The translations under genes were made by a program, and so were the position numbers. From Pseudomonadota bacterium (lineage in GTDB: Bacteria > Pseudomonadota > Alphaproteobacteria > Micavibrionales > CSBR16-224), in assembly GCA_013285465.1 (NCBI GenBank), contig CP053449.1, forward strand, positions 867,540-931,539: 64,000 nucleotides of DNA, written 5' to 3'. Position 1 is the stretch's first letter. Every line of letters starts with the position of its first letter. Below the pieces are notes generated by a model. It was not told the origin of the DNA and searched no databases. It was given only the letters and a program-made list of their open reading frames with translations. Positions 1 to 64,000 of the stretch are shown one piece after another.

Positions 1-808
1 CTGCAACCAGTACGGCCTGATGAAAAAAGATTCCCGTGGAAATCAGGGCGGGGGCGGTAATGGCGGGCAGCAACAGATAAAACCGCCAATCCGACAAAAC
101 CTGTTTCCGCGTCCAGTGCTTCACACGGCGTTTTTTCGGCGCATCGGGGCTTGCCGCTTCCGCTTCGTCTTCCGCCAGCGCGGCAGCCTCTTCGGCGGCA
201 AGGCGGATTGTATAGGCATCATGCCGTTCCTTATGATTGCGCAACAGCCAAAGCAGCCAGGGCAGCACGGCCAGCAAAACAAAAATACCGATACCGGTCC
301 AGCTTTGCCGCCAGCCGAATTCGGTAATCAGAATAACGGCAGGAACAGGCATTAAAACTTCACTGAGCTGATGCCCCGTTGCGGAAATGCCGGAGGCCTT
401 GCCGCGGTGGTCGGGCAGATAACGCGCCATGCTGGTCATGGTCGTGTGTCCCATCAAGCCCTGTCCCGTCATGCGCAGCATATAGATCGCCAGCGTCAAA
501 CCAAACAATGTTGCGGCGGCGCTCATCAAAAAACAGGCGGCCACCATGCCCAGACAAATCAGACTGGCATAAAGCCGCAGATCAACATGGTCGATCATTT
601 TTCCCAGCCAGATAATCGACACGGCGGAGGCAAAAGTCCCCACGGAATACAACGTCCCGAAACCGCCATGTGACAAGCCGAATTCATCCCTGATTTCCGC
701 GCCGAAGATTGAAATAAAGAATGTCTGTCCAAAGCCGGACAGGCATGTAAAAGACAGGCCGAAAATCAGCAGGCGCCATTCGGCGCGCAGCAGACGAAAA
801 TATGACAT
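1..808 (-). CDS. MFS transporter, N-terminal part (cut by window edge)
   Basis: The minus strand is open from an ATG at 808 to the left edge, about 269 codons with no stop, so the C-terminal half lies outside. The translation begins MSYFRLLRAEWRLL and continues with strongly hydrophobic helices separated by short charged loops, the usual layout of a 12-helix major facilitator. After about six helices there is a long acidic then basic cytoplasmic loop (around residues 205-240), as expected between the two six-helix bundles. The start is supported by AAGGGG about six bases upstream. The substrate cannot be told. It is divergent from the gene at 1018. The MFS call is from topology and general resemblance only. 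Confidence 0.72.
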   Translation of the reverse strand, partial: MSYFRLLRAEWRLLIFGLSFTCLSGFGQTFFISIFGAEIRDEFGLSHGGFGTLYSVGTFASAVSIIWLGKMIDHVDLRLYASLICLGMVAACFLMSAAATLFGLTLAIYMLRMTGQGLMGHTTMTSMARYLPDHRGKASGISATGHQLSEVLMPVPAVILITEFGWRQSWTGIGIFVLLAVLPWLLWLLRNHKERHDAYTIRLAAEEAAALAEDEAEAASPDAPKKRRVKHWTRKQVLSDWRFYLLLPAITAPALISTGIFFHQAVLVA

Positions 809-958
809 GAGCCACCCCTTGGAAAGAAACTGCGGCATTATCCTATGATATGTGCCGCCCGCTGACAACGGCAAGATACGGCCTCCGGCAAAAAAATGTC
901 GTGAACATTAAAAAGTGTTTTAAAACAAAATTTTAGCAAGATAAAAACGTCTTCTCAA

Positions 959-988
959 TTGACAGAATCAAGCCTGCTCCTGTATAAT
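959..988 (+). promoter_or_regulatory. Sigma70-type promoter for the gene at 1018
   Basis: TTGACA (959-964) and TATAAT (983-988) are both exact consensus hexamers, separated by 18 bases. A GAGG Shine-Dalgarno precedes the ATG at 1018. This is one of the best promoter matches in the window, so the downstream gene of unknown function is probably well expressed. Confidence 0.75.
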
Positions 989-1017
989 ATAAGGATTAAA
1001 ACAGGATTGAGGACGGA

Positions 1018-1920
1018 ATGGCAAAAAAAACGGAAGACCCTTTCCAGGCCGGTATCGGCGGCAGAAACCCGGATGAGTTTCTGAAAGCACCGCCAAGCTA
1101 TGCCGATGCGGATGAAGGCGGTAAAAAAAGCAAAGACATTCCGCCGCAGGGTAAGAAATATCCGCGTGTCTCCATTCAGGGTGCCGGTATTCTCAGCCGT
1201 CTCAGCTATCGGCAGATGCTTGGTGTCTTGATTGCAACAGGTGTTTTGGGCTTCGGCTATGCCGTTTACAATGACCTTGATAACCGTGAAAACCCGCCCA
1301 GCGCCGATCTGACGGAGCTGACGGAACGTGCGGTGACGAAATTCTCGCCATTGATGCAGGGATACGAAAAACATGACTCGTTTTTCGAACGCTCGCCGCA
1401 TCTGGCGGAGCGGGCAGGGCACCGTTCGGTTTTTGCTACACCGGAAAGCCTGAATGACTTTTGCAGCGATGTCGAAGATTACATCAAGGATAAATATATC
1501 GGTAAGGACGGTATTGCCGATGTCACATGCAGCGCGACGGAAATTAAAATAACGACCGATGACGGCACTGTTGTGACCGCAACACCGAAAGGCACAAGCA
1601 TCAGCGGACCGGGGGCAAGTCTCAGTGCGGATTTCCGTGCCGTGGTCGATCACGCCATCCGTACACATTCCACAGCCGATGATTTTTTTGCCGAAACCGG
1701 TTTTACAACACCTTTCTATACGGGCAAGGATGGTGATACGGTCTGCAATAATATTATCAACGAGATTAATCAGCGCTTTGCCGAAGAGGTCAAATCATCG
1801 CAATGCGACCCCTATACAATGCGCTTCACTTCGGAGAGCGGTGAAACAATCACCGCCACACCCTATCGGGGTATTACCGTAAAAACGGACAGACCGCCGC
1901 CGAAAAAGCCCGGTTCTTAA
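1018..1920 (+). CDS. Single-pass membrane protein with an internal duplication, unknown function
   Basis: A 300-residue protein I do not recognise. Residues 1-65 are hydrophilic and Lys/Pro-rich; one transmembrane helix lies at about 67-84; the rest should be periplasmic. The outer part contains two copies of a unit of about 45 residues. Copy 1 has C149, C171 and TATP at 187-190; copy 2 has C243, C263 and TATP at 279-282. Cysteine spacing (22 and 20) and the distance from the second cysteine to TATP (16 in both) agree, which suggests a disulfide-stabilised repeat domain. Just after the helix comes NDLDNRENPPSAD, resembling the same region of the proteins at 26608 and 27377. It ends in a Pro/Lys-rich tail. 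Confidence 0.7.
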   Translation: MAKKTEDPFQAGIGGRNPDEFLKAPPSYADADEGGKKSKDIPPQGKKYPRVSIQGAGILSRLSYRQMLGVLIATGVLGFGYAVYNDLDNRENPPSADLTELTERAVTKFSPLMQGYEKHDSFFERSPHLAERAGHRSVFATPESLNDFCSDVEDYIKDKYIGKDGIADVTCSATEIKITTDDGTVVTATPKGTSISGPGASLSADFRAVVDHAIRTHSTADDFFAETGFTTPFYTGKDGDTVCNNIINEINQRFAEEVKSSQCDPYTMRFTSESGETITATPYRGITVKTDRPPPKKPGS

Positions 1921-1934
1921 AAAATAACATCCAT

Positions 1935-1963
1935 AAAAAAACGGCGGTATTTTTATACCGCCG
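1935..1963 (-). terminator. Rho-independent terminator of ahcY
   Basis: CGGCGGTAT (1942-1950), loop TTTT, ATACCGCCG (1955-1963) form a perfect 9-bp stem. Read on the minus strand it is followed by seven T, so it ends ahcY. On the + strand it is followed by a weaker pyrimidine run and may also stop the convergent gene at 1018. Confidence 0.8.
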
Positions 1964-1988
1964 CTTTCATATTCGGAAACCGCAAATC

Positions 1989-3305
1989 TTAATAGCGGTA
2001 ATGTTCCGGCTTATACGGACCTTGCTCTTCCATGCCGAGATATTCGGCCTGTTTTTTGCTCAGCTTGGTCAGTTTGGCGCCGATTTTTTCAAGATGCAGC
2101 GCAGCAACTTTCTCGTCCAGATGTTTGGGCAGGACATAGACTTTGTTCTCATATGCATTGTGGTTGTCCCACAGTTCCAGCTGCGCCAGCACCTGGTTGG
2201 TGAAAGAGGCGCTCATGACAAAGCTCGGATGGCCTGTTGCACAACCCAGATTAACCAGACGGCCTTCTGCCAGAACAATCAGGCGCTTGCCGTCGGGGAA
2301 GACGATCTCGTCCACCTGCGGTTTGACATTTTCCCATTTGTGATTGCGCAGGGCTTCGATCTGGATTTCGCTGTCGAAATGGCCGATATTGCAAACAATG
2401 GCACGGTCTTTCATTGCGCGCATATGGTCAACGGTGATGACATCGACATTCCCTGTTGCGGTGACGAAAATATCACCGACAGAGGCCACATCATCCATCG
2501 TCACAACTTCATAACCTTCCATCGCGGCCTGCAAAGCGCAGATTGGGTCGATTTCCGTGACCAGAACGCGTGCGCCCTGATTACGCAGAGAAGCTGCGGA
2601 ACCTTTACCGACATCACCGTAACCGCAAACAACCGCAACTTTACCGGCGATCATCACATCGGTGGCGCGTTTGATACCGTCAACGAGGCTTTCGCGGCAG
2701 CCATAAAGGTTATCGAATTTCGATTTGGTGACGCTGTCATTGACATTGATGGCCGGAACTTTCAGCGTGCCTTTTTTCGCCATTTCGTAAAGGCGGTGAA
2801 CGCCTGTTGTCGTTTCCTCGGACAGACCTTTGACGTCATTCAGCAGTTCGGGATATTTGTCATGCATCAGCAGGGTCAGATCGCCACCGTCATCAAGGAT
2901 AAGATTCGGTGTCCAGCCATTCGGCCCCGTGATGGTTTGTTCGATGCACCACCAGAATTCCTCGTCATCCATGCCTTTCCATGCAAAAACCGGAACGCCC
3001 GATGCCGCAATGGCAGAGGCCGCGTGATCCTGTGTGGAAAAGATGTTGCAGGACGACCAGCGCACTTCCGCGCCCAGTGCCGTCAGGGTTTCGATCAGTA
3101 CAGCCGTTTGAATGGTCATATGCAGGCAGCCTGCGATACGTGCGCCTTTCAGCGGTTGCTTGTCGCCATATTCTTCGCGCAGCGCCATCAGGCCCGGCAT
3201 CTCCGTTTCGGCGATTGCGATTTCCTTGCGGCCCCAATCTGCCAGCGACAGATCTTTTACTTTGTAATCGCCGTCAACAGTTGCCAGTTTTTCAGCCATC
3301 GTCAT
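1989..3305 (-). CDS. ahcY: Adenosylhomocysteinase (SAH hydrolase)
   Basis: Cytosolic NAD-dependent enzyme that splits S-adenosylhomocysteine into adenosine and homocysteine, removing the inhibitory product of methyltransferases. The translation shows the substrate-domain motif [15 protein letters not shown], the NAD-binding [14 protein letters not shown], and the C-terminal YKPEHYRY typical of the family. The reading frame stays open to a TTG at 3389, but the ATG at 3305 (MTMAEKLAT) has GAGGAG seven bases upstream and gives 438 residues, close to the family size, so I start there. A TTGACA lies at 3381-3386 (minus) but its -10 is poor. No SAH or SAM riboswitch was recognised in the leader. 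Confidence 0.96.
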
Positions 3306-3578
3306 GTGATACTCCTCAAATTTAAATCCGTGTAAATTAAGCGTTAAAAGCACTGGCAATCTGCCCTTTTTTGCCCGTTCTGTCAACAATTGCGTACCAA
3401 CGCCGCACGGAATGTACCGCTTTTGGATTTACTCTGACCCCTTTGCTCAGTTCAGGCCTTGATAACATCAAAAAATGCTATAGTTTAAAAAAGTAAAGGT
3501 GGTCCCATAAAATCGGCTTTCATAGAAAAATGGAAGCGACCAGATGCATAGCTAATCAATTGATAGGGCTGACATAGC

Positions 3579-5594
3579 ATGATTGAAAGGTCATATTATC
3601 AGAGTGAGCTGATAAAGTTTCTTACTGATAGTAAGGATCAAATTCTTGGTGAAATGGCTAGTAATCACCATTTTGCTCTCGACATCATGCAAAGAAATGC
3701 TTGGGTTGAACAAATTGATAACCTGAAAGAGCAGTTGTGCAATTTCCAGAATGGAAAAATTTTCTTTGAATTTGCTATTCCCAGAATGGGAAAACGTGTT
3801 GATGTTTTGTTATTAATTCATGGCGTGGTTTTTGTTCTCGAGTATAAAGCTGGGGCTAAGAAGCATGAGAGATATGCAACGGACCAGACATTAGATTATG
3901 CCCTTGATCTAAAAAACTTCCATGAGGGGAGTCACGATAAATACATTGTTCCGATCTTACTTTCTACTAAAGCACAAACTCAAATCAATCAATTTAGCTG
4001 GTATAAAGATAAAGTAGCTGCGCCATTGCTATCTAATGGCAATGATTTAGCGGATATAATTATGAGGACGGTCGCCAGTATTCAACAATTAAAATCTGAG
4101 AACACTCAAACTTATGGGTTCTCTGATACAGAGCAAGAAAGTTCTAACGATAAAAAATGGGCTGACAGCGGTTACAAGCCAACTCCAACGATTGTAGAAG
4201 CAGCGCAGGCGCTTTACCAGGGGCATTCGGTCGAGGAAATTTCTCGCTCTGATGCCAGCGCTCAAAACCTTACACACACAGCCGATTGCATTTCTGAAAT
4301 TATTGAACATTCAAAAGTAAATGGCAGAAAATCTATTTGTTTTGTAACGGGAGTGCCAGGTGCGGGTAAAACTCTGGCGGGCTTGAATATATCTACGCGT
4401 AAGCCGGATCATTCAGAAGACCATGCCGTATTCTTATCCGGTAATGGACCATTGGTCGCTGTTTTAAGGGAAGCTTTAGCACGGGACGAAGTTACGCGGG
4501 CAAAAGCACAAGGAGAAAAATTATCTAAGAAAGAAGCGATACAGAAGGTCAGCGCTTTTATTCAGAACATTCATCATTTTAGGGATGAAGGCGTTAGATC
4601 GCCAGAGCCCCCTACAGAGCACGTAGTGGTTTTTGACGAAGCGCAAAGAGCATGGAGCCAAGCGCAAGCGCAAAAATTCATGGAAAGCAAAAAAGGCGTA
4701 CTTAACTTTAATATGTCTGAGCCAGAGTTTTTAATCAGTGTAATGGACAGGCGGCAAGACTGGTGCACGATTGTTTGTCTCATTGGCGGCGGCCAAGAAA
4801 TCAATACAGGCGAGGCTGGCCTTATAGAATGGTTTGACGCTCTTAAAAAACGTTTTCAGCATTGGGATGTTTATCACTCGGAGCAGCTTACGGATAAAAA
4901 CTATAGCTGGGGACAGGATTTAGGCGCCAAGCTCTCAGAACTCCATACCCAAGAAAAAAAAGCCTTACACTTAGCTGTCTCTATTCGTTCTTACCGCGCT
5001 GAGAAGCTTTCCGATTTTGTTGGTAGTATTATTGATGGAGACTCTGGGCAGGCAAGAGAGATATACGAACACCTTGAAAAATATCCAATAGCCCTCACAA
5101 GAGATATTAATAAGGCTAGAGAGTGGTTGCGAGAACATGCGAGAGGAACAGAACATTTTGGACTCGTTGCGTATTCTGGGGCTATTAGGCTTAAGCCAGA
5201 GGGGATAAACGTAAAAGCTCAGATAGACCCGGTCAATTGGTTTCTAAATGACAAAGAAGATATTCGTTCTTCTTATTATCTAGAAGATGTTGCTACAGAA
5301 TTTGATATTCAAGGATTGGAGCTGGATTGGGTTGGTGTGTGTTGGGATGCCAATCTGCGCCGAGAAGACGACGCATGGGGGCTTTATAACTTTAGTGGTA
5401 CAAAATGGCAGAATGTTAAGGATGAATATCGAAGGGTTTACCTGGTCAATGCGTATCGAGTTCTTTTAACACGAGCACGACAAGGTATGGTGATTTTTGT
5501 GCCCAAAGGGAATGAACAAGACCACACTCGCCCGCCAGAATTTTATAGTGAAACATATAAATATTTGCAAAACTGCGGCTTAAAAGAATTATAA
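3579..5594 (+). CDS. DUF2075-type helicase with N-terminal PD-(D/E)XK nuclease-like domain
   Basis: A 671-residue protein. The N-terminal domain has the order of a PD-(D/E)XK nuclease: E64, D75, then E88-Y-K90 after a hydrophobic strand. The second half is a P-loop NTPase of the DUF2075 / Schlafen-group-3 helicase kind: Walker A GVPGAGKT (258-265), DEAQ box (353-356), IGGGQEINTGEAG (402-414), a motif V-like segment EFDIQGLELDW, and a motif VI-like LLTRARQGM near the end. Base composition and codon use are visibly more AT-rich than in ahcY and acnA on either side, which points to recent acquisition. Such nuclease-helicase fusions often act on foreign DNA or RNA, but a defence role is inference. 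It stands alone, with no partner gene. Confidence 0.8.
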   Translation: MIERSYYQSELIKFLTDSKDQILGEMASNHHFALDIMQRNAWVEQIDNLKEQLCNFQNGKIFFEFAIPRMGKRVDVLLLIHGVVFVLEYKAGAKKHERYATDQTLDYALDLKNFHEGSHDKYIVPILLSTKAQTQINQFSWYKDKVAAPLLSNGNDLADIIMRTVASIQQLKSENTQTYGFSDTEQESSNDKKWADSGYKPTPTIVEAAQALYQGHSVEEISRSDASAQNLTHTADCISEIIEHSKVNGRKSICFVTGVPGAGKTLAGLNISTRKPDHSEDHAVFLSGNGPLVAVLREALARDEVTRAKAQGEKLSKKEAIQKVSAFIQNIHHFRDEGVRSPEPPTEHVVVFDEAQRAWSQAQAQKFMESKKGVLNFNMSEPEFLISVMDRRQDWCTIVCLIGGGQEINTGEAGLIEWFDALKKRFQHWDVYHSEQLTDKNYSWGQDLGAKLSELHTQEKKALHLAVSIRSYRAEKLSDFVGSIIDGDSGQAREIYEHLEKYPIALTRDINKAREWLREHARGTEHFGLVAYSGAIRLKPEGINVKAQIDPVNWFLNDKEDIRSSYYLEDVATEFDIQGLELDWVGVCWDANLRREDDAWGLYNFSGTKWQNVKDEYRRVYLVNAYRVLLTRARQGMVIFVPKGNEQDHTRPPEFYSETYKYLQNCGLKEL

Positions 5595-5724
5595 TGCCCT
5601 GAAAATAAAGCAAAAGGCGGGCTATCTAGGGGGCAAAAAATTTCTTATGCTATAGAGTTATCGGCGCGGGATAGGTTTTATCTTGTGCCGTCCTTCTCAT
5701 AAAAATAAAATGCGCTACTTGAGG

Positions 5725-5757
5725 CAAAAAAAACGGGCGGTAAAAACCGGCCCGTTT
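5725..5757 (-). terminator. Rho-independent terminator of the cold-shock gene
   Basis: On the minus strand ACGGGC-c-GGT pairs with ACC-GCCCGT and is followed by eight T. It lies about 30 bases past the stop codon of the cold-shock gene. Confidence 0.8.
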
Positions 5758-5785
5758 CTCTTAATTCATGTAAAGAAGGCTGTAA

Positions 5786-5992
5786 TTATGCAGCTTCTTT
5801 CAGGTTGCAAGCAGCTTGCTTACCTTTTTCTTCTTTTACATCGTATTCGATCTTTTGGCCTTCGTTCAAGCCGCGCAGACCGGCCTGTTCAACAGCACTG
5901 ATGTGAACAAACACGTCACTGCCGCCGTCAGACGGTTCGATGAAACCAAAACCCTTTGTCGGGTTAAACCATTTTACTGTACCGGTTGCCAT
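5786..5992 (-). CDS. Cold-shock domain protein (CspA family)
   Basis: A 68-residue single-domain RNA/DNA chaperone, full family length. It shows the RNP1-like motif KGFGFI and RNP2-like VFVHI on an OB-fold sequence starting [18 protein letters not shown]. The start has an AAGGAG about seven bases upstream. A long untranslated leader with a hairpin (6030-6047) separates it from the divergent acnA, which suits the leader-based control common in this family. A terminator follows immediately. Confidence 0.95.
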
Positions 5993-6377
5993 GAGATATC
6001 TCCTTTATGCAAGTATCGGTATTCTACTCAGTCGCAACCTCGCGACTGATTTCTCATCTGATAAAGGCTTACGCCATTTACCCTTCATGAAACCGAACTA
6101 CTTGATAGAAAGGATCAGGGGTATCGTATAGCTTTATAATCAAACTTATGTCCAATAAGCATGTTTTTGCGCCAAGGTCAATGAAAAACACCGTTATGCA
6201 GAAAAAATAATGCCGTCGGCATAAAGCGCATATTTTCTTTACGGCGGAAATATCTGCCCGATTAATCCTTTTGCGGGGGGCGCGTAAGCACTTGTCTTGT
6301 GCGGGCAAAAATGGCAGAGTATTGGCAATTTCATCATCTTGCACTTCGTGCGTGGAACAAGCCAAGGAGAATAAAAA
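5993..6377. other. Divergent intergenic region between the cold-shock gene and acnA
   Basis: No gene is seen here. On the minus strand it carries the cold-shock leader with the hairpin AGTCGC-aacctc-GCGACT (6030-6047). A perfect palindrome ATGCCG-t-CGGCAT sits at 6210-6222; read on the minus strand a T-run follows it, so it could be an operator or a weak terminator. The acnA side ends with AAGGAG before the ATG at 6378. Both promoters must lie here, but no clear consensus pair was found for either. Confidence 0.5.
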
Positions 6378-9077
6378 ATGACAGCAACGGGACGCGACAG
6401 CCTGAAAACACGGAAAACACTTGAAGTCGGCGGCAAGGAATATGATTATTTCAGCCTTGAAGCCGCGGCGGAAAAAATCGGCGATATTTCGCGTTTGCCG
6501 TTTTCCCTGAAAGTTTTGCTGGAAAATCTGCTGCGTTTTGAAGACGGCCGCACCGTTTCCACCGATGATGTGCAGGCCATGGCCGACTGGCTGAAGGACA
6601 AGAAAAACCCGCGCGAAATCGCTTACCGTCCGGCCCGCGTTTTGATGCAGGATTTCACAGGCGTTCCCGCCGTTGTCGATCTGGCCGCCATGCGCGATGC
6701 GATGGTGGCGCTGAAAGGCGATCCGGAAAAAATCAATCCGAAAAGCGCGGTTGATCTGGTCATTGACCACTCCGTCATGGTCGACAGTTTCGGCGGGCCG
6801 AACTCCTTCCTTGCTAATGTGAAGCGCGAGTTTGAGCGCAATGGCGAACGTTATGAATTCCTGCGCTGGGGTTCCACCGCTTTCCGCAATTTCCGCGTTG
6901 TCCCGCCCGGCACAGGCATCTGCCATCAGGTCAATCTGGAATATCTGTCACAAACCGTCTGGACAACGGCGGATGAAAACCGCACCGGACGCACCGTGGC
7001 CTATCCCGATACGCTGGTCGGCACGGATAGTCACACGACGATGGTCAACGGCCTTGCCGTTCTCGGCTGGGGCGTCGGCGGTATCGAGGCCGAGGCCGCA
7101 ATGCTGGGGCAGCCTGTTTCCATGCTGGTTCCCGAAGTCGTCGGGTTTAAACTGACAGGCAGCCTGAAAGAAGGCACAACGGCGACCGATCTGGTTCTGA
7201 CCGTCACGCAAATGCTGCGCGCCAAAGGCGTTGTCGGCAAATTTGTCGAATTCTTCGGTAATGGCTTGGAGAGTCTCAGCCTTGCCGACCGCGCCACCAT
7301 CAGTAACATGGCGCCCGAATACGGCGCGACATGCGGCTTCTTCCCGATTGATAAGGAAACGCTGCGTTACCTGCGCTTTACCGGACGCGAAGAACAATCT
7401 GTTCTGCTGGTCGAAGCCTATGCGAAGGCGCAAGGCATGTGGCATGATGAAAACACCCCTGATCCCGCCTTTACCGAAACGCTGGAACTGGATATTTCCA
7501 CCGTCGAACCCTCAATTGCCGGCCCGAAACGCCCGCAGGACCGTATTGTCCTGAGTGATGCCGTCAGCTCATTCGCGAAACTGGAAGAGCAGGATAATCT
7601 GGAGAGCGGTAAATCCGTTGCCGTCGAAGGCGAAGGCTACGAACTGCATCACGGCGATGTCGTGATCGCGGCCATTACCAGCTGTACCAATACCTCGAAT
7701 CCCGGTGTGATGCTGGCGGCCGGTCTGGTGGCGCGTAATGCGCTGGCCAAAGGCCTGACGGTAAAACCCTGGGTTAAAACATCACTGGCACCCGGATCGC
7801 AGGTGGTGAGTGACTATCTTGAAAAAGCCGGATTGCAGGATGATCTGGACGGGCTGGGCTTTAACCTTGTCGGTTACGGCTGCACGACCTGTATCGGAAA
7901 CTCCGGCCCGCTGCATGCGCCGATTGAAGCCGCCATCCAAAAAGGCGATCTGACCGTTGCAGGCGTGTTGTCAGGCAACCGGAACTTTGAGGGGCGTATC
8001 CACCCCTTTGTGAAAGCCAATTATCTGGCTTCGCCGCCGCTGGTGGTCGCCTATGCGATTGCCGGTTCACTGAAAGTCGATCTGTATAAAGACCCGCTGG
8101 GGCAGGACAAAGACGGCAATGACGTTTATCTGAAAGATATCTGGCCGTCCAATGACGAGCTGCGTCAGGTGCTGGAAACCGCGCTGACGCCGCAAATGTT
8201 TGTCGAGCGTTACGGCAATGTGTTCGAAGGGCCGGAAGAATGGCAGGCCGTCAAATCCACAGGCGGCAAGACCTATCAATGGGATGCGACCTCGACCTAT
8301 GTCCAGAACCCGCCTTATTTTGAAGGTATCAGCATGGATCTTGATAAAATTGAGGATATCAAAGGCGCCTATATGCTGGCAAAGCTGGGTGATTCCGTTA
8401 CAACGGATCATATCTCGCCCGCCGGTGCGATCAAAGCGAGCAGCCCTGCCGGAAAATATCTGGAAGAACGTCAGGTGCCGGTGCGTGACTTTAACTCTTA
8501 CGGCTCCCGCCGCGGTAACCATGAAGTCATGATGCGCGGCACCTTTGCCAATGTGCGCATCCGCAACGAGCTGGTTCCCGGCACGGAAGGCGGCGTCACC
8601 AAACATATCCCGAGCGGTGCAGAGATGTCGATCTACGATGCCGCTATGAAATATATCGATGACGGTCTGCCGCTGATCGTGATTGCCGGCAAGGAATACG
8701 GCACGGGTTCCAGCCGTGACTGGGCGGCGAAAGGCACGCGTCTTCTGGGCGTCAAGGCCGTGATTGCCGAAAGCTTTGAGCGTATTCACCGTTCCAACCT
8801 CGTTGGTATGGGCGTTTTGCCGCTGCAATTTAAAGAAGGCGTCACCCGCGACAGCCTCGGCCTGAAAGGTGATGAACGCTTTGACCTGACCGGATTATCT
8901 GCGGTGAAACCGCGTGCGGAATTGACGCTGGTCATCAACCGCGCCGACGGCAGCAAGGACGAGGTCAGCGTATTGTGCCGTATTGATACCGAGGACGAGC
9001 TGGAGTATTATCGTCACGGTGGTATTCTGCATTGTGTTTTGCGCAGCATGGCTAAGGAAGAAAAAGCAGCCGCATAA
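6378..9077 (+). CDS. acnA: Aconitate hydratase A
   Basis: TCA-cycle enzyme interconverting citrate and isocitrate through a [4Fe-4S] cluster in the cytosol. The 899 residues match the monomeric AcnA/IRP class. Cluster ligands are visible: C436 in [10 protein letters not shown], and C502 and C505 in [14 protein letters not shown], at the expected family spacing. The C-terminal swivel domain carries [22 protein letters not shown] lies eight bases before the ATG. The secreted DotI-like gene follows 19 bases downstream, so they may share a transcript although the functions look unrelated. Confidence 0.97.
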
Positions 9078-9096
9078 AACGGAAAGGTTTTTGTAA

Positions 9097-9765
9097 ATGA
9101 CCGTATTGAAGAAACTGGCGATGATTGTTGCCCTGACAGCCATGATGCTGCCGCTTGCCGCAGCGGTTCCCGCCAATGCGCCGCCGCCCTCGACGGAGGC
9201 AAATGAAGAGATGTGGGGCGATAAACCGTCATCGGATTTGCCGGATTATCTGCGCTTTGGCCAGCAGAGCAATATCAATACTGCGCTGGAGATTCCGCAC
9301 CGGACAAAAAGCGAAGTCCTGATGTGGTCCGAGCAGACGATTGCCGCGCTGATGTCTTTCGGGGCTTCAAATATTTACGACCATTTTGAAGAGAGCAAAC
9401 CTCTTTTTGTCGAAAGCGGCTGGAATGACTTTATGAAATACATTAACAGCGCCGGTCTGCAAGACTATGTCCGGGAAAAACGTTATCAGTTGATCACGGT
9501 TATTAACGGCCCGACCTATGTCCGCCGTGAAGGACCGCTGGGGGGTATTTACCGTTGGGAAATCGAAGCGCCTTTGCTGTTCAGCTTCTACAAAACGGAT
9601 GCTTACGGCAATATCGCGGCAGAGACGGAGCCCGATGCTACCGCTGACCTGCAGCTGGTGATCAGCGTTACGCGCGTTCCGGAAGGCGGCGGTGAGGAAC
9701 AGGTCGCAATCGCCGGCTGGCGTGTGCAGGATGGGCGCAAAAACCGCAAACAAAGAATGCCGTAA
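9097..9765 (+). CDS. DotI/IcmL-like exported protein
   Basis: A 222-residue protein with an N-terminal signal or anchor segment (about 5-24). The middle resembles the DotI/IcmL family of type IVB secretion and I-type conjugation: W77 in VLMWSEQTIAAL, an aromatic stretch, then FVESGWNDFMKYI (104-116), G147 and YRWEIEAPLLFSF (152-164), matching the family pattern of Phe/Gly-Trp, a polar segment, then Gly...W-x-V/I-x-x-P. DotI is normally an inner-membrane partner near the secretion core. No other Dot/Icm gene is adjacent. It lies between acnA and hflK with short gaps. The assignment is from remembered family pattern and should be tested by profile search. Confidence 0.6.
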   Translation: MTVLKKLAMIVALTAMMLPLAAAVPANAPPPSTEANEEMWGDKPSSDLPDYLRFGQQSNINTALEIPHRTKSEVLMWSEQTIAALMSFGASNIYDHFEESKPLFVESGWNDFMKYINSAGLQDYVREKRYQLITVINGPTYVRREGPLGGIYRWEIEAPLLFSFYKTDAYGNIAAETEPDATADLQLVISVTRVPEGGGEEQVAIAGWRVQDGRKNRKQRMP

Positions 9766-9818
9766 AACAACGGATGGTTTCCGCTTTATTTTAAAATTTC
9801 AAGGAAGACAAAAGCAAT

Positions 9819-10988
9819 ATGACGAAGAAAGACGACAAAAAAAATCCGTGGGGCACGCCGAAGCAAAAGAAAAAAAGCGACCGGAGTGAAAAGAAGGATG
9901 ATGGCTGGCAGCCGACATCGCGGGACGAAAACGGTAATGTCTTTCGTAATGACAGCCGCTCTTATTCCGGCGGTGATATGGATGATGTCTTCCGCAATGT
10001 GCAGGAAAAATTTCAGGGCTTCTCGCCCATGCAGCATAAATCCGGTATTTTTCTGCTGCTTGTTGTTGCGGGATGTATCTGGCTGATGACAGGTTTCTAC
10101 CGTGTCCAGCCTGCGGAGCATGCCGTGGTTATGACTTTCGGCAAATGGACGCGTACGCAAAGCCATCCGGGTTTGGGATATCATCTGCCCTGGCCGATCG
10201 AAACGGTGTCGAAAGTCGATGTCACCTTCGAGCGCCGGATTGAAATCGGCTTCCGCGGCGGCAGTACGCCGGTACGCGGCGCATCTGCGCGCAGCAATGC
10301 GGTCAGCGGCGGTGTCAGTATCCAGAGCGAAAGCCTGATGGTGACAGGGGATGAAAATATCATTGATATCAATTTCGTTGTGTTGTGGCGTGTTGCGGAT
10401 GCCGGAAAATATCTGTTTGAAATCCGTAATCCGGAAGACACGATCAAAAAGGTCGCGGAAAGTGCGATGCGTGAAGTGATCGGACGCACCGAGATTCAAC
10501 GTGCTCTGGCTGAAGCCCGTGGCGAAATTGAGGCTCTGACGCGTGAATTGATGCAGGCGATGATGGATGAATATGAATCCGGCGTCATGATTAACGAGGT
10601 CAAATTGCAGGCCGTGAACCCGCCGGAACAGGTCGTTGAAGCCTTTGATGATGTCTTGCGGGCCCGTGCGGATAAAGATCGTCTGCGGAACGAAGCTGAG
10701 GCTTACCGCAACCGGATTATTCCGGAGGCACGCGGTGAATCCGAACGTATTTTGCAACAGGCCGAAGCCTATTTGCAGGAAGTCACGGATAACGCAACCG
10801 GTGAGGCGGAGCGCTTCCTGTCGGTTTACAAAGCCTATGCCGCCGCCAAGGATGTGACCAGCAAACGCATGTATCTGGAAACCATGCAGGAAATCATGGG
10901 GCGCAGCAAAAAATTCATCATCGGCGGCGAAAATGGCGGCAATGTTCTGCCTTATCTGCCGCTGGATGCTTTGAAGGAAAAACGCTGA
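9819..10988 (+). CDS. hflK: HflK, FtsH protease modulator (no adjacent hflC)
   Basis: A 389-residue SPFH/prohibitin-domain membrane protein. The N-terminal 70 residues are hydrophilic and rich in Lys, Asp and Gly, then one transmembrane helix (about 74-90), then the band-7 domain beginning FYRVQPAEHAVVMTFGKW. The C-terminal part is helical and coiled-coil-like (Ala/Glu-rich, around 245-340). HflK normally pairs with HflC to form a cage around FtsH; here the next gene is rsfS and no hflC follows. The ATG has AAGGAAG upstream. Confidence 0.92.
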   Translation: MTKKDDKKNPWGTPKQKKKSDRSEKKDDGWQPTSRDENGNVFRNDSRSYSGGDMDDVFRNVQEKFQGFSPMQHKSGIFLLLVVAGCIWLMTGFYRVQPAEHAVVMTFGKWTRTQSHPGLGYHLPWPIETVSKVDVTFERRIEIGFRGGSTPVRGASARSNAVSGGVSIQSESLMVTGDENIIDINFVVLWRVADAGKYLFEIRNPEDTIKKVAESAMREVIGRTEIQRALAEARGEIEALTRELMQAMMDEYESGVMINEVKLQAVNPPEQVVEAFDDVLRARADKDRLRNEAEAYRNRIIPEARGESERILQQAEAYLQEVTDNATGEAERFLSVYKAYAAAKDVTSKRMYLETMQEIMGRSKKFIIGGENGGNVLPYLPLDALKEKR

Positions 10989-11002
10989 CCCTAACGCGGG
11001 AC

Positions 11003-11031
11003 TTGTCATATTTGCATAAAAGAGCTATATT
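11003..11031 (+). promoter_or_regulatory. Sigma70-type promoter upstream of rsfS-rlmH
   Basis: TTGTCA (11003-11008), 17-base spacer, TATATT (11026-11031). It lies in the gap after hflK and about 80 bases before rsfS, so the rsfS-rlmH-envC-ctpA run probably starts here. Confidence 0.6.
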
Positions 11032-11110
11032 GCCGCCGCAGAGCCGCTCCGGCATGTGCGATTCGCGCATTTATGATTTGGAACCTTGCGGCATAGTTTT
11101 ATTGTAGGAA

Positions 11111-11515
11111 TTGAGAAAAGCCTTGGCAAAAACGACGAAAACAAAGACCACCAAAAGCAAAACCACACTCTCGCCCGAAGAGCTGAAAGACCTGATTGTC
11201 ACAACGCTTGATCAGGACAAGGCAGAGGATATTGTCACGATTGACCTGACCGGCAAAACATCGCTGGCCGATTATATGGTGATTGCTTCGGGGCGTTCGA
11301 CCCGTCAGGTCGGCGCATTGGCTGAAAAACTGTCCGCACGCATCAAAAAAGAAGATGTCATTCCGCGTATCGAAGGCAAACAAACCGGCAATTGGGTGCT
11401 GGTCGATGCCGGTGATGTGATTGTGCATCTGTTCCGTCCGGAAGTCCGCGAATTTTACGCGATTGAGGAAATCTGGAACGTGACATACCCCTCCGACAAA
11501 ATCCACATTACCTAA
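11111..11515 (+). CDS. rsfS: Ribosomal silencing factor RsfS
   Basis: Small protein that binds uL14 on the large subunit and blocks subunit joining. The core motifs KAEDIVTIDLTGK, ADYMVIASGRSTRQV and DVIVHLFRPEVREFY identify the RsfS/Iojap family, and it sits next to rlmH as usual. There is no ATG at the N terminus. An in-frame stop lies just upstream at 11105, so translation must begin at the TTG at 11111 or the TTG at 11123; AGGA at 11107 fits neither ideally, with the second slightly too far away. The first 20 residues are a Lys/Thr-rich extension before the domain. Confidence 0.93.
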   Translation: MRKALAKTTKTKTTKSKTTLSPEELKDLIVTTLDQDKAEDIVTIDLTGKTSLADYMVIASGRSTRQVGALAEKLSARIKKEDVIPRIEGKQTGNWVLVDAGDVIVHLFRPEVREFYAIEEIWNVTYPSDKIHIT

Positions 11516-11524
11516 AACCGTCTG

Positions 11525-11974
11525 ATGAAAATTGAACTTCTGGCTGTCGGCAAATGCCGCGACCATCCCATCAAAGAGCTGCTTGCCGAATACGGTAAAC
11601 GCCTGCAATACCCTTTTTCCCTGAAAGAAATCGATGGCGGCAAACGTGCCGGCGCGGCGGATCAGGAGAAATTATTATGCGAGGCTTTGCCGAAAGAGCC
11701 GCATTTACTAATCGCGCTGGATGAACGCGGCAAAAGCCTGTCTAGCGAGGATTTCGCCGCACATATCGAAAAATGGCGTGATACAGGGCCCGGTATGCTG
11801 GTTTTTTGTATCGGCGGCGCGGATGGGTTTTCGGACGCTTTCAGACAAAAAGCGGATTTTTTGCTGTCCTTCGGAAAACAGACTTGGCCTCACATGCTGG
11901 TTCGGGTTATGATGTTAGAACAGTTGTACCGCGCCCAACAAATTCTGGCCGGTCATCCCTACCATCGTTCTTGA
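11525..11974 (+). CDS. rlmH: 23S rRNA pseudouridine-1915 N3-methyltransferase
   Basis: SPOUT-class methyltransferase of the 70S ribosome, 149 residues, standard length. Visible motifs are LLIALDERGKSLSSEDFA, the SAM-binding knot segment FCIGGADGFS, and the C-terminal MMLEQLYRAQQILAGHPYH. It starts nine bases after rsfS, the classic pairing of ribosome maturation genes. Confidence 0.96.
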   Translation: MKIELLAVGKCRDHPIKELLAEYGKRLQYPFSLKEIDGGKRAGAADQEKLLCEALPKEPHLLIALDERGKSLSSEDFAAHIEKWRDTGPGMLVFCIGGADGFSDAFRQKADFLLSFGKQTWPHMLVRVMMLEQLYRAQQILAGHPYHRS

Positions 11975-11999
11975 TCTGACACAGCATTGCTTAAGGCTC

Positions 12000-13175
12000 T
12001 TGAAATCAAATAGACAAAGAAAATATGTGCGCTTTTCGCATCTCGCTTTTTGCGGGACGGGGATTGCTTTATGTCTTTTTTGCGCCGCGCCGCAGGCCGT
12101 TGCCGCGCCGCCGGAGATTTCCGTGCTGGAAAAAAACATTGCTGCTGCGCAGCGCGGGATCAGTGAAACGGAAGAGGAACTGTCCTCTTTGAAGCGGCAG
12201 CAGGCAAAGCTGAAAAAACAGGCTGTTCCCAAAAACAGGAAAACGGCATCCGCCCCTGATACGAAGGCATTATCGGAGAATATTGCCGATTACACGCGTA
12301 ATCTGGCTGTTTTGCAGCAGCAGCTTGATGCGGCTTTTCTGGCATTGAGTGATGCGCCTGCGCGCCAAACCATCAGCATGGAAAGCTCGGCGCTTCTGGA
12401 TGACCCCGATCTGGTCGTCGCCGCCGCGCGGGAGGAATGGCTGGCTCATGCCGTGGCGCAAAATGCCGTTGCCGCCATCCGTGCGGAAAGCACTCATCTG
12501 GATGACATGCGCCAAAAACGGCAGGAGGCCGAACAAGCACACCGGAAACAGGCGGATGCGGCACAGGAACACCGGCAGCGTCTTGATAATCTGGCGCACC
12601 AGATTTCCGTGACGCAAAAACTGCTTGCCGGACAAAAGCGGGAACTGGCGGCGCAGCGCGATGCGCTGACGCAAGAAAAACAACGCTTTGCCGCACAGAA
12701 ACCCATGCGTAAACCGACAGCAAAACCAGCTGCGAAACCCGTTACCGTGGCCTCTGCGCAACAAAATCCGCTTTTAAAACAGGCCGCGCTGACAGCGCCT
12801 GCCGTAAAACATGCCGTGCCCGGACGTTTTCCGGTCAAAGGCAAGGTCGTGATGAAATTCGGCGATAAGGATGCGCTGGGCGTAAAAAGCAGCGGCATTG
12901 TTCTGGAGGCGGCGGAAGGCGAAAATATTGTCCTGCCGCAGGAAGGGGTGATTAAATTCGCCGGTGCCTTCGGCAAGTTCAAACAGCTCTTGATTGTCGA
13001 GCATAAGGGCGGGTATCATAGCCTCATCAGCGGCCTTGGCGAGGTGGAAACGAAAATAGGCGAACGCCTTCCGGCAGGCGCGGTTATCGGCCATTTGGCG
13101 CAGGCGCAGGCTTATTATGAATTACGCCATAACGGTGTGCCGGTTGATCCGGACAAAGTATCGATGCCTTTTTAG
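12000..13175 (+). CDS. EnvC-like murein hydrolase activator, degenerate LytM domain
   Basis: A 391-residue exported protein. A signal peptide (about 1-36, ending AVAA) is followed by a long Gln/Ala/Lys-rich coiled coil (about 40-230) and a C-terminal M23/LytM domain (about 275-390). The zinc ligands are missing: where active enzymes have HxGxD there is SSGIV, and the second HxH position reads LISGL, so it is probably a non-catalytic activator of an amidase, as EnvC is. It starts with TTG at 12000 with AAGG just upstream; no ATG precedes the signal peptide. It lies directly upstream of ctpA, the usual alphaproteobacterial order. Confidence 0.85.
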   Translation: MKSNRQRKYVRFSHLAFCGTGIALCLFCAAPQAVAAPPEISVLEKNIAAAQRGISETEEELSSLKRQQAKLKKQAVPKNRKTASAPDTKALSENIADYTRNLAVLQQQLDAAFLALSDAPARQTISMESSALLDDPDLVVAAAREEWLAHAVAQNAVAAIRAESTHLDDMRQKRQEAEQAHRKQADAAQEHRQRLDNLAHQISVTQKLLAGQKRELAAQRDALTQEKQRFAAQKPMRKPTAKPAAKPVTVASAQQNPLLKQAALTAPAVKHAVPGRFPVKGKVVMKFGDKDALGVKSSGIVLEAAEGENIVLPQEGVIKFAGAFGKFKQLLIVEHKGGYHSLISGLGEVETKIGERLPAGAVIGHLAQAQAYYELRHNGVPVDPDKVSMPF

Positions 13176-13242
13176 GATTTATTTAGAAAACTGTTCTATG
13201 GTTTATAGAATTATCACGGCGGTTTCCCGCATTTAGAGGAGA

Positions 13243-14646
13243 ATGAAGAATATGAAACGAATGCATATGCAACAAACGGCGAAATCGAAAGTTTTGCAGC
13301 CTCTGCGTTTTGGCGCGGCGGCTTTCGCACTTGTGCTCGGGCTTGGCCTGGCCGTTCCCTCCGCATTGGTGACATCGGCATCGGCGCAGGATATTGCGCA
13401 GAAATCCGGTCGTCAGGCAGGAAAATCCGCTGCCGAGGAAGACCGCAGCAAAAACGATACCTACCGTTATCTGGAGCTGTTCGGCGATGTGTTCGAACGT
13501 GTCCGTGCCGAATATGTTGACGAAGTGACGGATAGGGAGCTGATCGAACATGCTTTGAACGGTATGCTGGCCAATCTTGATCCGCATTCCTCCTATCTGA
13601 ATGAAGAAGAATATAAAGGCATGCAGATTCAGACTTCAGGTGAATTCGGCGGCCTCGGTATTGAGGTCACGATGGAGAACGGTCTTGTGAAAGTCGTCTC
13701 GCCGATCGATGACACACCTGCTTTCCGTGCGGGTGTCAAAGCAGGCGATACCATTATCGAAATCGACGGCACACCTGTCATGGGCATGTCATTGTCAGAG
13801 GCGGTGCAGAAAATGCGCGGCAAGGTCGGATCGGATATTCATCTAAGCATTATCCGCGAAGGCGTTGCGGAACCGATGAAGTTCAAAATCACGCGCGATA
13901 CCATTCAGCTGCGCGCCGTGCGTCACCGCACGGAAGGCAATGTCGGTTATATCCGCATCACTACCTTTAACCAGCAGACCTATAAGGGGCTGAAGGACGG
14001 TATTGAAGAAATCCAGAAAGAGCTGGGCAATGAGCTGATCGGTTTTGTCATTGATCTGCGCAACAACCCCGGCGGTCTGTTAAATCAGGCGATTGCCGTA
14101 TCGGATGCCTTCCTTGACAAGGGAGAGATTGTTTCCACACGCGGACGCGCCAAGGAAGATATCCGCCGCGATAACGCAACGGCGGGCGATCTGACGGGCG
14201 GTTTGCCGATGGTTGTTCTGGTCAATGGCGGTTCCGCCTCGGCATCCGAGATTGTCGCGGGTGCGTTGCAGGATCATAAACGCGCCGTCATCATGGGAAC
14301 GAAAAGCTTTGGTAAAGGCTCGGTACAAACCATTCTGGGTCTGCCCGGTCACGGTGCGATGCGTCTGACAACGGCACGTTATTACACACCGTCCGGCCGC
14401 TCCATTCAGGCGAAAGGAATTGATCCCGATGTGCTGGTGGAACATGTTGCCGTAACCGAGTTGCGCGATACCGGATATATCCGCGAGGCCGATCTGGAAG
14501 GCGCGCTGGATAAAAAGGATGACGGCAAAAAAGGCAAAGGCAAAGATCAGGAGAAAAGCAACGAAACCAAGGTGGAAGATTACCAGCTTGCGCGGGCGCT
14601 TGACCTTCTGAAAGGTATTCACATGTATGCGAAAACCATCGAATAG
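13243..14646 (+). CDS. ctpA: Carboxyl-terminal processing protease (S41)
   Basis: Exported serine protease of the CtpA/Prc family, acting in the periplasm. An N-terminal signal segment is followed by a PDZ domain (GLGIEVTMENGLVKVVSPI) and the S41 catalytic core with Ser in GGSASASE (residues 329-336) and the general-base Lys in SFGKGSVQT, about 27 residues later. The C-terminal tail is Lys/Asp-rich (DKKDDGKKGKGK). GAGGAGA precedes the ATG at 13243. It follows the EnvC-like gene and precedes the divergent deacetylase; the set is concerned with peptidoglycan remodelling. Confidence 0.94.
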   Translation: MKNMKRMHMQQTAKSKVLQPLRFGAAAFALVLGLGLAVPSALVTSASAQDIAQKSGRQAGKSAAEEDRSKNDTYRYLELFGDVFERVRAEYVDEVTDRELIEHALNGMLANLDPHSSYLNEEEYKGMQIQTSGEFGGLGIEVTMENGLVKVVSPIDDTPAFRAGVKAGDTIIEIDGTPVMGMSLSEAVQKMRGKVGSDIHLSIIREGVAEPMKFKITRDTIQLRAVRHRTEGNVGYIRITTFNQQTYKGLKDGIEEIQKELGNELIGFVIDLRNNPGGLLNQAIAVSDAFLDKGEIVSTRGRAKEDIRRDNATAGDLTGGLPMVVLVNGGSASASEIVAGALQDHKRAVIMGTKSFGKGSVQTILGLPGHGAMRLTTARYYTPSGRSIQAKGIDPDVLVEHVAVTELRDTGYIREADLEGALDKKDDGKKGKGKDQEKSNETKVEDYQLARALDLLKGIHMYAKTIE

Positions 14647-14691
14647 GTTTTGACAAACGGGTTTTCGGAACGAAAGCAGGCAGAGTAAGAT

Positions 14692-15693
14692 ATGCGGGAG
14701 AAGCTCTCAGGATTTTTACACTCCCATTACGGCCATATTGCCGTGGGTTTCGCCGCTTACTGCCTGTCTATGTTTCTGCTGCTGACGGTTCTGCAAAGCC
14801 GGATGCCCGAAGGCGGATTGAACGCGCTGTCGGACAGTCTTGTCATCGGGGTGACGGAAACGGGCGGGGAGACACCTGTCGTTGATGTCACACCGCCTGT
14901 TATTCCTGAGCATGATACCGCCACGGTTACGGATCCCGTAACTGACACAGTCCCCGATAAACCGCCTGCAACGGGACGTATTGCTGTCGTGATGGGGGAA
15001 ATGGGTCTGTCGCGCAGCGTGACCGTACAGGCGCTGGAAGAACTGCCGCCGGAAATCAGTCTGGCTTTTTCACCTTATGCCGAAAATCTGCCGGGGCTGA
15101 TTTTTCAGGCGAAAAACCAGAACCGCAGCGTTTTGCTGGAAATCCCGATGGAGCCGTACAGCTTTCCCGATGATGATCCGGGGCCTGCGGCTTTGCTGAC
15201 CCGCAACAGCCATCCGCGCAATCAGGCGGCTCTGGAAGCTAGTCTGCAAAAGGCCGAGGGCATCAGCGGCGTGATGCCCTGGATGGGACAGCGTTTCATG
15301 GCGACAGCGGAATATGTTGACCCGCTGATCCGTATGCTGCGTGCAAAAAACCTGTATATGATTGACGGTACAACGCCACGTGATCTGCGGGAGACAGCGC
15401 AAAAACCGACACTGGCCGCCACAACGGCACAGCGCTATAAACTGCCTTATCTGGGCGTTGATATTGTGCTGGATGAAACCGCAACGCGGGCGCATATTAT
15501 GCGGCAGCTGCGCATCGCAGAAGAAGCCGCCCGCGCAACGGACGAACCGGTTATTGCCTTTGCGCAGCCTTACCCCGTAACGGTCGAGGTCTTGCGTGAC
15601 TGGGAAAAAACCTTGCAAACGCGTAATATAACGCTGGTTCCGGTTGAAAAACTGGCGCGGAGCAAGGTGCAAAACGGAAAGACAAAAGAATGA
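14692..15693 (+). CDS. Divergent polysaccharide deacetylase (YibQ-like)
   Basis: A 333-residue protein with an N-terminal membrane anchor (about 16-34), a Thr/Pro/Val-rich linker (45-95), then the divergent deacetylase domain: RIAVVMGEMGLSRS at its start, LLEIPMEPYSFPDDDPG, and MIDGTTPRDL. The NodB-like fold is recognised by family resemblance; true NodB metal ligands are not obvious. This family regularly sits between ctpA and rppH in alphaproteobacteria, and its end overlaps the start of rppH by four bases. Confidence 0.85.
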   Translation: MREKLSGFLHSHYGHIAVGFAAYCLSMFLLLTVLQSRMPEGGLNALSDSLVIGVTETGGETPVVDVTPPVIPEHDTATVTDPVTDTVPDKPPATGRIAVVMGEMGLSRSVTVQALEELPPEISLAFSPYAENLPGLIFQAKNQNRSVLLEIPMEPYSFPDDDPGPAALLTRNSHPRNQAALEASLQKAEGISGVMPWMGQRFMATAEYVDPLIRMLRAKNLYMIDGTTPRDLRETAQKPTLAATTAQRYKLPYLGVDIVLDETATRAHIMRQLRIAEEAARATDEPVIAFAQPYPVTVEVLRDWEKTLQTRNITLVPVEKLARSKVQNGKTKE

Positions 15694-16151
15694 GTGATCC
15701 GCTATACCGTTCCGGTATCGGTCTGATGATCCGCAACCGCGATAACCGGATTTTCATGGGCGAAAGACTGGATAACCCCGGCCATTTTCAGATGCCGCAG
15801 GGCGGCATTGATGAAGGAGAAGAACCTGAAGCCACCGTTTTTCGGGAATTATACGAAGAAACGGGTATCCGCAATGCCGGTATTGTCGCGCAGATGAATG
15901 AGTGGCTTTATTACGACTTCCCCGAAGATTGGCGCAAGCGCCTGTTTAACGGGCGTTATAAGGGGCAGCGCCAGAAATGGTTTTTGCTGGATTTCACCGG
16001 CGAGGACGGTGAAATTGATCTGCAGGCGCATGAAGAGCAGGAATTCAGCAGCTATCAATGGATACTCGCCGAAACCGTTCCCGCACTGGCAATCGACTTC
16101 AAAAAAGATACCTATGAGCGCGTGCTGGCCGATTTCCTGCGCCATTTTTAA
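15690..16151 (+). CDS. rppH: RNA 5'-pyrophosphohydrolase (Nudix)
   Basis: A 153-residue Nudix hydrolase that removes pyrophosphate from mRNA 5' ends and so triggers decay. The Nudix box is complete: GGIDEGEEPE followed by RELYEETGI (within residues 34-56). The RppH-specific N terminus YRSGIGLMIRN and the W-rich WLYYDFPEDW segment are present. Its ATG overlaps the previous stop codon (ATGA), indicating translational coupling. Confidence 0.94.
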   Translation: MSDPLYRSGIGLMIRNRDNRIFMGERLDNPGHFQMPQGGIDEGEEPEATVFRELYEETGIRNAGIVAQMNEWLYYDFPEDWRKRLFNGRYKGQRQKWFLLDFTGEDGEIDLQAHEEQEFSSYQWILAETVPALAIDFKKDTYERVLADFLRHF

Positions 16152-16165
16152 GCGACGCTTCCTTG

Positions 16166-16194
16166 TTGACATCAGTGGATAAAAAAAATAGAAT
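16166..16194 (+). promoter_or_regulatory. Sigma70-type promoter of the PilZ gene
   Basis: TTGACA (16166-16171), 17-base spacer, TAGAAT (16189-16194). It lies just after rppH, so the PilZ gene is probably a separate transcription unit. Confidence 0.65.
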
Positions 16195-16272
16195 AAATAC
16201 AAGAGGGTGATTGCCTTTTATAATGAAGGATGTACCATCTGTCCCACCTTTGCGAGAAATGGAGAAATGTCC

Positions 16273-16665
16273 ATGGAAGCGTTAAAAAAGACACTTTCTT
16301 TTTTTATTCCTGAAGATGTTATTGAAGCAAACCGTCGGCGCTATACGCGTATGAGCGGTGTCGGCATGACCGTTACGGTCGGCGAGACCTATTATGATGT
16401 TGAAAACTGGAGCGAAGGCGGATTATTACTGAAATCCGATAATAACAATATTCCCTCATCTAAATATACGGATCTTGAGGTCACGCTGCGCTTTTGCGGC
16501 GAAGCCGGTATGGCGACCTTAAAGCATAAAGGGCGCGTCATTCGTCAGGCAGGCGGACGTATCGCGATCGCATTGAATCCCTTTGATGACGGCGATAAGG
16601 TTATGTTCGGACGATTGGTCGATTCCGTCCTGACGGAAAGCTTCATCGCTTCACAGCTGAATTGA
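16273..16665 (+). CDS. PilZ-domain protein
   Basis: About 130 residues, a single PilZ domain, the usual cyclic-di-GMP receptor module. RRRYTRM supplies the Arg-rich motif before the barrel, and NWSEGGLLL matches the second motif (D/N-x-S-x-x-G). The frame is open upstream to a GTG at 16207, but GGAG at 16261-16264 stands eight bases from the ATG at 16273, so I start there. c-di-GMP control of motility or surface behaviour is inferred from the family. Confidence 0.85.
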   Translation: MEALKKTLSFFIPEDVIEANRRRYTRMSGVGMTVTVGETYYDVENWSEGGLLLKSDNNNIPSSKYTDLEVTLRFCGEAGMATLKHKGRVIRQAGGRIAIALNPFDDGDKVMFGRLVDSVLTESFIASQLN

Positions 16666-16676
16666 CGCGATTGCCG

Positions 16677-16713
16677 CATATGAAGTGCATTCATATGTCT
16701 TCACCTTTTTTTT
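16677..16713 (+). terminator. Possible terminator after the PilZ gene
   Basis: CATATGAA (16677-16684), loop GTGCA, TTCATATG (16690-16697), then a run of eight T beginning eight bases later. The stem is AT-rich and the T-run is displaced, so termination may be inefficient. Confidence 0.4.
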
Positions 16714-16778
16714 AGATATTTTCTGTTATTCTGTTATTATAACGGTAGAGATGTTTTATAAGAAAAAGTGAGGCGGAA

Positions 16779-17096
16779 GTGGACTATATTGTTGGCGGTT
16801 TGTTCATTCTGGCAATGTTGGAGACGGTCCTTTATTTCGTCTATCAACCTGATTTCCCCGATAAGAATGCTTTAACAGTCTATAACCTGACAATGATCGG
16901 GCTGATTATCTTTTTAAGCGGCATCTTCTTTCTGTGGATTAAAAACACGTATCAAAACACGATCTATGATGAGTTCTGGTTCTTTTCGGCAACTTGCGGC
17001 GCGCTGCTGATCTTTATTGTCCTGACATTAATTGCCTTTATCATCAGATTTTGGATGTTCCGTGTCAAAGCGCAAAACTATTTCACACGGTGGTAA
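16779..17096 (+). CDS. Small three-helix membrane protein, unknown
   Basis: A 105-residue protein I do not recognise. It has three hydrophobic helices (about 4-22, 37-54, 67-89) with few charges, ending in a short basic-aromatic tail. The start is a GTG with AGGCGG immediately upstream; no ATG is suitably placed. It lies between the PilZ gene and pyrE, and its stop codon is seven bases before the pyrE start. Function cannot be inferred. Confidence 0.65.
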   Translation: MDYIVGGLFILAMLETVLYFVYQPDFPDKNALTVYNLTMIGLIIFLSGIFFLWIKNTYQNTIYDEFWFFSATCGALLIFIVLTLIAFIIRFWMFRVKAQNYFTRW

Positions 17097-17103
17097 AACA
17101 GAG

Positions 17104-17817
17104 ATGACACAAAAAAAAGCCGCAATATCACAAACGGTTAAACAACCGGCAGATCAAGATACAGCCAAAAGCGTGGCCGAGGCCCTGCTGACGACGGGCT
17201 GTGTGATGTTTGCCGCCAACGGGCAGGAGCCCTTTACCCTGACATCGGGTGAAAAAAGCCCTGTTTATGTCGATTGCCGCCGCCTTATTTCCTATCCGGT
17301 CGAGCGGGCATTGGTGATGCGTCTGGGGTATCTGCATCTGCAACAATCACTGGATGTGCAAAACAGTATTGATTATATCGCCGGCGGTGAAACCGCAGGC
17401 ATTCCTTACGCCGCATGGCTGGCCGAGGCTCTGGAAAAACCGATGATCTATGTGCGCAAACAACCCAAAGGTTTCGGGCGTATGGCGCAAATAGAAGGCC
17501 ATTTGCCGGAGGGGAAATCCCCGACTGTGCTGCTGGTCGAGGATATGGCCACCGATGGCGGCAGTAAAATAAGTTTTGCCGATGCGCTGCGTGAGGCCGG
17601 CACGCATATCAATCATATTTTCTGCCCGTTTTACTATGATATCTTTCCGCATAGCGAAGATTTGCTGGGCAAGGCGCATCTGACGATTCACTATCTGACG
17701 ACCTGGGCGGATATTTTGCAGGTGATTGAAGAACAGAAATTATTCCCCGCGGGTGACCTTGATGCGATCAAGATGTTTTTGCGCAGCCCCGAGGAGTGGC
17801 GCAAACAACACGGGTAA
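17104..17817 (+). CDS. pyrE: Orotate phosphoribosyltransferase
   Basis: Pyrimidine-synthesis enzyme converting orotate and PRPP to OMP. The PRPP-binding loop VLLVEDMATDGGSK and the early catalytic segment YVRKQPKGFGRMAQIEG are clear. The open frame extends to an ATG at 17032 inside the previous gene, but family alignment and the ATG at 17104 (MTQKKAAIS) right after the upstream stop give 237 residues. The C terminus (about 25 residues ending EEWRKQHG) extends beyond the core fold. Confidence 0.9.
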   Translation: MTQKKAAISQTVKQPADQDTAKSVAEALLTTGCVMFAANGQEPFTLTSGEKSPVYVDCRRLISYPVERALVMRLGYLHLQQSLDVQNSIDYIAGGETAGIPYAAWLAEALEKPMIYVRKQPKGFGRMAQIEGHLPEGKSPTVLLVEDMATDGGSKISFADALREAGTHINHIFCPFYYDIFPHSEDLLGKAHLTIHYLTTWADILQVIEEQKLFPAGDLDAIKMFLRSPEEWRKQHG

Positions 17818-17877
17818 CGGCCCCGTTTTTCTTCCCCGCGGCTTTTCAGCCGCTCTCCCCGACCTCAAGGCGACACC

Positions 17878-19029
17878 GTGAAAAAGACGAAAGCGCATTT
17901 GTGGAAATTTACGGTTCTGCCGCCGCTCTTGTGGCTGTGTTTTTTCGCGCCCGCCGTACTGCGTGAACTGGTGCAGCAGACCCTGGCGGATGCCTATTTG
18001 CAGGTGGCCAGCTTTGTGGCGCTGACGCTGCTGATCTTTTATGTGCTCGAGCGCAAATTCCGCGCTAATACCGCAGAATTGTTGAAACGCCATGAAAAAT
18101 GGCAGGTGCCGATTGCCGCGCTGGTCGGGGCATTGCCCGGATGCGGCGGTGCGATTATCGTTATCACGCAATATGTTCTGGGACGCATCGGTTTCGGGAG
18201 CATGGTGGCGGTGCTGACGTCAACAATGGGCGATGCGGCTTTTCTGCTGCTGGCACGCGCACCCGCGACAGCGGCTTGGGTGATGGTGCTCAGCATCATT
18301 GCAGGTACTGTGACCGGATTGATTGTCGAGCATATTCACGGCAAAAATTTCATGCGCGCAACGCTGAGCGACTGGAAAAGCTTCCGCATCCGCTGCGGCG
18401 AGGTTGTCGGCTATTCCCGGCTTGTCTATTTTCTGTGGTACGGGCTGCTGGTGCCGGGCATTGTTTTCGGTATTGCCGCGGCATTTCAAATTGATGCGGA
18501 TAGATGGTTTGCCGCATGGGGGGATGTGCCGCTGACGCGCTGGGTCGGCATGACGGGCGCACTTTTCTGTCTGGCCATCTGGGCGGCCTTGCCGGATAAG
18601 GGGATTTCCATCATCAATCTGGCGGCACATCCGGCATGCCGCACACATGTAAAAATGCCCAGCCGCGTGATTTTTGAAACGGGCTTTATCACAACATGGG
18701 TGATTGCGGCCTTTCTGATTTTTGAACTGACGATTTACGCTACAGGCTTTGATTTGAAAACATTATTCGAACTGGGGGCGCCGTTTGTGCCGCTGGTGGC
18801 GATTCTGATCGGCTTTATTCCGGGCTGCGGTCCGCAGATTATCGTGACAACGCTTTATCTGAACGGGCTGATTCCGTTTTCGGCGCAAATCGGCAATGCC
18901 ATCAGCAATGATGGCGATGCGCTGTTTCCCGCCATTGCTCTGGCACCGAAAACAGCATTACTGGCCACGCTTTATACGGCAATTCCCGCCGTCATTCTGG
19001 GATATCTGTTTTATTTTATGGGCTATTAA
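17878..19029 (+). CDS. Putative 10-TM heavy-metal exporter (ArsP_2 / putative manganese transporter family)
   Basis: A 383-residue polytopic membrane protein with about ten helices. Two similar halves each contain a Pro-Gly-Cys-Gly motif, PGCGGAIIV (around residue 84) and PGCGPQIIV (around residue 318), followed by a Gly-Asp motif, MGDAAF and NDGDALF. This internal symmetry is characteristic of the putative heavy-metal exporter family. Translation begins at a GTG with AAGGCG upstream. The convergent neighbour three bases away is an ArsR-type metal sensor, which supports metal export or resistance. The actual metal is not determined. Confidence 0.75.
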   Translation: MKKTKAHLWKFTVLPPLLWLCFFAPAVLRELVQQTLADAYLQVASFVALTLLIFYVLERKFRANTAELLKRHEKWQVPIAALVGALPGCGGAIIVITQYVLGRIGFGSMVAVLTSTMGDAAFLLLARAPATAAWVMVLSIIAGTVTGLIVEHIHGKNFMRATLSDWKSFRIRCGEVVGYSRLVYFLWYGLLVPGIVFGIAAAFQIDADRWFAAWGDVPLTRWVGMTGALFCLAIWAALPDKGISIINLAAHPACRTHVKMPSRVIFETGFITTWVIAAFLIFELTIYATGFDLKTLFELGAPFVPLVAILIGFIPGCGPQIIVTTLYLNGLIPFSAQIGNAISNDGDALFPAIALAPKTALLATLYTAIPAVILGYLFYFMGY

Positions 19030-19032
19030 AGC

Positions 19033-19344
19033 TTACGGCGCACAGGAATTTTCACCGCAGTAAAGCTGGTGCAGTACGCCGATCAGCGTCCGCACATCAT
19101 CCGATTTCAGACGGTAATAAACATGCTGTCCTTCCTTGCGGGCTTCGATCAGCCCTTCATCCCGCAATTTGCGCAGATATTGCGAGGTTTGCGACTGGCT
19201 GGAAAGCGTGCTTTCCTGTTCGACGATATCGCCCGCATTCATTTCACCGTTTTCAATCAGATTGCACAATATGCTCAGCCGCACCGGATGGCCGAGCGTT
19301 TTCAGCATATGGAGCGCTTTTTCCATGTCTTGATGTTTTGCCAT
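19033..19344 (-). CDS. ArsR/SmtB-family transcriptional regulator
   Basis: A 103-residue winged-helix repressor. HPVRLSILCNLIENGE and the recognition helix TSQYLRKLRDEGLIEARKEG are typical. C27 lies in helix 2 and the C terminus reads YCGENSC, so a metal-binding site built from these cysteines is possible. AGGAGAG precedes the start. An upstream 6-3-6 inverted repeat (19387-19401) is a likely operator. It converges on the metal exporter gene. Confidence 0.9.
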   Translation of the reverse strand: MAKHQDMEKALHMLKTLGHPVRLSILCNLIENGEMNAGDIVEQESTLSSQSQTSQYLRKLRDEGLIEARKEGQHVYYRLKSDDVRTLIGVLHQLYCGENSCAP

Positions 19345-19386
19345 TACTCTCCTGTTTCCGCCTTTTTTATTAAAAAAAGTTAATTT

Positions 19387-19401
19387 ATATTAGTGTAATA
19401 T
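19387..19401. promoter_or_regulatory. Candidate ArsR operator
   Basis: ATATTA-GTG-TAATAT is a perfect inverted repeat about 43 bases upstream of the arsR start. It overlaps an AT-rich stretch that can serve as the -10 element on the minus strand, the usual arrangement for autorepression. Confidence 0.5.
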
Positions 19402-19453
19402 GAAAGCGGATTGTTTTCAAGCCCTGAGGCGTTTTTTAAGGCAGGGTGGTTCT

Positions 19454-21515
19454 TTAAGGAGATTTGATTTTTTTAAACACGGCAAGGGAGCGGTCTTTCA
19501 TCAGATGCGTGTCATGGATATTCAGATCGCTGCCTTCTTTCAGCGACGGCTCCGCCGTATCCAGAATGCGCTGCCATTTTTCGCCATGCGGCAGTTTGGG
19601 CAGGGTGAATTTTTCATCCCGTGCCTGCGCATTGAACAGCAATAGTAATTTGTCGCCGCGCTTGCGGGCGCGCTTGGACGGGGAGGCTTTTTCGTTCAGC
19701 ACAACGCCAAAGCTTTTGGCATGATACCAATCCGGGTCATTCATCTGCCTGCCATCGGGCTTCACCCATTTCAAATCGCTGTTGCCGTTTTTATCAAGAT
19801 GGTTGCCATGCATGAAATAATTGGTATTCAACACAGGATGTTTTTTGCGGATATCGCTGAGGTTTTCAACGAATTGCTGCATAATGTCGTCTTTTGCGGT
19901 GCGGGATTCATGGTTCAGCCAGCCGGTTTCGTTATCCTGACAATAGGCGTTGTTATTGCCGTTCTGGCTGTTGCCGAATTCATCGCCGCCCAGCATCATC
20001 GGCGTGCCTTGCGCCAGAAACAGGCTGGCGAGCATGTTGCGTTTTTGTCTCTCGCGGGTCTCGATAATGCCTGCGTCTTTGGTTTTGCCTTCTGCGCCGT
20101 AACCTGTGCTGTAATTTTCATTATGGCCGTCACGGTTATTTTCGCCATTGGCCTCGTTATGTTTGCTGCTATAGCTGACGGTATCTTCCAGCGTAAAACC
20201 GTCATGGGCGCTGATGAAATTGATTGTGTCTTGCGGTTTGCGCCCGTTATGGTCAAAGGCGCGGCTGGAACCTGTCATCGCATGGGCGAAATCGCCTGCC
20301 GCATAATCATCGCCGCGCCAGAAACGGCGTACGGAATCGCGGAAATTGTCATTCCATTCCTTACAGCCTGCGGGAAAATTACCCAGCTGATAACCGCCGT
20401 AACCGACATCCCAAGGCTCGGCGATCATTTTTGCTTTGGACAAGACGGGGTCTTTGGCAATCTCTTCAAACAGCGGCGCGGTTTTGCTATAGCCCGTGCC
20501 GTCACGTCCCAAAGCGGGGGCAAGATCAAAACGGAAACCGTCCACGCCGCATTCCTCGATCCAGTAACGCAGGGAATCCAGCACCATTTTCAACACTTCG
20601 GGATGCGTAATATCCAGCGTATTGCCGCAGCCCGTCACATCTTCATATTTTCCGCGGTTTTGCGGGTCGAATTTGTAATAGCTTTTATTGTCCAGCCCGC
20701 GAAAACAAAGCGTCGGCCCGTCTTCGGCCTTGCCTTCGCCGGTATGGTTATAGACAACGTCCAGAATAACCTCGATGCCGTTTTTATGCAGTTCCCGCAC
20801 CATTTCCTTGAATTCCGTCAGGGCGGATTTTTGATCCTGCGCGTAAGACGGCTCGGGCGCAAAAAATCCGACCGTGTTATAGCCCCAGTAATTGCTTTTG
20901 CCCAGTTTCTCCAGATGGGTTTCATCGGCATGGGCATGTACAGGTAGCAATTCAACAGCGGTAATCCCCAGTTTTTTGTAATGCGCGATCATCTCGGGCG
21001 CTGCGACTCCGGCGTAAACACCGCGCTTATCCGCGTCAATAGCGGGATGGGTTTTGGTCAGTCCTTTCGGATGCGCTTCGTAAATCACGGTTTTGTGCCA
21101 GGGTGTTTGCGGCTTTTTTGCGCCCTGCCAGTCGAATGAGGTATCGGCAACACGTGATTTCGGCACATCACTCTGTGTTTGCGGCGGCAGAATATCTTTG
21201 GCGTAAGGGTCCAACAGCAGTTGGTCGCTATTGAAGCGGTGTCCTTCATGCGGTGCGTCCGGTCCGTGAGCGCGGTATCCGTAGACCTGTCCCGGTTTTA
21301 ATCCTTCAATATAGGTATGAAAAACATCCCCTGTTTTTTCGGTCAGCGTAATGCGCGCGATTTCGGTGGTGCCGCTGTCATCATACAGGCAGAGTTCGAT
21401 CTTTTCGGCATGGGCGGAAAAAACGGCGAAATTGACACCCTGTCCGTCCCAGCTTGCGCCGCGCGGGATCAGGCAGGCCTTTTTTTATCCTGTCTTGGTG
21501 TTTCTCTCCTGTCAT
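19454..21515 (-). CDS. glgX: Glycogen debranching enzyme GlgX, frameshifted near the N terminus
   Basis: Isoamylase-type enzyme removing branches from glycogen. The uninterrupted main frame encodes a CBM48 domain (WDGQGVNFAVFSAHAEKIE onward) and a GH13 catalytic domain with DGFRFDLAPALGRD (nucleophile), MIAEPWDVG (acid/base) and FISAHDGFTLED. However, this frame meets TAA just upstream of the CBM48 start and has no usable start codon there; its first candidate (TTG at 21214) would delete the whole CBM48. An ATG at 21515 (MTGEKHQDRIKK) joins the frame only if one base is dropped from the seven-A run at 21480-21486. Either a frameshift mutation, a sequencing error or transcript slippage explains this. 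DUF2147 lies upstream. Confidence 0.85.
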
Positions 21516-21571
21516 GGGCATAATATTGCCGATTTCAGGTGCTGTGCGCAAGAAAAATCGGGAAAATGCGT

Positions 21572-22117
21572 CTATGGGCCGGCGGGGCGTTGCGGGGCGC
21601 AGCGTTTGTAACGATGCTCTTGCTCCTCAGGAATACGCGTCCATGTGTCGCGCTCGCTAATCCATAATTTGCTTATTTTAATGGCGGCGGTATCGTCGTC
21701 TTTCAGCTCCAATGTCATATTCGCCCAGAAGCCTTTTCCGGTCAGATGCACGCGGCCTTTGTGTTTTTGCGGGTTTTCGGACTCTTGTTCCAGCTCGAAT
21801 GCGATTTTCTGCCCGCAAAGTTCCAGAATATTGTCGCGGGTCGGTTGTTTGATCTCGCGCTCACGCTTTTCACGGGAAGAGGGGCCGAAATAGTCATAGA
21901 CTTCGCGCTCGTCTTCGGCAATCCAGTGGATACGCGGGCAAAAATCCCGTTCGTCGCATTCTTCGATCGCCATCACGATATCAAAACGGTTGACCTTCCA
22001 CAGCCCGACCGGATCAATCTTGGAGACAGGCTCTTCCGCTGCCGCAGATGTGCAGATAGCGGCTGCGGCAAAAGCGAGGCCAAGCGGGCGTATAATTTTG
22101 TCGATCATATCCGTCAT
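21572..22117 (-). CDS. Exported DUF2147-like protein
   Basis: A 181-residue secreted protein with a signal peptide (about 1-27, ending SAAA). The mature part opens with DPVGLWKVNRFDIVMAIEECD, resembling the start of DUF2147 (G-x-W followed by a strand and Cys), with further cysteines at ERDFCPRI and LELCGQK. The rest is a charged beta-rich chain including KGFWANMTLELKDDD. Function of the family is unknown. It precedes glgX by 56 bases on the same strand. Confidence 0.6.
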   Translation of the reverse strand: MTDMIDKIIRPLGLAFAAAAICTSAAAEEPVSKIDPVGLWKVNRFDIVMAIEECDERDFCPRIHWIAEDEREVYDYFGPSSREKREREIKQPTRDNILELCGQKIAFELEQESENPQKHKGRVHLTGKGFWANMTLELKDDDTAAIKISKLWISERDTWTRIPEEQEHRYKRCAPQRPAGP

Positions 22118-22243
22118 GAATAAAAACAGCCTTACTTTAACGTTCTTTCAGGGAAAAACTAAGTAGCATATGGCGGAAGAATCTGCAATGATAAAGCCGT
22201 TATGAACAGGAAGCCCGACCCAAAAGAAAGCCGCGAGGACGCG

Positions 22244-23110
22244 ATGGATTTTACCATCGCGCATGACCGGGCACGTCTGGCACGCGATGTTTATAAAAAA
22301 CCGGAATATGCCGATCGCGGCACGGGTGACTGGGAAGAGGTGACCAATGCGGCTGCTCTCGGCTATCCAAAACACAGTTCCAGCTTTGCCGCTTCGCTTT
22401 ATAAACGCGTAGATGAAAAAACGGGCAAGGAAGAATACAGCATAGCCTATCGCGGCATGACCGGGGTGGATGATCTGGATGATGCCGTGATTATGGCGGT
22501 GATCGGCTTTCCGAAACAGTTCTACGATGCTTATGAATTCGCGCAAGAGGTTGCGGAAACATATGGTATTGACCTGAGTAAAACGGATTTCACCGGACAT
22601 TCGATGGGCGGCTATCTGGCGCAGGCGGTCGGCGTGGCCTGTAATGCCGAAAATATCTGGATGTTTAACAGTCCGGCCATGCGTGACAAGGATATGCTGG
22701 CCATTCCGGACAAGCTGGCCGTTGTTTTGGGCGAAGACAAAGCCCCGCATGAGGATGATATCGACTATACCCGTCTGGGTGAGCGTATTACCGCCTTCCG
22801 CACGCAGAATGATCTGGTCGCCAGATTGCGCAAAAGCCACGGCGCAGTCTTGCAGGGCGGGTTCGAGAAAAAGCCGCATTCCATCGCAACAATGGAAAAA
22901 CTTCTGGAAGATCAGGCAACAGGCAATGCGGGCGAGGGCAGCCTGTTCAAAAGACAGGAAGAGCCGCAGGAGACAGGGCGCAAGATGATGAGCCTGTTTG
23001 TCGAAACGGCGCGTGATCTGCTGGCGCGCCGCCGTCCGCAAAATGATAATGCGCCGCAGAACAAACCCCCGCGCCGCAATCCGCGCAATAACGGCCCGCG
23101 CCGCTCTTAG
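22244..23110 (+). CDS. Lipase-like alpha/beta hydrolase (DUF2974-like)
   Basis: A putative serine hydrolase of about 288 residues. The nucleophile elbow GHSMGGYLAQ follows a strand DLSKTDFT, and the remaining triad is probably Asp in TQNDLVARL and His in KKPHSIATM. No signal peptide is seen, so it may be cytosolic. The frame is open to an ATG at 22202, but GAGGA lies just before the ATG at 22244; either start is possible. The last 35 residues are Arg/Asn/Pro-rich and look disordered. The 3' end overlaps the convergent oxidoreductase by four bases. Confidence 0.7.
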   Translation: MDFTIAHDRARLARDVYKKPEYADRGTGDWEEVTNAAALGYPKHSSSFAASLYKRVDEKTGKEEYSIAYRGMTGVDDLDDAVIMAVIGFPKQFYDAYEFAQEVAETYGIDLSKTDFTGHSMGGYLAQAVGVACNAENIWMFNSPAMRDKDMLAIPDKLAVVLGEDKAPHEDDIDYTRLGERITAFRTQNDLVARLRKSHGAVLQGGFEKKPHSIATMEKLLEDQATGNAGEGSLFKRQEEPQETGRKMMSLFVETARDLLARRRPQNDNAPQNKPPRRNPRNNGPRRS

Positions 23111-24426
23111 TCAAAACGTTCTTTGAATCCGTACCAAATCAGCGCCAGTCTGGCGAGAATGCCGTCATGTGTTCCCGCACCAGGGATATTTGCAGCCTTA
23201 ATCTTTGTGCTGAAATGATTATCGTCCAGTTTTCCGGCAATCATATCCGACAGCACGCGTCCGGCCATATGGGTCGGAACAACGCCGTGACCGGAATAGC
23301 CATAAGCGTAATAAATTCCGTCTTCCGTACGTCCGATTTCGGGTATCTGGTCTTTGGTCACGCCGAAATAGCCGCCCCACCAATGAGTGATATGCTCGTT
23401 TTTCAGATGCGGATAAACCTCCGTCATCCGTTTATAGATTTTCTCGAAAGCGCGGGTTTCGTCCTTTTTGCTGTTCACCAGCGGTGAATCGCCGCCGCCG
23501 AAAATCAAACGCCCGTCTGCGGTTTTGGTATAGTAGTTGGTCAGCGCCCGCCATTCAAAAACCGCATGATTGCAGGGCAGGGTCATATTCAGTTTCTCGG
23601 CAGATAACACATTGGTTGCCAGCATCGAGGTGCGGAACAGCAGATAACGGCGGCGCAGCTGCGGCAGTAAGGTACCCTGATAGGCATCCCCCGCCGCGAC
23701 GGTTTTTGCGGCATGGATGCGCCCGTGCGGGGTGATAATCTCGGCTTTGCCGTCATCGAGATTTTTAATGCGCAGGGCAGGGGTTTCCTCGTAAATCACC
23801 AGCCCTTTTTCCACGGCAAGATTGGCGATGGAACACAGATATTTCAGCGGATTAAAACGCCCGCCCTGCAAATCGACGGTGCAGCCGTGATAAATATCCG
23901 TGCCAAGATGGTCAACCGTGCGGTCATCATCCAGTACCGTCATCGGATAATCATACTGTGTTGTCATGAAGTCGCTGTAACGCTGCATATCCTCATAGCC
24001 TTTGGGTGTGACGGCAGCGATGCTGAGTCCCGGTGCGTAATCGCAATCAATATCGTATTTTTCAATCCGCGCCTTGATATCCTCCAGAGCAGCCACGGTG
24101 GCAAGAAAGGCGGCGTCGGTAATCTCCGGCCCGTATTTTTTCCGCATATTGCGGATGTCCTGATTGAAACCGGGGATCAGCTGGCCGCTATTGCGTCCCG
24201 ATGCGCCCCAGCCGATGCGGTGACGTTCGATCAGGACAACCTTGAAACCCTCTTTCAAAAGATGCAGTGCGGTCATGACGCCGGTAAAGCCGCCGCCGAT
24301 AATGCAGACATCGGTACTGATATCGCCATCCAGCGGCGGATGGTCGGTTTTGTAATGTTCCTGATCTTTATAAAGGCACAAATCGTCGGACAGCAGGCGG
24401 TCACGCGGATTGATAAATGTCGCCAT
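23107..24426 (-). CDS. FAD-dependent amine/amino-acid oxidoreductase (DAO family)
   Basis: A 439-residue flavoprotein. The N-terminal Rossmann motif is DVCIIGGGFTGVMTALHLL, followed by ERHRIGWGASGRNSGQ, where the Gly-Ala-Ser-Gly-Arg-Asn segment is typical of the DAO superfamily including gamma-glutamylputrescine oxidases. A C-terminal FAD contact is YAYGYSGHGVVPTHMAG. It may oxidise a polyamine derivative or N-substituted amino acid, but the substrate cannot be deduced. It sits ten bases downstream of hslU on the same strand, so it may be cotranscribed. Confidence 0.85.
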   Translation of the reverse strand: MATFINPRDRLLSDDLCLYKDQEHYKTDHPPLDGDISTDVCIIGGGFTGVMTALHLLKEGFKVVLIERHRIGWGASGRNSGQLIPGFNQDIRNMRKKYGPEITDAAFLATVAALEDIKARIEKYDIDCDYAPGLSIAAVTPKGYEDMQRYSDFMTTQYDYPMTVLDDDRTVDHLGTDIYHGCTVDLQGGRFNPLKYLCSIANLAVEKGLVIYEETPALRIKNLDDGKAEIITPHGRIHAAKTVAAGDAYQGTLLPQLRRRYLLFRTSMLATNVLSAEKLNMTLPCNHAVFEWRALTNYYTKTADGRLIFGGGDSPLVNSKKDETRAFEKIYKRMTEVYPHLKNEHITHWWGGYFGVTKDQIPEIGRTEDGIYYAYGYSGHGVVPTHMAGRVLSDMIAGKLDDNHFSTKIKAANIPGAGTHDGILARLALIWYGFKERFD

Positions 24427-24435
24427 AATGCCCTG

Positions 24436-25869
24436 TTACAAAATGAATTTCGACAGATCGATATTCTGGCTCAGCTCAGCAACACGGTCGCGTACCAGCG
24501 CGGCATCAATTTTGACGGTATCGCCCGACATATCCGATGCGGCAAAGCTGATTTCATCCAGCAGCCGTTCCAGAACCGTATGCAGGCGGCGGGCACCGAT
24601 ATTCTCGACATTGGTGTTGATTTCCACGGCCAGATGCGCCAGCTCGTCAATCGCGTCTTCCTGAAATTCCAGCGTGAGCCCTTCCGTGGCCATCAGCGCG
24701 ACATATTGTTTAATCAGGCTGTATTCCGGCTCGGTCAGGATGCGTTTGAAATCTTCTACTTCCAGCGCGCGCAGCTCGACACGGATCGGCAACCGGCCCT
24801 GCAATTCGGGCAGCAGATCGGACGGCTTGGCGTAATGGAACGCGCCGGAGGCGATAAACAGAATATGATCGGTACGGATACTGCCGTATTTCGTGCTGAC
24901 GGTCGTGCCTTCGATCAGCGGCAGAAGATCGCGCTGCACACCCTCGCGGCTGACATCGCCGCCGCGCTGCTGGTCACTGCGTCCGGCAATTTTGTCGATT
25001 TCATCCAGAAAGACAATACCGTTATTTTCAACGGCGCTTTTTGCTTCACTGATAATGGCGTCATCATCCAGCAATTTGTCGGATTCTTCTTCCATCAGCA
25101 CTTCATAGGATTCCTCGATCGTCATCTTGCGGGCTTTTTTACGGCCGCCGCCAAAGGCGCCACCCAGCATATCACCGATATTCAGCATGCCCATCTGCGC
25201 ACCGGGCATGCCCGGAATGTCAAAAGTCGGCATGGAGCTGGAGGCTTTATCACTGACCGAGATCTCGATCTCTTTGTCATTCAGCTCTCCCGCCCGCAGC
25301 TTTTTGCGGAAGGTCTCACGGGTGTTTTCGGCGGCATCCGGACCGACCAGTGCGTCCAGTACACGGTTTTCCGCCGCCATCTCCGCTTTTGCCGTGACGG
25401 ATTTGCGCATTTCCTCGCGTTTGATATTAATCGCCATATCAAGCAGGTCACGGATGATGGATTCGACATCGCGCCCGACATAGCCGACCTCGGTGAATTT
25501 CGTCGCTTCGATTTTGATGAAAGGCGCTTTCGCCAGTTTTGCCAGACGGCGGGAAATCTCGGTCTTTCCCACACCTGTCGGGCCGATCATCAGAATGTTT
25601 TTCGGCAGCACTTCCTCGCGCATCTGCCCGTCCAACTGCTGGCGGCGCCAGCGGTTGCGCAGCGCAATGGCCACAGCGCGTTTTGCCGCTTTCTGGCCGA
25701 TAATAAAGCGGTCAAGTTCCGACACGATCTCGCGCGGGGTGAACATGGCGGCAAGCTCATTGGGCTTGCTGCCGGCTTTGCTTTTCGTTTTTGCGGTTTT
25801 TTCCGTCATATCATCCTCGACATCGTTGCGGTCGTCCGTGGTCTGTTTCATATCTTTCGTCGTTGCCAT
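24436..25869 (-). CDS. hslU: HslU, ATPase subunit of the HslVU protease
   Basis: AAA+ unfoldase that feeds substrates to HslV. Walker [12 protein letters not shown], Walker [14 protein letters not shown], the pore loop GYVGRDVE, the intermediate domain rich in Glu/Arg, and the C-terminal [10 protein letters not shown] and DLSKFIL (which docks into HslV) are all present. At 477 residues it carries a hydrophilic N-terminal extension of about 35 residues before [11 protein letters not shown]. The start lies 11 bases after the hslV stop. Confidence 0.96.
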
Positions 25870-25880
25870 GTAATGCCTGC

Positions 25881-26447
25881 CTAGAGTTTTTCGATAACCA
25901 GATTGTTATTGGTGTAAACACAGATATCGGCGGCGATTTTCATGGATTTTTTGACAATCGCTTCCGCATCCATGTCTTTGATGTCAATCAGCGCCCGTGC
26001 GGCGGAGAGGGCATAGCTCCCGCCCGATCCGATACCGATAATACCGTCTTCCGGCTCGACCACATCGCCCGTGCCGCTCAAAATCAGCGAGGTATCCTTG
26101 TCGCAGACCGCCATCAGTGCTTCCAGACGGCGCAGATATTTATCGGTGCGCCAGTCTTTCGCCAGTTCGACACAGGCGCGCGTCAACTGCCCCTTATGCT
26201 GATCCAGTTTGGCCTCCAGCCGTTCAAACAGCGTGAAGGCATCGGCAGTTGCACCGGCAAAACCGACAATAACCTTGCCCTCGCATAATGTGCGGACTTT
26301 GCGGGCATTGGATTTCATCACCGTTGCGCCCATCGAAACCTGACCATCGCCGCCGACCACAATATTCTTGCCTTTGCGTACAGCCAGAATGGTCGTGCCT
26401 GCCCAGTTGCCATAGGGTGATTGTCCCGCGCCGTGATATTCCGACAT
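25881..26447 (-). CDS. hslV: HslV, proteolytic subunit of the HslVU protease
   Basis: Threonine peptidase forming a double hexameric ring. Thr18 in [10 protein letters not shown] would become the N-terminal nucleophile after removal of a 17-residue propeptide. GGDGQVSMG and [17 protein letters not shown] confirm the family; length is 188. AAGGA precedes the start. A TTGACG...GATATG promoter lies upstream (26483-26511) and partly resembles a heat-shock promoter. Confidence 0.96.
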
Positions 26448-26482
26448 GTCTTATCCTTTTTTACTGTTCTTTCAATCCTATA

Positions 26483-26511
26483 CATATCGCGCTTTTGGCG
26501 GGATACGTCAA
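26483..26511 (-). promoter_or_regulatory. Candidate hslVU promoter
   Basis: On the minus strand CTTGACG and GATATG are 17 bases apart. The CTTG start and CGATAT region are only partly like the alphaproteobacterial RpoH consensus, so both heat-shock and housekeeping control remain possible. Confidence 0.4.
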
Positions 26512-26532
26512 GGTTTTCGTCCGCTTTTACTG

Positions 26533-26561
26533 TTGACAAAAATTACAAAGATATGTTAAAA
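26533..26561 (+). promoter_or_regulatory. Candidate promoter for the gene at 26608
   Basis: TTGACA (26533-26538) with a 17-base spacer to TTAAAA (26556-26561). The -35 is exact, the -10 is weak. Confidence 0.45.
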
Positions 26562-26607
26562 GAATATCACTTTCTCAATCTTTTGAAAATATAGAGGTAA
26601 AACGGCA

Positions 26608-27285
26608 ATGGCGGAAAAAGAAAGAATATTGAAAAGCAAGGATGGCAAGCTGGTCATTCGCGTCACGCAGGACGGCATCCAGATCGGCAACGGCGCGAAA
26701 ATCGCCAAAAAACGTCGTCTGCCCGGATTAATTACTTTCCCGATTTTTGTCGGTGCCTTGGCGCTGGGCGGCTATATGGATGTGGATAACAACACCCGCG
26801 CCCCGTCAGCCGACAATTCCAACACCGCCGTGGTCGAACAATACCGCCAGCAGGTCGCCGATATCGCCTCCTTAAAAGATCAGGGGCAGGATCACCGCAT
26901 GAAATCGGTTGATCTGTTCCAGTCTATCTGGGTCAATTCGCAGCTTTCCGAAGCCGATGTGCAATCTTTGACGGAAGAATTCACACAAAAAGTCACGCCG
27001 CCTGCAACATTGCCCGGCGGTTATGTGCTGGAGCATCCGGAATATCTTGATGAAGTAAAAGCGCAATCAACCTCGCGCGATCTGGCGTCTCTGGATCGCC
27101 AGACGCAGCAAATGCATGCTGAAAATTTTGATGACGGCCCGTGGGGCGGTATCATGCTGGGCTGGCTGGCTTATATCATCGGTATGAGCATGGTCAATAA
27201 AGGCTATAACGCAGGCGCGAATGCTATGCAACGCCGCCGCGAGAAAAAGCCGAGCAAACCGTCAGGGCCTTACGGCGCACATTAA
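26608..27285 (+). CDS. Two-anchor envelope protein, lineage-specific family member 1
   Basis: A 225-residue protein of unknown function. A short basic cytoplasmic start (1-38) leads to a transmembrane helix (about 40-57), then MDVDNNTRAPSAD, a helical stretch, SQLSEADVQSLTEEF, a region ending NFDDGPWGGIMLG, a second hydrophobic segment (about 177-197) and a basic tail. The neighbouring protein at 27377 has the same architecture: GTGAYLDLANN after the helix, RQLSEADVVSLADQF, and NDGPWMGILLA before the second hydrophobic segment. Both also follow TTGACA promoters. No known domain was recognised. Confidence 0.7.
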   Translation: MAEKERILKSKDGKLVIRVTQDGIQIGNGAKIAKKRRLPGLITFPIFVGALALGGYMDVDNNTRAPSADNSNTAVVEQYRQQVADIASLKDQGQDHRMKSVDLFQSIWVNSQLSEADVQSLTEEFTQKVTPPATLPGGYVLEHPEYLDEVKAQSTSRDLASLDRQTQQMHAENFDDGPWGGIMLGWLAYIIGMSMVNKGYNAGANAMQRRREKKPSKPSGPYGAH

Positions 27286-27300
27286 CAGTATAGAGCCGCA

Positions 27301-27329
27301 TTGACATATTTCCCATAATCATGTATAAA
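27301..27329 (+). promoter_or_regulatory. Sigma70-type promoter for the gene at 27377
   Basis: TTGACA (27301-27306), exactly 17 bases, TATAAA (27324-27329). The presence of a strong promoter between the two paralogues means they are transcribed separately. Confidence 0.7.
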
Positions 27330-27376
27330 TGACGGGTATGTTATAGAAGGCTGTTTTAGGCGAAGGGTAGAAATTC

Positions 27377-28087
27377 ATGGGTGCAGGATCAAAAGCCGTT
27401 GGCTGGCTTATTTTCGGCAGTATTATCGGAACGGGGGCGTATCTCGACCTTGCCAATAATGATAACGCGCCGGAAATCGGCACGGAAAACTCCGTTCAGG
27501 AAGTCGTTGACCGCTATGAAACGCGTCTTGATGCGCTGGAAAATCTCTCCGCCGAATACCGCACGGTTTATAATGATTATCTCCAGAATATGGGCGATGT
27601 GACCAAAACAACGGCGGAATCCGATGCGCTACTGGGTAAACTGCGTATCGAAGGCGAGCGTTTTCTGAATGATGCTGTGACGGACAGGCAGCTTTCCGAG
27701 GCGGATGTCGTCTCCCTTGCCGATCAGTTCACACGTAATGTTTTGTCGGGCAAAGAGCTTGGCGATTACAATCTGCAAAATCTCGGCTATCTGGAAGAGG
27801 CCCGCGCCGATCAGGAAAAAGCCACCGGCAGCCTGCGTGCCGTTGATAATTCCACCAGCGATATGCGCGCCGATCAGGTCAATGACGGCCCGTGGATGGG
27901 AATCCTGTTGGCGCTGCTGTTCAATGAATTCCTGTTTGTGCCCGGCATGAAAACCGCTGCTAAAGTTGCGGAAAACCACAAGCGCCGCGGCCCCGCACCG
28001 AAAAATCCGAAAAACAACACCCCGTCACAAAGCGTCACCGCCCGCGCCTGGCGCAAGCTGCGCGGCAAAAAGACCTTTAATCACTGA
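27377..28087 (+). CDS. Two-anchor envelope protein, lineage-specific family member 2
   Basis: A 236-residue paralogue of the upstream protein. The N-terminal helix (about 4-23) is followed by DLANNDNAPEIGTE, a long helical and probably coiled region (35-95), DRQLSEADVVSLADQFTRNV, then VNDGPWMGILLALLFNEFLF forming the second hydrophobic segment and a basic, Pro/Asn-rich tail. Unlike member 1 it starts almost directly with the helix. The 3' end overlaps the convergent DUF2927-like gene by seven bases. Function unknown. Confidence 0.7.
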   Translation: MGAGSKAVGWLIFGSIIGTGAYLDLANNDNAPEIGTENSVQEVVDRYETRLDALENLSAEYRTVYNDYLQNMGDVTKTTAESDALLGKLRIEGERFLNDAVTDRQLSEADVVSLADQFTRNVLSGKELGDYNLQNLGYLEEARADQEKATGSLRAVDNSTSDMRADQVNDGPWMGILLALLFNEFLFVPGMKTAAKVAENHKRRGPAPKNPKNNTPSQSVTARAWRKLRGKKTFNH

Positions 28088-29319
28088 TTTGGCGGCTCTC
28101 TGACGTATTCATATTGTTCCAACAAGCTGCGGTAGCAGGCACTGTCTTTCAATGTCATCAAAACCTGATATTTATCCATACCCGGTTTGATATCGGGGCA
28201 GTAAAGGGTTGAAGTCATCAGGCGGTCATAGGGTGTGAAAGTTTTGAACAAATGCTCTTTATCCGTTAAGTGGTGCGGGAAGTTCTCTTTTAACTGCTCT
28301 GGTGTCGGAGAGACGGGAGGGATTATCATGTTCCAATCTTCACCAAGCATCCAATATGCGCCTTCTCCTTCTGCCCATCCGGTTCTGGAATGTGCTTCAT
28401 GCGCTTTGTTCCAGCGTCCCAGTAAACTGTTATTGGGATCAAACGTTCCCTTTTCACTGATCCGCTTGCGCAGCATCTGAATAAATGGTGGGGGATATTT
28501 CCTTTCATACAGCCTTTCTTCCAAGCCGTTAATGATTTCCGGCAGTCCTAAGGTGCGCAACAGGCACTCTGTCATCAATGTTTCAATCAATTCCGTACCG
28601 ACAAAGGGTGAAATGCGACATTCCGCATAACCGATACTGTTATCCGATTCAGGCAGGAAATAACCGTCAACCTGCGCTTTTGTTTTCGGCGTGAAGGGAA
28701 CCCCTGCCAGCAAATAATTTTCGTACCGGTAAGAGGGATATTCGCTGCTCACACCCGGTGTGATTCGCGCAAATTTAAAGTCATTTTCCAACTCATTATA
28801 GAGAAGTGTGCGGATTTTCAAATTAGGGTTTTCCTGTACCAGTTTGACAGGTAGCCCAGTAATTTTCTCGATATCAGGTATCAGTGATGTGATATGGGCA
28901 CTATAGTCATGCCCGAATTCTGTCCAACCGGTCAAGCCGATGCGGATTTCCTGCGTCCATTTGTTGATAGCGTTATGACGGGGTAGCCCGTCAGGGTAAG
29001 TTGCGTATTTATACCACCATTCTTGCTGATCTTTAAATCGCCATTTCTTGCTCTCTGCGCTGGTGAGTCCATCCAGTAATGCAGATGTATTATGGGCGGT
29101 ATATTCGTGTCTGCCCCATATTTCATTACTGAAGGCTGCGGCAATGAAATCCGTTCTGAACTCATCTGTCGGATATTGGAAGGTGCCGAATGCAACGGTA
29201 GAAATTGTCTTTGTCTTATTTTCAGTCTTATTCTGTGCGGTTGCGGCATTTGCACAAGGCGCGGTCATGATCGCGGCAAGAAAAAGACAACACAATGTGA
29301 AGGCGAAGGCGCGTTTCAT
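28081..29319 (-). CDS. Exported DUF2927-like protein
   Basis: A secreted protein of about 412 residues with a signal peptide (MKRAFAFTLCCLFLAAIM..., cleaved near CANA). The segment INKWTQEIRIGLTGWTEFG, then DIEKITGLPVKLV, and later GYAECRISPFVG and MTECLLRTLGLPE are reminiscent of DUF2927, an uncharacterised family whose pattern includes a Trp-rich strand and a Cys-Leu-x-x-x-Leu-Gly-Leu-Pro end. The ATG at 29319 has GAGGA seven bases upstream and is preferred over a GTG-type extension to 29343. It follows tadA with a one-base gap on the same strand. Confidence 0.6.
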   Translation of the reverse strand: MKRAFAFTLCCLFLAAIMTAPCANAATAQNKTENKTKTISTVAFGTFQYPTDEFRTDFIAAAFSNEIWGRHEYTAHNTSALLDGLTSAESKKWRFKDQQEWWYKYATYPDGLPRHNAINKWTQEIRIGLTGWTEFGHDYSAHITSLIPDIEKITGLPVKLVQENPNLKIRTLLYNELENDFKFARITPGVSSEYPSYRYENYLLAGVPFTPKTKAQVDGYFLPESDNSIGYAECRISPFVGTELIETLMTECLLRTLGLPEIINGLEERLYERKYPPPFIQMLRKRISEKGTFDPNNSLLGRWNKAHEAHSRTGWAEGEGAYWMLGEDWNMIIPPVSPTPEQLKENFPHHLTDKEHLFKTFTPYDRLMTSTLYCPDIKPGMDKYQVLMTLKDSACYRSLLEQYEYVREPPNQ

Positions 29320-29320
29320 T

Positions 29321-29785
29321 TTATTTGTCCTCACCCGTGGCATGTCTCTTTTTACTAAAGAAATCCGTCAGCAAGGCGCTGCAGGCGCTCTCGTCAATGC
29401 CGCCATAAACCTCGGGTTTATGGTGACAGGTGTCATGTTCGAAAATGCGCGGGCCGTGTTCCGTGCCGCCGCTTTTCGGGTCATAGGCACCGAAATAAAC
29501 GCGGCGCAGCCGTGCCAGCGAGATCGCCGATGCGCAAAGCGGGCAGGGCTCCAGCGTGACATATAAGTCACAATCCTCAAGATATTTCTCGCCGCGCTGT
29601 TGCCTTGCGGCTTTGATCACCAGCATTTCGGCATGGGCCAGCGGGTCGCTTTTTTCCTCAACACGGTTGCCGTCCGCCGCCAGTACCGTGCCTTCCGCAT
29701 CAACCAGAACCGCGCCAACGGGCACCTCACCGCGCGTTTCGGCGCGTTTTGCCTCATTGATGGCTTGTTGCATGAAATGTTCCAT
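29321..29785 (-). CDS. tadA: tRNA-specific adenosine deaminase
   Basis: Zinc enzyme making inosine at the wobble position of tRNA-Arg(ACG). The deaminase motifs are clear: [10 protein letters not shown] (zinc His and catalytic Glu) and [14 protein letters not shown] (two zinc Cys). At 154 residues it is full length. It is divergent from the pseudouridine synthase gene, with the short spacing often seen in alphaproteobacteria, where these two genes are neighbours. Confidence 0.94.
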
Positions 29786-29848
29786 GTTGTTCCTGTTCGG
29801 GTTATGATAGATGTTACAGGGGCAGAGAACAGTTTAGGAGGCGGGGTT

Positions 29849-30589
29849 TTGTCTGAAAAGGAAAAAATTGCACGGCGGATTGCCCGTGCCGGGATCTGTT
29901 CGCGGCGTGATGCGGAAAAGCTGGTCACACAAGGCAAGGTTTTTGTGAATGACGCCCGTGTCGAAACCCCCGCTTTGCGCGTTGCGGCAACGGATAAAGT
30001 CGTCGTGAACGGCAAGGAACTGGCGGCGAAAGAGCCTGCGAAGCTTTGGCGCTATTACAAGCCCGAGGGGCTGGTGACAACAAATCGCGATGAAAAAGGG
30101 CGGCGCACGATCTTTGATACCTTCCCGGCGGAATTTCCGCGTGTGGTGACCGTCGGACGGCTTGATTTGACAACGGAAGGGCTGCTGCTGCTGACCAATG
30201 ACGGCGATCTTGCGCGCTATATGGAGCTGCCGGAGACAGGCTGGGCGCGGCGTTACCGTGTGCGCGCCTATGGTCATGTGGATGAAGAGAAATTGAAGGG
30301 CTTAAGACGCGGTCTGACGGTGGACGGCGTCACCTATAAAAGCATCAGGGCGGAACTGGAAAAGACGCAAGGCAGCAATTCCTGGCTGTCGGTGACGCTG
30401 ACGGAAGGAAAAAACCGTGAAGTGCGGAAAGTGATGGAAGCTATAGGATTGCAGGTCAACCGTTTGATTCGCGTTTCCTACGGCCCTTTCCAGCTGGGCG
30501 GGCTGGAAAAAGGCATGATCGAGGAAATCAGCAAAAAGGCGCTGAAATCGGCAATCAGTAAAGACATGGTCTTAAAACTCGGTCTGTAA
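29849..30589 (+). CDS. rluB: rRNA pseudouridine synthase (RsuA/RluB family)
   Basis: A 246-residue enzyme with an N-terminal S4 RNA-binding domain ([16 protein letters not shown]...GKVFVN) and the RsuA/RluB catalytic domain with [17 protein letters not shown] (catalytic Asp in GRLD) and [15 protein letters not shown]. The frame is open upstream into tadA on the other strand, but GGAGG stands seven bases before the TTG at 29849, and the domain starts there. Choice between RluB, RluE and RluF is by family length and is less certain than the superfamily call. Confidence 0.88.
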
Positions 30590-30684
30590 TCCGTAGGCGC
30601 TAAAAAAGAGTGATATTTGTCACTGAATTGTGTTATAGCTTTGAAAACATTGTTTAAGGGTGAAAAGAGAAAGTCAGGCGGCTG

Positions 30685-31863
30685 ATGAATAAATCATATC
30701 TGATTGCGTTTGCGGTACTGGTGGCGGCGATATTGTGGATGCTGCCGGCATTGACGGGAAAAAATCATAAAGAAGCGGATGAAACGACGGTTGCCGGCAA
30801 AAACGCCGCAGCGGGCACCAATGTGCAGGCCATGCGTGTTGATGTGCTGACGGTACATGCAAAAAAACTGGCGGCGCATGTCGTGGTGAACGGCCAGACA
30901 CAGGCGTCGCGTGTGGTGGATCTGCGCGCCCGTACCGATGGTAAAATCGCAAAACTGTATTTTGACCGCGGTGCGCGTGTGCAGGAGGGCGATGTCATCG
31001 CCGCCATGGAAGTCGAAGACCGTCAGGCGCTGCTGGAGCGCGCCCGCGCTTTGCTGCAACAGCGAAAGCGCGAACATGAAGTTGCCGCAGGTTTGAAAAA
31101 ACAGGGGCTGGGGTCACAGGTCACGCTGGAAACGGCGCGCGCCAATCTGGAAGTTGCGAAAGCCGATGTGAAACGTGCAGAGCTGGAACTGGCCTATATC
31201 AAAATCAAAGCGCCTTTTGACGGTGTGCTGGAAACACGCATGATCGAACAGGGGGCGTATATCCGCAAGGGCGACAGCGTCGCGAATTTTGTTGATCTTG
31301 ATCCGATCGATATCACCACCTATGTGCCGGAAGGGCATATCAGCCGTATTGCCCTTGGCGGCAAAGCCGACGTGGAACTGCCATCGGGTAAAAAAGCGGC
31401 GGGCGAGGTGTTTTTTGTCGCGTCGACTGCGAATACCGAAACGCGCACCTTCCGCGTTGATGTGCGTATTCCCAATCCCGATCACGAGATTGCGGGCGGC
31501 ATGACGGCAAAAGTCTCTTTTGTGCTGTCGGCGGAAGATGCCTTTGAACTGCCGCTCTCGGCACTGGCGCTCAATGACGGCGGTATTGTCGGTGTCAAAA
31601 CCGTCCGCACCGCCGAGAATGGCGCGCGTGCCATTGCCGCTTTTGTGCCGGTACAAATTCTGGAGGAAGGCCCGCAAAGCATCTGGGTCGATGGTTTGCA
31701 GGACGGCGACCGCGTGATCACGCTGGGGCATGAATTCGTCACGGACGGGCAGGAGGTTGTTGCCGTCATCACAGAAGCGGCCGCGCCGGAAATGCCCGCA
31801 AAGGATGTGCAGGATCACAACCCCGTAGAAGAACCCATGACGGCGGAGGATGTCCTGCAATGA
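30685..31863 (+). CDS. RND efflux periplasmic adaptor (MFP)
   Basis: A 392-residue membrane fusion protein. An N-terminal anchor (about 4-21) is followed by a beta-barrel and lipoyl half (RTDGKIAKLYFDRGARVQEGD), a coiled-coil hairpin (about 113-160), the second lipoyl half (IKIKAPFDGVLETRMIEQGAY), and the membrane-proximal domain. The distal tail is acidic. It overlaps the RND pump gene by four bases, so the two are translated together. No outer-membrane channel gene is adjacent. Confidence 0.9.
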   Translation: MNKSYLIAFAVLVAAILWMLPALTGKNHKEADETTVAGKNAAAGTNVQAMRVDVLTVHAKKLAAHVVVNGQTQASRVVDLRARTDGKIAKLYFDRGARVQEGDVIAAMEVEDRQALLERARALLQQRKREHEVAAGLKKQGLGSQVTLETARANLEVAKADVKRAELELAYIKIKAPFDGVLETRMIEQGAYIRKGDSVANFVDLDPIDITTYVPEGHISRIALGGKADVELPSGKKAAGEVFFVASTANTETRTFRVDVRIPNPDHEIAGGMTAKVSFVLSAEDAFELPLSALALNDGGIVGVKTVRTAENGARAIAAFVPVQILEEGPQSIWVDGLQDGDRVITLGHEFVTDGQEVVAVITEAAAPEMPAKDVQDHNPVEEPMTAEDVLQ

Positions 31864-34800
31864 ATGCGCTGATTGAGGCGGCTCTCGGCAGGCGCCCGAC
31901 AATTGTGCTGACATTTATTGTCCTGCTGATTGCGGGATTTTACGCCTATGTTACCATTCCTAAGGAATCCAACCCCGATATCAATATTCCCGTGATCTAT
32001 GTGTCAATGTCGCATGAGGGCATTTCCCCCGATGATGCCGAACGTTTGTTGATCCGCCCGATGGAGCAGGAGCTGACGGGAATCGAAGGCGTCAAGGAAA
32101 TGACGGCAACGGGATATGAAGGCGGCGCGAATGTGGTGCTGGAATTTAACGCCGGATTTGATTCCGACAAGGCGCTGGATGATGTGCGTCTGGCGGTGGA
32201 TAAGGCCAAGCCCGATCTGCCTGATGAAACCGAAGAACCGACGGTTAGCGAAGTCAATTTCAGCCTGTTCCCCGCACTGGTCGTGGTACTATCCGGCGAT
32301 GTGCCGGAGCGCGTTTTATTAAAGCTGGCGCAGGACTTACAGGATAAGATTGAAGCGCTGCCTCAGGTTCTGGAGGCGCGTATTGCGGGTAATCGCGAAG
32401 AAGTCATGGAAATCGTTGTTGATCCGAATGCCGTGGAAACCTACGGGCTGTCGGGGGCGGAAATCGTGTCTTTTTTCCAACGCAGCAACCGCCTTGTCGC
32501 CTCGGGCAATATGGATACGGGGGTCGGGCGTTTCTCGGTGAAAGTGCCGGGTGTCTTTGAAACCGTCGAAGATATCCGCACTATGCCGGTGAAAACATCG
32601 GAAGATTCCGTTGTGGTGGTCGATGATATTGCCGATATCCGCTTTCATTTCAAAGACCCGAACAGCTTTGCCTATCTGGACGGCCGCCGTGCTTTGGCGC
32701 TGGAGGTAGTCAAGCGTCAGGGCGAGAATATTATCGAGACGATCGAATCCGTACAGCAAACCGTGGCGGAGGAGAGCAAATACTGGCCGGAAGGCGTGAA
32801 GATTGATTTCGTACGGGATGAATCGGTCAGCATCCGCAATATGCTGGCGGATTTGCAGAATAATGTTATCAGCGCCGTCTTGCTGGTGATGGTGGTTTGT
32901 GTTGCGGCGCTGGGGCTGCGTGCGGCGACATTGGTCGGTCTGGCGATTCCGGGTGCGTTTCTCAGCGGTATCCTGTTCCTTTACGGCGGCGGTTTGACGG
33001 TCAATATCGTGGTGCTCTTTGCCCTGATCCTGTCGGTCGGGATGCTGGTGGATGGGGCGATTGTGGTGGTGGAATATGCCGACCGCAAAATGAGCGAAGG
33101 CATGCCGAAGAAACAGGCCTATGGCGAAGCCGCCAAACGTATGGCCTGGCCGATTGCCGCATCGACGGCGACAACGCTGGTGGCGTTTTTCCCGCTGCTG
33201 TTTTGGCCGGGCGTGGTCGGGGAATTTATGAAATTCATGCCGCTGACATTGATCGCGGTCTTGTCGTCTTCGCTATTGATGGCGCTGATTTTCGTGCCGG
33301 TTCTCGGCTCGCTGTTCGGCAAGGCGGGGCTGGCGGAACATCCTGAAAAAATGGAACAGCTGGCGATTGCCGAAACCGGCGATCTCGACAAAATCACAGG
33401 CATGACGCGTTATTACCTGAAAACACTGAAACTGGTGCTGCGCTTTCCCGGAATTGTGCTGTTGCTGGCGGTCGGCGTGCTGATCGGTGTGCAGTATTAC
33501 TATGCCAATCACGGCAATGGTGTAAAATTCTTCCCTGATGTCGAGCCGGATGTGGCTTTGGTGCAGGTGCGGTCACGCGGTAATTTATCGGTCTTTGAAA
33601 ATGATGCGATCATGCGCAAGGTCGAACAGGCGATCTTCGATGTGAAAGGCATTCGCAATTTCTATTCGCGTACGGGTGATGCGGGGGATGGCGGCCAGTC
33701 TTTCGGTGCGGAACGCGCCGCAGATGTCATCGGCTCCATCCAGATTGAATTTACCGATTGGCAGACGCGTCTTCCGGCGACGGAAATCATGCAGCAAATC
33801 CGCGAGAAAACCGCGGATATTCCCGGCATTATTGTCGAAACGCAGGAGGCCGAGCAAGGTCCTCCGACAGGGAAGGCATTGCAGCTGCAAATCCGCTCGC
33901 ATTATCCCGCATTGCTGTCCCCTGCCGTGGAGAAAGTTCTGCAAGGCGTGGAGGAAATCGGCGGTTTTGTCGATATCGAGGATTCCCGCCCGCTGCCCGG
34001 CATTGAATGGGAGCTGGAGGTTGACCGCGCGCAGGCCGCCAAATTCGGTCTGGATGTCTCCAGCATCGGGCAGTCGGTACGGCTTGTCACCAACGGGCTG
34101 AAAATCAGCGAATTTCGCACCCCTAGCGCGGATGACGAGATTGACGTCATTATCCGCTTCCCTGCGGATGAGCGCAGCTTAAACCAGCTCGACCGTCTGC
34201 AGATCGAAACGCCGATGGGCTCGATTCCGATTGCGAATTTCGTCAAACGCGTACCGAAACCGAAAACCGGCACGGTCAGCCGCGCCGACGGCTACCGCCA
34301 GATGACTGTCCGTGCGGATCTGCCCGAAGATATGAATACCGCCGCCAAAGTCAAAGAGGTGCAGGATTGGCTGATGGCGCAGGATTGGGACCCGCGCCTG
34401 CAATTCGTCTTCAAGGGCGAGGATGAGGAACAGAAACAGGCGCAGGAATTCCTGATGCGGGCGTTTTTTGTGGCGCTGTCGATGATGCTGATTATTCTGG
34501 TGACGCAGTTCAACAGTTTCTACAGCGCGCTGCTGATTTTGTCAGCGGTGATCATGTCCACCATCGGCGTGATGATCGGTCTGGTCGTGACGGGGCAGCC
34601 CTTCGGTATCGTGATGACGGGGATCGGCGTTATCTCGCTGGCGGGGATTATTGTCAATAATAACATCGTGTTAATCGATACTTTTGACAATCTGGTCGAA
34701 AGCGGTCGTTTCACGATCCGCGAGGCGATCCTGCGTACAGGCGCACAGCGTTTGCGCCCCGTTTTGCTGACGGCGATCACGACCGTCTTGGGTCTGCTGC

Positions 34801-35048
34801 CGATGGTCTTGCAGATGAATATCGACTTTTTCGGACGCGATATCACCATCGGCGCCCCTTCGACGCAATGGTGGGTCGATTTGGCAACGGCGATTGCGTT
34901 CGGGCTGGTCTTTTCAACGCCGCTGACCTTGCTGGTCACCCCTGCGGCGCTGATGTTCCGCGAGAAAGCATCGCATTGGCGTAAAAAAATATCGCTGGCC
35001 CCGTTGCGGCTTCGTAAAAAGTCAAAAACGCAGCACGGCGAAACATGA
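31860..35048 (+). CDS. RND efflux transporter, inner-membrane pump
   Basis: A 1062-residue AcrB/HAE1-type proton-driven exporter. Two homologous halves each have a helix near the start and a cluster of helices after a large periplasmic loop. The proton-relay region in the first helical bundle reads LSVGMLVDGAIVVVEYAD and the second GIVVNNNIVLIDTFD. DSRPLPGIEWELEVDRAQA belongs to the periplasmic porter domain. The partner adaptor precedes it. The substrate (drug, metal or lipid) is not indicated. Its last four bases overlap the tsaD start, an unusual operon partner. Confidence 0.93.
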   Translation: MNALIEAALGRRPTIVLTFIVLLIAGFYAYVTIPKESNPDINIPVIYVSMSHEGISPDDAERLLIRPMEQELTGIEGVKEMTATGYEGGANVVLEFNAGFDSDKALDDVRLAVDKAKPDLPDETEEPTVSEVNFSLFPALVVVLSGDVPERVLLKLAQDLQDKIEALPQVLEARIAGNREEVMEIVVDPNAVETYGLSGAEIVSFFQRSNRLVASGNMDTGVGRFSVKVPGVFETVEDIRTMPVKTSEDSVVVVDDIADIRFHFKDPNSFAYLDGRRALALEVVKRQGENIIETIESVQQTVAEESKYWPEGVKIDFVRDESVSIRNMLADLQNNVISAVLLVMVVCVAALGLRAATLVGLAIPGAFLSGILFLYGGGLTVNIVVLFALILSVGMLVDGAIVVVEYADRKMSEGMPKKQAYGEAAKRMAWPIAASTATTLVAFFPLLFWPGVVGEFMKFMPLTLIAVLSSSLLMALIFVPVLGSLFGKAGLAEHPEKMEQLAIAETGDLDKITGMTRYYLKTLKLVLRFPGIVLLLAVGVLIGVQYYYANHGNGVKFFPDVEPDVALVQVRSRGNLSVFENDAIMRKVEQAIFDVKGIRNFYSRTGDAGDGGQSFGAERAADVIGSIQIEFTDWQTRLPATEIMQQIREKTADIPGIIVETQEAEQGPPTGKALQLQIRSHYPALLSPAVEKVLQGVEEIGGFVDIEDSRPLPGIEWELEVDRAQAAKFGLDVSSIGQSVRLVTNGLKISEFRTPSADDEIDVIIRFPADERSLNQLDRLQIETPMGSIPIANFVKRVPKPKTGTVSRADGYRQMTVRADLPEDMNTAAKVKEVQDWLMAQDWDPRLQFVFKGEDEEQKQAQEFLMRAFFVALSMMLIILVTQFNSFYSALLILSAVIMSTIGVMIGLVVTGQPFGIVMTGIGVISLAGIIVNNNIVLIDTFDNLVESGRFTIREAILRTGAQRLRPVLLTAITTVLGLLPMVLQMNIDFFGRDITIGAPSTQWWVDLATAIAFGLVFSTPLTLLVTPAALMFREKASHWRKKISLAPLRLRKKSKTQHGET

Positions 35049-36094
35049 AAATTCTCGGTATTGAAAGCAGCTGCGATGAAACCGCTGTCGCCATTATTTC
35101 CGGTGATAAGCAGATTCTGGCCAATCTGGTTCTCAGCCAGACGGATAAACACGCCCTTTACGGCGGCGTTGTGCCGGAGGTCGCCGCCCGTGCCCATATG
35201 GAACATATCACACAGATGACGCGGCAGGCGGTCAAGGATGCCGGACTGTCAGGTTTTGAAGAACTCGATGCGGTCGCCGTCACGGCAGGGCCGGGATTGA
35301 TCGGCGGCGTGATGGTCGGGGCGATGATGGCAAAGGCCATTGCCGCCGTGCATAACCTGCCCGTTTACGGCATCAACCATCTGGAAGGCCATGCTTTGAC
35401 GCCGCGTCTGGCGGCGGAGGTGGATTTCCCTTATCTGCTGCTGCTGGCCTCTGGCGGGCACAGCCAGCTTGTCGCCGTGCGCGGTGTGGGGGATTATACC
35501 TGTCTTGGCACAACGCGTGATGATGCGCTGGGCGAAGCCTTTGATAAAACCGCGAAACTGCTGGGGCTCGGCTATCCGGGCGGACCGGAAGTCGAAAAAC
35601 GGGCGCTGTCCTGCACGGATGTGAAAAAAGCCTGTGCGGATTTCCCGCTGCCGACTCCGATGACAGGGAGGGAAGGCTGCGACTTTTCTTTCTCGGGACT
35701 AAAAACCGCCGTGCGCCGCCATGTGGAACTCAACCCCGCTCTGACGGAAGAGCAGAAGGCCGCGCTCTGCGCCTCGTTCCAGCACAGTATTGATGTCGTG
35801 ATGCGCGACCGCGTCGGCAGGGCGATGAAAAAATTCCGCAAGATGTTTCCTGAAACACGCGCACCGTTTATGGTTGCCGCAGGCGGGGTTGCCGCCAATA
35901 AAATGCTGCGGGCGGGGCTGGCGGAAATCGGCGAAAAACACGGTTTTCAATTTTCCGCGCCGCCGCTGGGATTATGCACGGATAATGCCGCCATGATCGC
36001 CTGGGCGGGGGCGGAACGCATCCATGCCGGAAAGCCCGCAGACGGGCTTGATTTCGCGGTTGTGCCGCGCTGGCCTCTGGAGAATTTGTCGTAA
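35045..36094 (+). CDS. tsaD: tRNA N6-threonylcarbamoyladenosine transferase subunit TsaD
   Basis: Catalytic subunit making t6A37 in ANN-reading tRNAs, with TsaB/TsaE/TsaC. Kae1-family motifs are visible: GIESSCDETAVAI at the start, HMEHITQM, HLEGHALTPRL (metal-binding His residues), LLLASGGHSQL and TDNAAMIAWAG near the end. Length 349 is standard. Translation overlaps the end of the RND pump gene (ATGA), so expression may be coupled to it. Confidence 0.96.
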   Translation: MKILGIESSCDETAVAIISGDKQILANLVLSQTDKHALYGGVVPEVAARAHMEHITQMTRQAVKDAGLSGFEELDAVAVTAGPGLIGGVMVGAMMAKAIAAVHNLPVYGINHLEGHALTPRLAAEVDFPYLLLLASGGHSQLVAVRGVGDYTCLGTTRDDALGEAFDKTAKLLGLGYPGGPEVEKRALSCTDVKKACADFPLPTPMTGREGCDFSFSGLKTAVRRHVELNPALTEEQKAALCASFQHSIDVVMRDRVGRAMKKFRKMFPETRAPFMVAAGGVAANKMLRAGLAEIGEKHGFQFSAPPLGLCTDNAAMIAWAGAERIHAGKPADGLDFAVVPRWPLENLS

Positions 36095-36177
36095 AAAAAG
36101 ACCACTATGGTCATGCCGTTTCCAGTATGGTAGAACGGTGGAAAGAATGAAAAAACAATAAGAATAAGAGGACATTG

Positions 36178-37170
36178 ATGCAAAAAATTGCGGTCATTTG
36201 TGCGGGTTCGTGGGGTACGGCAATCGCCCAGATTGCGGCGAATGCCGGTCGGGATGTCACCATATGGGCACGCGAATCTGCGGTGGTTGATACGATCAAC
36301 GCCGACCATGAAAATCCGGAATATCTGCCGGGCATTCCGCTCAGCCCGAAAATCCGCGCCACCGCCTCTCTGGAGGATGCTTTGAAAGGTGCCGAGGTTG
36401 TCTTCATGGTATCCCCCGCGCAGCATATGCGCAGCGTACTGGAACAAATGAAGCCCTTTATGACGGATGATGTGCCGGTGGTGCTGTGCTCCAAGGGAAT
36501 CGAAGTCGCCAGCGGCATGTTGATGTCGCAGGTGGTCAAAGAAATTTTTCCCGAAAATCCCTATCTGGTGCTGTCAGGCCCGACTTTTGCGAAAGAGGTC
36601 GCACGCGGTCTGCCCGCCGCGGCAACGCTGGCGACGCATAATAACGCCGTCGGCAAACAGGTGGCGCAAGCCATCCGCAATATCTCCTTCCGCCCCTATG
36701 TGACGAGTGATCCGCTGGGCGCGGAAATCGGCGGTGCGGTCAAAAATGTTATCGCGATTGCCTGCGGCATTGTCTATGGCCGCAAACTGGGGGAAAATGC
36801 CCGCGCGGCGATTATGACCCGCGGCATGGCCGAGATCAAACGCATGGGGATGGCGCTGGGCGCAAAGCCGGAAACTTTCCTCGGCCTCTCCGGAATGGGC
36901 GATTTAATGTTGACTTGTAACTCCCTGCAATCACGCAACTTTTCACTGGGCGTTATGTGCGGTGAGGGGCAGAGCCTGAACGAAATTCTGACCAAAAGCC
37001 GTCAGGTCATCGAAGGCGTGGCCACCGCCAATTCGGTGCTGGATTTCGCCAAAAAACATGCGGTGGATATGCCGATCTGTCAGGCGGTGAATGATACGCT
37101 GCATAACGGCGTTTCCGTCGATGACACGGTCGAGGCGCTGATGTCACGCCCGCTCACACAGGAAATTTAA
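36178..37170 (+). CDS. gpsA: Glycerol-3-phosphate dehydrogenase [NAD(P)+]
   Basis: Makes sn-glycerol-3-phosphate for phospholipid synthesis from dihydroxyacetone phosphate. The Rossmann motif CAGSWGTAIAQIAANAG, GPTFAKEVARGLP, the catalytic Lys in AVKNVIAIACGI, and FLGLSGMGDLMLTC identify the family. The start is the ATG at 36178, preceded by AGAGGA, rather than the TTG one codon earlier. Downstream lies a short hairpin-rich repeat (37181-37254). Confidence 0.95.
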   Translation: MQKIAVICAGSWGTAIAQIAANAGRDVTIWARESAVVDTINADHENPEYLPGIPLSPKIRATASLEDALKGAEVVFMVSPAQHMRSVLEQMKPFMTDDVPVVLCSKGIEVASGMLMSQVVKEIFPENPYLVLSGPTFAKEVARGLPAAATLATHNNAVGKQVAQAIRNISFRPYVTSDPLGAEIGGAVKNVIAIACGIVYGRKLGENARAAIMTRGMAEIKRMGMALGAKPETFLGLSGMGDLMLTCNSLQSRNFSLGVMCGEGQSLNEILTKSRQVIEGVATANSVLDFAKKHAVDMPICQAVNDTLHNGVSVDDTVEALMSRPLTQEI

Positions 37171-37180
37171 AAATCCGCAA

Positions 37181-37254
37181 TCGTCATTCCGGCGGCTTTG
37201 CGTTCACGCAAAGCACCAACAGCCGGAATCCATATGCGAGCCGTGAAACGGCTC
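37181..37254. repeat. Nested-hairpin intergenic element, REP-like
   Basis: ATTCCGGC (37186-37193) pairs with GCCGGAAT (37222-37229); inside it GCTTTGCG-ttca-CGCAAAGC (37195-37214) forms a second stem; a third hairpin GAGCCGT-gaa-ACGGCTC (37238-37254) follows. The CGTCATTCCGGC...GCCGGAATCCA frame resembles dispersed palindromic repeats found in many proteobacteria. It may also terminate gpsA and the convergent ankyrin gene. Only one copy is present in this window. Confidence 0.5.
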
Positions 37255-37265
37255 TCTGTTATTCT

Positions 37266-37937
37266 TTAGGGTTTTCTGCCGCGATTGAGATAGCGGCGCA
37301 TGGCGGCCTGTTTATGACTGCCGGTTTTCTGGCGTTTTTCATTTTGCCATTTCTGCATAATCTCGTCGATTTGCAGAATCGTTTCCACCACGCCCGGCTG
37401 ACTGCTGCCGTGCAGGCGGTCCATCTGCTGCTGCGTCCAGTTTTTCAATGTCGCACCTTTGCCCATCATCGCACCGGCGATGCCGCCGCGATTGTATTCC
37501 ATCGCCAGCAGAACGGGCGGCGTGCCGTCACGGTCGGTTAAATTCGGGTCAGCCCCATGTTCCAGAATAATCTCGACAGCCTTTTTGCTGCCGTGGCGGA
37601 TGGCTTGCAGCAGCGGCGTTTCGCCTGTTTTCGGCTTGCGCAAATTCGGGTCACCGCCGCCTGACATCAGCATTTCCAGCCCCTCATCATCCCTGTGCAA
37701 AATCGCCCAGTGAATGGCGGAACCGCCGAAACTGCTGTGAATATTCGGATCGGCCTTGCGGTCCAACAGGAATTTCATCGCCTTGTGACATTTTGATCCC
37801 GCCATTGCGGACAGCGCGGTGCGGTCGGAATGACCGCGGTCATTAATATCCAGCCCCGCATCCAGCATCGCCTGCGCGCCATCCCAGTCCTCGTCATAGA
37901 GCAGCATAATCAGATTTTCAGTATCCTGTCCGGCCAT
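37266..37937 (-). CDS. Ankyrin-repeat protein
   Basis: About 223 residues with four to five ankyrin repeats: NLIMLLYDEDWDGAQAMLDAG, RTALSAMAGSKCHKAMKFLL, SAIHWAILHRDDEGLEMLMS, GETPLLQAIRHGSKKAVEII and GTPPVLLAMEYNRGGIAG. The C terminus is a basic Lys/Arg/Gln-rich tail. No signal peptide is apparent. A TTGACA...TATTCT promoter lies at 37978-38006 (minus); because that promoter contains the first possible start codon (TTG at 38006), I use the ATG at 37937, whose AGGA is rather distant. A second ankyrin protein is at 46906. Confidence 0.8.
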   Translation of the reverse strand: MAGQDTENLIMLLYDEDWDGAQAMLDAGLDINDRGHSDRTALSAMAGSKCHKAMKFLLDRKADPNIHSSFGGSAIHWAILHRDDEGLEMLMSGGGDPNLRKPKTGETPLLQAIRHGSKKAVEIILEHGADPNLTDRDGTPPVLLAMEYNRGGIAGAMMGKGATLKNWTQQQMDRLHGSSQPGVVETILQIDEIMQKWQNEKRQKTGSHKQAAMRRYLNRGRKP

Positions 37938-37977
37938 GGCGGCGTGTGTTGTCCTTTTGTGAATGGGGTGCGGGGGT

Positions 37978-38006
37978 AGAATAGAAAAATCGCCAAAATA
38001 TGTCAA
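37978..38006 (-). promoter_or_regulatory. Sigma70-type promoter of the ankyrin gene
   Basis: On the minus strand TTGACA (38001-38006), a 17-base spacer and TATTCT (37978-37983). Confidence 0.55.
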
Positions 38007-38057
38007 TGGAATATAATTATTGGCAGTGGGCAGTTTGAAAATAAGTGTTATTTATAG

Positions 38058-38369
38058 CTAATTTCCAGGTATTCTTCTGCGGTAAATTCTCCGCATTTTT
38101 GGGCTGTTTGTGGAAGTCTCGTTGGGGGAGGCTGATTTATTTTTCGACTTTTCGGTAGATTGATATTTTCCCTCACGTAAAGCCACAGAACTAAACAAAT
38201 TGTCTAACTCTATTTTATTCATTGCCACAACTGTTTTCCGATGTCCCTGATTTAAAGAAATCTCAGTATAGTATTCATTTATACGTGTTGTAGATGCTAC
38301 GTCATCGGTATTAATTAGATGATTACCGGTAGGCCAATATCTATGTTTTTTAATGTTTAATATTGCCAT
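38058..38369 (-). CDS. Small AT-rich orphan ORF, hypothetical
   Basis: A 103-residue frame beginning MAILNIKKHRYWPTGNHLIN, with a predicted mixed alpha/beta N-terminal part (to about residue 70) and a Ser/Asn/Lys-rich then Arg-rich C terminus. I do not recognise it. Base composition is much more AT-rich than in flanking genes, and the upstream 240 bases are equally AT-rich and empty. Only a weak GAGG lies upstream. It is close to tRNA-Ala, so it may be the remnant of something inserted. It could be a chance frame. Confidence 0.4.
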   Translation of the reverse strand: MAILNIKKHRYWPTGNHLINTDDVASTTRINEYYTEISLNQGHRKTVVAMNKIELDNLFSSVALREGKYQSTEKSKNKSASPNETSTNSPKMRRIYRRRIPGN

Positions 38370-38611
38370 GATATGTTAGACCTCAGTTACCCCCAGCCAT
38401 AAGCTATGAAAAAATTGTCTCACATATGGAAAATAACGTCAAGGTAAAGTTTTTTTTATATTTAATATCAATGATTTGAACAGAATTAGAACAATAATCT
38501 CAAATCAGTTTTTAATAACAATCTAATTTTTTTCTGTGGCCTCCTCTACATTTCCGTGCAGTGCATATATTTCGTTTCTTTCAGCAACTCATTTTCAGCA
38601 AGGTTTCAGTG

Positions 38612-38657
38612 ATGACCTAATAAAAAAGACCCGTTTAGGGTCTTTTTTATTAGGTCA

Positions 38658-38658
<1 letters not shown>
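38612..38658 (-). terminator. Long perfect-palindrome terminator after tRNA-Ala
   Basis: Two exactly complementary 21-base arms (38612-38632 and 38638-38658) surround a five-base loop. The lower stem is AT-rich and the upper stem is GACCC/GGGTC. On the minus strand it directly follows the tRNA 3' end, sharing one base with it, and carries a T-rich arm, as expected for termination of the tRNA transcript. Confidence 0.75.
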
Positions 38659-38733
<75 letters not shown>

Positions 38734-38801
38734 GTTATAGCGGGAATCTCCAAGTGGCAATCTACAGTTACCGTACGGCGCTGGCAAGCAAAAAATACAC
38801 C

Positions 38802-40847
38802 TTAACGGGAGAACAGCCAGCCTTTGCGCTGCGGCTCATTCCGCGCCAGTTCAACGCGGCGGTCGGCATCATAAGACGGCCATTTCCCTGCCGCGATACT
38901 GCGCAGGCTTTCCGGTGTTTTTCCGGTCAGACGCAGATTGTAAATCCAGTAATTTGCCATCACCTGCTCGGTAAAGACGCGGGTTTCCGCGGCGGGCAGC
39001 ATGGCAAGGAATAACAGCGGGTCATCCCCGAAACCGGAGAGTTTCATCATATTGCCGTGCCAGCGGGCAAGGCGACCCGGCCCTGCATTATAGGAGGCCA
39101 CCAGTTTCAGCAAACTGTCACCGACTTGCGAATATTCCGTCAGCCGCTGGATGTAATCCTGTCCCAGCGTCAAATTATAAACGGGGTCCAGCAGCAAATC
39201 CTGCCCTTCGGATTTGGAGAAAAAGCTGGCGGGTTTCTTGGCGATATAGCTGGCGGTTTTCGGCATCAACTGCATCAGACCCAGCGCACCGGAACGGCTT
39301 TCGACATGCGGATGAAAACGCGATTCCTGCCGGATAAAAGCATGTGCCAATGCGGGGGAGATGTTAAAACCGCCCTCCGGTTGCCACGGTGACAGCGGAT
39401 ACAGCGCATTATCGTAAAGCTGTCCATTCGCCCGCTTGACCGAGCTGGCAAGCTGCATCGACAATCCCGGCATATCATAAAGATTGGCCAAGACGAACAG
39501 CGCCTCTTTCAATTGGCTGCCGCTGTTTTGCAATTGCACGGTTTGCAGCTCTTCAGTGGCCAGCGCGGATTGTCCGGCATCCAGCAGCGCAATGGCGCGG
39601 CGGCCTGTGGCGCTGTCCAGCACCGGCAGCACATGCGCGGCCTCATCCTGCACAGGCAGCGACCAGTCGAATTGATATTTTTTCACGCCCAGCGATTGCC
39701 GCGCGATCAGCCCGTAAAAACTGCGCGGATACTGGGCGGATAATTTCAGCCACAGTGCGGAAACGCGCGGATTGCCCGCCCGCAGAGCGGAACGTGCCGC
39801 CCAATAGGAGGAGGACGCCTTCATCGCGCGGGAACTGCGCTGCGATTCCGCCGTGCGGGCAAAATATCCCGTAGCGGCATCGTAATCTTTCTCCAGCCAT
39901 GCCGTTAATCCGGCAATCCATCCCGCCATCGGCGCATTGCGACCGGAGCGCTCGGCTGCCGCAACGGCAAGCGGCGCGGCTTTGTCAAACAGCTGCAGAT
40001 AAAAATAGGCGGCGGCGATATCGGCCTGCAAAATATCATATTCCGCATTATCCATCAGCGCTTTGGCCGGGCTGCTTTCCAGCTTTTTCAAGGCGGCGCT
40101 GGGCGCATCGCGTGACAGTAGGGAAGAAATCTGCCGTTGCAAATCGCGCACATCGCGCTCCTGCGCGTTGCTGCGTCTTTTTGTGCTTTTATAGGCGCGG
40201 GTCGCATAGGCACTGTCGACAATAACCTGATGCGCCAGCGTTTTTTTGTTTTGCGGTTTTTTGAAACCGTCCGTGCCGAATTTACGTTTGGCAAGGCGGT
40301 AAATATCACCGGCAACGGCATAATGCCCATAGGCGTCAAGCCATCCCGCCAGCTCGTCGCGCGTCGTGATATAGCGCGGATGCATATAACGCTGATAGGT
40401 CAGATAACCCAGCAGACGCAAATCGGCAAGAGCGGCAATCTGCGCATCCGCCTGATCCCAGTCGCCGCGCGATTGCAGGTTGAAAATCTTGCGGTACAGC
40501 TCTTTATCACTGTCTGACAGGCGGGTTTTCGGGTCTTTGGGAAGCGGTTTCTGTGCAGGCGGGGCGGTTTCAAAGATGTCGGCAAAACTGATTTCATGTT
40601 CATGCACGATCACGCCCTGACCGTCATCAGGCTTGGCGGCGGCATTTTGCGGCTTGCGTGCGGGCACGACGGTTGCGGTTTTGTCCGTGCTATCTGCGAC
40701 AGGGGCAGGGCGGGGCGCAATCGCCGACCAGAAATTCTGGAACAAACCGCCCTTCGTATCGCCGTCACCCGCATGGGCGGGGGCGGAGAGGAAAAGCACG
40801 AATGCGGCAATCGCGGCGGCTTTTTGCAAGGCAGTTGTTTTCATCAT
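38802..40847 (-). CDS. slt: Soluble lytic murein transglycosylase
   Basis: Periplasmic enzyme cleaving glycan strands with formation of 1,6-anhydro ends. Signal peptide (MMKTTALQKAAAIAAFVLFL..., ending PAHA), a long superhelical TPR-like region (about 95-510), then the C-terminal SLT domain with the catalytic Glu in FIRQESRFHPHV, SGALGLMQLMPKTASY and VASYNAGPGR. The frame is open to 40943, but that region is a terminator hairpin for the upstream gene, so I start at the first of two adjacent ATG codons at 40847, before the signal peptide. About 681 residues. Confidence 0.92.
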   Translation of the reverse strand: MMKTTALQKAAAIAAFVLFLSAPAHAGDGDTKGGLFQNFWSAIAPRPAPVADSTDKTATVVPARKPQNAAAKPDDGQGVIVHEHEISFADIFETAPPAQKPLPKDPKTRLSDSDKELYRKIFNLQSRGDWDQADAQIAALADLRLLGYLTYQRYMHPRYITTRDELAGWLDAYGHYAVAGDIYRLAKRKFGTDGFKKPQNKKTLAHQVIVDSAYATRAYKSTKRRSNAQERDVRDLQRQISSLLSRDAPSAALKKLESSPAKALMDNAEYDILQADIAAAYFYLQLFDKAAPLAVAAAERSGRNAPMAGWIAGLTAWLEKDYDAATGYFARTAESQRSSRAMKASSSYWAARSALRAGNPRVSALWLKLSAQYPRSFYGLIARQSLGVKKYQFDWSLPVQDEAAHVLPVLDSATGRRAIALLDAGQSALATEELQTVQLQNSGSQLKEALFVLANLYDMPGLSMQLASSVKRANGQLYDNALYPLSPWQPEGGFNISPALAHAFIRQESRFHPHVESRSGALGLMQLMPKTASYIAKKPASFFSKSEGQDLLLDPVYNLTLGQDYIQRLTEYSQVGDSLLKLVASYNAGPGRLARWHGNMMKLSGFGDDPLLFLAMLPAAETRVFTEQVMANYWIYNLRLTGKTPESLRSIAAGKWPSYDADRRVELARNEPQRKGWLFSR

Positions 40848-40893
40848 CTGTTGAATCGCCGCTCTTTGCAGAACAGCGCACTCCTTGGATTTA

Positions 40894-40940
40894 GAAAAAG
40901 AAACAGGCAGTACGATAATACTATCATAAACTGCCTGTTT
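40894..40940 (-). terminator. Rho-independent terminator of the gene at 40978
   Basis: AAACAGGCAGT (40901-40911) pairs perfectly with ACTGCCTGTTT (40930-40940), loop 18 bases. On the minus strand the stem is followed by a T-rich run. Confidence 0.7.
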
Positions 40941-40977
40941 CAAACTTTAACGCAGCAAAGCCGCGTCTAAATATATA

Positions 40978-41778
40978 TTAGCCCCGTTTCGGGCCGTTAC
41001 CGAATTTGCTCTTATTTGCTTTATCGCTTTTCAGAGCTTTTTCAACAACATCGCGGACTTCCGTTTTCAGATCGGTTGTCGGCGCGGTTTTGTCGTTTGC
41101 CAGTTTTTTCTCGACATGTTTGATGCCTGCATCCAGAACACCGTCAAAAATGTCAGCCAGCGTTTTCGGCGCGGGCAGTTTACCTGTTGCTTGGTGCGTC
41201 AGGGATTTGATGGCTTCCGGAGAAACATTGCGTGCCAGAGCTTCGATCATGTCACCGGCATCATTTGTCGGCAGATCGGAGAAGCTGTCGCGGATTTCCT
41301 GCGCCAGTTGCTCTTCATCCATTTGGCTGACATTTTTCAGAACCGGCTCAAGGCCTTTCATCAGCAGTTTTGTCGCAAAACGCTGCGGACCGGCCATTTT
41401 GTCAACGCCGTCTTCCAGTTTGTCCGTCAAGCTTTCCAGCTGACCGGCCTGGTCGAGTTGTTTCAGCATGCGTGCCAGTTGCAGAGACTGTTCTTCGGTC
41501 GTGAAACCGGCTGTGAACTGCTCAAGAATCTCGCCGACTTTATCGCCATTGACGTTGCGGGCCAGATCGCTGATTTGTTTCGCGATTTTCGGGTTGTCCA
41601 GCAGCGCGTATGTGTTTTGCACAAAACGCTCGATGGTTTCGCCTGAAACTTCGTTTTTCAGCTGCTCAAGACCCGTGCGGGCTGCTTTGGCAACGGCTTG
41701 TTTGCCTTTTTCGGTGCCTTTTTGCGTCATGTCACCGATATTTTCTTTGATAAACTTTTTAATCTTGTCAAAATCCAT
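40978..41778 (-). CDS. All-helical protein of unknown function
   Basis: A 266-residue protein with no signal peptide or membrane helix and almost entirely helical, charged sequence (MDFDKIKKFIKENIGDM...). It has repeated amphipathic stretches such as TIERFVQNTYALLDNPKIAKQ, KVGEILEQFTAGFTTEEQS and MIEALARNVSPEAIKSLTHQ, which may be degenerate repeats of a helical hairpin. AAGGAG lies ahead of the ATG, a good promoter (41882-41910) upstream and a strong terminator downstream, so it is a well-formed single-gene unit. I do not recognise the family. Confidence 0.75.
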   Translation of the reverse strand: MDFDKIKKFIKENIGDMTQKGTEKGKQAVAKAARTGLEQLKNEVSGETIERFVQNTYALLDNPKIAKQISDLARNVNGDKVGEILEQFTAGFTTEEQSLQLARMLKQLDQAGQLESLTDKLEDGVDKMAGPQRFATKLLMKGLEPVLKNVSQMDEEQLAQEIRDSFSDLPTNDAGDMIEALARNVSPEAIKSLTHQATGKLPAPKTLADIFDGVLDAGIKHVEKKLANDKTAPTTDLKTEVRDVVEKALKSDKANKSKFGNGPKRG

Positions 41779-41881
41779 TGTGAAACTCTCCTTCTCTCAA
41801 ATTACTGACGAATGGCGGGAAACAGCTGTAATTGCCATTTTTTTCCGCATATCGCCTTTGTCATTTCCGACAGTATGCCAA

Positions 41882-41910
41882 GGTATAATGGAAAAAATAT
41901 ACCGTGTCAA
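41882..41910 (-). promoter_or_regulatory. Sigma70-type promoter of the helical-protein gene
   Basis: On the minus strand TTGACA (41905-41910), 17 bases, TATACC (41882-41887). Confidence 0.55.
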
Positions 41911-41941
41911 TAAAACTTTTATGTAATTCCTTGCCGGGGGC

Positions 41942-42481
41942 TTATGCCTGTGCGCCCTGTTTGCCGTTTTCGCCTGCGGCCTCGCTTTCAGCCTTTTGCT
42001 GCTGCAAACGCTGGACATAAACAGCCTCGAAATTGATCGGCTGGATATATAGCGGCGGGTATCCGCCCTGAATGGAGGCTTTGGCGATGATTTCACGCGC
42101 AAAGGGGAACATCAGTTTGGGAATTTCGACCATCAGGATCGGTTCGATATTCTCTTTCGGCACATGCGGGGCAACGGAAAGCGCCGCCGCATAAGCCAGC
42201 TCGACAATAAAGGCGGTTTTGTTATGTTCTTTGTTTTGCGCTTCAATGCGGAACATCAGCGCAACTTCAAAGGCGTTCTCCGTGTCCTGCGCGTCTTTCA
42301 GCGGGCGGTACTGGATATTGACCTGAACCTGCGTTTCCGGCGCGCCCCAGTTGCTGAGCAGGCTTTCCGGGCTGTTCGGGTTTTCAAAAGACAGGTCTTT
42401 GATATATTGTGCATAAATCTGAATCGGCGCCATATTGGCATCGCCATTGGGTTGCGTGTTCTGGGGGGTCTGGTCGGTCAT
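41942..42481 (-). CDS. secB: Protein-export chaperone SecB
   Basis: Cytosolic tetrameric chaperone that holds preproteins unfolded and passes them to SecA. The family core is clear: IYAQYIKDLSFENPNSPES, VALMFRIEAQNKEHNKTAF and EIPKLMFPFAREIIAKAS followed by GGYPPLYIQPINF. The 179 residues include a Gln/Ala/Gly-rich tail after the core. AGGAGAGG lies before the start. It stands next to fxsA and timA, as in many alphaproteobacteria. Confidence 0.95.
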   Translation of the reverse strand: MTDQTPQNTQPNGDANMAPIQIYAQYIKDLSFENPNSPESLLSNWGAPETQVQVNIQYRPLKDAQDTENAFEVALMFRIEAQNKEHNKTAFIVELAYAAALSVAPHVPKENIEPILMVEIPKLMFPFAREIIAKASIQGGYPPLYIQPINFEAVYVQRLQQQKAESEAAGENGKQGAQA

Positions 42482-42567
42482 AAGCCTCTCCTTATTTTAT
42501 CTTTTCGTCTCATTTTGTTTGAAAATTCGCGCCATCCTAACGCAGCAGGGCATAAATATCCACCGCT

Positions 42568-43065
42568 TTATTCTTTTCCGCCCTTGTCTTCGGTAATGTC
42601 CTTATATTCGGCATCAATTGTTTGCGGCGGCTGTGTGGAACCCGAACGGCGCGACTTCTTGCGCGTTTCCGTATAGAAAATCCGCGTTCCTTCCTTTCTG
42701 TGCGAATCCTGCTTCCCGTCACCGGCAGAGTTGGCAGGATAAAGCAGATGGCGCACCGGCGGCAGCAATAGCAGCAGCCCCGCAGCATCGCTGATAAAAC
42801 CCGGCAGCAGCAGCAAAAGCCCGGCCATCAGCATGAAAAAGCCGTCATAAATGCCTTCCAGCAGGGATTCATTCTTTTCAAGCCGTTCGCGGATGACGGC
42901 GGCGGTATTGCCGCTTTGCGTCCGCAGTACGGTCATGCCCAGCATGGTGGTCAGGACGCAGAGCAGAATGGCGGTTAATGTGCCGACCCCTTTGGAGACT
43001 TCGACAAAGACGACAATTTCCGTTACAATAACGGTAATAGTGGCAATCAGAACGAAAAACGGCAT
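42568..43065 (-). CDS. fxsA: FxsA family membrane protein
   Basis: A 165-residue cytoplasmic-membrane protein with about three to four helices (4-22, 28-47, 75-105) followed by a hydrophilic tail of about 55 residues. TEIVVFVEVSKGVGTLTAIL and MLMAGLLLLLPGFISDAAG are characteristic of the family (named for phage exclusion suppression in E. coli). The RBS lies within a palindrome (43072-43087). It is divergent from the TIM44-like gene. Confidence 0.9.
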   Translation of the reverse strand: MPFFVLIATITVIVTEIVVFVEVSKGVGTLTAILLCVLTTMLGMTVLRTQSGNTAAVIRERLEKNESLLEGIYDGFFMLMAGLLLLLPGFISDAAGLLLLLPPVRHLLYPANSAGDGKQDSHRKEGTRIFYTETRKKSRRSGSTQPPQTIDAEYKDITEDKGGKE

Positions 43066-43071
43066 TTTTAT

Positions 43072-43087
43072 ATTCCTTTTAAGGAAT
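43072..43087 (-). promoter_or_regulatory. Palindrome containing the fxsA ribosome binding site
   Basis: ATTCCTT-tt-AAGGAAT is a perfect inverted repeat. On the minus strand its second arm is the AAGGA that precedes the fxsA ATG, so the hairpin could hide the ribosome binding site. It is AT-rich and thus only weakly stable. Confidence 0.35.
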
Positions 43088-43184
43088 TTTTAGTAATCTT
43101 CATGGATTCTTTATTTTTATATAGTAGTATTGTAGAAAGTGTTGTAGCACCTCAACGGAAACACCTACAAGGAGTTTTTCCCAA

Positions 43185-43910
43185 GTGACATTAGATATCG
43201 TACTCTTCGCGCTGGTAGCGGCTTTTCTGGTACACCGCCTGCGTTCTTTGCTGGGCACCCGCCACGGTGACGAGCGGCAGCGGCCGAACCCGTTCGCCTC
43301 GTCTTCTCAGGCGCATACCGAAGAGGAAAGGGAAAAAAGCTACGAATTCCGTGCGGAAGAGGATGAAATGCAGCAACCTTCCGAGCCTGTGCAAGAGCAA
43401 ACGCCGCCGCTGGATACGGCAAGCATTATTGCCGACGGGCTGATTGCGAAAGATGAAGAATTGCTGGCCTCGCTGACGGAGATCGCCTCCGCCGACGCCT
43501 CATTTGATGTCTATCATTTTGCCGAAGGCGCACAATACGCCTTTGACGTTATTCTGGACGCTTATGCAGATGGCGATCTGGAAACGCTTGAACCCTTGCT
43601 GAGCCAGAAGCTGTTTGAAGATTTCGAAACGGCCATCCGCAAGCGTGAAAAAGACGGCTTGTCGATCGAACTCGCGGTCAAGGATATCAAATCCATGCAG
43701 ATTGTTGCGGCGCGTCTGGCCGGAACCATGGCCTATATCACGGTTGATTACGCGGTCGAAGAAAAACAGATTCTGCGCGATGCCAAAGGCAAAGAGGTCA
43801 AAGGCAAAACGGATGCAAAAGTCAAAAAAATGCACGATGTCTGGACCTTTGCCCGCGATATCCGCTCTGTCGATCCGGCATGGATGCTGATCGAGACCCG
43901 CGCGGGTTAG
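43185..43910 (+). CDS. TIM44-like domain protein (TimA type)
   Basis: A 241-residue protein with an N-terminal hydrophobic anchor (2-17), a Glu/Gln/Pro-rich linker (25-75), and a Tim44-like domain (about 95-240) containing ADASFDVYHFAEGAQYAFDV and FEDFETAIRKREKDG. In alphaproteobacteria this protein is membrane-associated and related to the mitochondrial import motor subunit Tim44. It starts with GTG behind AAGGAG. MltA follows 100 bases downstream, the usual order. Confidence 0.9.
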   Translation: MTLDIVLFALVAAFLVHRLRSLLGTRHGDERQRPNPFASSSQAHTEEEREKSYEFRAEEDEMQQPSEPVQEQTPPLDTASIIADGLIAKDEELLASLTEIASADASFDVYHFAEGAQYAFDVILDAYADGDLETLEPLLSQKLFEDFETAIRKREKDGLSIELAVKDIKSMQIVAARLAGTMAYITVDYAVEEKQILRDAKGKEVKGKTDAKVKKMHDVWTFARDIRSVDPAWMLIETRAG

Positions 43911-44010
43911 TCTTCGCGTATTTTCCATTTATCCTACACTTTCAAAGCCGCCCGCTTTATGATGGGATCTGAAAAGATTTCACGGTCATCAGCGAGGGGG
44001 CTTTCTGCTC

Positions 44011-45306
44011 ATGTTGAAAAAAATTGCGGCTTTGATGTTCTGCCTGTCACTCTTATCGGCTTGTGCCGCTGACGGTGAGAAAAAGAAAGACGGTCCGTCG
44101 GATATTCCGTCTCCCGCACTGGAGTACCAGTTTCTGGTTGATGTGCCGGGCTGGCAGCAGGATGATCACAAGGCGGCATTTCATGCCTTTCAGCGCAGCT
44201 GCGCAAGGCTGGCCCGTAAGGAAAGCGGGATAAAAGAGCCGGTGAAAGACAGCGGCATCGCCGGAACATATGAAGACTGGCAGGCGGTCTGCAATGTCGC
44301 GGCGACAATCGATCCCGCAGAAGGCGCGGCAGCACGCCGTTTTTTTGAACAATGGTTCACCGCCTATCTGGTACGCGATGCGGAAAATGAAAAAAGCGAC
44401 GGGCTTTTTACCGGATATTACGAACCGCTGCTGCATGGCAGTCTGGAGAAAACCGACCGTTATCATGTGCCGCTCTATAAAAAGCCGGATGATTTGATCG
44501 AGGTCAATCTCGGTGCCTTTCGTGCCACGCTGAAGGGCCAGAATATTGCGGGGCGCGTTGAAAAAGGACGGCTTGTCCCCTATCACGACCGCGCGGAAAT
44601 CGGCAAAGGGGCGCTGGCGAAAAAGGGGGAAGTCCTGCTTTGGGTTGATGATCCGGTGCAGGCGTTTTTTCTGCATATACAAGGATCGGGGCGGGTGAAA
44701 TTTGAAGACGGCACGGAAATGCGCGTCGGCTATGCCGGACAAAACGGCCATGTCTATTACGCGATTGGCAAATATCTGGTGGAAAACGGCACATTGCCGA
44801 AAGAAAAAGTGACAATGCCTGCCATCCGCGATTACCTTGCCGCACATCCGGACGAGGCGGAGATGGTGATGAACAAAAACGCCTCCTATATCTTTTTTCG
44901 CGAATTGGAAGGGGCGGACGGTCCGCTGGGAGCGGAAGGCGTTGCGCTGACGGAAGGCCGCAGCCTTGCGGTGGATCGCCGTATTTTCCCTTATGGCATG
45001 CCGGTCTGGCTGGATCTGGATGGCGTATTTGATTCGGAAAAACGTATTCGCCGCCTTGTTGTGGCGCAGGATACCGGCGGTGCGATCCGCGGCACGGTAC
45101 GCGGTGATGTTTTCTGGGGCTATGGCGCAGAGGCCGAAAACAATGCCGGCCACATGAAAAGCCGCGGACGTTACTGGGTGCTGCTGCCGCGCTTTGTGAC
45201 AATCCCTGACACGCTGGCTTGGGAGAAGCGGGAGCAGGGCTTTTTCAAAACGCTCTGGGCCAAAATTCCGCGCCCGTCTTTCCTGATGGCCTCCGCCAAA
45301 GATTAG
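44011..45306 (+). CDS. mltA: Membrane-bound lytic murein transglycosylase A
   Basis: A 431-residue lipoprotein. The lipobox LLSAC (Cys18) follows a short signal. The MltA barrel includes FTGYYEPLLHGS and FFLHIQGSGRVKFEDG, and the C-terminal 3D domain has VVAQDTGGAIRGTVRGDVFWG with the catalytic Asp. It cleaves peptidoglycan with 1,6-anhydro products. The position after the TIM44-like gene is conserved in alphaproteobacteria. GAGGGG lies upstream of the ATG. Confidence 0.95.
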   Translation: MLKKIAALMFCLSLLSACAADGEKKKDGPSDIPSPALEYQFLVDVPGWQQDDHKAAFHAFQRSCARLARKESGIKEPVKDSGIAGTYEDWQAVCNVAATIDPAEGAAARRFFEQWFTAYLVRDAENEKSDGLFTGYYEPLLHGSLEKTDRYHVPLYKKPDDLIEVNLGAFRATLKGQNIAGRVEKGRLVPYHDRAEIGKGALAKKGEVLLWVDDPVQAFFLHIQGSGRVKFEDGTEMRVGYAGQNGHVYYAIGKYLVENGTLPKEKVTMPAIRDYLAAHPDEAEMVMNKNASYIFFRELEGADGPLGAEGVALTEGRSLAVDRRIFPYGMPVWLDLDGVFDSEKRIRRLVVAQDTGGAIRGTVRGDVFWGYGAEAENNAGHMKSRGRYWVLLPRFVTIPDTLAWEKREQGFFKTLWAKIPRPSFLMASAKD

Positions 45307-45317
45307 CCCGGATTGCA

Positions 45318-45346
45318 TTGACATAATGCTATAATTATGTTATTTC
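45318..45346 (+). promoter_or_regulatory. Candidate promoter for the gene at 45388
   Basis: TTGACA (45318-45323), 17 bases, TATTTC (45341-45346). The -10 is poor; a TATAAT at 45329-45334 is too close to this -35 to pair with it. Confidence 0.35.
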
Positions 45347-45387
45347 ATAAAGTGTTCAAGACATTTTATGAAAGGATTCCGCAGGCG

Positions 45388-45981
45388 ATGGAAATCGACA
45401 AGACGCAGCTGAAATATAAATTTTCCAAGGCCAAACACGGCGCGGCAAACGCAATCGTGAAACATCCTGTCATGTTTATCGGTGCCTTCTGCACGGTGAT
45501 GATAGGGACGTCCATTACCGAATCCGTTCTAAAAGCCGATCTGGATCAGCAAACGACCGAACAAACCGCCGTTGTGCAGCAGCAATTGCAGCAGCAATTC
45601 GCGTTACTGGCCGAGGCACCGGAAGATCAGGATCGCCAGCGCAGCTATCTGGAGAATCTGTTTCAGGCCGAAGACCTCTCTGAAAAACAGACCTATGACA
45701 TGATGCGTGAATTTGAAAAAACTTACACACATACGGAACGCGTGCTGGATTATGATATCGGCAATATCGGCGATCTGCGCGAATCCCGCGCCGAAGTCGG
45801 CACGGACGATATGAAGCAGCTGGCCGATTACAATAATGACAAAAGCACGGATGAGAAAATCGTCGGCGGCGTTTATGATTTCGTGATTTTCCCGCTCTGG
45901 ATTTTGCTGTGCATGAACGGTCTCAGCGGTTTCCGTGCCGCAGCGCGCAACAAACCGAAAAACCCGATTTATAAACACTGA
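45388..45981 (+). CDS. Two-anchor envelope protein, lineage-specific family member 3
   Basis: About 197 residues. It has a basic start, a transmembrane helix (about 30-48, VMFIGAFCTVMIGTSITES), a Gln-rich helical part (QQQLQQQFALL), then AEDLSEKQTYDMMREFEKTY, matching the LSE...L/M...F pattern of the proteins at 26608 and 27377, and finally VYDFVIFPLWILLCMNGLSG as a second hydrophobic segment followed by a basic tail. The ATG at 45388 is preferred to the one at 45337 because an AGG precedes it and the candidate promoter would start transcription after the first ATG. Function unknown. Confidence 0.65.
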   Translation: MEIDKTQLKYKFSKAKHGAANAIVKHPVMFIGAFCTVMIGTSITESVLKADLDQQTTEQTAVVQQQLQQQFALLAEAPEDQDRQRSYLENLFQAEDLSEKQTYDMMREFEKTYTHTERVLDYDIGNIGDLRESRAEVGTDDMKQLADYNNDKSTDEKIVGGVYDFVIFPLWILLCMNGLSGFRAAARNKPKNPIYKH

Positions 45982-45984
45982 TGA

Positions 45985-46896
45985 TTATAACGCTTTCGCA
46001 GCAAGCGCCTGCGCTGTTTTGGAGGCGGGGCTGCGCCCCAGCGCTTTGGAAATAAATTCTCCGGCCTTGTGCAGCTTGCCAAGATCAATACCGGTTTCAA
46101 TTCCCATCCCGTCCAGCATATAGACGACATCCTCACTGGCGACATTGCCGCTGGCACCGCTGGCATAGGGGCAGCCGCCCAGTCCGGCAACGGCGCTGTC
46201 AATCACGGCAACACCGCTTTCCAGCGCAACCAGCAGATTGGCCAGCGCCTGCCCGTAAGTATCATGGAAATGCGCCGCCAGTTTCTCATGCGGAATATCC
46301 TGCATGACGGCGTCCAGCATTTTTGCGGTTTTAACAGGCGTGCCGGTACCGATGGTATCGCCCAGCGAAATCTCGTAACAACCCATCTCATACAGCTTTG
46401 CCGCAACAGCGCGCACGGCATCAGGGGTAACTGCGCCCTCATAGGGGCAGCCGAGTACGCAGGAGACATAGCCGCGGATTTTAATACCCGCATCCGCCGC
46501 TGCCGCGCAGACAGGCTGAAAGCGTTCAAGGCTTTCGGCAATCGTGCAATTGATATTCTTTTGGCTGAAACTTTCGGAGGCGGCGCCGAAAATGGCAATT
46601 TCCTTCACACCGTATTCCAGTGCGGCTTCAAGACCCTTCATATTCGGAACAAGAACGGGATAAGATACGCCGGGTTTGGGCGTCAGCATGCGCAGCAATT
46701 CACCGGTATCGGCCATCTGCGGCACCCATTTCGGCGAGACGAAAGCACCGCTTTCAATCACGGATAGCCCTGCATCCTCCAGCATATGCACCAGCTGCAG
46801 CTTTGTGGCCAGATCAATCGGCTGTTTTTCATTCTGCAATCCGTCACGGACGCCGACCTCAACGATTTTGACTTTGGCGGGCAGATTGTCGAACAT
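45985..46896 (-). CDS. Hydroxymethylglutaryl-CoA lyase
   Basis: TIM-barrel enzyme splitting HMG-CoA into acetyl-CoA and acetoacetate, in leucine breakdown. The N terminus [16 protein letters not shown] carries the metal and catalytic residues; [19 protein letters not shown] is the signature with the active-site Cys. The 303-residue length is standard. It is not beside other leucine-catabolism genes; the ankyrin gene precedes it on the same strand with a nine-base gap. Confidence 0.94.
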
Positions 46897-46905
46897 GGCG
46901 GGCTC

Positions 46906-47538
46906 TTAAGGTTGCGGGCGGTTGTTGTGCGGCGGGGCGTTACGGCAATAGCGGCGCAGATTGGCCTGACGCTCCATTTGCGCCTTGCGCATAGCGGCGC
47001 TCAGCGATTGCTGTTCTTCCATTTCTTTCAATTTTTTTTCTGCGACGAAATCCTGAAACTGGATCACGATATCTTTCATACCCAGCTTATAGGCATAGTT
47101 CAGCGGGCTTTCACCGTGGATGTTCTCCCGCGTCGGGTCGGCGCCTGCCTTCATCAAGGCGGCAACACTCTCGGCACTGCGGGCAAAAACGGCGTAATGC
47201 AGCGCGGTCATTTTATCTTCTTTATCGGCAAGATTGGGATCGGCACCGGCATCCAGTAATATCTTCAACGCTTTCTCGCTGCCGTTACGCGCCGCCCAGC
47301 GCAAAGCCGTGCTGCCCTCCTTGTCTTCCAGATCGGGATTGGCGCCGGCATCCAGAAGCATGCGGACTATAGCGGTGTTTTCCTGATAGGAGGAGAAAAT
47401 CAGCGGTGTGTAATCAAACAGATCGCAATTGACATCAATTTCGCCCTTATGCTCCGTCAAAAGCTTTTTGACGGCCTCCTCATCTCCGTAAAAAACGGAA
47501 CTGATAAAGCTGTTTTGCGGCGCGATGTCCTGCGTCAT
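46906..47538 (-). CDS. Ankyrin-repeat protein
   Basis: A 210-residue protein with four ankyrin repeats: TPLIFSSYQENTAIVRMLLD, STALRWAARNGSEKALKILL, MTALHYAVFARSAESVAALM and ESPLNYAYKLGMKDIVIQF, each with the GADPNL type of loop between helices. The C terminus is a Glu/Lys then Arg/Asn/Pro-rich tail, similar in character to that of the ankyrin protein at 37266. No signal peptide. AGAGGAAA precedes the start. Probably a protein-binding module; partner unknown. Confidence 0.85.
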   Translation of the reverse strand: MTQDIAPQNSFISSVFYGDEEAVKKLLTEHKGEIDVNCDLFDYTPLIFSSYQENTAIVRMLLDAGANPDLEDKEGSTALRWAARNGSEKALKILLDAGADPNLADKEDKMTALHYAVFARSAESVAALMKAGADPTRENIHGESPLNYAYKLGMKDIVIQFQDFVAEKKLKEMEEQQSLSAAMRKAQMERQANLRRYCRNAPPHNNRPQP

Positions 47539-47588
47539 ATTTTTCCTCTTGTATTCATATGAAAACTAACATTTCGCGGGGCGGAAAG

Positions 47589-48212
47589 TCAAGTCTGTAT
47601 CAGGTAATCATTCAGGTTGCGGCCTTCCGCATCGAACTCGATGACCCAGGGGACGGCATTGGGAACGCGCTCCTTTGGTTGCGGTGCCTGTTCGGTGGTC
47701 AGATAACCTAAAATGACCTTAAAGGCGATCAGTACACCGGCATGGGCGACGACCAGCACATTCTCGCCGTCTAAAATGGCGGGACGGATTTCTCTGCGGT
47801 ATAGTGCTTCGACGCGTTCAACCATGTCTTTGGTACTCTCGCCGCCGCGGATTCTTTCCTCATAGCTTTTCGGCCAGAAACGGAAAACCTGCCCGGTATT
47901 GGGCTGGCCGGAAAATTTGCCGATATCGCGTTCCTGCAAATCCTCTTTGGCATGGAACAGCCAGTTGCCGCTCGGGTCTTTCAGATGGTCATTGATGGGG
48001 GCGCTGGCATCCAGCGCCAGATGCAGGGAGGTAATCGCACGGCTTAAGGTCGAACTATAGGCGCGGTCAAAACGGATATGGCGCATCATGCGGCCTGCGT
48101 CAAAGGCTTGCTCGCGTCCCAGCTGGGTCAGATCAATATCGGCGCGCCCGGTTAAAAGACCGCGTTCATTCCATTCGGTCTCGCCGTGACGGAAGATGAC
48201 CAGTTTCGGCAT
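47589..48212 (-). CDS. Histidine phosphatase / phosphoglycerate mutase-like protein
   Basis: A 207-residue member of the phosphoglycerate mutase superfamily. The phosphohistidine motif is FRHGETEWNERGLLTGRADIDL, with LQERDIGKFSG and VVAHAGVLIAFK completing the site. It is 27 bases downstream of the dPGM gene and aligns with it along most of its length (YSSTLSRAITS against CSTLSRAITT), so the pair is a diverged tandem duplication. Substrate contacts differ from true mutases, and a phosphatase role is possible. Confidence 0.8.
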   Translation of the reverse strand: MPKLVIFRHGETEWNERGLLTGRADIDLTQLGREQAFDAGRMMRHIRFDRAYSSTLSRAITSLHLALDASAPINDHLKDPSGNWLFHAKEDLQERDIGKFSGQPNTGQVFRFWPKSYEERIRGGESTKDMVERVEALYRREIRPAILDGENVLVVAHAGVLIAFKVILGYLTTEQAPQPKERVPNAVPWVIEFDAEGRNLNDYLIQT

Positions 48213-48239
48213 TTTTCTTATCTTTCGGTCACTTAATCG

Positions 48240-48902
48240 TTAGGCGGAATTCTGTGCGGGGGCGTTGTCGTCCAAAAGGTGCCATGACTGCATTTTTCCG
48301 TTCTCGAATGCGATGATCAGCGGAATGCCTGTCGGCACTTCCATCTCGTTAATGTTGTCCGGCGTTTTGATTCCCAGCACAATCAGCATGGCGCGCAGCG
48401 TATTGCCATGGGCGGCCAGCAATACGTTTTTACCGGCATCAATTTCGGGCTTCATATGCTCTTCGTAATAAGGCTGAACGCGGGCGACAACATCCTTCAG
48501 ACTTTCACCGCCGGGCGGCGGGGTATCATAGCTGCGCCGCCAGATATGCACTTGGTCCGCGCCGTATTTTTCGCGGGTTTCATCCTTGTTTAATCCGGTC
48601 AAATCGCCGTAATCGCGTTCGCGCAGATCGTCATGGCAGGTCATGGCAAAACTGCCATTGGCGGCCAGATGGGCATTGCTTTGACCGCTGGCGGCAAGCG
48701 AAATTTCCGCCGTGGTAATCGCACGGCTCAAGGTCGAGCAAAAGATGCGGTCAAAACGGATTTTTTCCAGATGTTTTCCGGCGCGTTCGGCTTCTTTGCG
48801 GCCCATATCGGTCAGACCGACATCGGTAAAGCCGGTAAAACGGTTTTCAAGGTTCCAGGCGCTCTGTCCGTGGCGCATCAATACGAGATAGTTCATCGTC
48901 AT
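48240..48902 (-). CDS. gpmA: 2,3-bisphosphoglycerate-dependent phosphoglycerate mutase
   Basis: Glycolytic enzyme interconverting 3- and 2-phosphoglycerate. LVLMRHGQSAWNLENRFTGF contains the phospho-accepting His; DDLRERDYGDLTGLNKDE, WRRSYDTPPPGGESLKDV and LLAAHGNTLRAMLIVLG are the standard dPGM motifs. The 220-residue length is slightly short for the family, as in several alphaproteobacteria. A related gene follows immediately on the same strand. Confidence 0.92.
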   Translation of the reverse strand: MTMNYLVLMRHGQSAWNLENRFTGFTDVGLTDMGRKEAERAGKHLEKIRFDRIFCSTLSRAITTAEISLAASGQSNAHLAANGSFAMTCHDDLRERDYGDLTGLNKDETREKYGADQVHIWRRSYDTPPPGGESLKDVVARVQPYYEEHMKPEIDAGKNVLLAAHGNTLRAMLIVLGIKTPDNINEMEVPTGIPLIIAFENGKMQSWHLLDDNAPAQNSA

Positions 48903-48966
48903 CCTCCAAGAAGGGGTTTCATTTTTTCAAACAAGATAAGAATAGGGATTGCAGCGCCGCCTGTCT

Positions 48967-49006
48967 ATAAAAACACGAGCGCCCCTGTCAACATGTGCAG
49001 GGGCGC
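48967..49006 (-). terminator. Rho-independent terminator of the alpha/beta hydrolase gene
   Basis: GCGCCCCTG (48979-48987) pairs with CAGGGGCGC (48998-49006), loop ten bases. On the minus strand TCGTGTTTTTA follows. Confidence 0.75.
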
Positions 49007-49031
49007 TTCGTTCAATTCTGTCAGGCGTGTT

Positions 49032-49691
49032 TTACGCCGCGGCTTCCTGTGCCGACATGGTTTTGTCGATATAGGAATTGATATGGTTCATCACAAGTTC
49101 CGTCTGGTTCTGGAAGAAGTGATCCGCTTCCGATACAACACGGTAATCCACGCCGTCTTGGCCGCGCTGTTCGCGCAGTTTTTCGACAAGAGCGTCAACG
49201 GATTCCAGCGTCACGACACGGTCGGCATCCCCTTGCACGATCAGCCCTTCATTGGGGCAGGGGGCAAGGAAGTTGAAGTCATAAATATTGGCCGGCGGCG
49301 ATACGGCGATATAGCTGTCGATCTCGGGGCGGCGCATCAAAAGCTGCATGGCAATCCAGGCACCGAATGAAAAACCGGAGACCCATACGGAAGAGGCGTT
49401 TTTGTTCAAGCCCTGAATCCAGTCCAGTGCGGCGGCGGCATCGCTCAGCTCGCCAAGCCCCTGTCCGAATTCTCCCTGCGAACGTCCGACGCCGCGGAAA
49501 TTAAAGCGCAATGTCGAAAAGCCCCGTGCGGCAAACATCTGGAACATCGTATAAGTCATACGGTTGTTCATGGTTCCGCCCTGTTCGGGGTTGGGGTGCA
49601 GGATAAGTGCGATAGGGGCATTCGGCAGCGGGCTGTGTTTGTAACGTCCTTCAAGACGCCCCGCAGGACCGTTGAAAATAACTTCAGGCAT
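49032..49691 (-). CDS. Alpha/beta hydrolase
   Basis: A 219-residue cytosolic hydrolase of the short prolyl-oligopeptidase/dienelactone type. The nucleophile elbow is VSGFSFGAWIAM (Ser in GFSFG), with Asp in QGDADRVV and His in EADHFFQNQ. HPNPEQGGTMNNRMTYTMF and FNFRGVGRSQGEFG are typical of a conserved proteobacterial group sometimes annotated as alpha/beta hydrolase of unknown substrate. It has its own promoter (49839-49867) and terminator. Confidence 0.85.
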   Translation of the reverse strand: MPEVIFNGPAGRLEGRYKHSPLPNAPIALILHPNPEQGGTMNNRMTYTMFQMFAARGFSTLRFNFRGVGRSQGEFGQGLGELSDAAAALDWIQGLNKNASSVWVSGFSFGAWIAMQLLMRRPEIDSYIAVSPPANIYDFNFLAPCPNEGLIVQGDADRVVTLESVDALVEKLREQRGQDGVDYRVVSEADHFFQNQTELVMNHINSYIDKTMSAQEAAA

Positions 49692-49838
49692 ATATGACCT
49701 CCCGTAAATTCTTGACTGGTCTGTCTTTCATTAAAAAAATATCTTTTGGCCGTCGCTTAACGGTAATTTACATAATCTGCAATTATCTTTCTCTGGACGA
49801 TATAATTGCGAAATTTCCTTACCTTCAGGCGCGGCCTT

Positions 49839-49867
49839 ACTATACATAAATGAATGCAAGAAAGCAA
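49839..49867 (-). promoter_or_regulatory. Candidate promoter of the alpha/beta hydrolase gene
   Basis: On the minus strand TTGCTT (49862-49867), 17 bases, TATAGT (49839-49844). Confidence 0.5.
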
Positions 49868-49897
49868 GGAATTTCTGCGAAAACATGCATTATCCTA

Positions 49898-49926
49898 TTG
49901 AAATTCTAAAGAAATATTGGTATCTT
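49898..49926 (+). promoter_or_regulatory. Candidate promoter of the cysteine desulfurase gene
   Basis: TTGAAA (49898-49903), 17 bases, TATCTT (49921-49926), leaving a leader of about 80 bases. Confidence 0.5.
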
Positions 49927-50010
49927 TGTTTTTACGTTTTGCCCTGTGACGGGCAAGTGATTCTTGCAAATCACGCATAAAAAACGGTGGTATATAAGGG
50001 CGTTAAACAT

Positions 50011-51165
50011 ATGAAAAATCAAATTTATCTGGATCACAATGCCAGCACGCCGATGCGTCCCAAAGCATTGGCGCTGATGACGGAGCTGTTGCAGGTCACG
50101 GCAAATCCGTCCGCCATTCATAAAAACGGTCGCATATTGCGGGCGCATATCGAAAAAGCGCGGGAACAGGTTGCGGCGGCGGTCGGCGGCACGGCGGAAT
50201 ATGTCATCTTCACCTCCGGCGCGACCGAGGCGAATATCACCGTGCTGAACGGCTGCAAGGATGTGCGGCATGTCATCGTCTCGGATATCGAGCATCCTTC
50301 GGTCAAAAAAGCCTGTGACAATATTCTGACCTTTCCGGCATCACGCGACGGGCTGATCCGTCTGGACAAGCTGGAAGAACTGCTGAAAACCTGCACAGAA
50401 AAGGGCGGCGGCATTATGGTCTCCGTCATGCTGGTCAATAATGAAAGCGGCGTCATCCAGCCGGTGACTGAGGTCGCGGCACTGGCGCGTCAATATGGTG
50501 CATTCTTTCATACCGATGCGGCGCAGGCGCTGGGGCGTATTCCCGTAGATCTGACGGCGCTGGATGCCGATGCCCTGACATTGTCCGCACATAAAGTCGG
50601 CGGACCGCAGGGTGTGGGCGCGATTGTGTTGCGTGACGGTTTCACCCTTGACCCGCTGTTTCGCGGCGGCAAACAGGAAAAATCCCGCCGTGCGGGCACG
50701 GAAAATTCCGCCGGTATCGCGGCTTTCGGCGCGGCGGCGGAGGAGGCGGCGGCAAATGTCGCGGAATATCAGAAGCTCGCCGTATTGCGCGACCATCTGG
50801 AGGCGGAAATCCTGCGTATGAGTCCGGAGGTCGTTATTTTCGGCAAATCTGCGCCGCGTGCGCCCAATACCAGCTTTTTCTCGACACCCGGTCTGGAATC
50901 GCAGCCGCTGATGATCGCTTTTGATCTGGAAGGCATTGCCGTAACGGCGGGGACCGCCTGTTCCAGCGGCTCGACACGTAAATCAACCGTGCTGGAAGCC
51001 ATGCAGGCCACGCCGGAAGAACAGGCAAGCAGTCTGCGCGTCAGTATGGGCTGGGCCAGCAAGCCGGAAGATGTCGCAGGCTTTCTCGCAGCATGGCAGA
51101 AAATCTATACCCGTATGAAAAACCGTGCGCAGGATGAAGCCGGCGCACGGTTGAATAGTCTGTAG
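50011..51165 (+). CDS. Cysteine desulfurase (NifS/IscS-type)
   Basis: PLP enzyme that takes sulfur from cysteine for Fe-S clusters or tRNA thiolation. N terminus IYLDHNASTPMRPKALALM, PLP-binding Lys in LSAHKVGGPQGVGAI, and the sulfur-carrying Cys in AGTACSSGSTRKS. The ATG at 50011 (MKNQIYLDHNA) is preferred to the GTG at 49987; AAGGG lies upstream. The active-site loop suggests group I. No iscU, iscR or suf gene is adjacent, so which pathway it serves is open. Confidence 0.9.
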   Translation: MKNQIYLDHNASTPMRPKALALMTELLQVTANPSAIHKNGRILRAHIEKAREQVAAAVGGTAEYVIFTSGATEANITVLNGCKDVRHVIVSDIEHPSVKKACDNILTFPASRDGLIRLDKLEELLKTCTEKGGGIMVSVMLVNNESGVIQPVTEVAALARQYGAFFHTDAAQALGRIPVDLTALDADALTLSAHKVGGPQGVGAIVLRDGFTLDPLFRGGKQEKSRRAGTENSAGIAAFGAAAEEAAANVAEYQKLAVLRDHLEAEILRMSPEVVIFGKSAPRAPNTSFFSTPGLESQPLMIAFDLEGIAVTAGTACSSGSTRKSTVLEAMQATPEEQASSLRVSMGWASKPEDVAGFLAAWQKIYTRMKNRAQDEAGARLNSL

Positions 51166-51181
51166 AAAAATCTGTTTTAGA

Positions 51182-52492
51182 TCAACGCTCGTCCATCGGA
51201 ACGTAAGAACGTGCCGTCGGGCCGATATACAGCTGACGCGGGCGACCGATTTTTTGTGTCGGCTCCTGAATCATTTCTTTCCATTGCGCAATCCAGCCCG
51301 CCGTGCGTGACATGGCGAACAGAACCGTAAACATGGAAGTCGGGAAGCCCATTGCCTTCAGGATGATACCGGAATAGAAATCGACATTCGGGAACAGCTT
51401 GCGGTCAACGAAATAGGGGTCTTCCAGCGCGATCTTCTCAAGCTGCATGGCCAGATCCAGCAGCGGCTCCTGCGTGATACCCAGTTCTGCCAGAACTTCG
51501 TGGCAGGTCTCGCGCATGACTTGCGCACGCGGGTCATAGTTTTTGTAAACGCGGTGACCAAAGCCCATCAGGCGGAACGGATCGTCCTTATCCTTGGCGC
51601 GGGCGATGAATTCGGGAATACGGTCGGCGGTGCCGATCTGGTTCAGCATTGTCAAAACGGCTTCATTTGCACCGCCATGCGCCGGTCCCCAAAGCGAGGC
51701 GATACCGGAGGCCACACAGGCAAACGGGTTGGCGCGGGAGGAGCCTGCCAGACGTACGGTTGATGTCGAGGCGTTCTGCTCGTGATCGGCATGCAGAATC
51801 AGGATGCGGTCCATGGCGCGGGCCAGAACCGGATTGACTTCATAAGGCTCCGTCGGCAGCGAGAAAGTCATATTCAGGAAATTCTCGGCATAGCTCATTT
51901 CGTTTTTCGGATAAACGAAAGGATGCCCCAGCGAGTATTTATACGCCATTGCCGCCAGTGTCGGCAGTTTCGCAATCAGACGGTAAGCCGCCAGACGGCG
52001 CTGGACGGGATCGTCAATATCAAGCGAGTCGTGATAGAAGGCGGATAATGCGCCGACAACGCCGACCATAATCGACATCGGATGCGCGTCACGGCGGAAG
52101 CCGCGGTAAAAATACAATAACTGCTCATGTACCAGGCTGTGATTCGTGATATGGCTATCAAATTCATCAAATTGCGCCTGTGTCGGCAATTCGCCGTAAA
52201 GCAGCAAATAGCAGACTTCCAGATATGTGCTTTTTTCCGCAAGTTCTTCAATGGCATAGCCGCGATGCGACAAAACGCCCTGTTCGCCGTCGATAAAAGT
52301 CAGGCCGGATTCACAGCTGGCTGTCGACGTATAGCCCGGATCATAGGTGAAATAGCCGGTCTCGGCATAGAGTTTGCGGATATCGAGAACATCGGGGCCT
52401 GTGGAGCCCTGCAGGATGGGAAATTCATGCGTTTGCCCGTTAGGAAGGGTTAAAACCGCTTTTTGTGCTTCTATTTTTGAGACATTGTTCAT
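51182..52492 (-). CDS. gltA: Citrate synthase
   Basis: TCA-cycle entry enzyme condensing acetyl-CoA with oxaloacetate. The hexameric type II form is recognised by length (436) and motifs: [35 protein letters not shown] (catalytic His), [18 protein letters not shown] (second His), and the C-terminal [11 protein letters not shown] with [16 protein letters not shown] lies before the ATG. It converges tail-to-tail with the cysteine desulfurase gene, and is divergent from the paralogue operon at 52.8 kb. Confidence 0.97.
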
Positions 52493-52509
52493 TTTTTCGC
52501 ACTCCGTTT

Positions 52510-52538
52510 ATTATTCTTATGAGGGAGAGTTGTGGCAA
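52510..52538 (-). promoter_or_regulatory. Candidate gltA promoter
   Basis: On the minus strand TTGCCA (52533-52538), 17 bases, AATAAT (52510-52515), about 18 bases before the ATG. Confidence 0.45.
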
Positions 52539-52699
52539 CTTCTCACAATCTTCACAGAACATACATTTCCAATTTACATTATACAAGGAGATTATATTGC
52601 GGCGCAATATAAAAATGCTGCACCGCAACATTGCCAATCCCGCGGGGAAGAATTTTACGTTTGAAAAGAGAGGTGTAAGGGATTATGTCGTCAATTTTT

Positions 52700-52729
52700 T
52701 TTACACATGCGTTTTTAATGTGCTATACT
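52700..52729 (+). promoter_or_regulatory. Promoter of the four-paralogue operon
   Basis: TTTACA (52700-52705), 18 bases, TATACT (52724-52729), about 95 bases before the first gene. Confidence 0.6.
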
Positions 52730-52828
52730 GAAAGAAGGAAGTTTTTTGAAAATTCAGTCCCGTTGGTATAAGATTCTTGGCAAAGGGATTGCTTTGTCGT
52801 TTTTAGAAAGCTGAAGGCAAAAGCCAGT

Positions 52829-54160
52829 ATGGTAGGCGCAATGCGGTATGTAAACAAGACGGGGGATATTATAAGGCGGGCTTTTACGCTTGCCTTCTTG
52901 TGCTGTGTTTTAATATTCGGCGTTCCGAATAAAGCTTATGCACAGGTTCCTTGCACGGCCCCCGGCGCGGGTGCGGGTTTCTCAATTTCAACAGTTTGGA
53001 GCATGGTCTCCCAGATTGCCATTAATGCGGCGAAATCGGCGTTGAACTCGCTGCTTAGCAGCTTGATGACCAGTGTGACGGATGCAATGTCCGATATTTT
53101 CAGTATGTTCGGTGCGAATTTCGGCGAATATATGGACACGTTCTGGGCTTATGATTTAAGGCCCGGTCTGGCCAGTCAGACAGCACAGTTGCATACGATG
53201 ACGACCGACAGTTCGCGTGCTTACGGCTCTTTCCTTAGCGCCCAGCAATTGACCGAAACAAAACGCGCATTGGAGGCGGATGAACTTCGCGCCCACAGGG
53301 AAAACCGCCCGAGTGAACTGCAATGCGAGGCGGCAACGATGACCGGTGCGCTGCAAAGAATGAATTCCATTAAAAAAGGCTATGCCCGTGCGGCACCGAT
53401 TGAAAAGGTGCATGATATGGAGGCAAGCGCCGATGACGGTACGGGTAACCCGACACCGGCGGCGCAGGGGCTGGACGTTTATCAGGCTGCGGTTGTGGCG
53501 AATTATTGTACACGCTATCACAATAATGCGATCAATAACGGTAACGGCATTTGTGCCGGTGGTCCGGGAATCTTTCCGGATGAAGATATCAATGCGGCAA
53601 ATATGTTCACGGATACTTATGATGTGACGGATCCGCAGTTAAAACAGAATCTGGATGATTTTGTCCGTAATGTGGCGGGACTGCGACCGATTGAGCCGGT
53701 TAATCCGCAAACGCTGGATACGTCACAAGGGATTGGCAGCTTTATGGGAGCGCAGGAATATCTCGCGCAGCAGCAGCTTGCCTATGCGGGCATGTACCGC
53801 GTTGTTTCCTGTATTGTGCCGGGAAGTCAGATGGATCCCGCAGTATTGCAGGCTCACCGCGGACGTGCGGGGGTTGATCCTTTGGTGATGAGCGATAACC
53901 CGAGCTGGTGTGAAATTGAACGCGCCATTCTGGAGAGTACCGCAGAGGATTTGCAAAGCCGGCTAGCATCGGAAGAGCCTGAGAATGTTGACAGATATCT
54001 GGCGACGATGGGAATTTACCAATTGACCTTCGGCATGGCGGAAACATCGGATCTGATGGATTACAGCGCCGTGATACAGGGGGTGCAGGGTGCGCGTGAG
54101 CTGAAAAACAAAAACCGCGGCGTAGCGGACAGTATGAAAACGCTCGGCGGGTCCAACTAA
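52829..54160 (+). CDS. Exported protein, four-member tandem family, member 1
   Basis: A 443-residue protein of unknown function. A signal peptide ends near KAYA, followed by PCTAPGAG and a Ser/Ala/Leu-rich helical stretch (about 55-95) of amphipathic character. The family core is at about 105-175: FWAYDLRPGLASQTAQLHT, AYGSFLSAQQL, LEADELRAHRENRPSELQC. The C-terminal part includes GAQEYLAQQQLAYAGM and MSDNPSWCEIERAI. The frame also has an ATG at 52841 with an AGG before it, so the start is uncertain by four codons. The next gene begins 43 bases downstream. Confidence 0.75.
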   Translation: MVGAMRYVNKTGDIIRRAFTLAFLCCVLIFGVPNKAYAQVPCTAPGAGAGFSISTVWSMVSQIAINAAKSALNSLLSSLMTSVTDAMSDIFSMFGANFGEYMDTFWAYDLRPGLASQTAQLHTMTTDSSRAYGSFLSAQQLTETKRALEADELRAHRENRPSELQCEAATMTGALQRMNSIKKGYARAAPIEKVHDMEASADDGTGNPTPAAQGLDVYQAAVVANYCTRYHNNAINNGNGICAGGPGIFPDEDINAANMFTDTYDVTDPQLKQNLDDFVRNVAGLRPIEPVNPQTLDTSQGIGSFMGAQEYLAQQQLAYAGMYRVVSCIVPGSQMDPAVLQAHRGRAGVDPLVMSDNPSWCEIERAILESTAEDLQSRLASEEPENVDRYLATMGIYQLTFGMAETSDLMDYSAVIQGVQGARELKNKNRGVADSMKTLGGSN

Positions 54161-54203
54161 AGGAATTTAAGACGGGTTTATTGCAGGTTGTGAAGGAGAG
54201 GAG

Positions 54204-55619
54204 ATGGCAGACAAAAAAGAAGAGCGCAAGGAGAAAGCCGGTGACGGCCGCGTGAAACGTGCGGCGCTTTCCGGTATTGCTGCGATCATATTGTCGCTGT
54301 TTTTAATCGCAACGCCTTATGTGATGCGCTCCTATAATGTTTCCCAGAATTTATCCTATGCGCAAACACCGCCTGCGCCGTCGATCTGTCCTTACTGGAT
54401 GCCGTGCTGTGCCTGTGTATTTGCGGGTATGACGCAGGTGACGACGACCATTATCGAACAGGCCAAGGAATATATCACCAGTCTTGTCTTTGACCAGCTT
54501 GAAAATCTGATTAACGACCAGATCAATAATCTTACCGGCGGTATTTTGAATCGTGGGCAGGGTTTGGAAGAAAATATGGAGACATGGTGGGATCAGTTCT
54601 ATAACTATGATTTACGCCCCGCCCTTGCGAATATGATGGCGCAGATGCATACGTCGCGCATGGATCAGACGCGCCAAATCGGCTCTTTCTGGTCTGCTGA
54701 CGGTTTGAATACCAAGCTGAAAAGTCTGGAAACAAAAGAATTAAAGGCCAATCAGGATGCCCGCCCCAGTGAACATGTCTGTATGGCAATGACGCAGGCC
54801 GGGGGTATGGGGCGTGCACACGCATTTACGCGTGCCGTGCGCTGGGGTATCGAAGATGAAAGAAATAATGTCGGCCTGGGGACGGCCGGTTCTCTGGGGG
54901 CCGGCGGCTCTGCGACTGTAACGCAGGCGCGTTGGGACAGGCTGGCTAACAATTTCTGTAATGATGCCACCTATGCAGGAACCGTCTTCGGGGCGGATTG
55001 CCCGCCTTCGCCATCCGGTTACGATGCGGTTGATGCGGATATCAAACCCACGCAGACGGTGCTGGAAAGCCTGACCATTCCCGTGAAACAGTCGCCGAAT
55101 GCATTGGCGGCAACGGAACAGGTTGTTGAAAATATCGCCGGTATTGATGTGGTGCAAGGTATGACGGCGCAAGAAATGGATAGTCTGCGCGGTCAGCGGC
55201 GCTATCTGGCAAGCCGTGCGCGTATCGCGAAACGTGCTGCAGCAAGTAGCCCGGCGCTGTTGTCGGTAGGCTGGCGTGCCGAGGGAAGTGATATGTCGTT
55301 ATGGATGCAGGAATTTAATGACCGTACCGGCTCTTCCCTGCCTGTGTCCGATAATCCCAGCTACAGCGAAATCATGCACGCTTTGACGCGCTATAAACCG
55401 TCTTCGGGAACTTATGGTGCCGAGATGACGGTAGATACGCTAAACCTTGAGCGCGAACGGTATATCGTCTCCTCGATTTACCTTATGCAGCTCAGAGATT
55501 ATTTTGAACTTTTGGAACGTGTGGCGCTGACACTGGCCGTTGACACATCTTTGATGCTGGATTCGCATGCGGCATCACAGCCTAGCGGCGCCAGCAGTGC
55601 GCCATCGGCACGACCCTAA
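54204..55619 (+). CDS. Exported protein, four-member tandem family, member 2
   Basis: A 471-residue paralogue. A basic N terminus and long hydrophobic segment (about 22-40) end near LSYA, then CPYWMPCCACVF with four cysteines, and a helical region TTIIEQAKEYITSLVF. The core reads QFYNYDLRPALANMMAQMHT, QTRQIGSFWSAD, LETKELKANQDARPSEHVC (about 130-195). C-terminally RGQRRYLASRARIAKRA and VSDNPSYSEIMHAL match member 1. The tail is Ser/Ala/Pro-rich. GGAGAGGAG precedes the ATG. Function unknown. Confidence 0.77.
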   Translation: MADKKEERKEKAGDGRVKRAALSGIAAIILSLFLIATPYVMRSYNVSQNLSYAQTPPAPSICPYWMPCCACVFAGMTQVTTTIIEQAKEYITSLVFDQLENLINDQINNLTGGILNRGQGLEENMETWWDQFYNYDLRPALANMMAQMHTSRMDQTRQIGSFWSADGLNTKLKSLETKELKANQDARPSEHVCMAMTQAGGMGRAHAFTRAVRWGIEDERNNVGLGTAGSLGAGGSATVTQARWDRLANNFCNDATYAGTVFGADCPPSPSGYDAVDADIKPTQTVLESLTIPVKQSPNALAATEQVVENIAGIDVVQGMTAQEMDSLRGQRRYLASRARIAKRAAASSPALLSVGWRAEGSDMSLWMQEFNDRTGSSLPVSDNPSYSEIMHALTRYKPSSGTYGAEMTVDTLNLERERYIVSSIYLMQLRDYFELLERVALTLAVDTSLMLDSHAASQPSGASSAPSARP

Positions 55620-55650
55620 GCGCAAGAGGCATTCAAGCGAGGTTAAAGAA

Positions 55651-57015
55651 ATGGAACAAAAGCAAAAAGCAGTCTCATCAAAAAGAAAAGGCCTTCCCGC
55701 CTTTTTATTTGCTGTCTTTTGCGGTTTTTGTGTCATGACGGCAACCGTGACGGTCGCGCCGCGCAAGGCGCAGGCACAGACCTGTGAAACAATGTTCGAG
55801 CTGCTTGCGCATCAGGGGCTTATGGTCGCCTTGCAGGAGGCTGCGATGCAGGCATTGAACACGCTGATCAGCAGCACTCTTAACAGTTTCATCAGTTCAA
55901 TCTTGGGGACTTTCGGTATTAGCGGCGGCGGCACGGATGGCGGTATGAATTGTTATACCTCCGGTACGGATTGCGGTGAACTTGATGATCTTGACGAGCA
56001 GAACCGCCAAGCCTGGGCTGATCTATGGGCGGAATGGCTGCCGGGCATGCAAGACATGACGAAACAGCTGAATACGGCGGATCTGGATAAAAGCCGTATG
56101 TGGGGTGAATTCTTGAACGCCGCATTGCAGACGCGGACACAAAGGGAATTGCAGGACAGAGAAATCGACGCAATGAGACGCTATAGACCGTCAGAAGAAA
56201 TCTGTGTTGCCGATACGATCAACCCCTTGCAGTTAAATGCGCAGATCTCTGCAGGTGCAACGAAAGTGGCAATGGAAAGTGAATTATATGAAAGCGGATT
56301 GGGGCTCGGCGGAATGGCGATGGGCGGAACAATCGCGGCGCAAGGCCCTGATGCCGTGCTGAATGCGGAATTTCAGGAATATATGAACAATTACTATGAT
56401 CCGAACTTCAATGGCGGTTTAATGCCGGCGGGGGCGCCGTCAGTGCGGGCGCGTGACCAGTATAATGTCGCCAAATCGATTTTCGGGGCGGATACGATTG
56501 ATTTGAACGATCAAAACAGACGTCAGGATGTTCAGGTTGCCCAGCGGCTGCTGGTCGGTTCGCAGGTTCTGCCCAGTATTGATCAGGAAGCTTTCAATAC
56601 ATCGCAAGGGCGGGAGATGGTTCTGAAGCGGCGTAAGTATCAAGCACGTTTAAATACTTTTGCCGGCGCTGTCAGTGATGTGGTGGGGGAGCGCAGCTCG
56701 GCCGCCGAAGCGCTTGAAGTCGAGGCGATGCAGGTCGCAAATGGCCGTCCGGCCGAGGAAAGAGCGCCGGATGCGCGCGTCAGCTATCAGGAAATTAAAA
56801 GTACCCGCCTGCAGCATATGTGGTCGCCGCGTTATATTACGGAACTGGATGATTCTCCGCACACAGCCATTCAAAAACAGATTGATATTTACACGCAACA
56901 AACGGTCGAATTGCAGGATATGATGCGCAAAATGGAGCGTATGGGCTTAACGACATCAGCACGTTTAGGGCAAAACCTCGACGCGACTGTGCGGCCGAAT
57001 ACCAGCCGCCGGTAA
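55651..57015 (+). CDS. Exported protein, four-member tandem family, member 3
   Basis: About 454 residues. The signal peptide (MEQKQKAVSSKRKGLPAFLF...) ends at RKAQAQ and is followed by CETMFELLAHQGLMVALQEA, a helical Ser/Leu/Ile-rich stretch, and a Gly/Cys-rich loop. The core is WLPGMQDMTKQLNT, KSRMWGEFLNAAL, LQDREIDAMRRYRPSEEIC. The C-terminal half has LKRRKYQARLNTFAG and VSYQEIKSTRLQHM. The frame is open back to 55567, inside member 2, but the ATG at 55651 with GAGG upstream gives the signal peptide. Spacing to member 2 is 31 bases. Confidence 0.77.
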   Translation: MEQKQKAVSSKRKGLPAFLFAVFCGFCVMTATVTVAPRKAQAQTCETMFELLAHQGLMVALQEAAMQALNTLISSTLNSFISSILGTFGISGGGTDGGMNCYTSGTDCGELDDLDEQNRQAWADLWAEWLPGMQDMTKQLNTADLDKSRMWGEFLNAALQTRTQRELQDREIDAMRRYRPSEEICVADTINPLQLNAQISAGATKVAMESELYESGLGLGGMAMGGTIAAQGPDAVLNAEFQEYMNNYYDPNFNGGLMPAGAPSVRARDQYNVAKSIFGADTIDLNDQNRRQDVQVAQRLLVGSQVLPSIDQEAFNTSQGREMVLKRRKYQARLNTFAGAVSDVVGERSSAAEALEVEAMQVANGRPAEERAPDARVSYQEIKSTRLQHMWSPRYITELDDSPHTAIQKQIDIYTQQTVELQDMMRKMERMGLTTSARLGQNLDATVRPNTSRR

Positions 57016-57036
57016 ATGAGGGAGAGAAGGTAGAGA

Positions 57037-58299
57037 ATGAAAACATTATTAAACTGTAAAAGCTTATTTTTCGGCGCAATGTTTTTGGCGGTCTTTTCTC
57101 TGGCGATTGTCAGCTTCAGCAGACCTGCCGAAGCCTGTTGTGATAACTCGGGATCGGCCTGGGCTCCTATTGTGCAGCTGATTAACAAAGTGCGGGAATT
57201 CGTTCAGACTTTTCTGGATCAGATGAGCAGCTTTATGAATCTTAACTGGCTAAATGCCCAGTTTGAAGTTGTGACACGTTTTATGGAGTTTGACCAAAAT
57301 ACGCGGGAGGAATTCGCGGAATTCTGGTCGCGTTATTTACCGGCCTTGCAGGAACAGACAAAACAGCTGAATACTGCGGAAGTTGAACAAACCCGCAGTA
57401 TCGGTTCATTTATTGACGCGACAAACCAGTCCGACACAGTTGCTTTGTATCAGGAGCTGGAGCTTGAAGCACACAGGCGTTTCCGCCCCAGCGATAACAG
57501 CTGTCAGGCGGAGGGTGTTAAGGCAACATTGCCTGAAACCGAGCATCTGGTGCGCGCAACGGCGGATGCGACCAATAAGCAGGGTATTGAGCGTCATGGT
57601 GCGAATGTCGGCTCAATTTCCGCAGAGGGGCCGGATACTGAGTTAAGTGCGTTGATGACGGAAATGCAGACGGAATTCTGCGCCGCCGGGCAGGCAGGTT
57701 GTGCCGCACCGGGAGCATTGCCTTTGGCGAATATTATGATTACCGAAAGATCACGCGGCGTGACGATGACGCATAATCTTGATTCTCCGGCTGAGCGCGC
57801 CGCCCAGATGCGTGCGGTGGATAACTTTGTCGCACCCTACACGCCGCCGCTGACGCCGGCCGCTGTGCAGAACACGGCGCAGACACAACGGGAATTTGCT
57901 TATAAACGCCGTCCGCTGATGGCGCGGAAATCGCTGTTGCGGTATCTGGCTGCTGAAGAGGCGGCGGCAGGCGTTGCCGGTCCGACGAATCTGGAGGCAG
58001 CGGCAACACGTACGGGCGCAGGCATTCCTGCTGCGCATGTGTCCACCAATCCCAGTATGAAAGAACTGGCGGAAACGCAGCGCGAAAGACTGTTATCGCA
58101 GGTCTTCTTTGATACGACGGTGACGGATCCCGAAACATTGTTGCGCCAGATGGTAGATATGAAAGAACAGCAATTACGTACATGGGTGCGTATTAAAAAG
58201 ATTAATGAGCGCCGCTTGGCTCTGTTGTCTGCGGAACTTGGCCATGAGGTTGAACAAGACGCGCCGTCAGATGATCCGACTTTGCGGTCAGGGCGTTAA
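57037..58299 (+). CDS. Exported protein, four-member tandem family, member 4
   Basis: A 420-residue paralogue and last gene of the operon. The signal peptide ends near PAEA, followed by CCDNSGSAW and a helical segment (VREFVQTFLDQMSSF). The core reads FWSRYLPALQEQTKQLNT, QTRSIGSFIDATNQ, LELEAHRRFRPSDNSC. C-terminally YKRRPLMARKSLLRYLA and STNPSMKELAETQRERL match members 1-3. The end is acidic. GGGAGAGAAGG precedes the ATG. A strong terminator lies 40 bases downstream, separating it from fliF. It is closest to member 3 by eye. Confidence 0.77.
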   Translation: MKTLLNCKSLFFGAMFLAVFSLAIVSFSRPAEACCDNSGSAWAPIVQLINKVREFVQTFLDQMSSFMNLNWLNAQFEVVTRFMEFDQNTREEFAEFWSRYLPALQEQTKQLNTAEVEQTRSIGSFIDATNQSDTVALYQELELEAHRRFRPSDNSCQAEGVKATLPETEHLVRATADATNKQGIERHGANVGSISAEGPDTELSALMTEMQTEFCAAGQAGCAAPGALPLANIMITERSRGVTMTHNLDSPAERAAQMRAVDNFVAPYTPPLTPAAVQNTAQTQREFAYKRRPLMARKSLLRYLAAEEAAAGVAGPTNLEAAATRTGAGIPAAHVSTNPSMKELAETQRERLLSQVFFDTTVTDPETLLRQMVDMKEQQLRTWVRIKKINERRLALLSAELGHEVEQDAPSDDPTLRSGR

Positions 58300-58338
58300 T
58301 TCACCGCCGATTTTGACATGATTGTGTATAAAAAAACG

Positions 58339-58368
58339 CCCTTTGTGTTACGCAAAGGGTTTTTTTTG
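58339..58368 (+). terminator. Rho-independent terminator of the four-paralogue operon
   Basis: CCCTTTGTG-tta-CGCAAAGGG forms a nine-pair stem (one G-T) with a three-base loop, followed by a run of T to 58368. It separates the operon from fliF. Confidence 0.85.
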
Positions 58369-58536
58369 AAAAAAATTAATAAATTCTTAAGGAAGAATTT
58401 GCCAGTAACGCGCAACTGGTTTAAGCTAGAAGTTGAGAGATGACGTTCGTCAATTCTTTGGCAGTCCTTGCCGATCAATTATTAAGACAGAACAAAAAAA
58501 CAATAATAATAATACAACACGAAGAGTGGTACCGCG

Positions 58537-60213
58537 TTGGACGCATTTTTGGAGACGTTGAAGAATCTCGGCCCGGCTCGGCTTGGGGTTATGTTGTTAA
58601 CCCTGTTGGGTCTTGTCGTATTTTTTATCTATATTGCCGTACGTTCGGGAACGCCCAGCATGACATTGCTGTATGGCGATCTGTCCACGGCAGATGCGAC
58701 GGCTGTCGTTGCGAAGCTGGAGCTTTCAGACATTCCTTACAGAACGGGCGATAACGGCATGGAGGTCATGGTGCCGCAGCAGCATGTCGGCATGGCGCGC
58801 ATGTTGCTGGCCGCAGAAGGCCTGCCCAGCACCGGCACCATCGGCTACGAGGTTTTTGACCAGAAACAGCGTTTCGGCACGACAAGTTTCGTACAGAATA
58901 TCAATCAACTGCGCGCACTCGAAGGTGAGCTGGCCCGTACGATTCGTACGCTTGATCCGGTTCAGACCGCACGCGTACATCTGGTTCTGCCGCAGCGCGA
59001 ATTATTCACCCGCGAAAGCCGCGAGGCATCTGCCAGCGTGACACTCAGCTTGCGCGGCGGTCGGCAGATCGGCCCGGAACAAGTGCAGGCCGTACAGCAT
59101 CTGGTGGCATCAGCCGTTCCTGATTTGAAGGCCGATAATGTCGCGATTACCGACACACAGGCGAATTTGCTGGCAGGCGGCTCACGCGATACCGGCCTGA
59201 TCGGCGGACGCGGCGGATCGCCCGAAGATAAAAAAGCGAAATATGAACAGCACATGACCAGTGTTGTCGAAGACCTTGTCAGCCGCGTCGTCGGCTATGG
59301 CAATGTGCGCGCCAATGTGGTTGCCGAGATTGACTTTGATGTTGTCAGCCGGAACTCCGAAAGCTTTGACCCCGAGGGACAGGTGCTGCGCTCTTCACAA
59401 ACCATCAGTGATGAAGAAACAGACACGACCGGCAGTAACAGTCAGGCTGTGACAGTTGAAAACAATTTACCCGGTCTGCCCGGTGCGGGTGGGAATGGCG
59501 GCGGATTAAGCCGCACACGTACGGAAGATATCGCGAATTACGAAATCAGCCGCACCGTGGAAAGCGTGATGCGGGAAGGCGGTGAAATCCGTAAATTATC
59601 CGTGGCGGTCTTGGTTGACGGCAATTACGAAACGCTGCCGCCGGCAGAAGACGCGGAAGATGCTGAAAGCGCCCCCGAGCGCCGCTATTCGCCGCGCTCA
59701 CAGGAAGAGCTGGATAAAATCGCATCACTGGTACAATCCGCCGTCGGCTATGACAGCGCGCGCGGCGATGTCGTGCAGGTGGTCAATATGCAATTCGCCC
59801 ATACGGAGGATTTGTCTCCTCTGGCAGAAGAAGAACTCGTTTTCGGCCTTCTTGAACGGCAGGACTTGCTGCGGCTTGCGGAAATCCTTATGCTGGGACT
59901 CGTATCGCTTCTTGTTGTCTTTGTTGTGTTGCGCCCGCTGGTCACCCATTTCGCGGCAGCAGCGCAAAGCGCAGCGGCTGAGCGCCGTACCGCAATGGAA
60001 GCCCCCCGTGGCGGCGCTGCGGCGATGGGGCAGATGGATGCCGGCGGCATGCAGGCCGCAGGGATGATGGAAGACGGTGAAGACAATATTGATATGGTTA
60101 ATGTAGAAGGACGGATTAACGCATCATCAATGAGAAAGATTAGCGATATCGTGGAAACCCACCCGTCTGAGGCCGTATCGGTTCTCCGGAGCTGGATGTC
60201 GCAGGAAAGTTAA
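58537..60213 (+). CDS. fliF: Flagellar MS-ring protein FliF
   Basis: A 558-residue protein forming the membrane ring at the base of the flagellum. Two membrane helices (about 15-38 and 447-468) flank the large periplasmic ring-building domains, which carry the YscJ/FliF pattern (PSMTLLYGDLSTADATAVV, VPQQHVGMARMLLAAEGLP, ARVHLVLPQRELF). The C-terminal cytoplasmic end (ISDIVETHPSEAVSVLRSWM) binds FliG. Translation probably begins at TTG, 58537, as no ATG precedes the first helix. It is the first gene of a fliF-fliG-fliH run. Confidence 0.95.
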   Translation: MDAFLETLKNLGPARLGVMLLTLLGLVVFFIYIAVRSGTPSMTLLYGDLSTADATAVVAKLELSDIPYRTGDNGMEVMVPQQHVGMARMLLAAEGLPSTGTIGYEVFDQKQRFGTTSFVQNINQLRALEGELARTIRTLDPVQTARVHLVLPQRELFTRESREASASVTLSLRGGRQIGPEQVQAVQHLVASAVPDLKADNVAITDTQANLLAGGSRDTGLIGGRGGSPEDKKAKYEQHMTSVVEDLVSRVVGYGNVRANVVAEIDFDVVSRNSESFDPEGQVLRSSQTISDEETDTTGSNSQAVTVENNLPGLPGAGGNGGGLSRTRTEDIANYEISRTVESVMREGGEIRKLSVAVLVDGNYETLPPAEDAEDAESAPERRYSPRSQEELDKIASLVQSAVGYDSARGDVVQVVNMQFAHTEDLSPLAEEELVFGLLERQDLLRLAEILMLGLVSLLVVFVVLRPLVTHFAAAAQSAAAERRTAMEAPRGGAAAMGQMDAGGMQAAGMMEDGEDNIDMVNVEGRINASSMRKISDIVETHPSEAVSVLRSWMSQES

Positions 60214-60231
60214 GAAAGGGAATGCCAGACA

Positions 60232-61248
60232 ATGCGGGTACGTGATGATTACCGTGCATTGAGCGGAGATGAAAAAGCCGCCGTTCTTCTGCTTGCCTTG
60301 GGAGAAGAACATGCGGCACGCGTCTTCGAGCATATGGATGACGAGGAAATCCTTCGTCTGTCGCAAACCATGTCGACTCTGGGAAAAGTCAGTTCCGGCG
60401 TTGTTGAAAAACTGATGTCGGAATTTTCTGACAATATTTCTTCGGCCAATGCGCTTGTCGGTTCCATTGAAAGTACGGAGCGCCTGCTGGAAAAAGTGCT
60501 GGGTAAGGATAAAGTCTCTGCCATTATGGAGGAAATCCGCGGCCCTGCCGGACGCACGATGTGGGAAAAGCTGGGCAATGTGAATGAAGAAATGCTCGCC
60601 AATTTCCTGCAAAAGGAATATCCGCAAACCGTTGCCGTGATCATGACGAAAATTTCCCCCGAACATGCGGCGAATGTGATGTCGCTGTTGCCGGAGGGAT
60701 TCGCGATGGAGGTCGTGATGCGTATGCTGCGGATGGAATCGGTGCAGAAAGATATTCTGGAGGATGTCGAAAAAATCCTGCGGACGGAATTCATGTCCAG
60801 CCTGGCACGGACGAATCAGCGTGATGCGCATGAGGCGATGGCGGATATCTTTAACCATCTTGACCGTTCGATCGAAGCAAAATTCATGGATTCTCTGGAA
60901 GAGCGCAGTACGGAATCGGCGGAAAAAATCCGCAAACTGATGTTCACCTTCGACGATCTGCAGAATCTGGACCCAAGCGGTATCCAGACACTGATCCGCA
61001 GCGCAGACAAGGAAAAACTGCCGATTGCCCTGAAAGGGGCGTCGCCGGAGATGCAGGACCTGTTCTTCTCGAATATGTCCGAACGTGCGGCGAAAATGCT
61101 CAAGGAAGATATGGCGGCTATGGGCCCGATCCGCCTGCGCGATGTGGAAGAAGCGCAAAGCTCTCTGGTCACATTGGCCAAAGACCTTGCCGATAAGGGC
61201 GAGATTACCATTGCCAGCGGCGATGCCGAAGATGAGCTGATTTATTAA
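60232..61248 (+). CDS. fliG: Flagellar motor switch protein FliG
   Basis: A 338-residue C-ring protein coupling torque from MotA to FliF. The N-terminal domain begins [20 protein letters not shown]; the middle has [20 protein letters not shown] (an EHPQ-type motif in slightly altered form); the C-terminal charged helix carries [18 protein letters not shown] followed by RLRDVEEAQ. It starts 18 bases after fliF with AAGGGAATG-type spacing. Its presence with fliF and fliH indicates a flagellated cell. Confidence 0.95.
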
Positions 61249-61262
61249 GGACAATACCGGTT

Positions 61263-61937
61263 ATGGGCGACAGCGACAGCGATAAAACGAAAAAATTTCT
61301 TTTCGATCTGCGCTCTTTTGACGTGCCGGATCCTGAACATGTGGAACCGCCGAAATTCAGCGAGGAGGAAGTCGCGCAATTTAAACAGGAAAGCTTTGAA
61401 AGCGGTAAAAGCAGTGGCATGGACGAAGCGCGCCGGCAGCAGGAAGAAACGCTGATCGCCCTTATGCGGAACATGTCGGCTCTGCTGACAAAACTGCTTG
61501 AAAGCGAAGCGCGCCGTGAAGAGGAAAAAAACAATGCCATTATCCGCCTGTCCCTGAAAATCGCGCAGAAACTTTTCCCCGGTCTTGCCAAAGCACATGC
61601 GATGGATGAAATTGAACGCACGGTGCAGGCTGTGCTGGAAAAACGCAAGGAAGAGCCGCGGCTCGTCGTGACGGTACATGACAGTATTCTGGACAAATTG
61701 CGCGAACGTATGGACACGCTGAGCGAAACTGCTGGCTTTCACGGTAAAATCATCCTGATGGGCGGGGATGATCATCTGGCACCGACGGATTGCCGCATTG
61801 AATGGGCGGATGGCGGTGCGGAAAAGAATTTCGAGCAGATTTTCACAGAAATCGAAAATACGTTGTCAAAACAACTCGCAGGGCAGCGCATCAGTGAAAA
61901 GCCCGCGGCAAAGGAAAACGTGCCGGAGCCTGAATAA
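61263..61937 (+). CDS. fliH: FliH-like flagellar assembly protein
   Basis: A 224-residue protein that should bind and hold the export ATPase FliI. The N-terminal part is charged and proline-containing (FLFDLRSFDVPDPEHV), followed by a long charged helix rich in Glu/Gln/Ala (around 35-100), then the conserved C-terminal domain with VQAVLEKRKEEPRLVVTVHD and ILDKLRERM. FliH proteins vary much at the N terminus, so the call leans on position after fliG and the C-terminal domain. fliN is not present downstream in this window. Confidence 0.85.
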   Translation: MGDSDSDKTKKFLFDLRSFDVPDPEHVEPPKFSEEEVAQFKQESFESGKSSGMDEARRQQEETLIALMRNMSALLTKLLESEARREEEKNNAIIRLSLKIAQKLFPGLAKAHAMDEIERTVQAVLEKRKEEPRLVVTVHDSILDKLRERMDTLSETAGFHGKIILMGGDDHLAPTDCRIEWADGGAEKNFEQIFTEIENTLSKQLAGQRISEKPAAKENVPEPE

Positions 61938-61964
61938 AAGACACTGTCTTTAAAGAAACCATGA

Positions 61965-62636
61965 TTACTTTTTATACATGACCCAGATGGGAACTTTATT
62001 ATACTGGTTCCACATCTGTACTTCTGTGATTTCTGTGGCAATCAGCCAATGCGGTGATCCTTCCAGCAAATAGGGCGTACTGGTGTCGATGGATTTCGGG
62101 CGCAGATGAAAATGGAGAATGACGGCGCCACCCCGATCCTTATTAAAATAGGGCGCATTTGCCAGCCTGTCTTCCGGCATAGTAAACCATTGATAATTCA
62201 TGATATCTGTCGGCACAACGGCGAAGTAACCGCCTTCATGCTTGAAGCTGAAAAATTTGTCTTTCTCCATGCCTTCAATCTGGAAACCGCCATGTTCCCG
62301 ATCATAGGGCGGGACATAGGTTTTGACCTGCACAACAATCGGATCATCAACTTTCAGGCGCGCGTAATAATCGTGGTAAATATCGGTGCGCTCATTCATA
62401 TAGGTCCGTTGCTGCTGTTTGGGCGTTTGTTTGTATTCTTTTGAATTTTCAATCCAGGTTTTAAAATCCGGCTGAAATCCCGCCATTTTGTGGAATAACA
62501 TGGAAACATATAATGCATCGGTCTGCGGCGTTACTTGCAGGTTTTCCAGAAACTGCTGCTGCGCATAGGCGCGGGGGATACATAACACGAAAATAATGGC
62601 CGCGACAGAAACGGCAAATATAAAACGGCGATACAA
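61965..62636 (-). CDS. Exported protein of unknown function
   Basis: A 223-residue protein with a signal peptide (about 1-25, ending RAYA). The mature part is rich in aromatics and charges: ALYVSMLFHKMAGFQPDFKTW, IYHDYYARLKVDDPIVVQVK, GYFAVVPTDIMNYQWFTM and VILHFHLRPKSI. The latter half looks like a beta-rich domain. Possible DUF4852-like resemblance was considered, but I am not sure. It starts with TTG preceded by GAGGAG. It converges on fliH and is divergent from recA. Confidence 0.65.
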   Translation of the reverse strand: MYRRFIFAVSVAAIIFVLCIPRAYAQQQFLENLQVTPQTDALYVSMLFHKMAGFQPDFKTWIENSKEYKQTPKQQQRTYMNERTDIYHDYYARLKVDDPIVVQVKTYVPPYDREHGGFQIEGMEKDKFFSFKHEGGYFAVVPTDIMNYQWFTMPEDRLANAPYFNKDRGGAVILHFHLRPKSIDTSTPYLLEGSPHWLIATEITEVQMWNQYNKVPIWVMYKK

Positions 62637-62936
62637 AATCAGGCTCTCCTCATCGTTCTTCCTTATATTATAATCCGACAGCCGTTAAAAAAAAGTGTAA
62701 ATTGTAAAACAGATGACGGGTATTGACCGAAAAGATACTGTTGCGGCACAGCATGTTAACTCTTTTGTGCGTCACTATTTTCCCGCCGAGGTCGCGTAAA
62801 AAACAGCGAAAATCGCTGGTTTTCTTTGCTTCCCCGCAGATTCAGCCTTGCAAAAAGCCGCGGCTGCTTTAGACTGAAACCTGTCAGAATACATCACTAT
62901 TACCACAAGGGAATCAGGAAAAGGAGTGCCCGCACC
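62637..62936. other. Divergent intergenic region upstream of recA
   Basis: About 300 bases without a gene. It holds the recA promoter (62848-62875) and a hairpin CAGCG-aaaat-CGCTG near 62802-62816, flanked by an A-run before and a T-rich stretch after, which could be a terminator for a short transcript. No LexA-type GTTC-N7-GTTC or CTG-N10-CAG box was found. Confidence 0.45.
62848..62875 (+). promoter_or_regulatory. Candidate recA promoter
   Basis: TTGCAA (62848-62853), 16 bases, TAGACT (62870-62875), about 60 bases before the recA ATG. Confidence 0.45.
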
Positions 62937-64000
62937 ATGACCGTCACTAATCTGAAAACCAAAGAAAATAACGGCGAAAAGCAGAAAGCGCTCGACGCGG
63001 CTTTGCAACATATCGAAAAAGCCTTCGGTAAAGGCTCGATTATGAAGCTGGGCGCGGAAGGACAGCAGGTTCAAAATATCGAAGCCGTATCCACCGGATC
63101 GCTTGGTCTTGATATCGCTCTTGGAATCGGCGGCTTGCCGCGCGGTCGTATCACGGAAATTTACGGACCGGAAAGCTCCGGTAAAACAACATTGGCGCTG
63201 CATGTGGTTGCCGAAGCGCAAAAACAGGGCGGCACCTGTGCCGTTGTTGATGCCGAGCACGCGCTTGATCCCGCCTATGCCGCAAAACTCGGCTGTAACG
63301 TGCCCGAGCTGTTGATCTCCCAGCCCGATACGGGTGAACAGGCGCTTGAAATCGCCGATACGCTGGTACGTTCCGGCGCGATTGATGTTCTGGTCATCGA
63401 CTCCGTTGCGGCACTTGTGCCGAAAGCCGAGCTGGAAGGCGAAATGGGCGACACCCATGTCGGTCTGCAAGCCCGCCTGATGAGTCAGGCGCTGCGGAAG
63501 CTGACAGGCTCGATCTCCAAATCGAAAACCGTCGTGATCTTTATTAACCAGATCCGTATGAAAATCGGCGTCATGTTCGGCAGTCCCGAAACAACTGCCG
63601 GCGGTAACGCGCTGAAATTCTACGCCTCTGTCCGTCTTGATATTCGCCGCAGCAAGCAGATCAAAGACAAGGAAGAATCCGTCGGCTCCATCACCAATGT
63701 GAAAGTCGTGAAAAACAAAGTTGCGCCGCCTTTCCGCACCGTGTCTTTTGACATTATGTTCGGTCAGGGCATCTCGAAAGAGGGCGAAATCCTTGATCTG
63801 GGCGTTGACAGCAATGTTGTTGAAAAATCCGGTGCCTGGTTCTCCTATAAAGGGGAAAAAATCGGGCAGGGCCGTGAAAAAGCGAAAGAGTTTTTGAAAG
63901 AAAACCCGAAAATTTCGCATGCGATTGAAAGCGTTATCCGCAATAATGCCGGTCTGGTTGCTGAAACAATGCTGATGACCAGCGTGGAAGCCGCGGAATT
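62937..64000 (+). CDS. recA: Recombinase RecA, cut by window edge
   Basis: The frame opens at ATG 62937 behind AAGGAG and runs without a stop to the right edge (about 354 codons), so only the C-terminal tail is missing. It is a DNA-dependent ATPase for strand exchange and SOS induction. Walker A is [13 protein letters not shown], the Walker B strand is [14 protein letters not shown], and loop L1 [20 protein letters not shown], loop L2 [20 protein letters not shown] are conserved. An unusual detail is [16 protein letters not shown], with Val in place of the commoner aromatic, still compatible with function. Confidence 0.97.

Follow-up and report, generated by a model that had tools for sequence, protein, structure and literature searches.

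Four co-directional genes lie in tandem near the end of the window, which is the whole 64-kb stretch of DNA that was analysed (Table 1). The preliminary description had presented them as mutual paralogues occupying positions 52829-58299 and separated by 43, 31 and 21 bases. Both statements are upheld, and the pairwise identity between the encoded proteins is 26-28%. For the third gene, the mechanical start at 55567 would give a protein of 482 aa, but it overlaps the preceding gene. A single promoter and a single terminator had also been proposed, and one promoter-like site and one strong terminator-like hairpin, both consensus matches, do flank the array. A Tad-like cluster is found downstream of it.

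Table 1. Features of the array and type IVB genes of the same genome (positions in the window unless marked as genome coordinates)
Feature	Position	Strand	Evidence
Second DotI/IcmL-like protein, 222 aa, a further T4BSS gene in the window	9097..9765	+	PF11393, E 1e-15, above Pfam cut-off
Promoter-like site (TTTACA-18-TATACT; TG before second hexamer)	52700..52729	+	Consensus scan, 10/12 matches
IcmX-like paralogue, group A, 443 aa	52829..54160	+	Family profile against TraW 98.2%; AlphaFold model pLDDT 81
IcmX-like paralogue, group B, 471 aa	54204..55619	+	Alignment and profile, same family
IcmX-like paralogue, group C, 454 aa from ATG 55651	55651..57015	+	Same family
IcmX-like paralogue, group D, 420 aa	57037..58299	+	AlphaFold model pLDDT 82.8
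Intrinsic-terminator-like hairpin closing the operon	58338..58360	+	10-pair stem then T-run, consensus match
fliF, downstream neighbour of the array, not part of the system	58537..60213	+	Recognised from sequence
DotC (genome coordinate)	669528		
Two DotA (genome coordinates)	1429415-1435437		
DotH (genome coordinate)	1565651		
DotO homologue (genome coordinate)	2042368		

The alignment contains the core that had been described as common to all four proteins, F/W...L-(R)P-(A/G)-(L/M)..Q..QL/M.T...R..GSF...E..A....RPS(E/D)..C. The C-terminal SDNPS/STNPS motif is less general than was claimed; it is present in proteins 1, 2 and 4 and absent from protein 3, which keeps the S alone. Similarity in the core exceeds chance, since a model built from the four sequences alone also picks out, at E 1e-47, a longer fifth paralogue located elsewhere in this genome, and it detects members in 27 of 38 related genomes. 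With a broader family model, members were detected in 129 of the 142 genomes of the order. Across 60 relatives, three residues never vary: C71, C193 and S386 (numbered as in the second protein). Strong purifying selection is indicated by dN/dS values of 0.08-0.10 for all four genes against the nearest relative; for the orthologous groups A-E and both DotA the values are 0.07-0.10. By inspection, each N-terminus has a hydrophobic stretch with AxA-like residues after it (AYA, SYA, AQA and AEA), and to judge from these sequences the four proteins are apparently exported to the periplasm.

Relationship to IcmX and TraW

In Legionella-type (type IVB) machines, IcmX serves as the stalk protein in the periplasm and normally occurs once per machine. 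The four proteins had been assigned to an unknown family, with a tentative guess at a VirB5- or IcmX-like translocon role. The assignment was wrong in substance and the guess was correct: profile-profile comparison, fold and gene neighbourhood all lead to IcmX/TraW. Scans of the four proteins against Pfam and NCBIfam returned no model at its cut-off. A profile of 75 family sequences aligned with a profile of ten plasmid TraW proteins at an HHalign probability of 98.2 over 276 columns (E 5e-14, HHalign E-values referring to single comparisons). All controls stayed below 4%, including DotH, DotI, DotC, DotG, TcpQ-domain proteins, and reversed and shuffled alignments. The families of the order are labelled f1 to f7 here. 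A profile restricted to f1 and f3 reaches TraW at 96.9%, and the f4 and f7 subfamilies, taken alone, do not reach it (about 1%). The homologous region covers the C-terminal two thirds and includes the core cysteine region and the FCDP...C region. The family HMM run with HMMER on regions of R64, pD2RT and a Bosea plasmid, two of them with TraW, gave no match at E<10, so the homology rests on the profile-profile and fold comparisons. Neither the family profile nor TraW gave more than chance matches in sequence searches of the PDB.

AlphaFold models of A and D were compared with 350,542 PDB chains. Each yielded one outlier, and in both cases this was the IcmX chain AP1 of 9NGY, the Legionella DotA-IcmX protochannel (Foldseek probability 1.00 and Z 12.8 for A; 0.99 and 14.1 for D). 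The next-best matches have Z of about 7, and Foldseek's own E-values for 9NGY are modest (2e-3 and 4e-2). Chain AP1, spanning residues 23-458, is identified as IcmX because DotA is represented in 9NGY by another chain, FP1, of 1048 aa. The match involves the C-terminal two thirds or more of A and D. The common fold extends over about 265 residues and is accompanied by apparent periplasmic export, as in Legionella IcmX, whereas sequence identity is only about 10%. The type IVA stalk protein VirB5/TrwJ of R388 belongs to the same functional class, a pentameric stalk on VirB6 (PMC12857230, PMC12624023), but it comes from a different T4SS class, and its structures (7o3v, 8rtd/8rt9) gave weak fold matches at noise level.

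Type IVB genes in the genome and beside the arrays

The genome containing the window carries dotB, dotC, dotD, dotI, dotH, dotG, a DotO homologue and two dotA genes. It thus shares DotA, DotB, DotC, DotD, DotG, DotH and DotI with the Legionella Dot/Icm system. These genes are scattered; DotB, DotD and LT adjoin DotC, and DotI and DotG adjoin DotH. For a DotL-type coupling protein, PF10412, possibly the wrong model for DotL, found no match in this genome. In relatives, the arrays lie within a cluster ordered LT-DotD-DotC-DotB-TcpQ-[array]-FlgL/FlgK-DotI-DotH-DotG, intact or split, in f1 (G004 and G005), f3 and f4. In f2, f5, f6 and f7 the array adjoins DotI, which brings adjacency to a dot gene to seven of seven sampled families. 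The co-occurrence with type IV secretion genes that had been anticipated is found, both beside the arrays of relatives and as a dot set in the genome itself. The homology to TraW, the IcmX fold, the co-localisation with dot genes in relatives and the dot genes of the own genome assign the operon to IcmX/TraW. Taken as a whole, it very probably encodes four IcmX/TraW (VirB5-class) subunits of a chromosomal Dot/Icm-type T4BSS, most likely forming a mixed stalk.

In the own genome the array lies away from dot genes. It adjoins fliF and fliG, and the fifth copy is near flgI and flgJ. Recurrent linkage to flagellar genes, the other association that had been foreseen, was also seen and is regarded as secondary. 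Together with flgK and flgL in the dot cluster of relatives and the Tad-like cluster, these neighbours would suit flagellar or Tad-pilus accessory proteins. Such a role is highly improbable, as structural and profile matches go to IcmX/TraW only, and adjacency to dot genes in all the sampled families stands against adjacency to fliF in two sister genera only. Among flagellar family models, a sub-threshold YjfB_motility match (E 0.02) appeared in one of the four proteins, and no bacterial flagellar structure was prominent in the fold searches with A and D. A flagellar role was rejected because flagellar neighbours vary between lineages and neither fold nor profile supports it. The array-fliF-fliG synteny is found in G000-G003 and G006, and the fliF side is a relocated array site in the window's genus and a sister genus.

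Multiplied stalk genes and a possible mixed channel

Five orthologous IcmX groups, A to E, recur across f1 and f3. The other families have one to six copies, with two to six in f4 and one in f7. The norm of one IcmX/TraW gene per system does not hold here, as the own genome has five. TraW of IncI/R64-type conjugative plasmids occurs about once per plasmid (3433 places in 3420 records), and these plasmids have about one counterpart each of IcmX/TraW and DotA. Here, in contrast, both are multiplied on a chromosome with scattered dot genes. Legionella IcmX is likewise a single gene, unlike the four to five diverged genes in tandem arrays found here. DotA is present in two copies in the own genome and, counted by hand, in three in 80 of the 104 genomes of f4, the largest family. 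Strain EPB of M. aeruginosavorus, if it is represented by G071, combines two IcmX paralogues with three DotA. That IcmX and DotA copy numbers vary strictly together is unsupported, since most f3 genomes have five and one, respectively. Five genes for a pentamer fits f1 and f3 and was rejected as a general rule given the copy numbers of f4 and f7. No family member was found in G013 and G025 (f7), G012 and four f4 genomes. In G089, G124 and G127 the main DotI is lacking as well as family members, so that the entire cluster is either absent from these genomes or unassembled.

In those T4SS for which structural descriptions were found, five copies of a single gene product make up each of the VirB5- and VirB6-class parts of the stalk; TraW corresponds to IcmX in the VirB5 class, and TraY to DotA in the VirB6 class (PMC12624023, PMC12981334, PMC12857230). 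Because the Legionella stalk of IcmX and DotA is pentameric, the paralogues are most naturally, and most likely, read as parts of a mixed stalk. The still hypothetical hetero-oligomer proposed in the preliminary description is strengthened by the five groups kept in two families, the known IcmX pentamer, the shared promoter-like site and the multiplied DotA. A single ancestral IcmX has been duplicated and diversified in the order, and DotA likewise in several lineages. After export to the periplasm, the IcmX-like chains would sit atop the inner-membrane DotA, as Legionella IcmX does. There they would form a central stalk or protochannel, a mixed assembly of different chains, which would plug the translocation path and, once the machine fires, extend it. 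Up to about six IcmX copies, often with several DotA, in a predator-related order suggest an injection channel of mixed subunits. It is possible, if still tentative, that five different and non-interchangeable chains (A-E) fill the five stalk positions in the two families, with mixed DotA doing likewise in other lineages, and that epibiotic predators and their relatives thereby direct an asymmetric type IVB injection channel against bacteria.

The paralogues could instead be alternative subunits, each building its own homopentameric stalk for different conditions or prey. A copy number that varies from one to six across the order agrees with this, as does the single DotA accompanying five paralogues in most f3 genomes. 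It is nevertheless unlikely, because the four close genes between one promoter-like site and one terminator-like hairpin imply co-expression, and the same five groups are kept in two families with similarly low dN/dS in the window's genus. It is also quite unlikely that one or more copies have moved off the stalk and work where the cells touch, either as surface-exposed adhesins at a tip, in the way VirB5 acts at pilus tips, or as secreted factors. Some members in this order, unlike Legionella IcmX, reach 700-1200 aa and have large N-terminal extensions, and one of these extensions contains thrombospondin type 3 repeats; in many genomes the set includes one long copy. A shortened IcmX is also found in Legionella supernatants (PMC12981334). 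The four array proteins, however, have ordinary IcmX length, and the extent of the structural match of A and D argues against such a role.

Under the mixed-stalk reading, delivery would be into prey or neighbouring bacteria. Prey injection is plausible because Pseudomonas putida is already known to possess a bacteria-killing type IVB system (PMC9519443). The 2011 genome paper on M. aeruginosavorus reported finding no sign of either type III or type IV secretion (PMC3189940), and searches of the open-access literature yielded no account of IcmX multiplication or of type IVB secretion in Micavibrio. The present findings suggest that a lineage of epibiotic predators has a type IVB machine. Distinct stalk genes are multiplied and fixed in this order, with five conserved groups in f1 and f3, which makes asymmetry among channel subunits directly testable. 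The genome of what looks to be the cultured predator Micavibrio aeruginosavorus (strain EPB) also carries a type IVB system with multiplied stalk genes.

Identity of the tandem paralogues

The preliminary description had presented the array as four tandem exported paralogues of unknown family, for which an IcmX-like role was only guessed. The common core of the encoded proteins, A to D in gene order, is borne out by alignment (pairwise identity 26-28%), the intergenic gaps of 43, 31 and 21 bases stand as described, and the array is flanked by a promoter-like site 5' and a strong terminator-like hairpin 3' (consensus-type matches). Pfam and NCBIfam scans of A-D yielded no model at its cut-off. 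Three independent lines, namely gene neighbourhood, profile-profile comparison and fold, identify the proteins as IcmX/TraW, the VirB5-class stalk protein of type IVB (Dot/Icm) secretion systems (T4BSS), so that the guess is now supported and the family can be placed.

Comparison of the 75-member family with ten plasmid TraW sequences gave a probability of 98.2% (E 5e-14, 276 columns), and the controls (DotH, DotI, DotC, DotG, TcpQ-domain protein, reversed alignments and five shuffles) all remained below 4%. Structure models of proteins A and D (mean pLDDT 81 and 82.8) had one and the same sole outstanding match among 350,542 PDB chains, 9NGY chain AP1, with Foldseek probability 1.00 and Z 12.8 for A (next best 7.2), and 0.99 and 14.1 for D (next best 6.7). 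The entry 9NGY is the Legionella DotA-IcmX protochannel. Since DotA is chain FP1 (1048 residues), AP1, which covers residues 23-458, is IcmX.

A search with a model of the four found members in 27 of 38 relatives; with a broader family model, 129 out of 142 genomes from the order gave members. In the host genome (2.67 Mb, single contig), A-D, a fifth and longer paralogue, E, and both DotA genes appear to encode functional proteins, as their dN/dS against the nearest relative is 0.07-0.10.

IcmX-like and other T4BSS genes of the host genome
Feature	Position	Frame	Strand	Remarks
IcmX-like paralogue A	52829-54160	window		co-directional with B, C, D
IcmX-like paralogue B	54204-55619	window		co-directional with A, C, D
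IcmX-like paralogue C	55651-57015	window		co-directional with A, B, D
IcmX-like paralogue D	57037-58299	window		co-directional with A, B, C
Fifth member E	2157036-2158043 (family domain)	genome		815 aa; near flgI/flgJ; found with a model built from the four
DotI/IcmL-like, second	9097-9765	window	+	222 aa; PF11393, E 1e-15; between aconitase-like and HflK-like genes
DotC	669528	genome		DotB, DotD, transglycosylase adjoin
DotA, two tandem	1429415-1435437	genome		
DotH	1565651	genome		DotI, DotG adjoin
DotO-like protein	2042368	genome		70% identical to 1022-aa DotO-like protein of a relative

Gene neighbourhood and secretion genes

Co-occurrence with type IV secretion genes, proposed earlier as a check, was found in all seven sampled families (f1-f7): each has at least one genome whose array is embedded in, or immediately adjoins, dot/icm genes. 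In f1, the family of the window, G004 and G005 show this arrangement. The genes typically run, either intact or divided among contigs, lytic transglycosylase-DotD-DotC-DotB-TcpQ-domain protein-array-FlgL/FlgK-DotI-DotH-DotG. Neighbours were assigned by Pfam (DotC PF16932, DotB (T2SSE) PF00437, DotI PF11393, DotH PF12293, DotD PF16816), and DotG by a sub-cut-off TrbI match and position. In the window's genus and one sister genus, the array has been relocated between a citrate synthase gene and fliF.

The 1022-aa protein, without a match in a Pfam scan, is in our reading DotO, judged from size and position. The second DotI-like gene is probably the counterpart of the one adjoining the first DotI in f3 genomes. 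No T4BSS coupling protein was identified in the host genome by a PF10412 search, a model that is possibly unsuitable.

Flagellar genes recur at these loci. In most families the dot/icm cluster also contains flgK and flgL (L051 4787-8411, L159 10669-14024, L061, L053 1-2696), and in the window's genus and its sister the array adjoins fliF/fliG. The stretch just downstream of the window (L037 7842-14000) has a 68-aa gene resembling Flp pilin, together with secretion genes of Tad-like appearance, read by eye as TadA/B/C/Z.

Genome G071 (L159, L160), which appears to be Micavibrio aeruginosavorus EPB, carries a single cluster with DotG-DotH-DotI, two IcmX-like members, FlgK-FlgL and TcpQ-DotB-DotC-DotD-LT, and, away from it, three tandem DotA. 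This cluster contrasts with the genome paper of M. aeruginosavorus ARL-13, which reported no evidence for either type III or type IV secretion (PMC3189940). T4BSS components are already known; a literature search among open-access papers returned no account of such components multiplied into fixed sets of paralogues.

Copy number of IcmX-like and DotA genes

The tree of f1 and f3 members comprises five groups: the tandem A, B, C and D, and E, usually longer and at a separate locus. Most f1/f3 genomes whose assembly permits counting hold one of each; among the exceptions, G020 yields E only, and G005 and G037 are incomplete. The f4 genomes have 2-6 family matches each, forming their own clade except for the deeper-branching G027 copies, and the pairs of f2, f5 and f6 each cluster with themselves. 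From this clustering, duplication seems to have occurred several times, with weak support for the deep nodes. A single copy is present in f7 wherever a member is detectable, and plasmids carry about one TraW each (3433 places in 3420 records).

DotA is single in f7, f2, f6 and most f3 genomes and double in the window's genus; of 104 f4 genomes, 80 have exactly three matches (counted by hand; many of the remaining genomes seem to contain split genes). Plasmids again have about one DotA/TraY each (3710 in 3695 records). G020 (L106), 99% complete, has four tandem DotA of 976-1396 aa, but no DotC and none of the paralogues A-D were detected in it. Three near-complete genomes (G089, G124, G127) have three DotA, lack the main DotI and a detected IcmX-like gene, and reflect either a missing cluster or an assembly gap.

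A possible mixed stalk

According to reviews, IcmX corresponds to TraW and VirB5, and DotA to TraY and VirB6, both being pentamers of the stalk/protochannel (PMC12624023, PMC12981334, PMC12857230). By homology, A-E would be exported and bind on DotA, and their stalk would close the channel at rest and lengthen it upon activation (PMC12981334). The simplest reading for f1/f3 would be a stalk of mixed chains, since five conserved, co-retained, non-identical chains match a five-fold assembly and four of them are apparently co-transcribed. Chain numbers need not match, given the 2-6 copies in f4 and the single DotA of some f3 genomes; alternatively, each paralogue may form its own homopentamer.

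Long members may have surface roles. Those with large N-terminal extensions include L035 17012-19459 (815 aa), L065 7794-10985 (1063 aa) and L054 9268-12891 (1207 aa), the last with a match to thrombospondin type 3 repeats and, by eye, a lysozyme-like insert.
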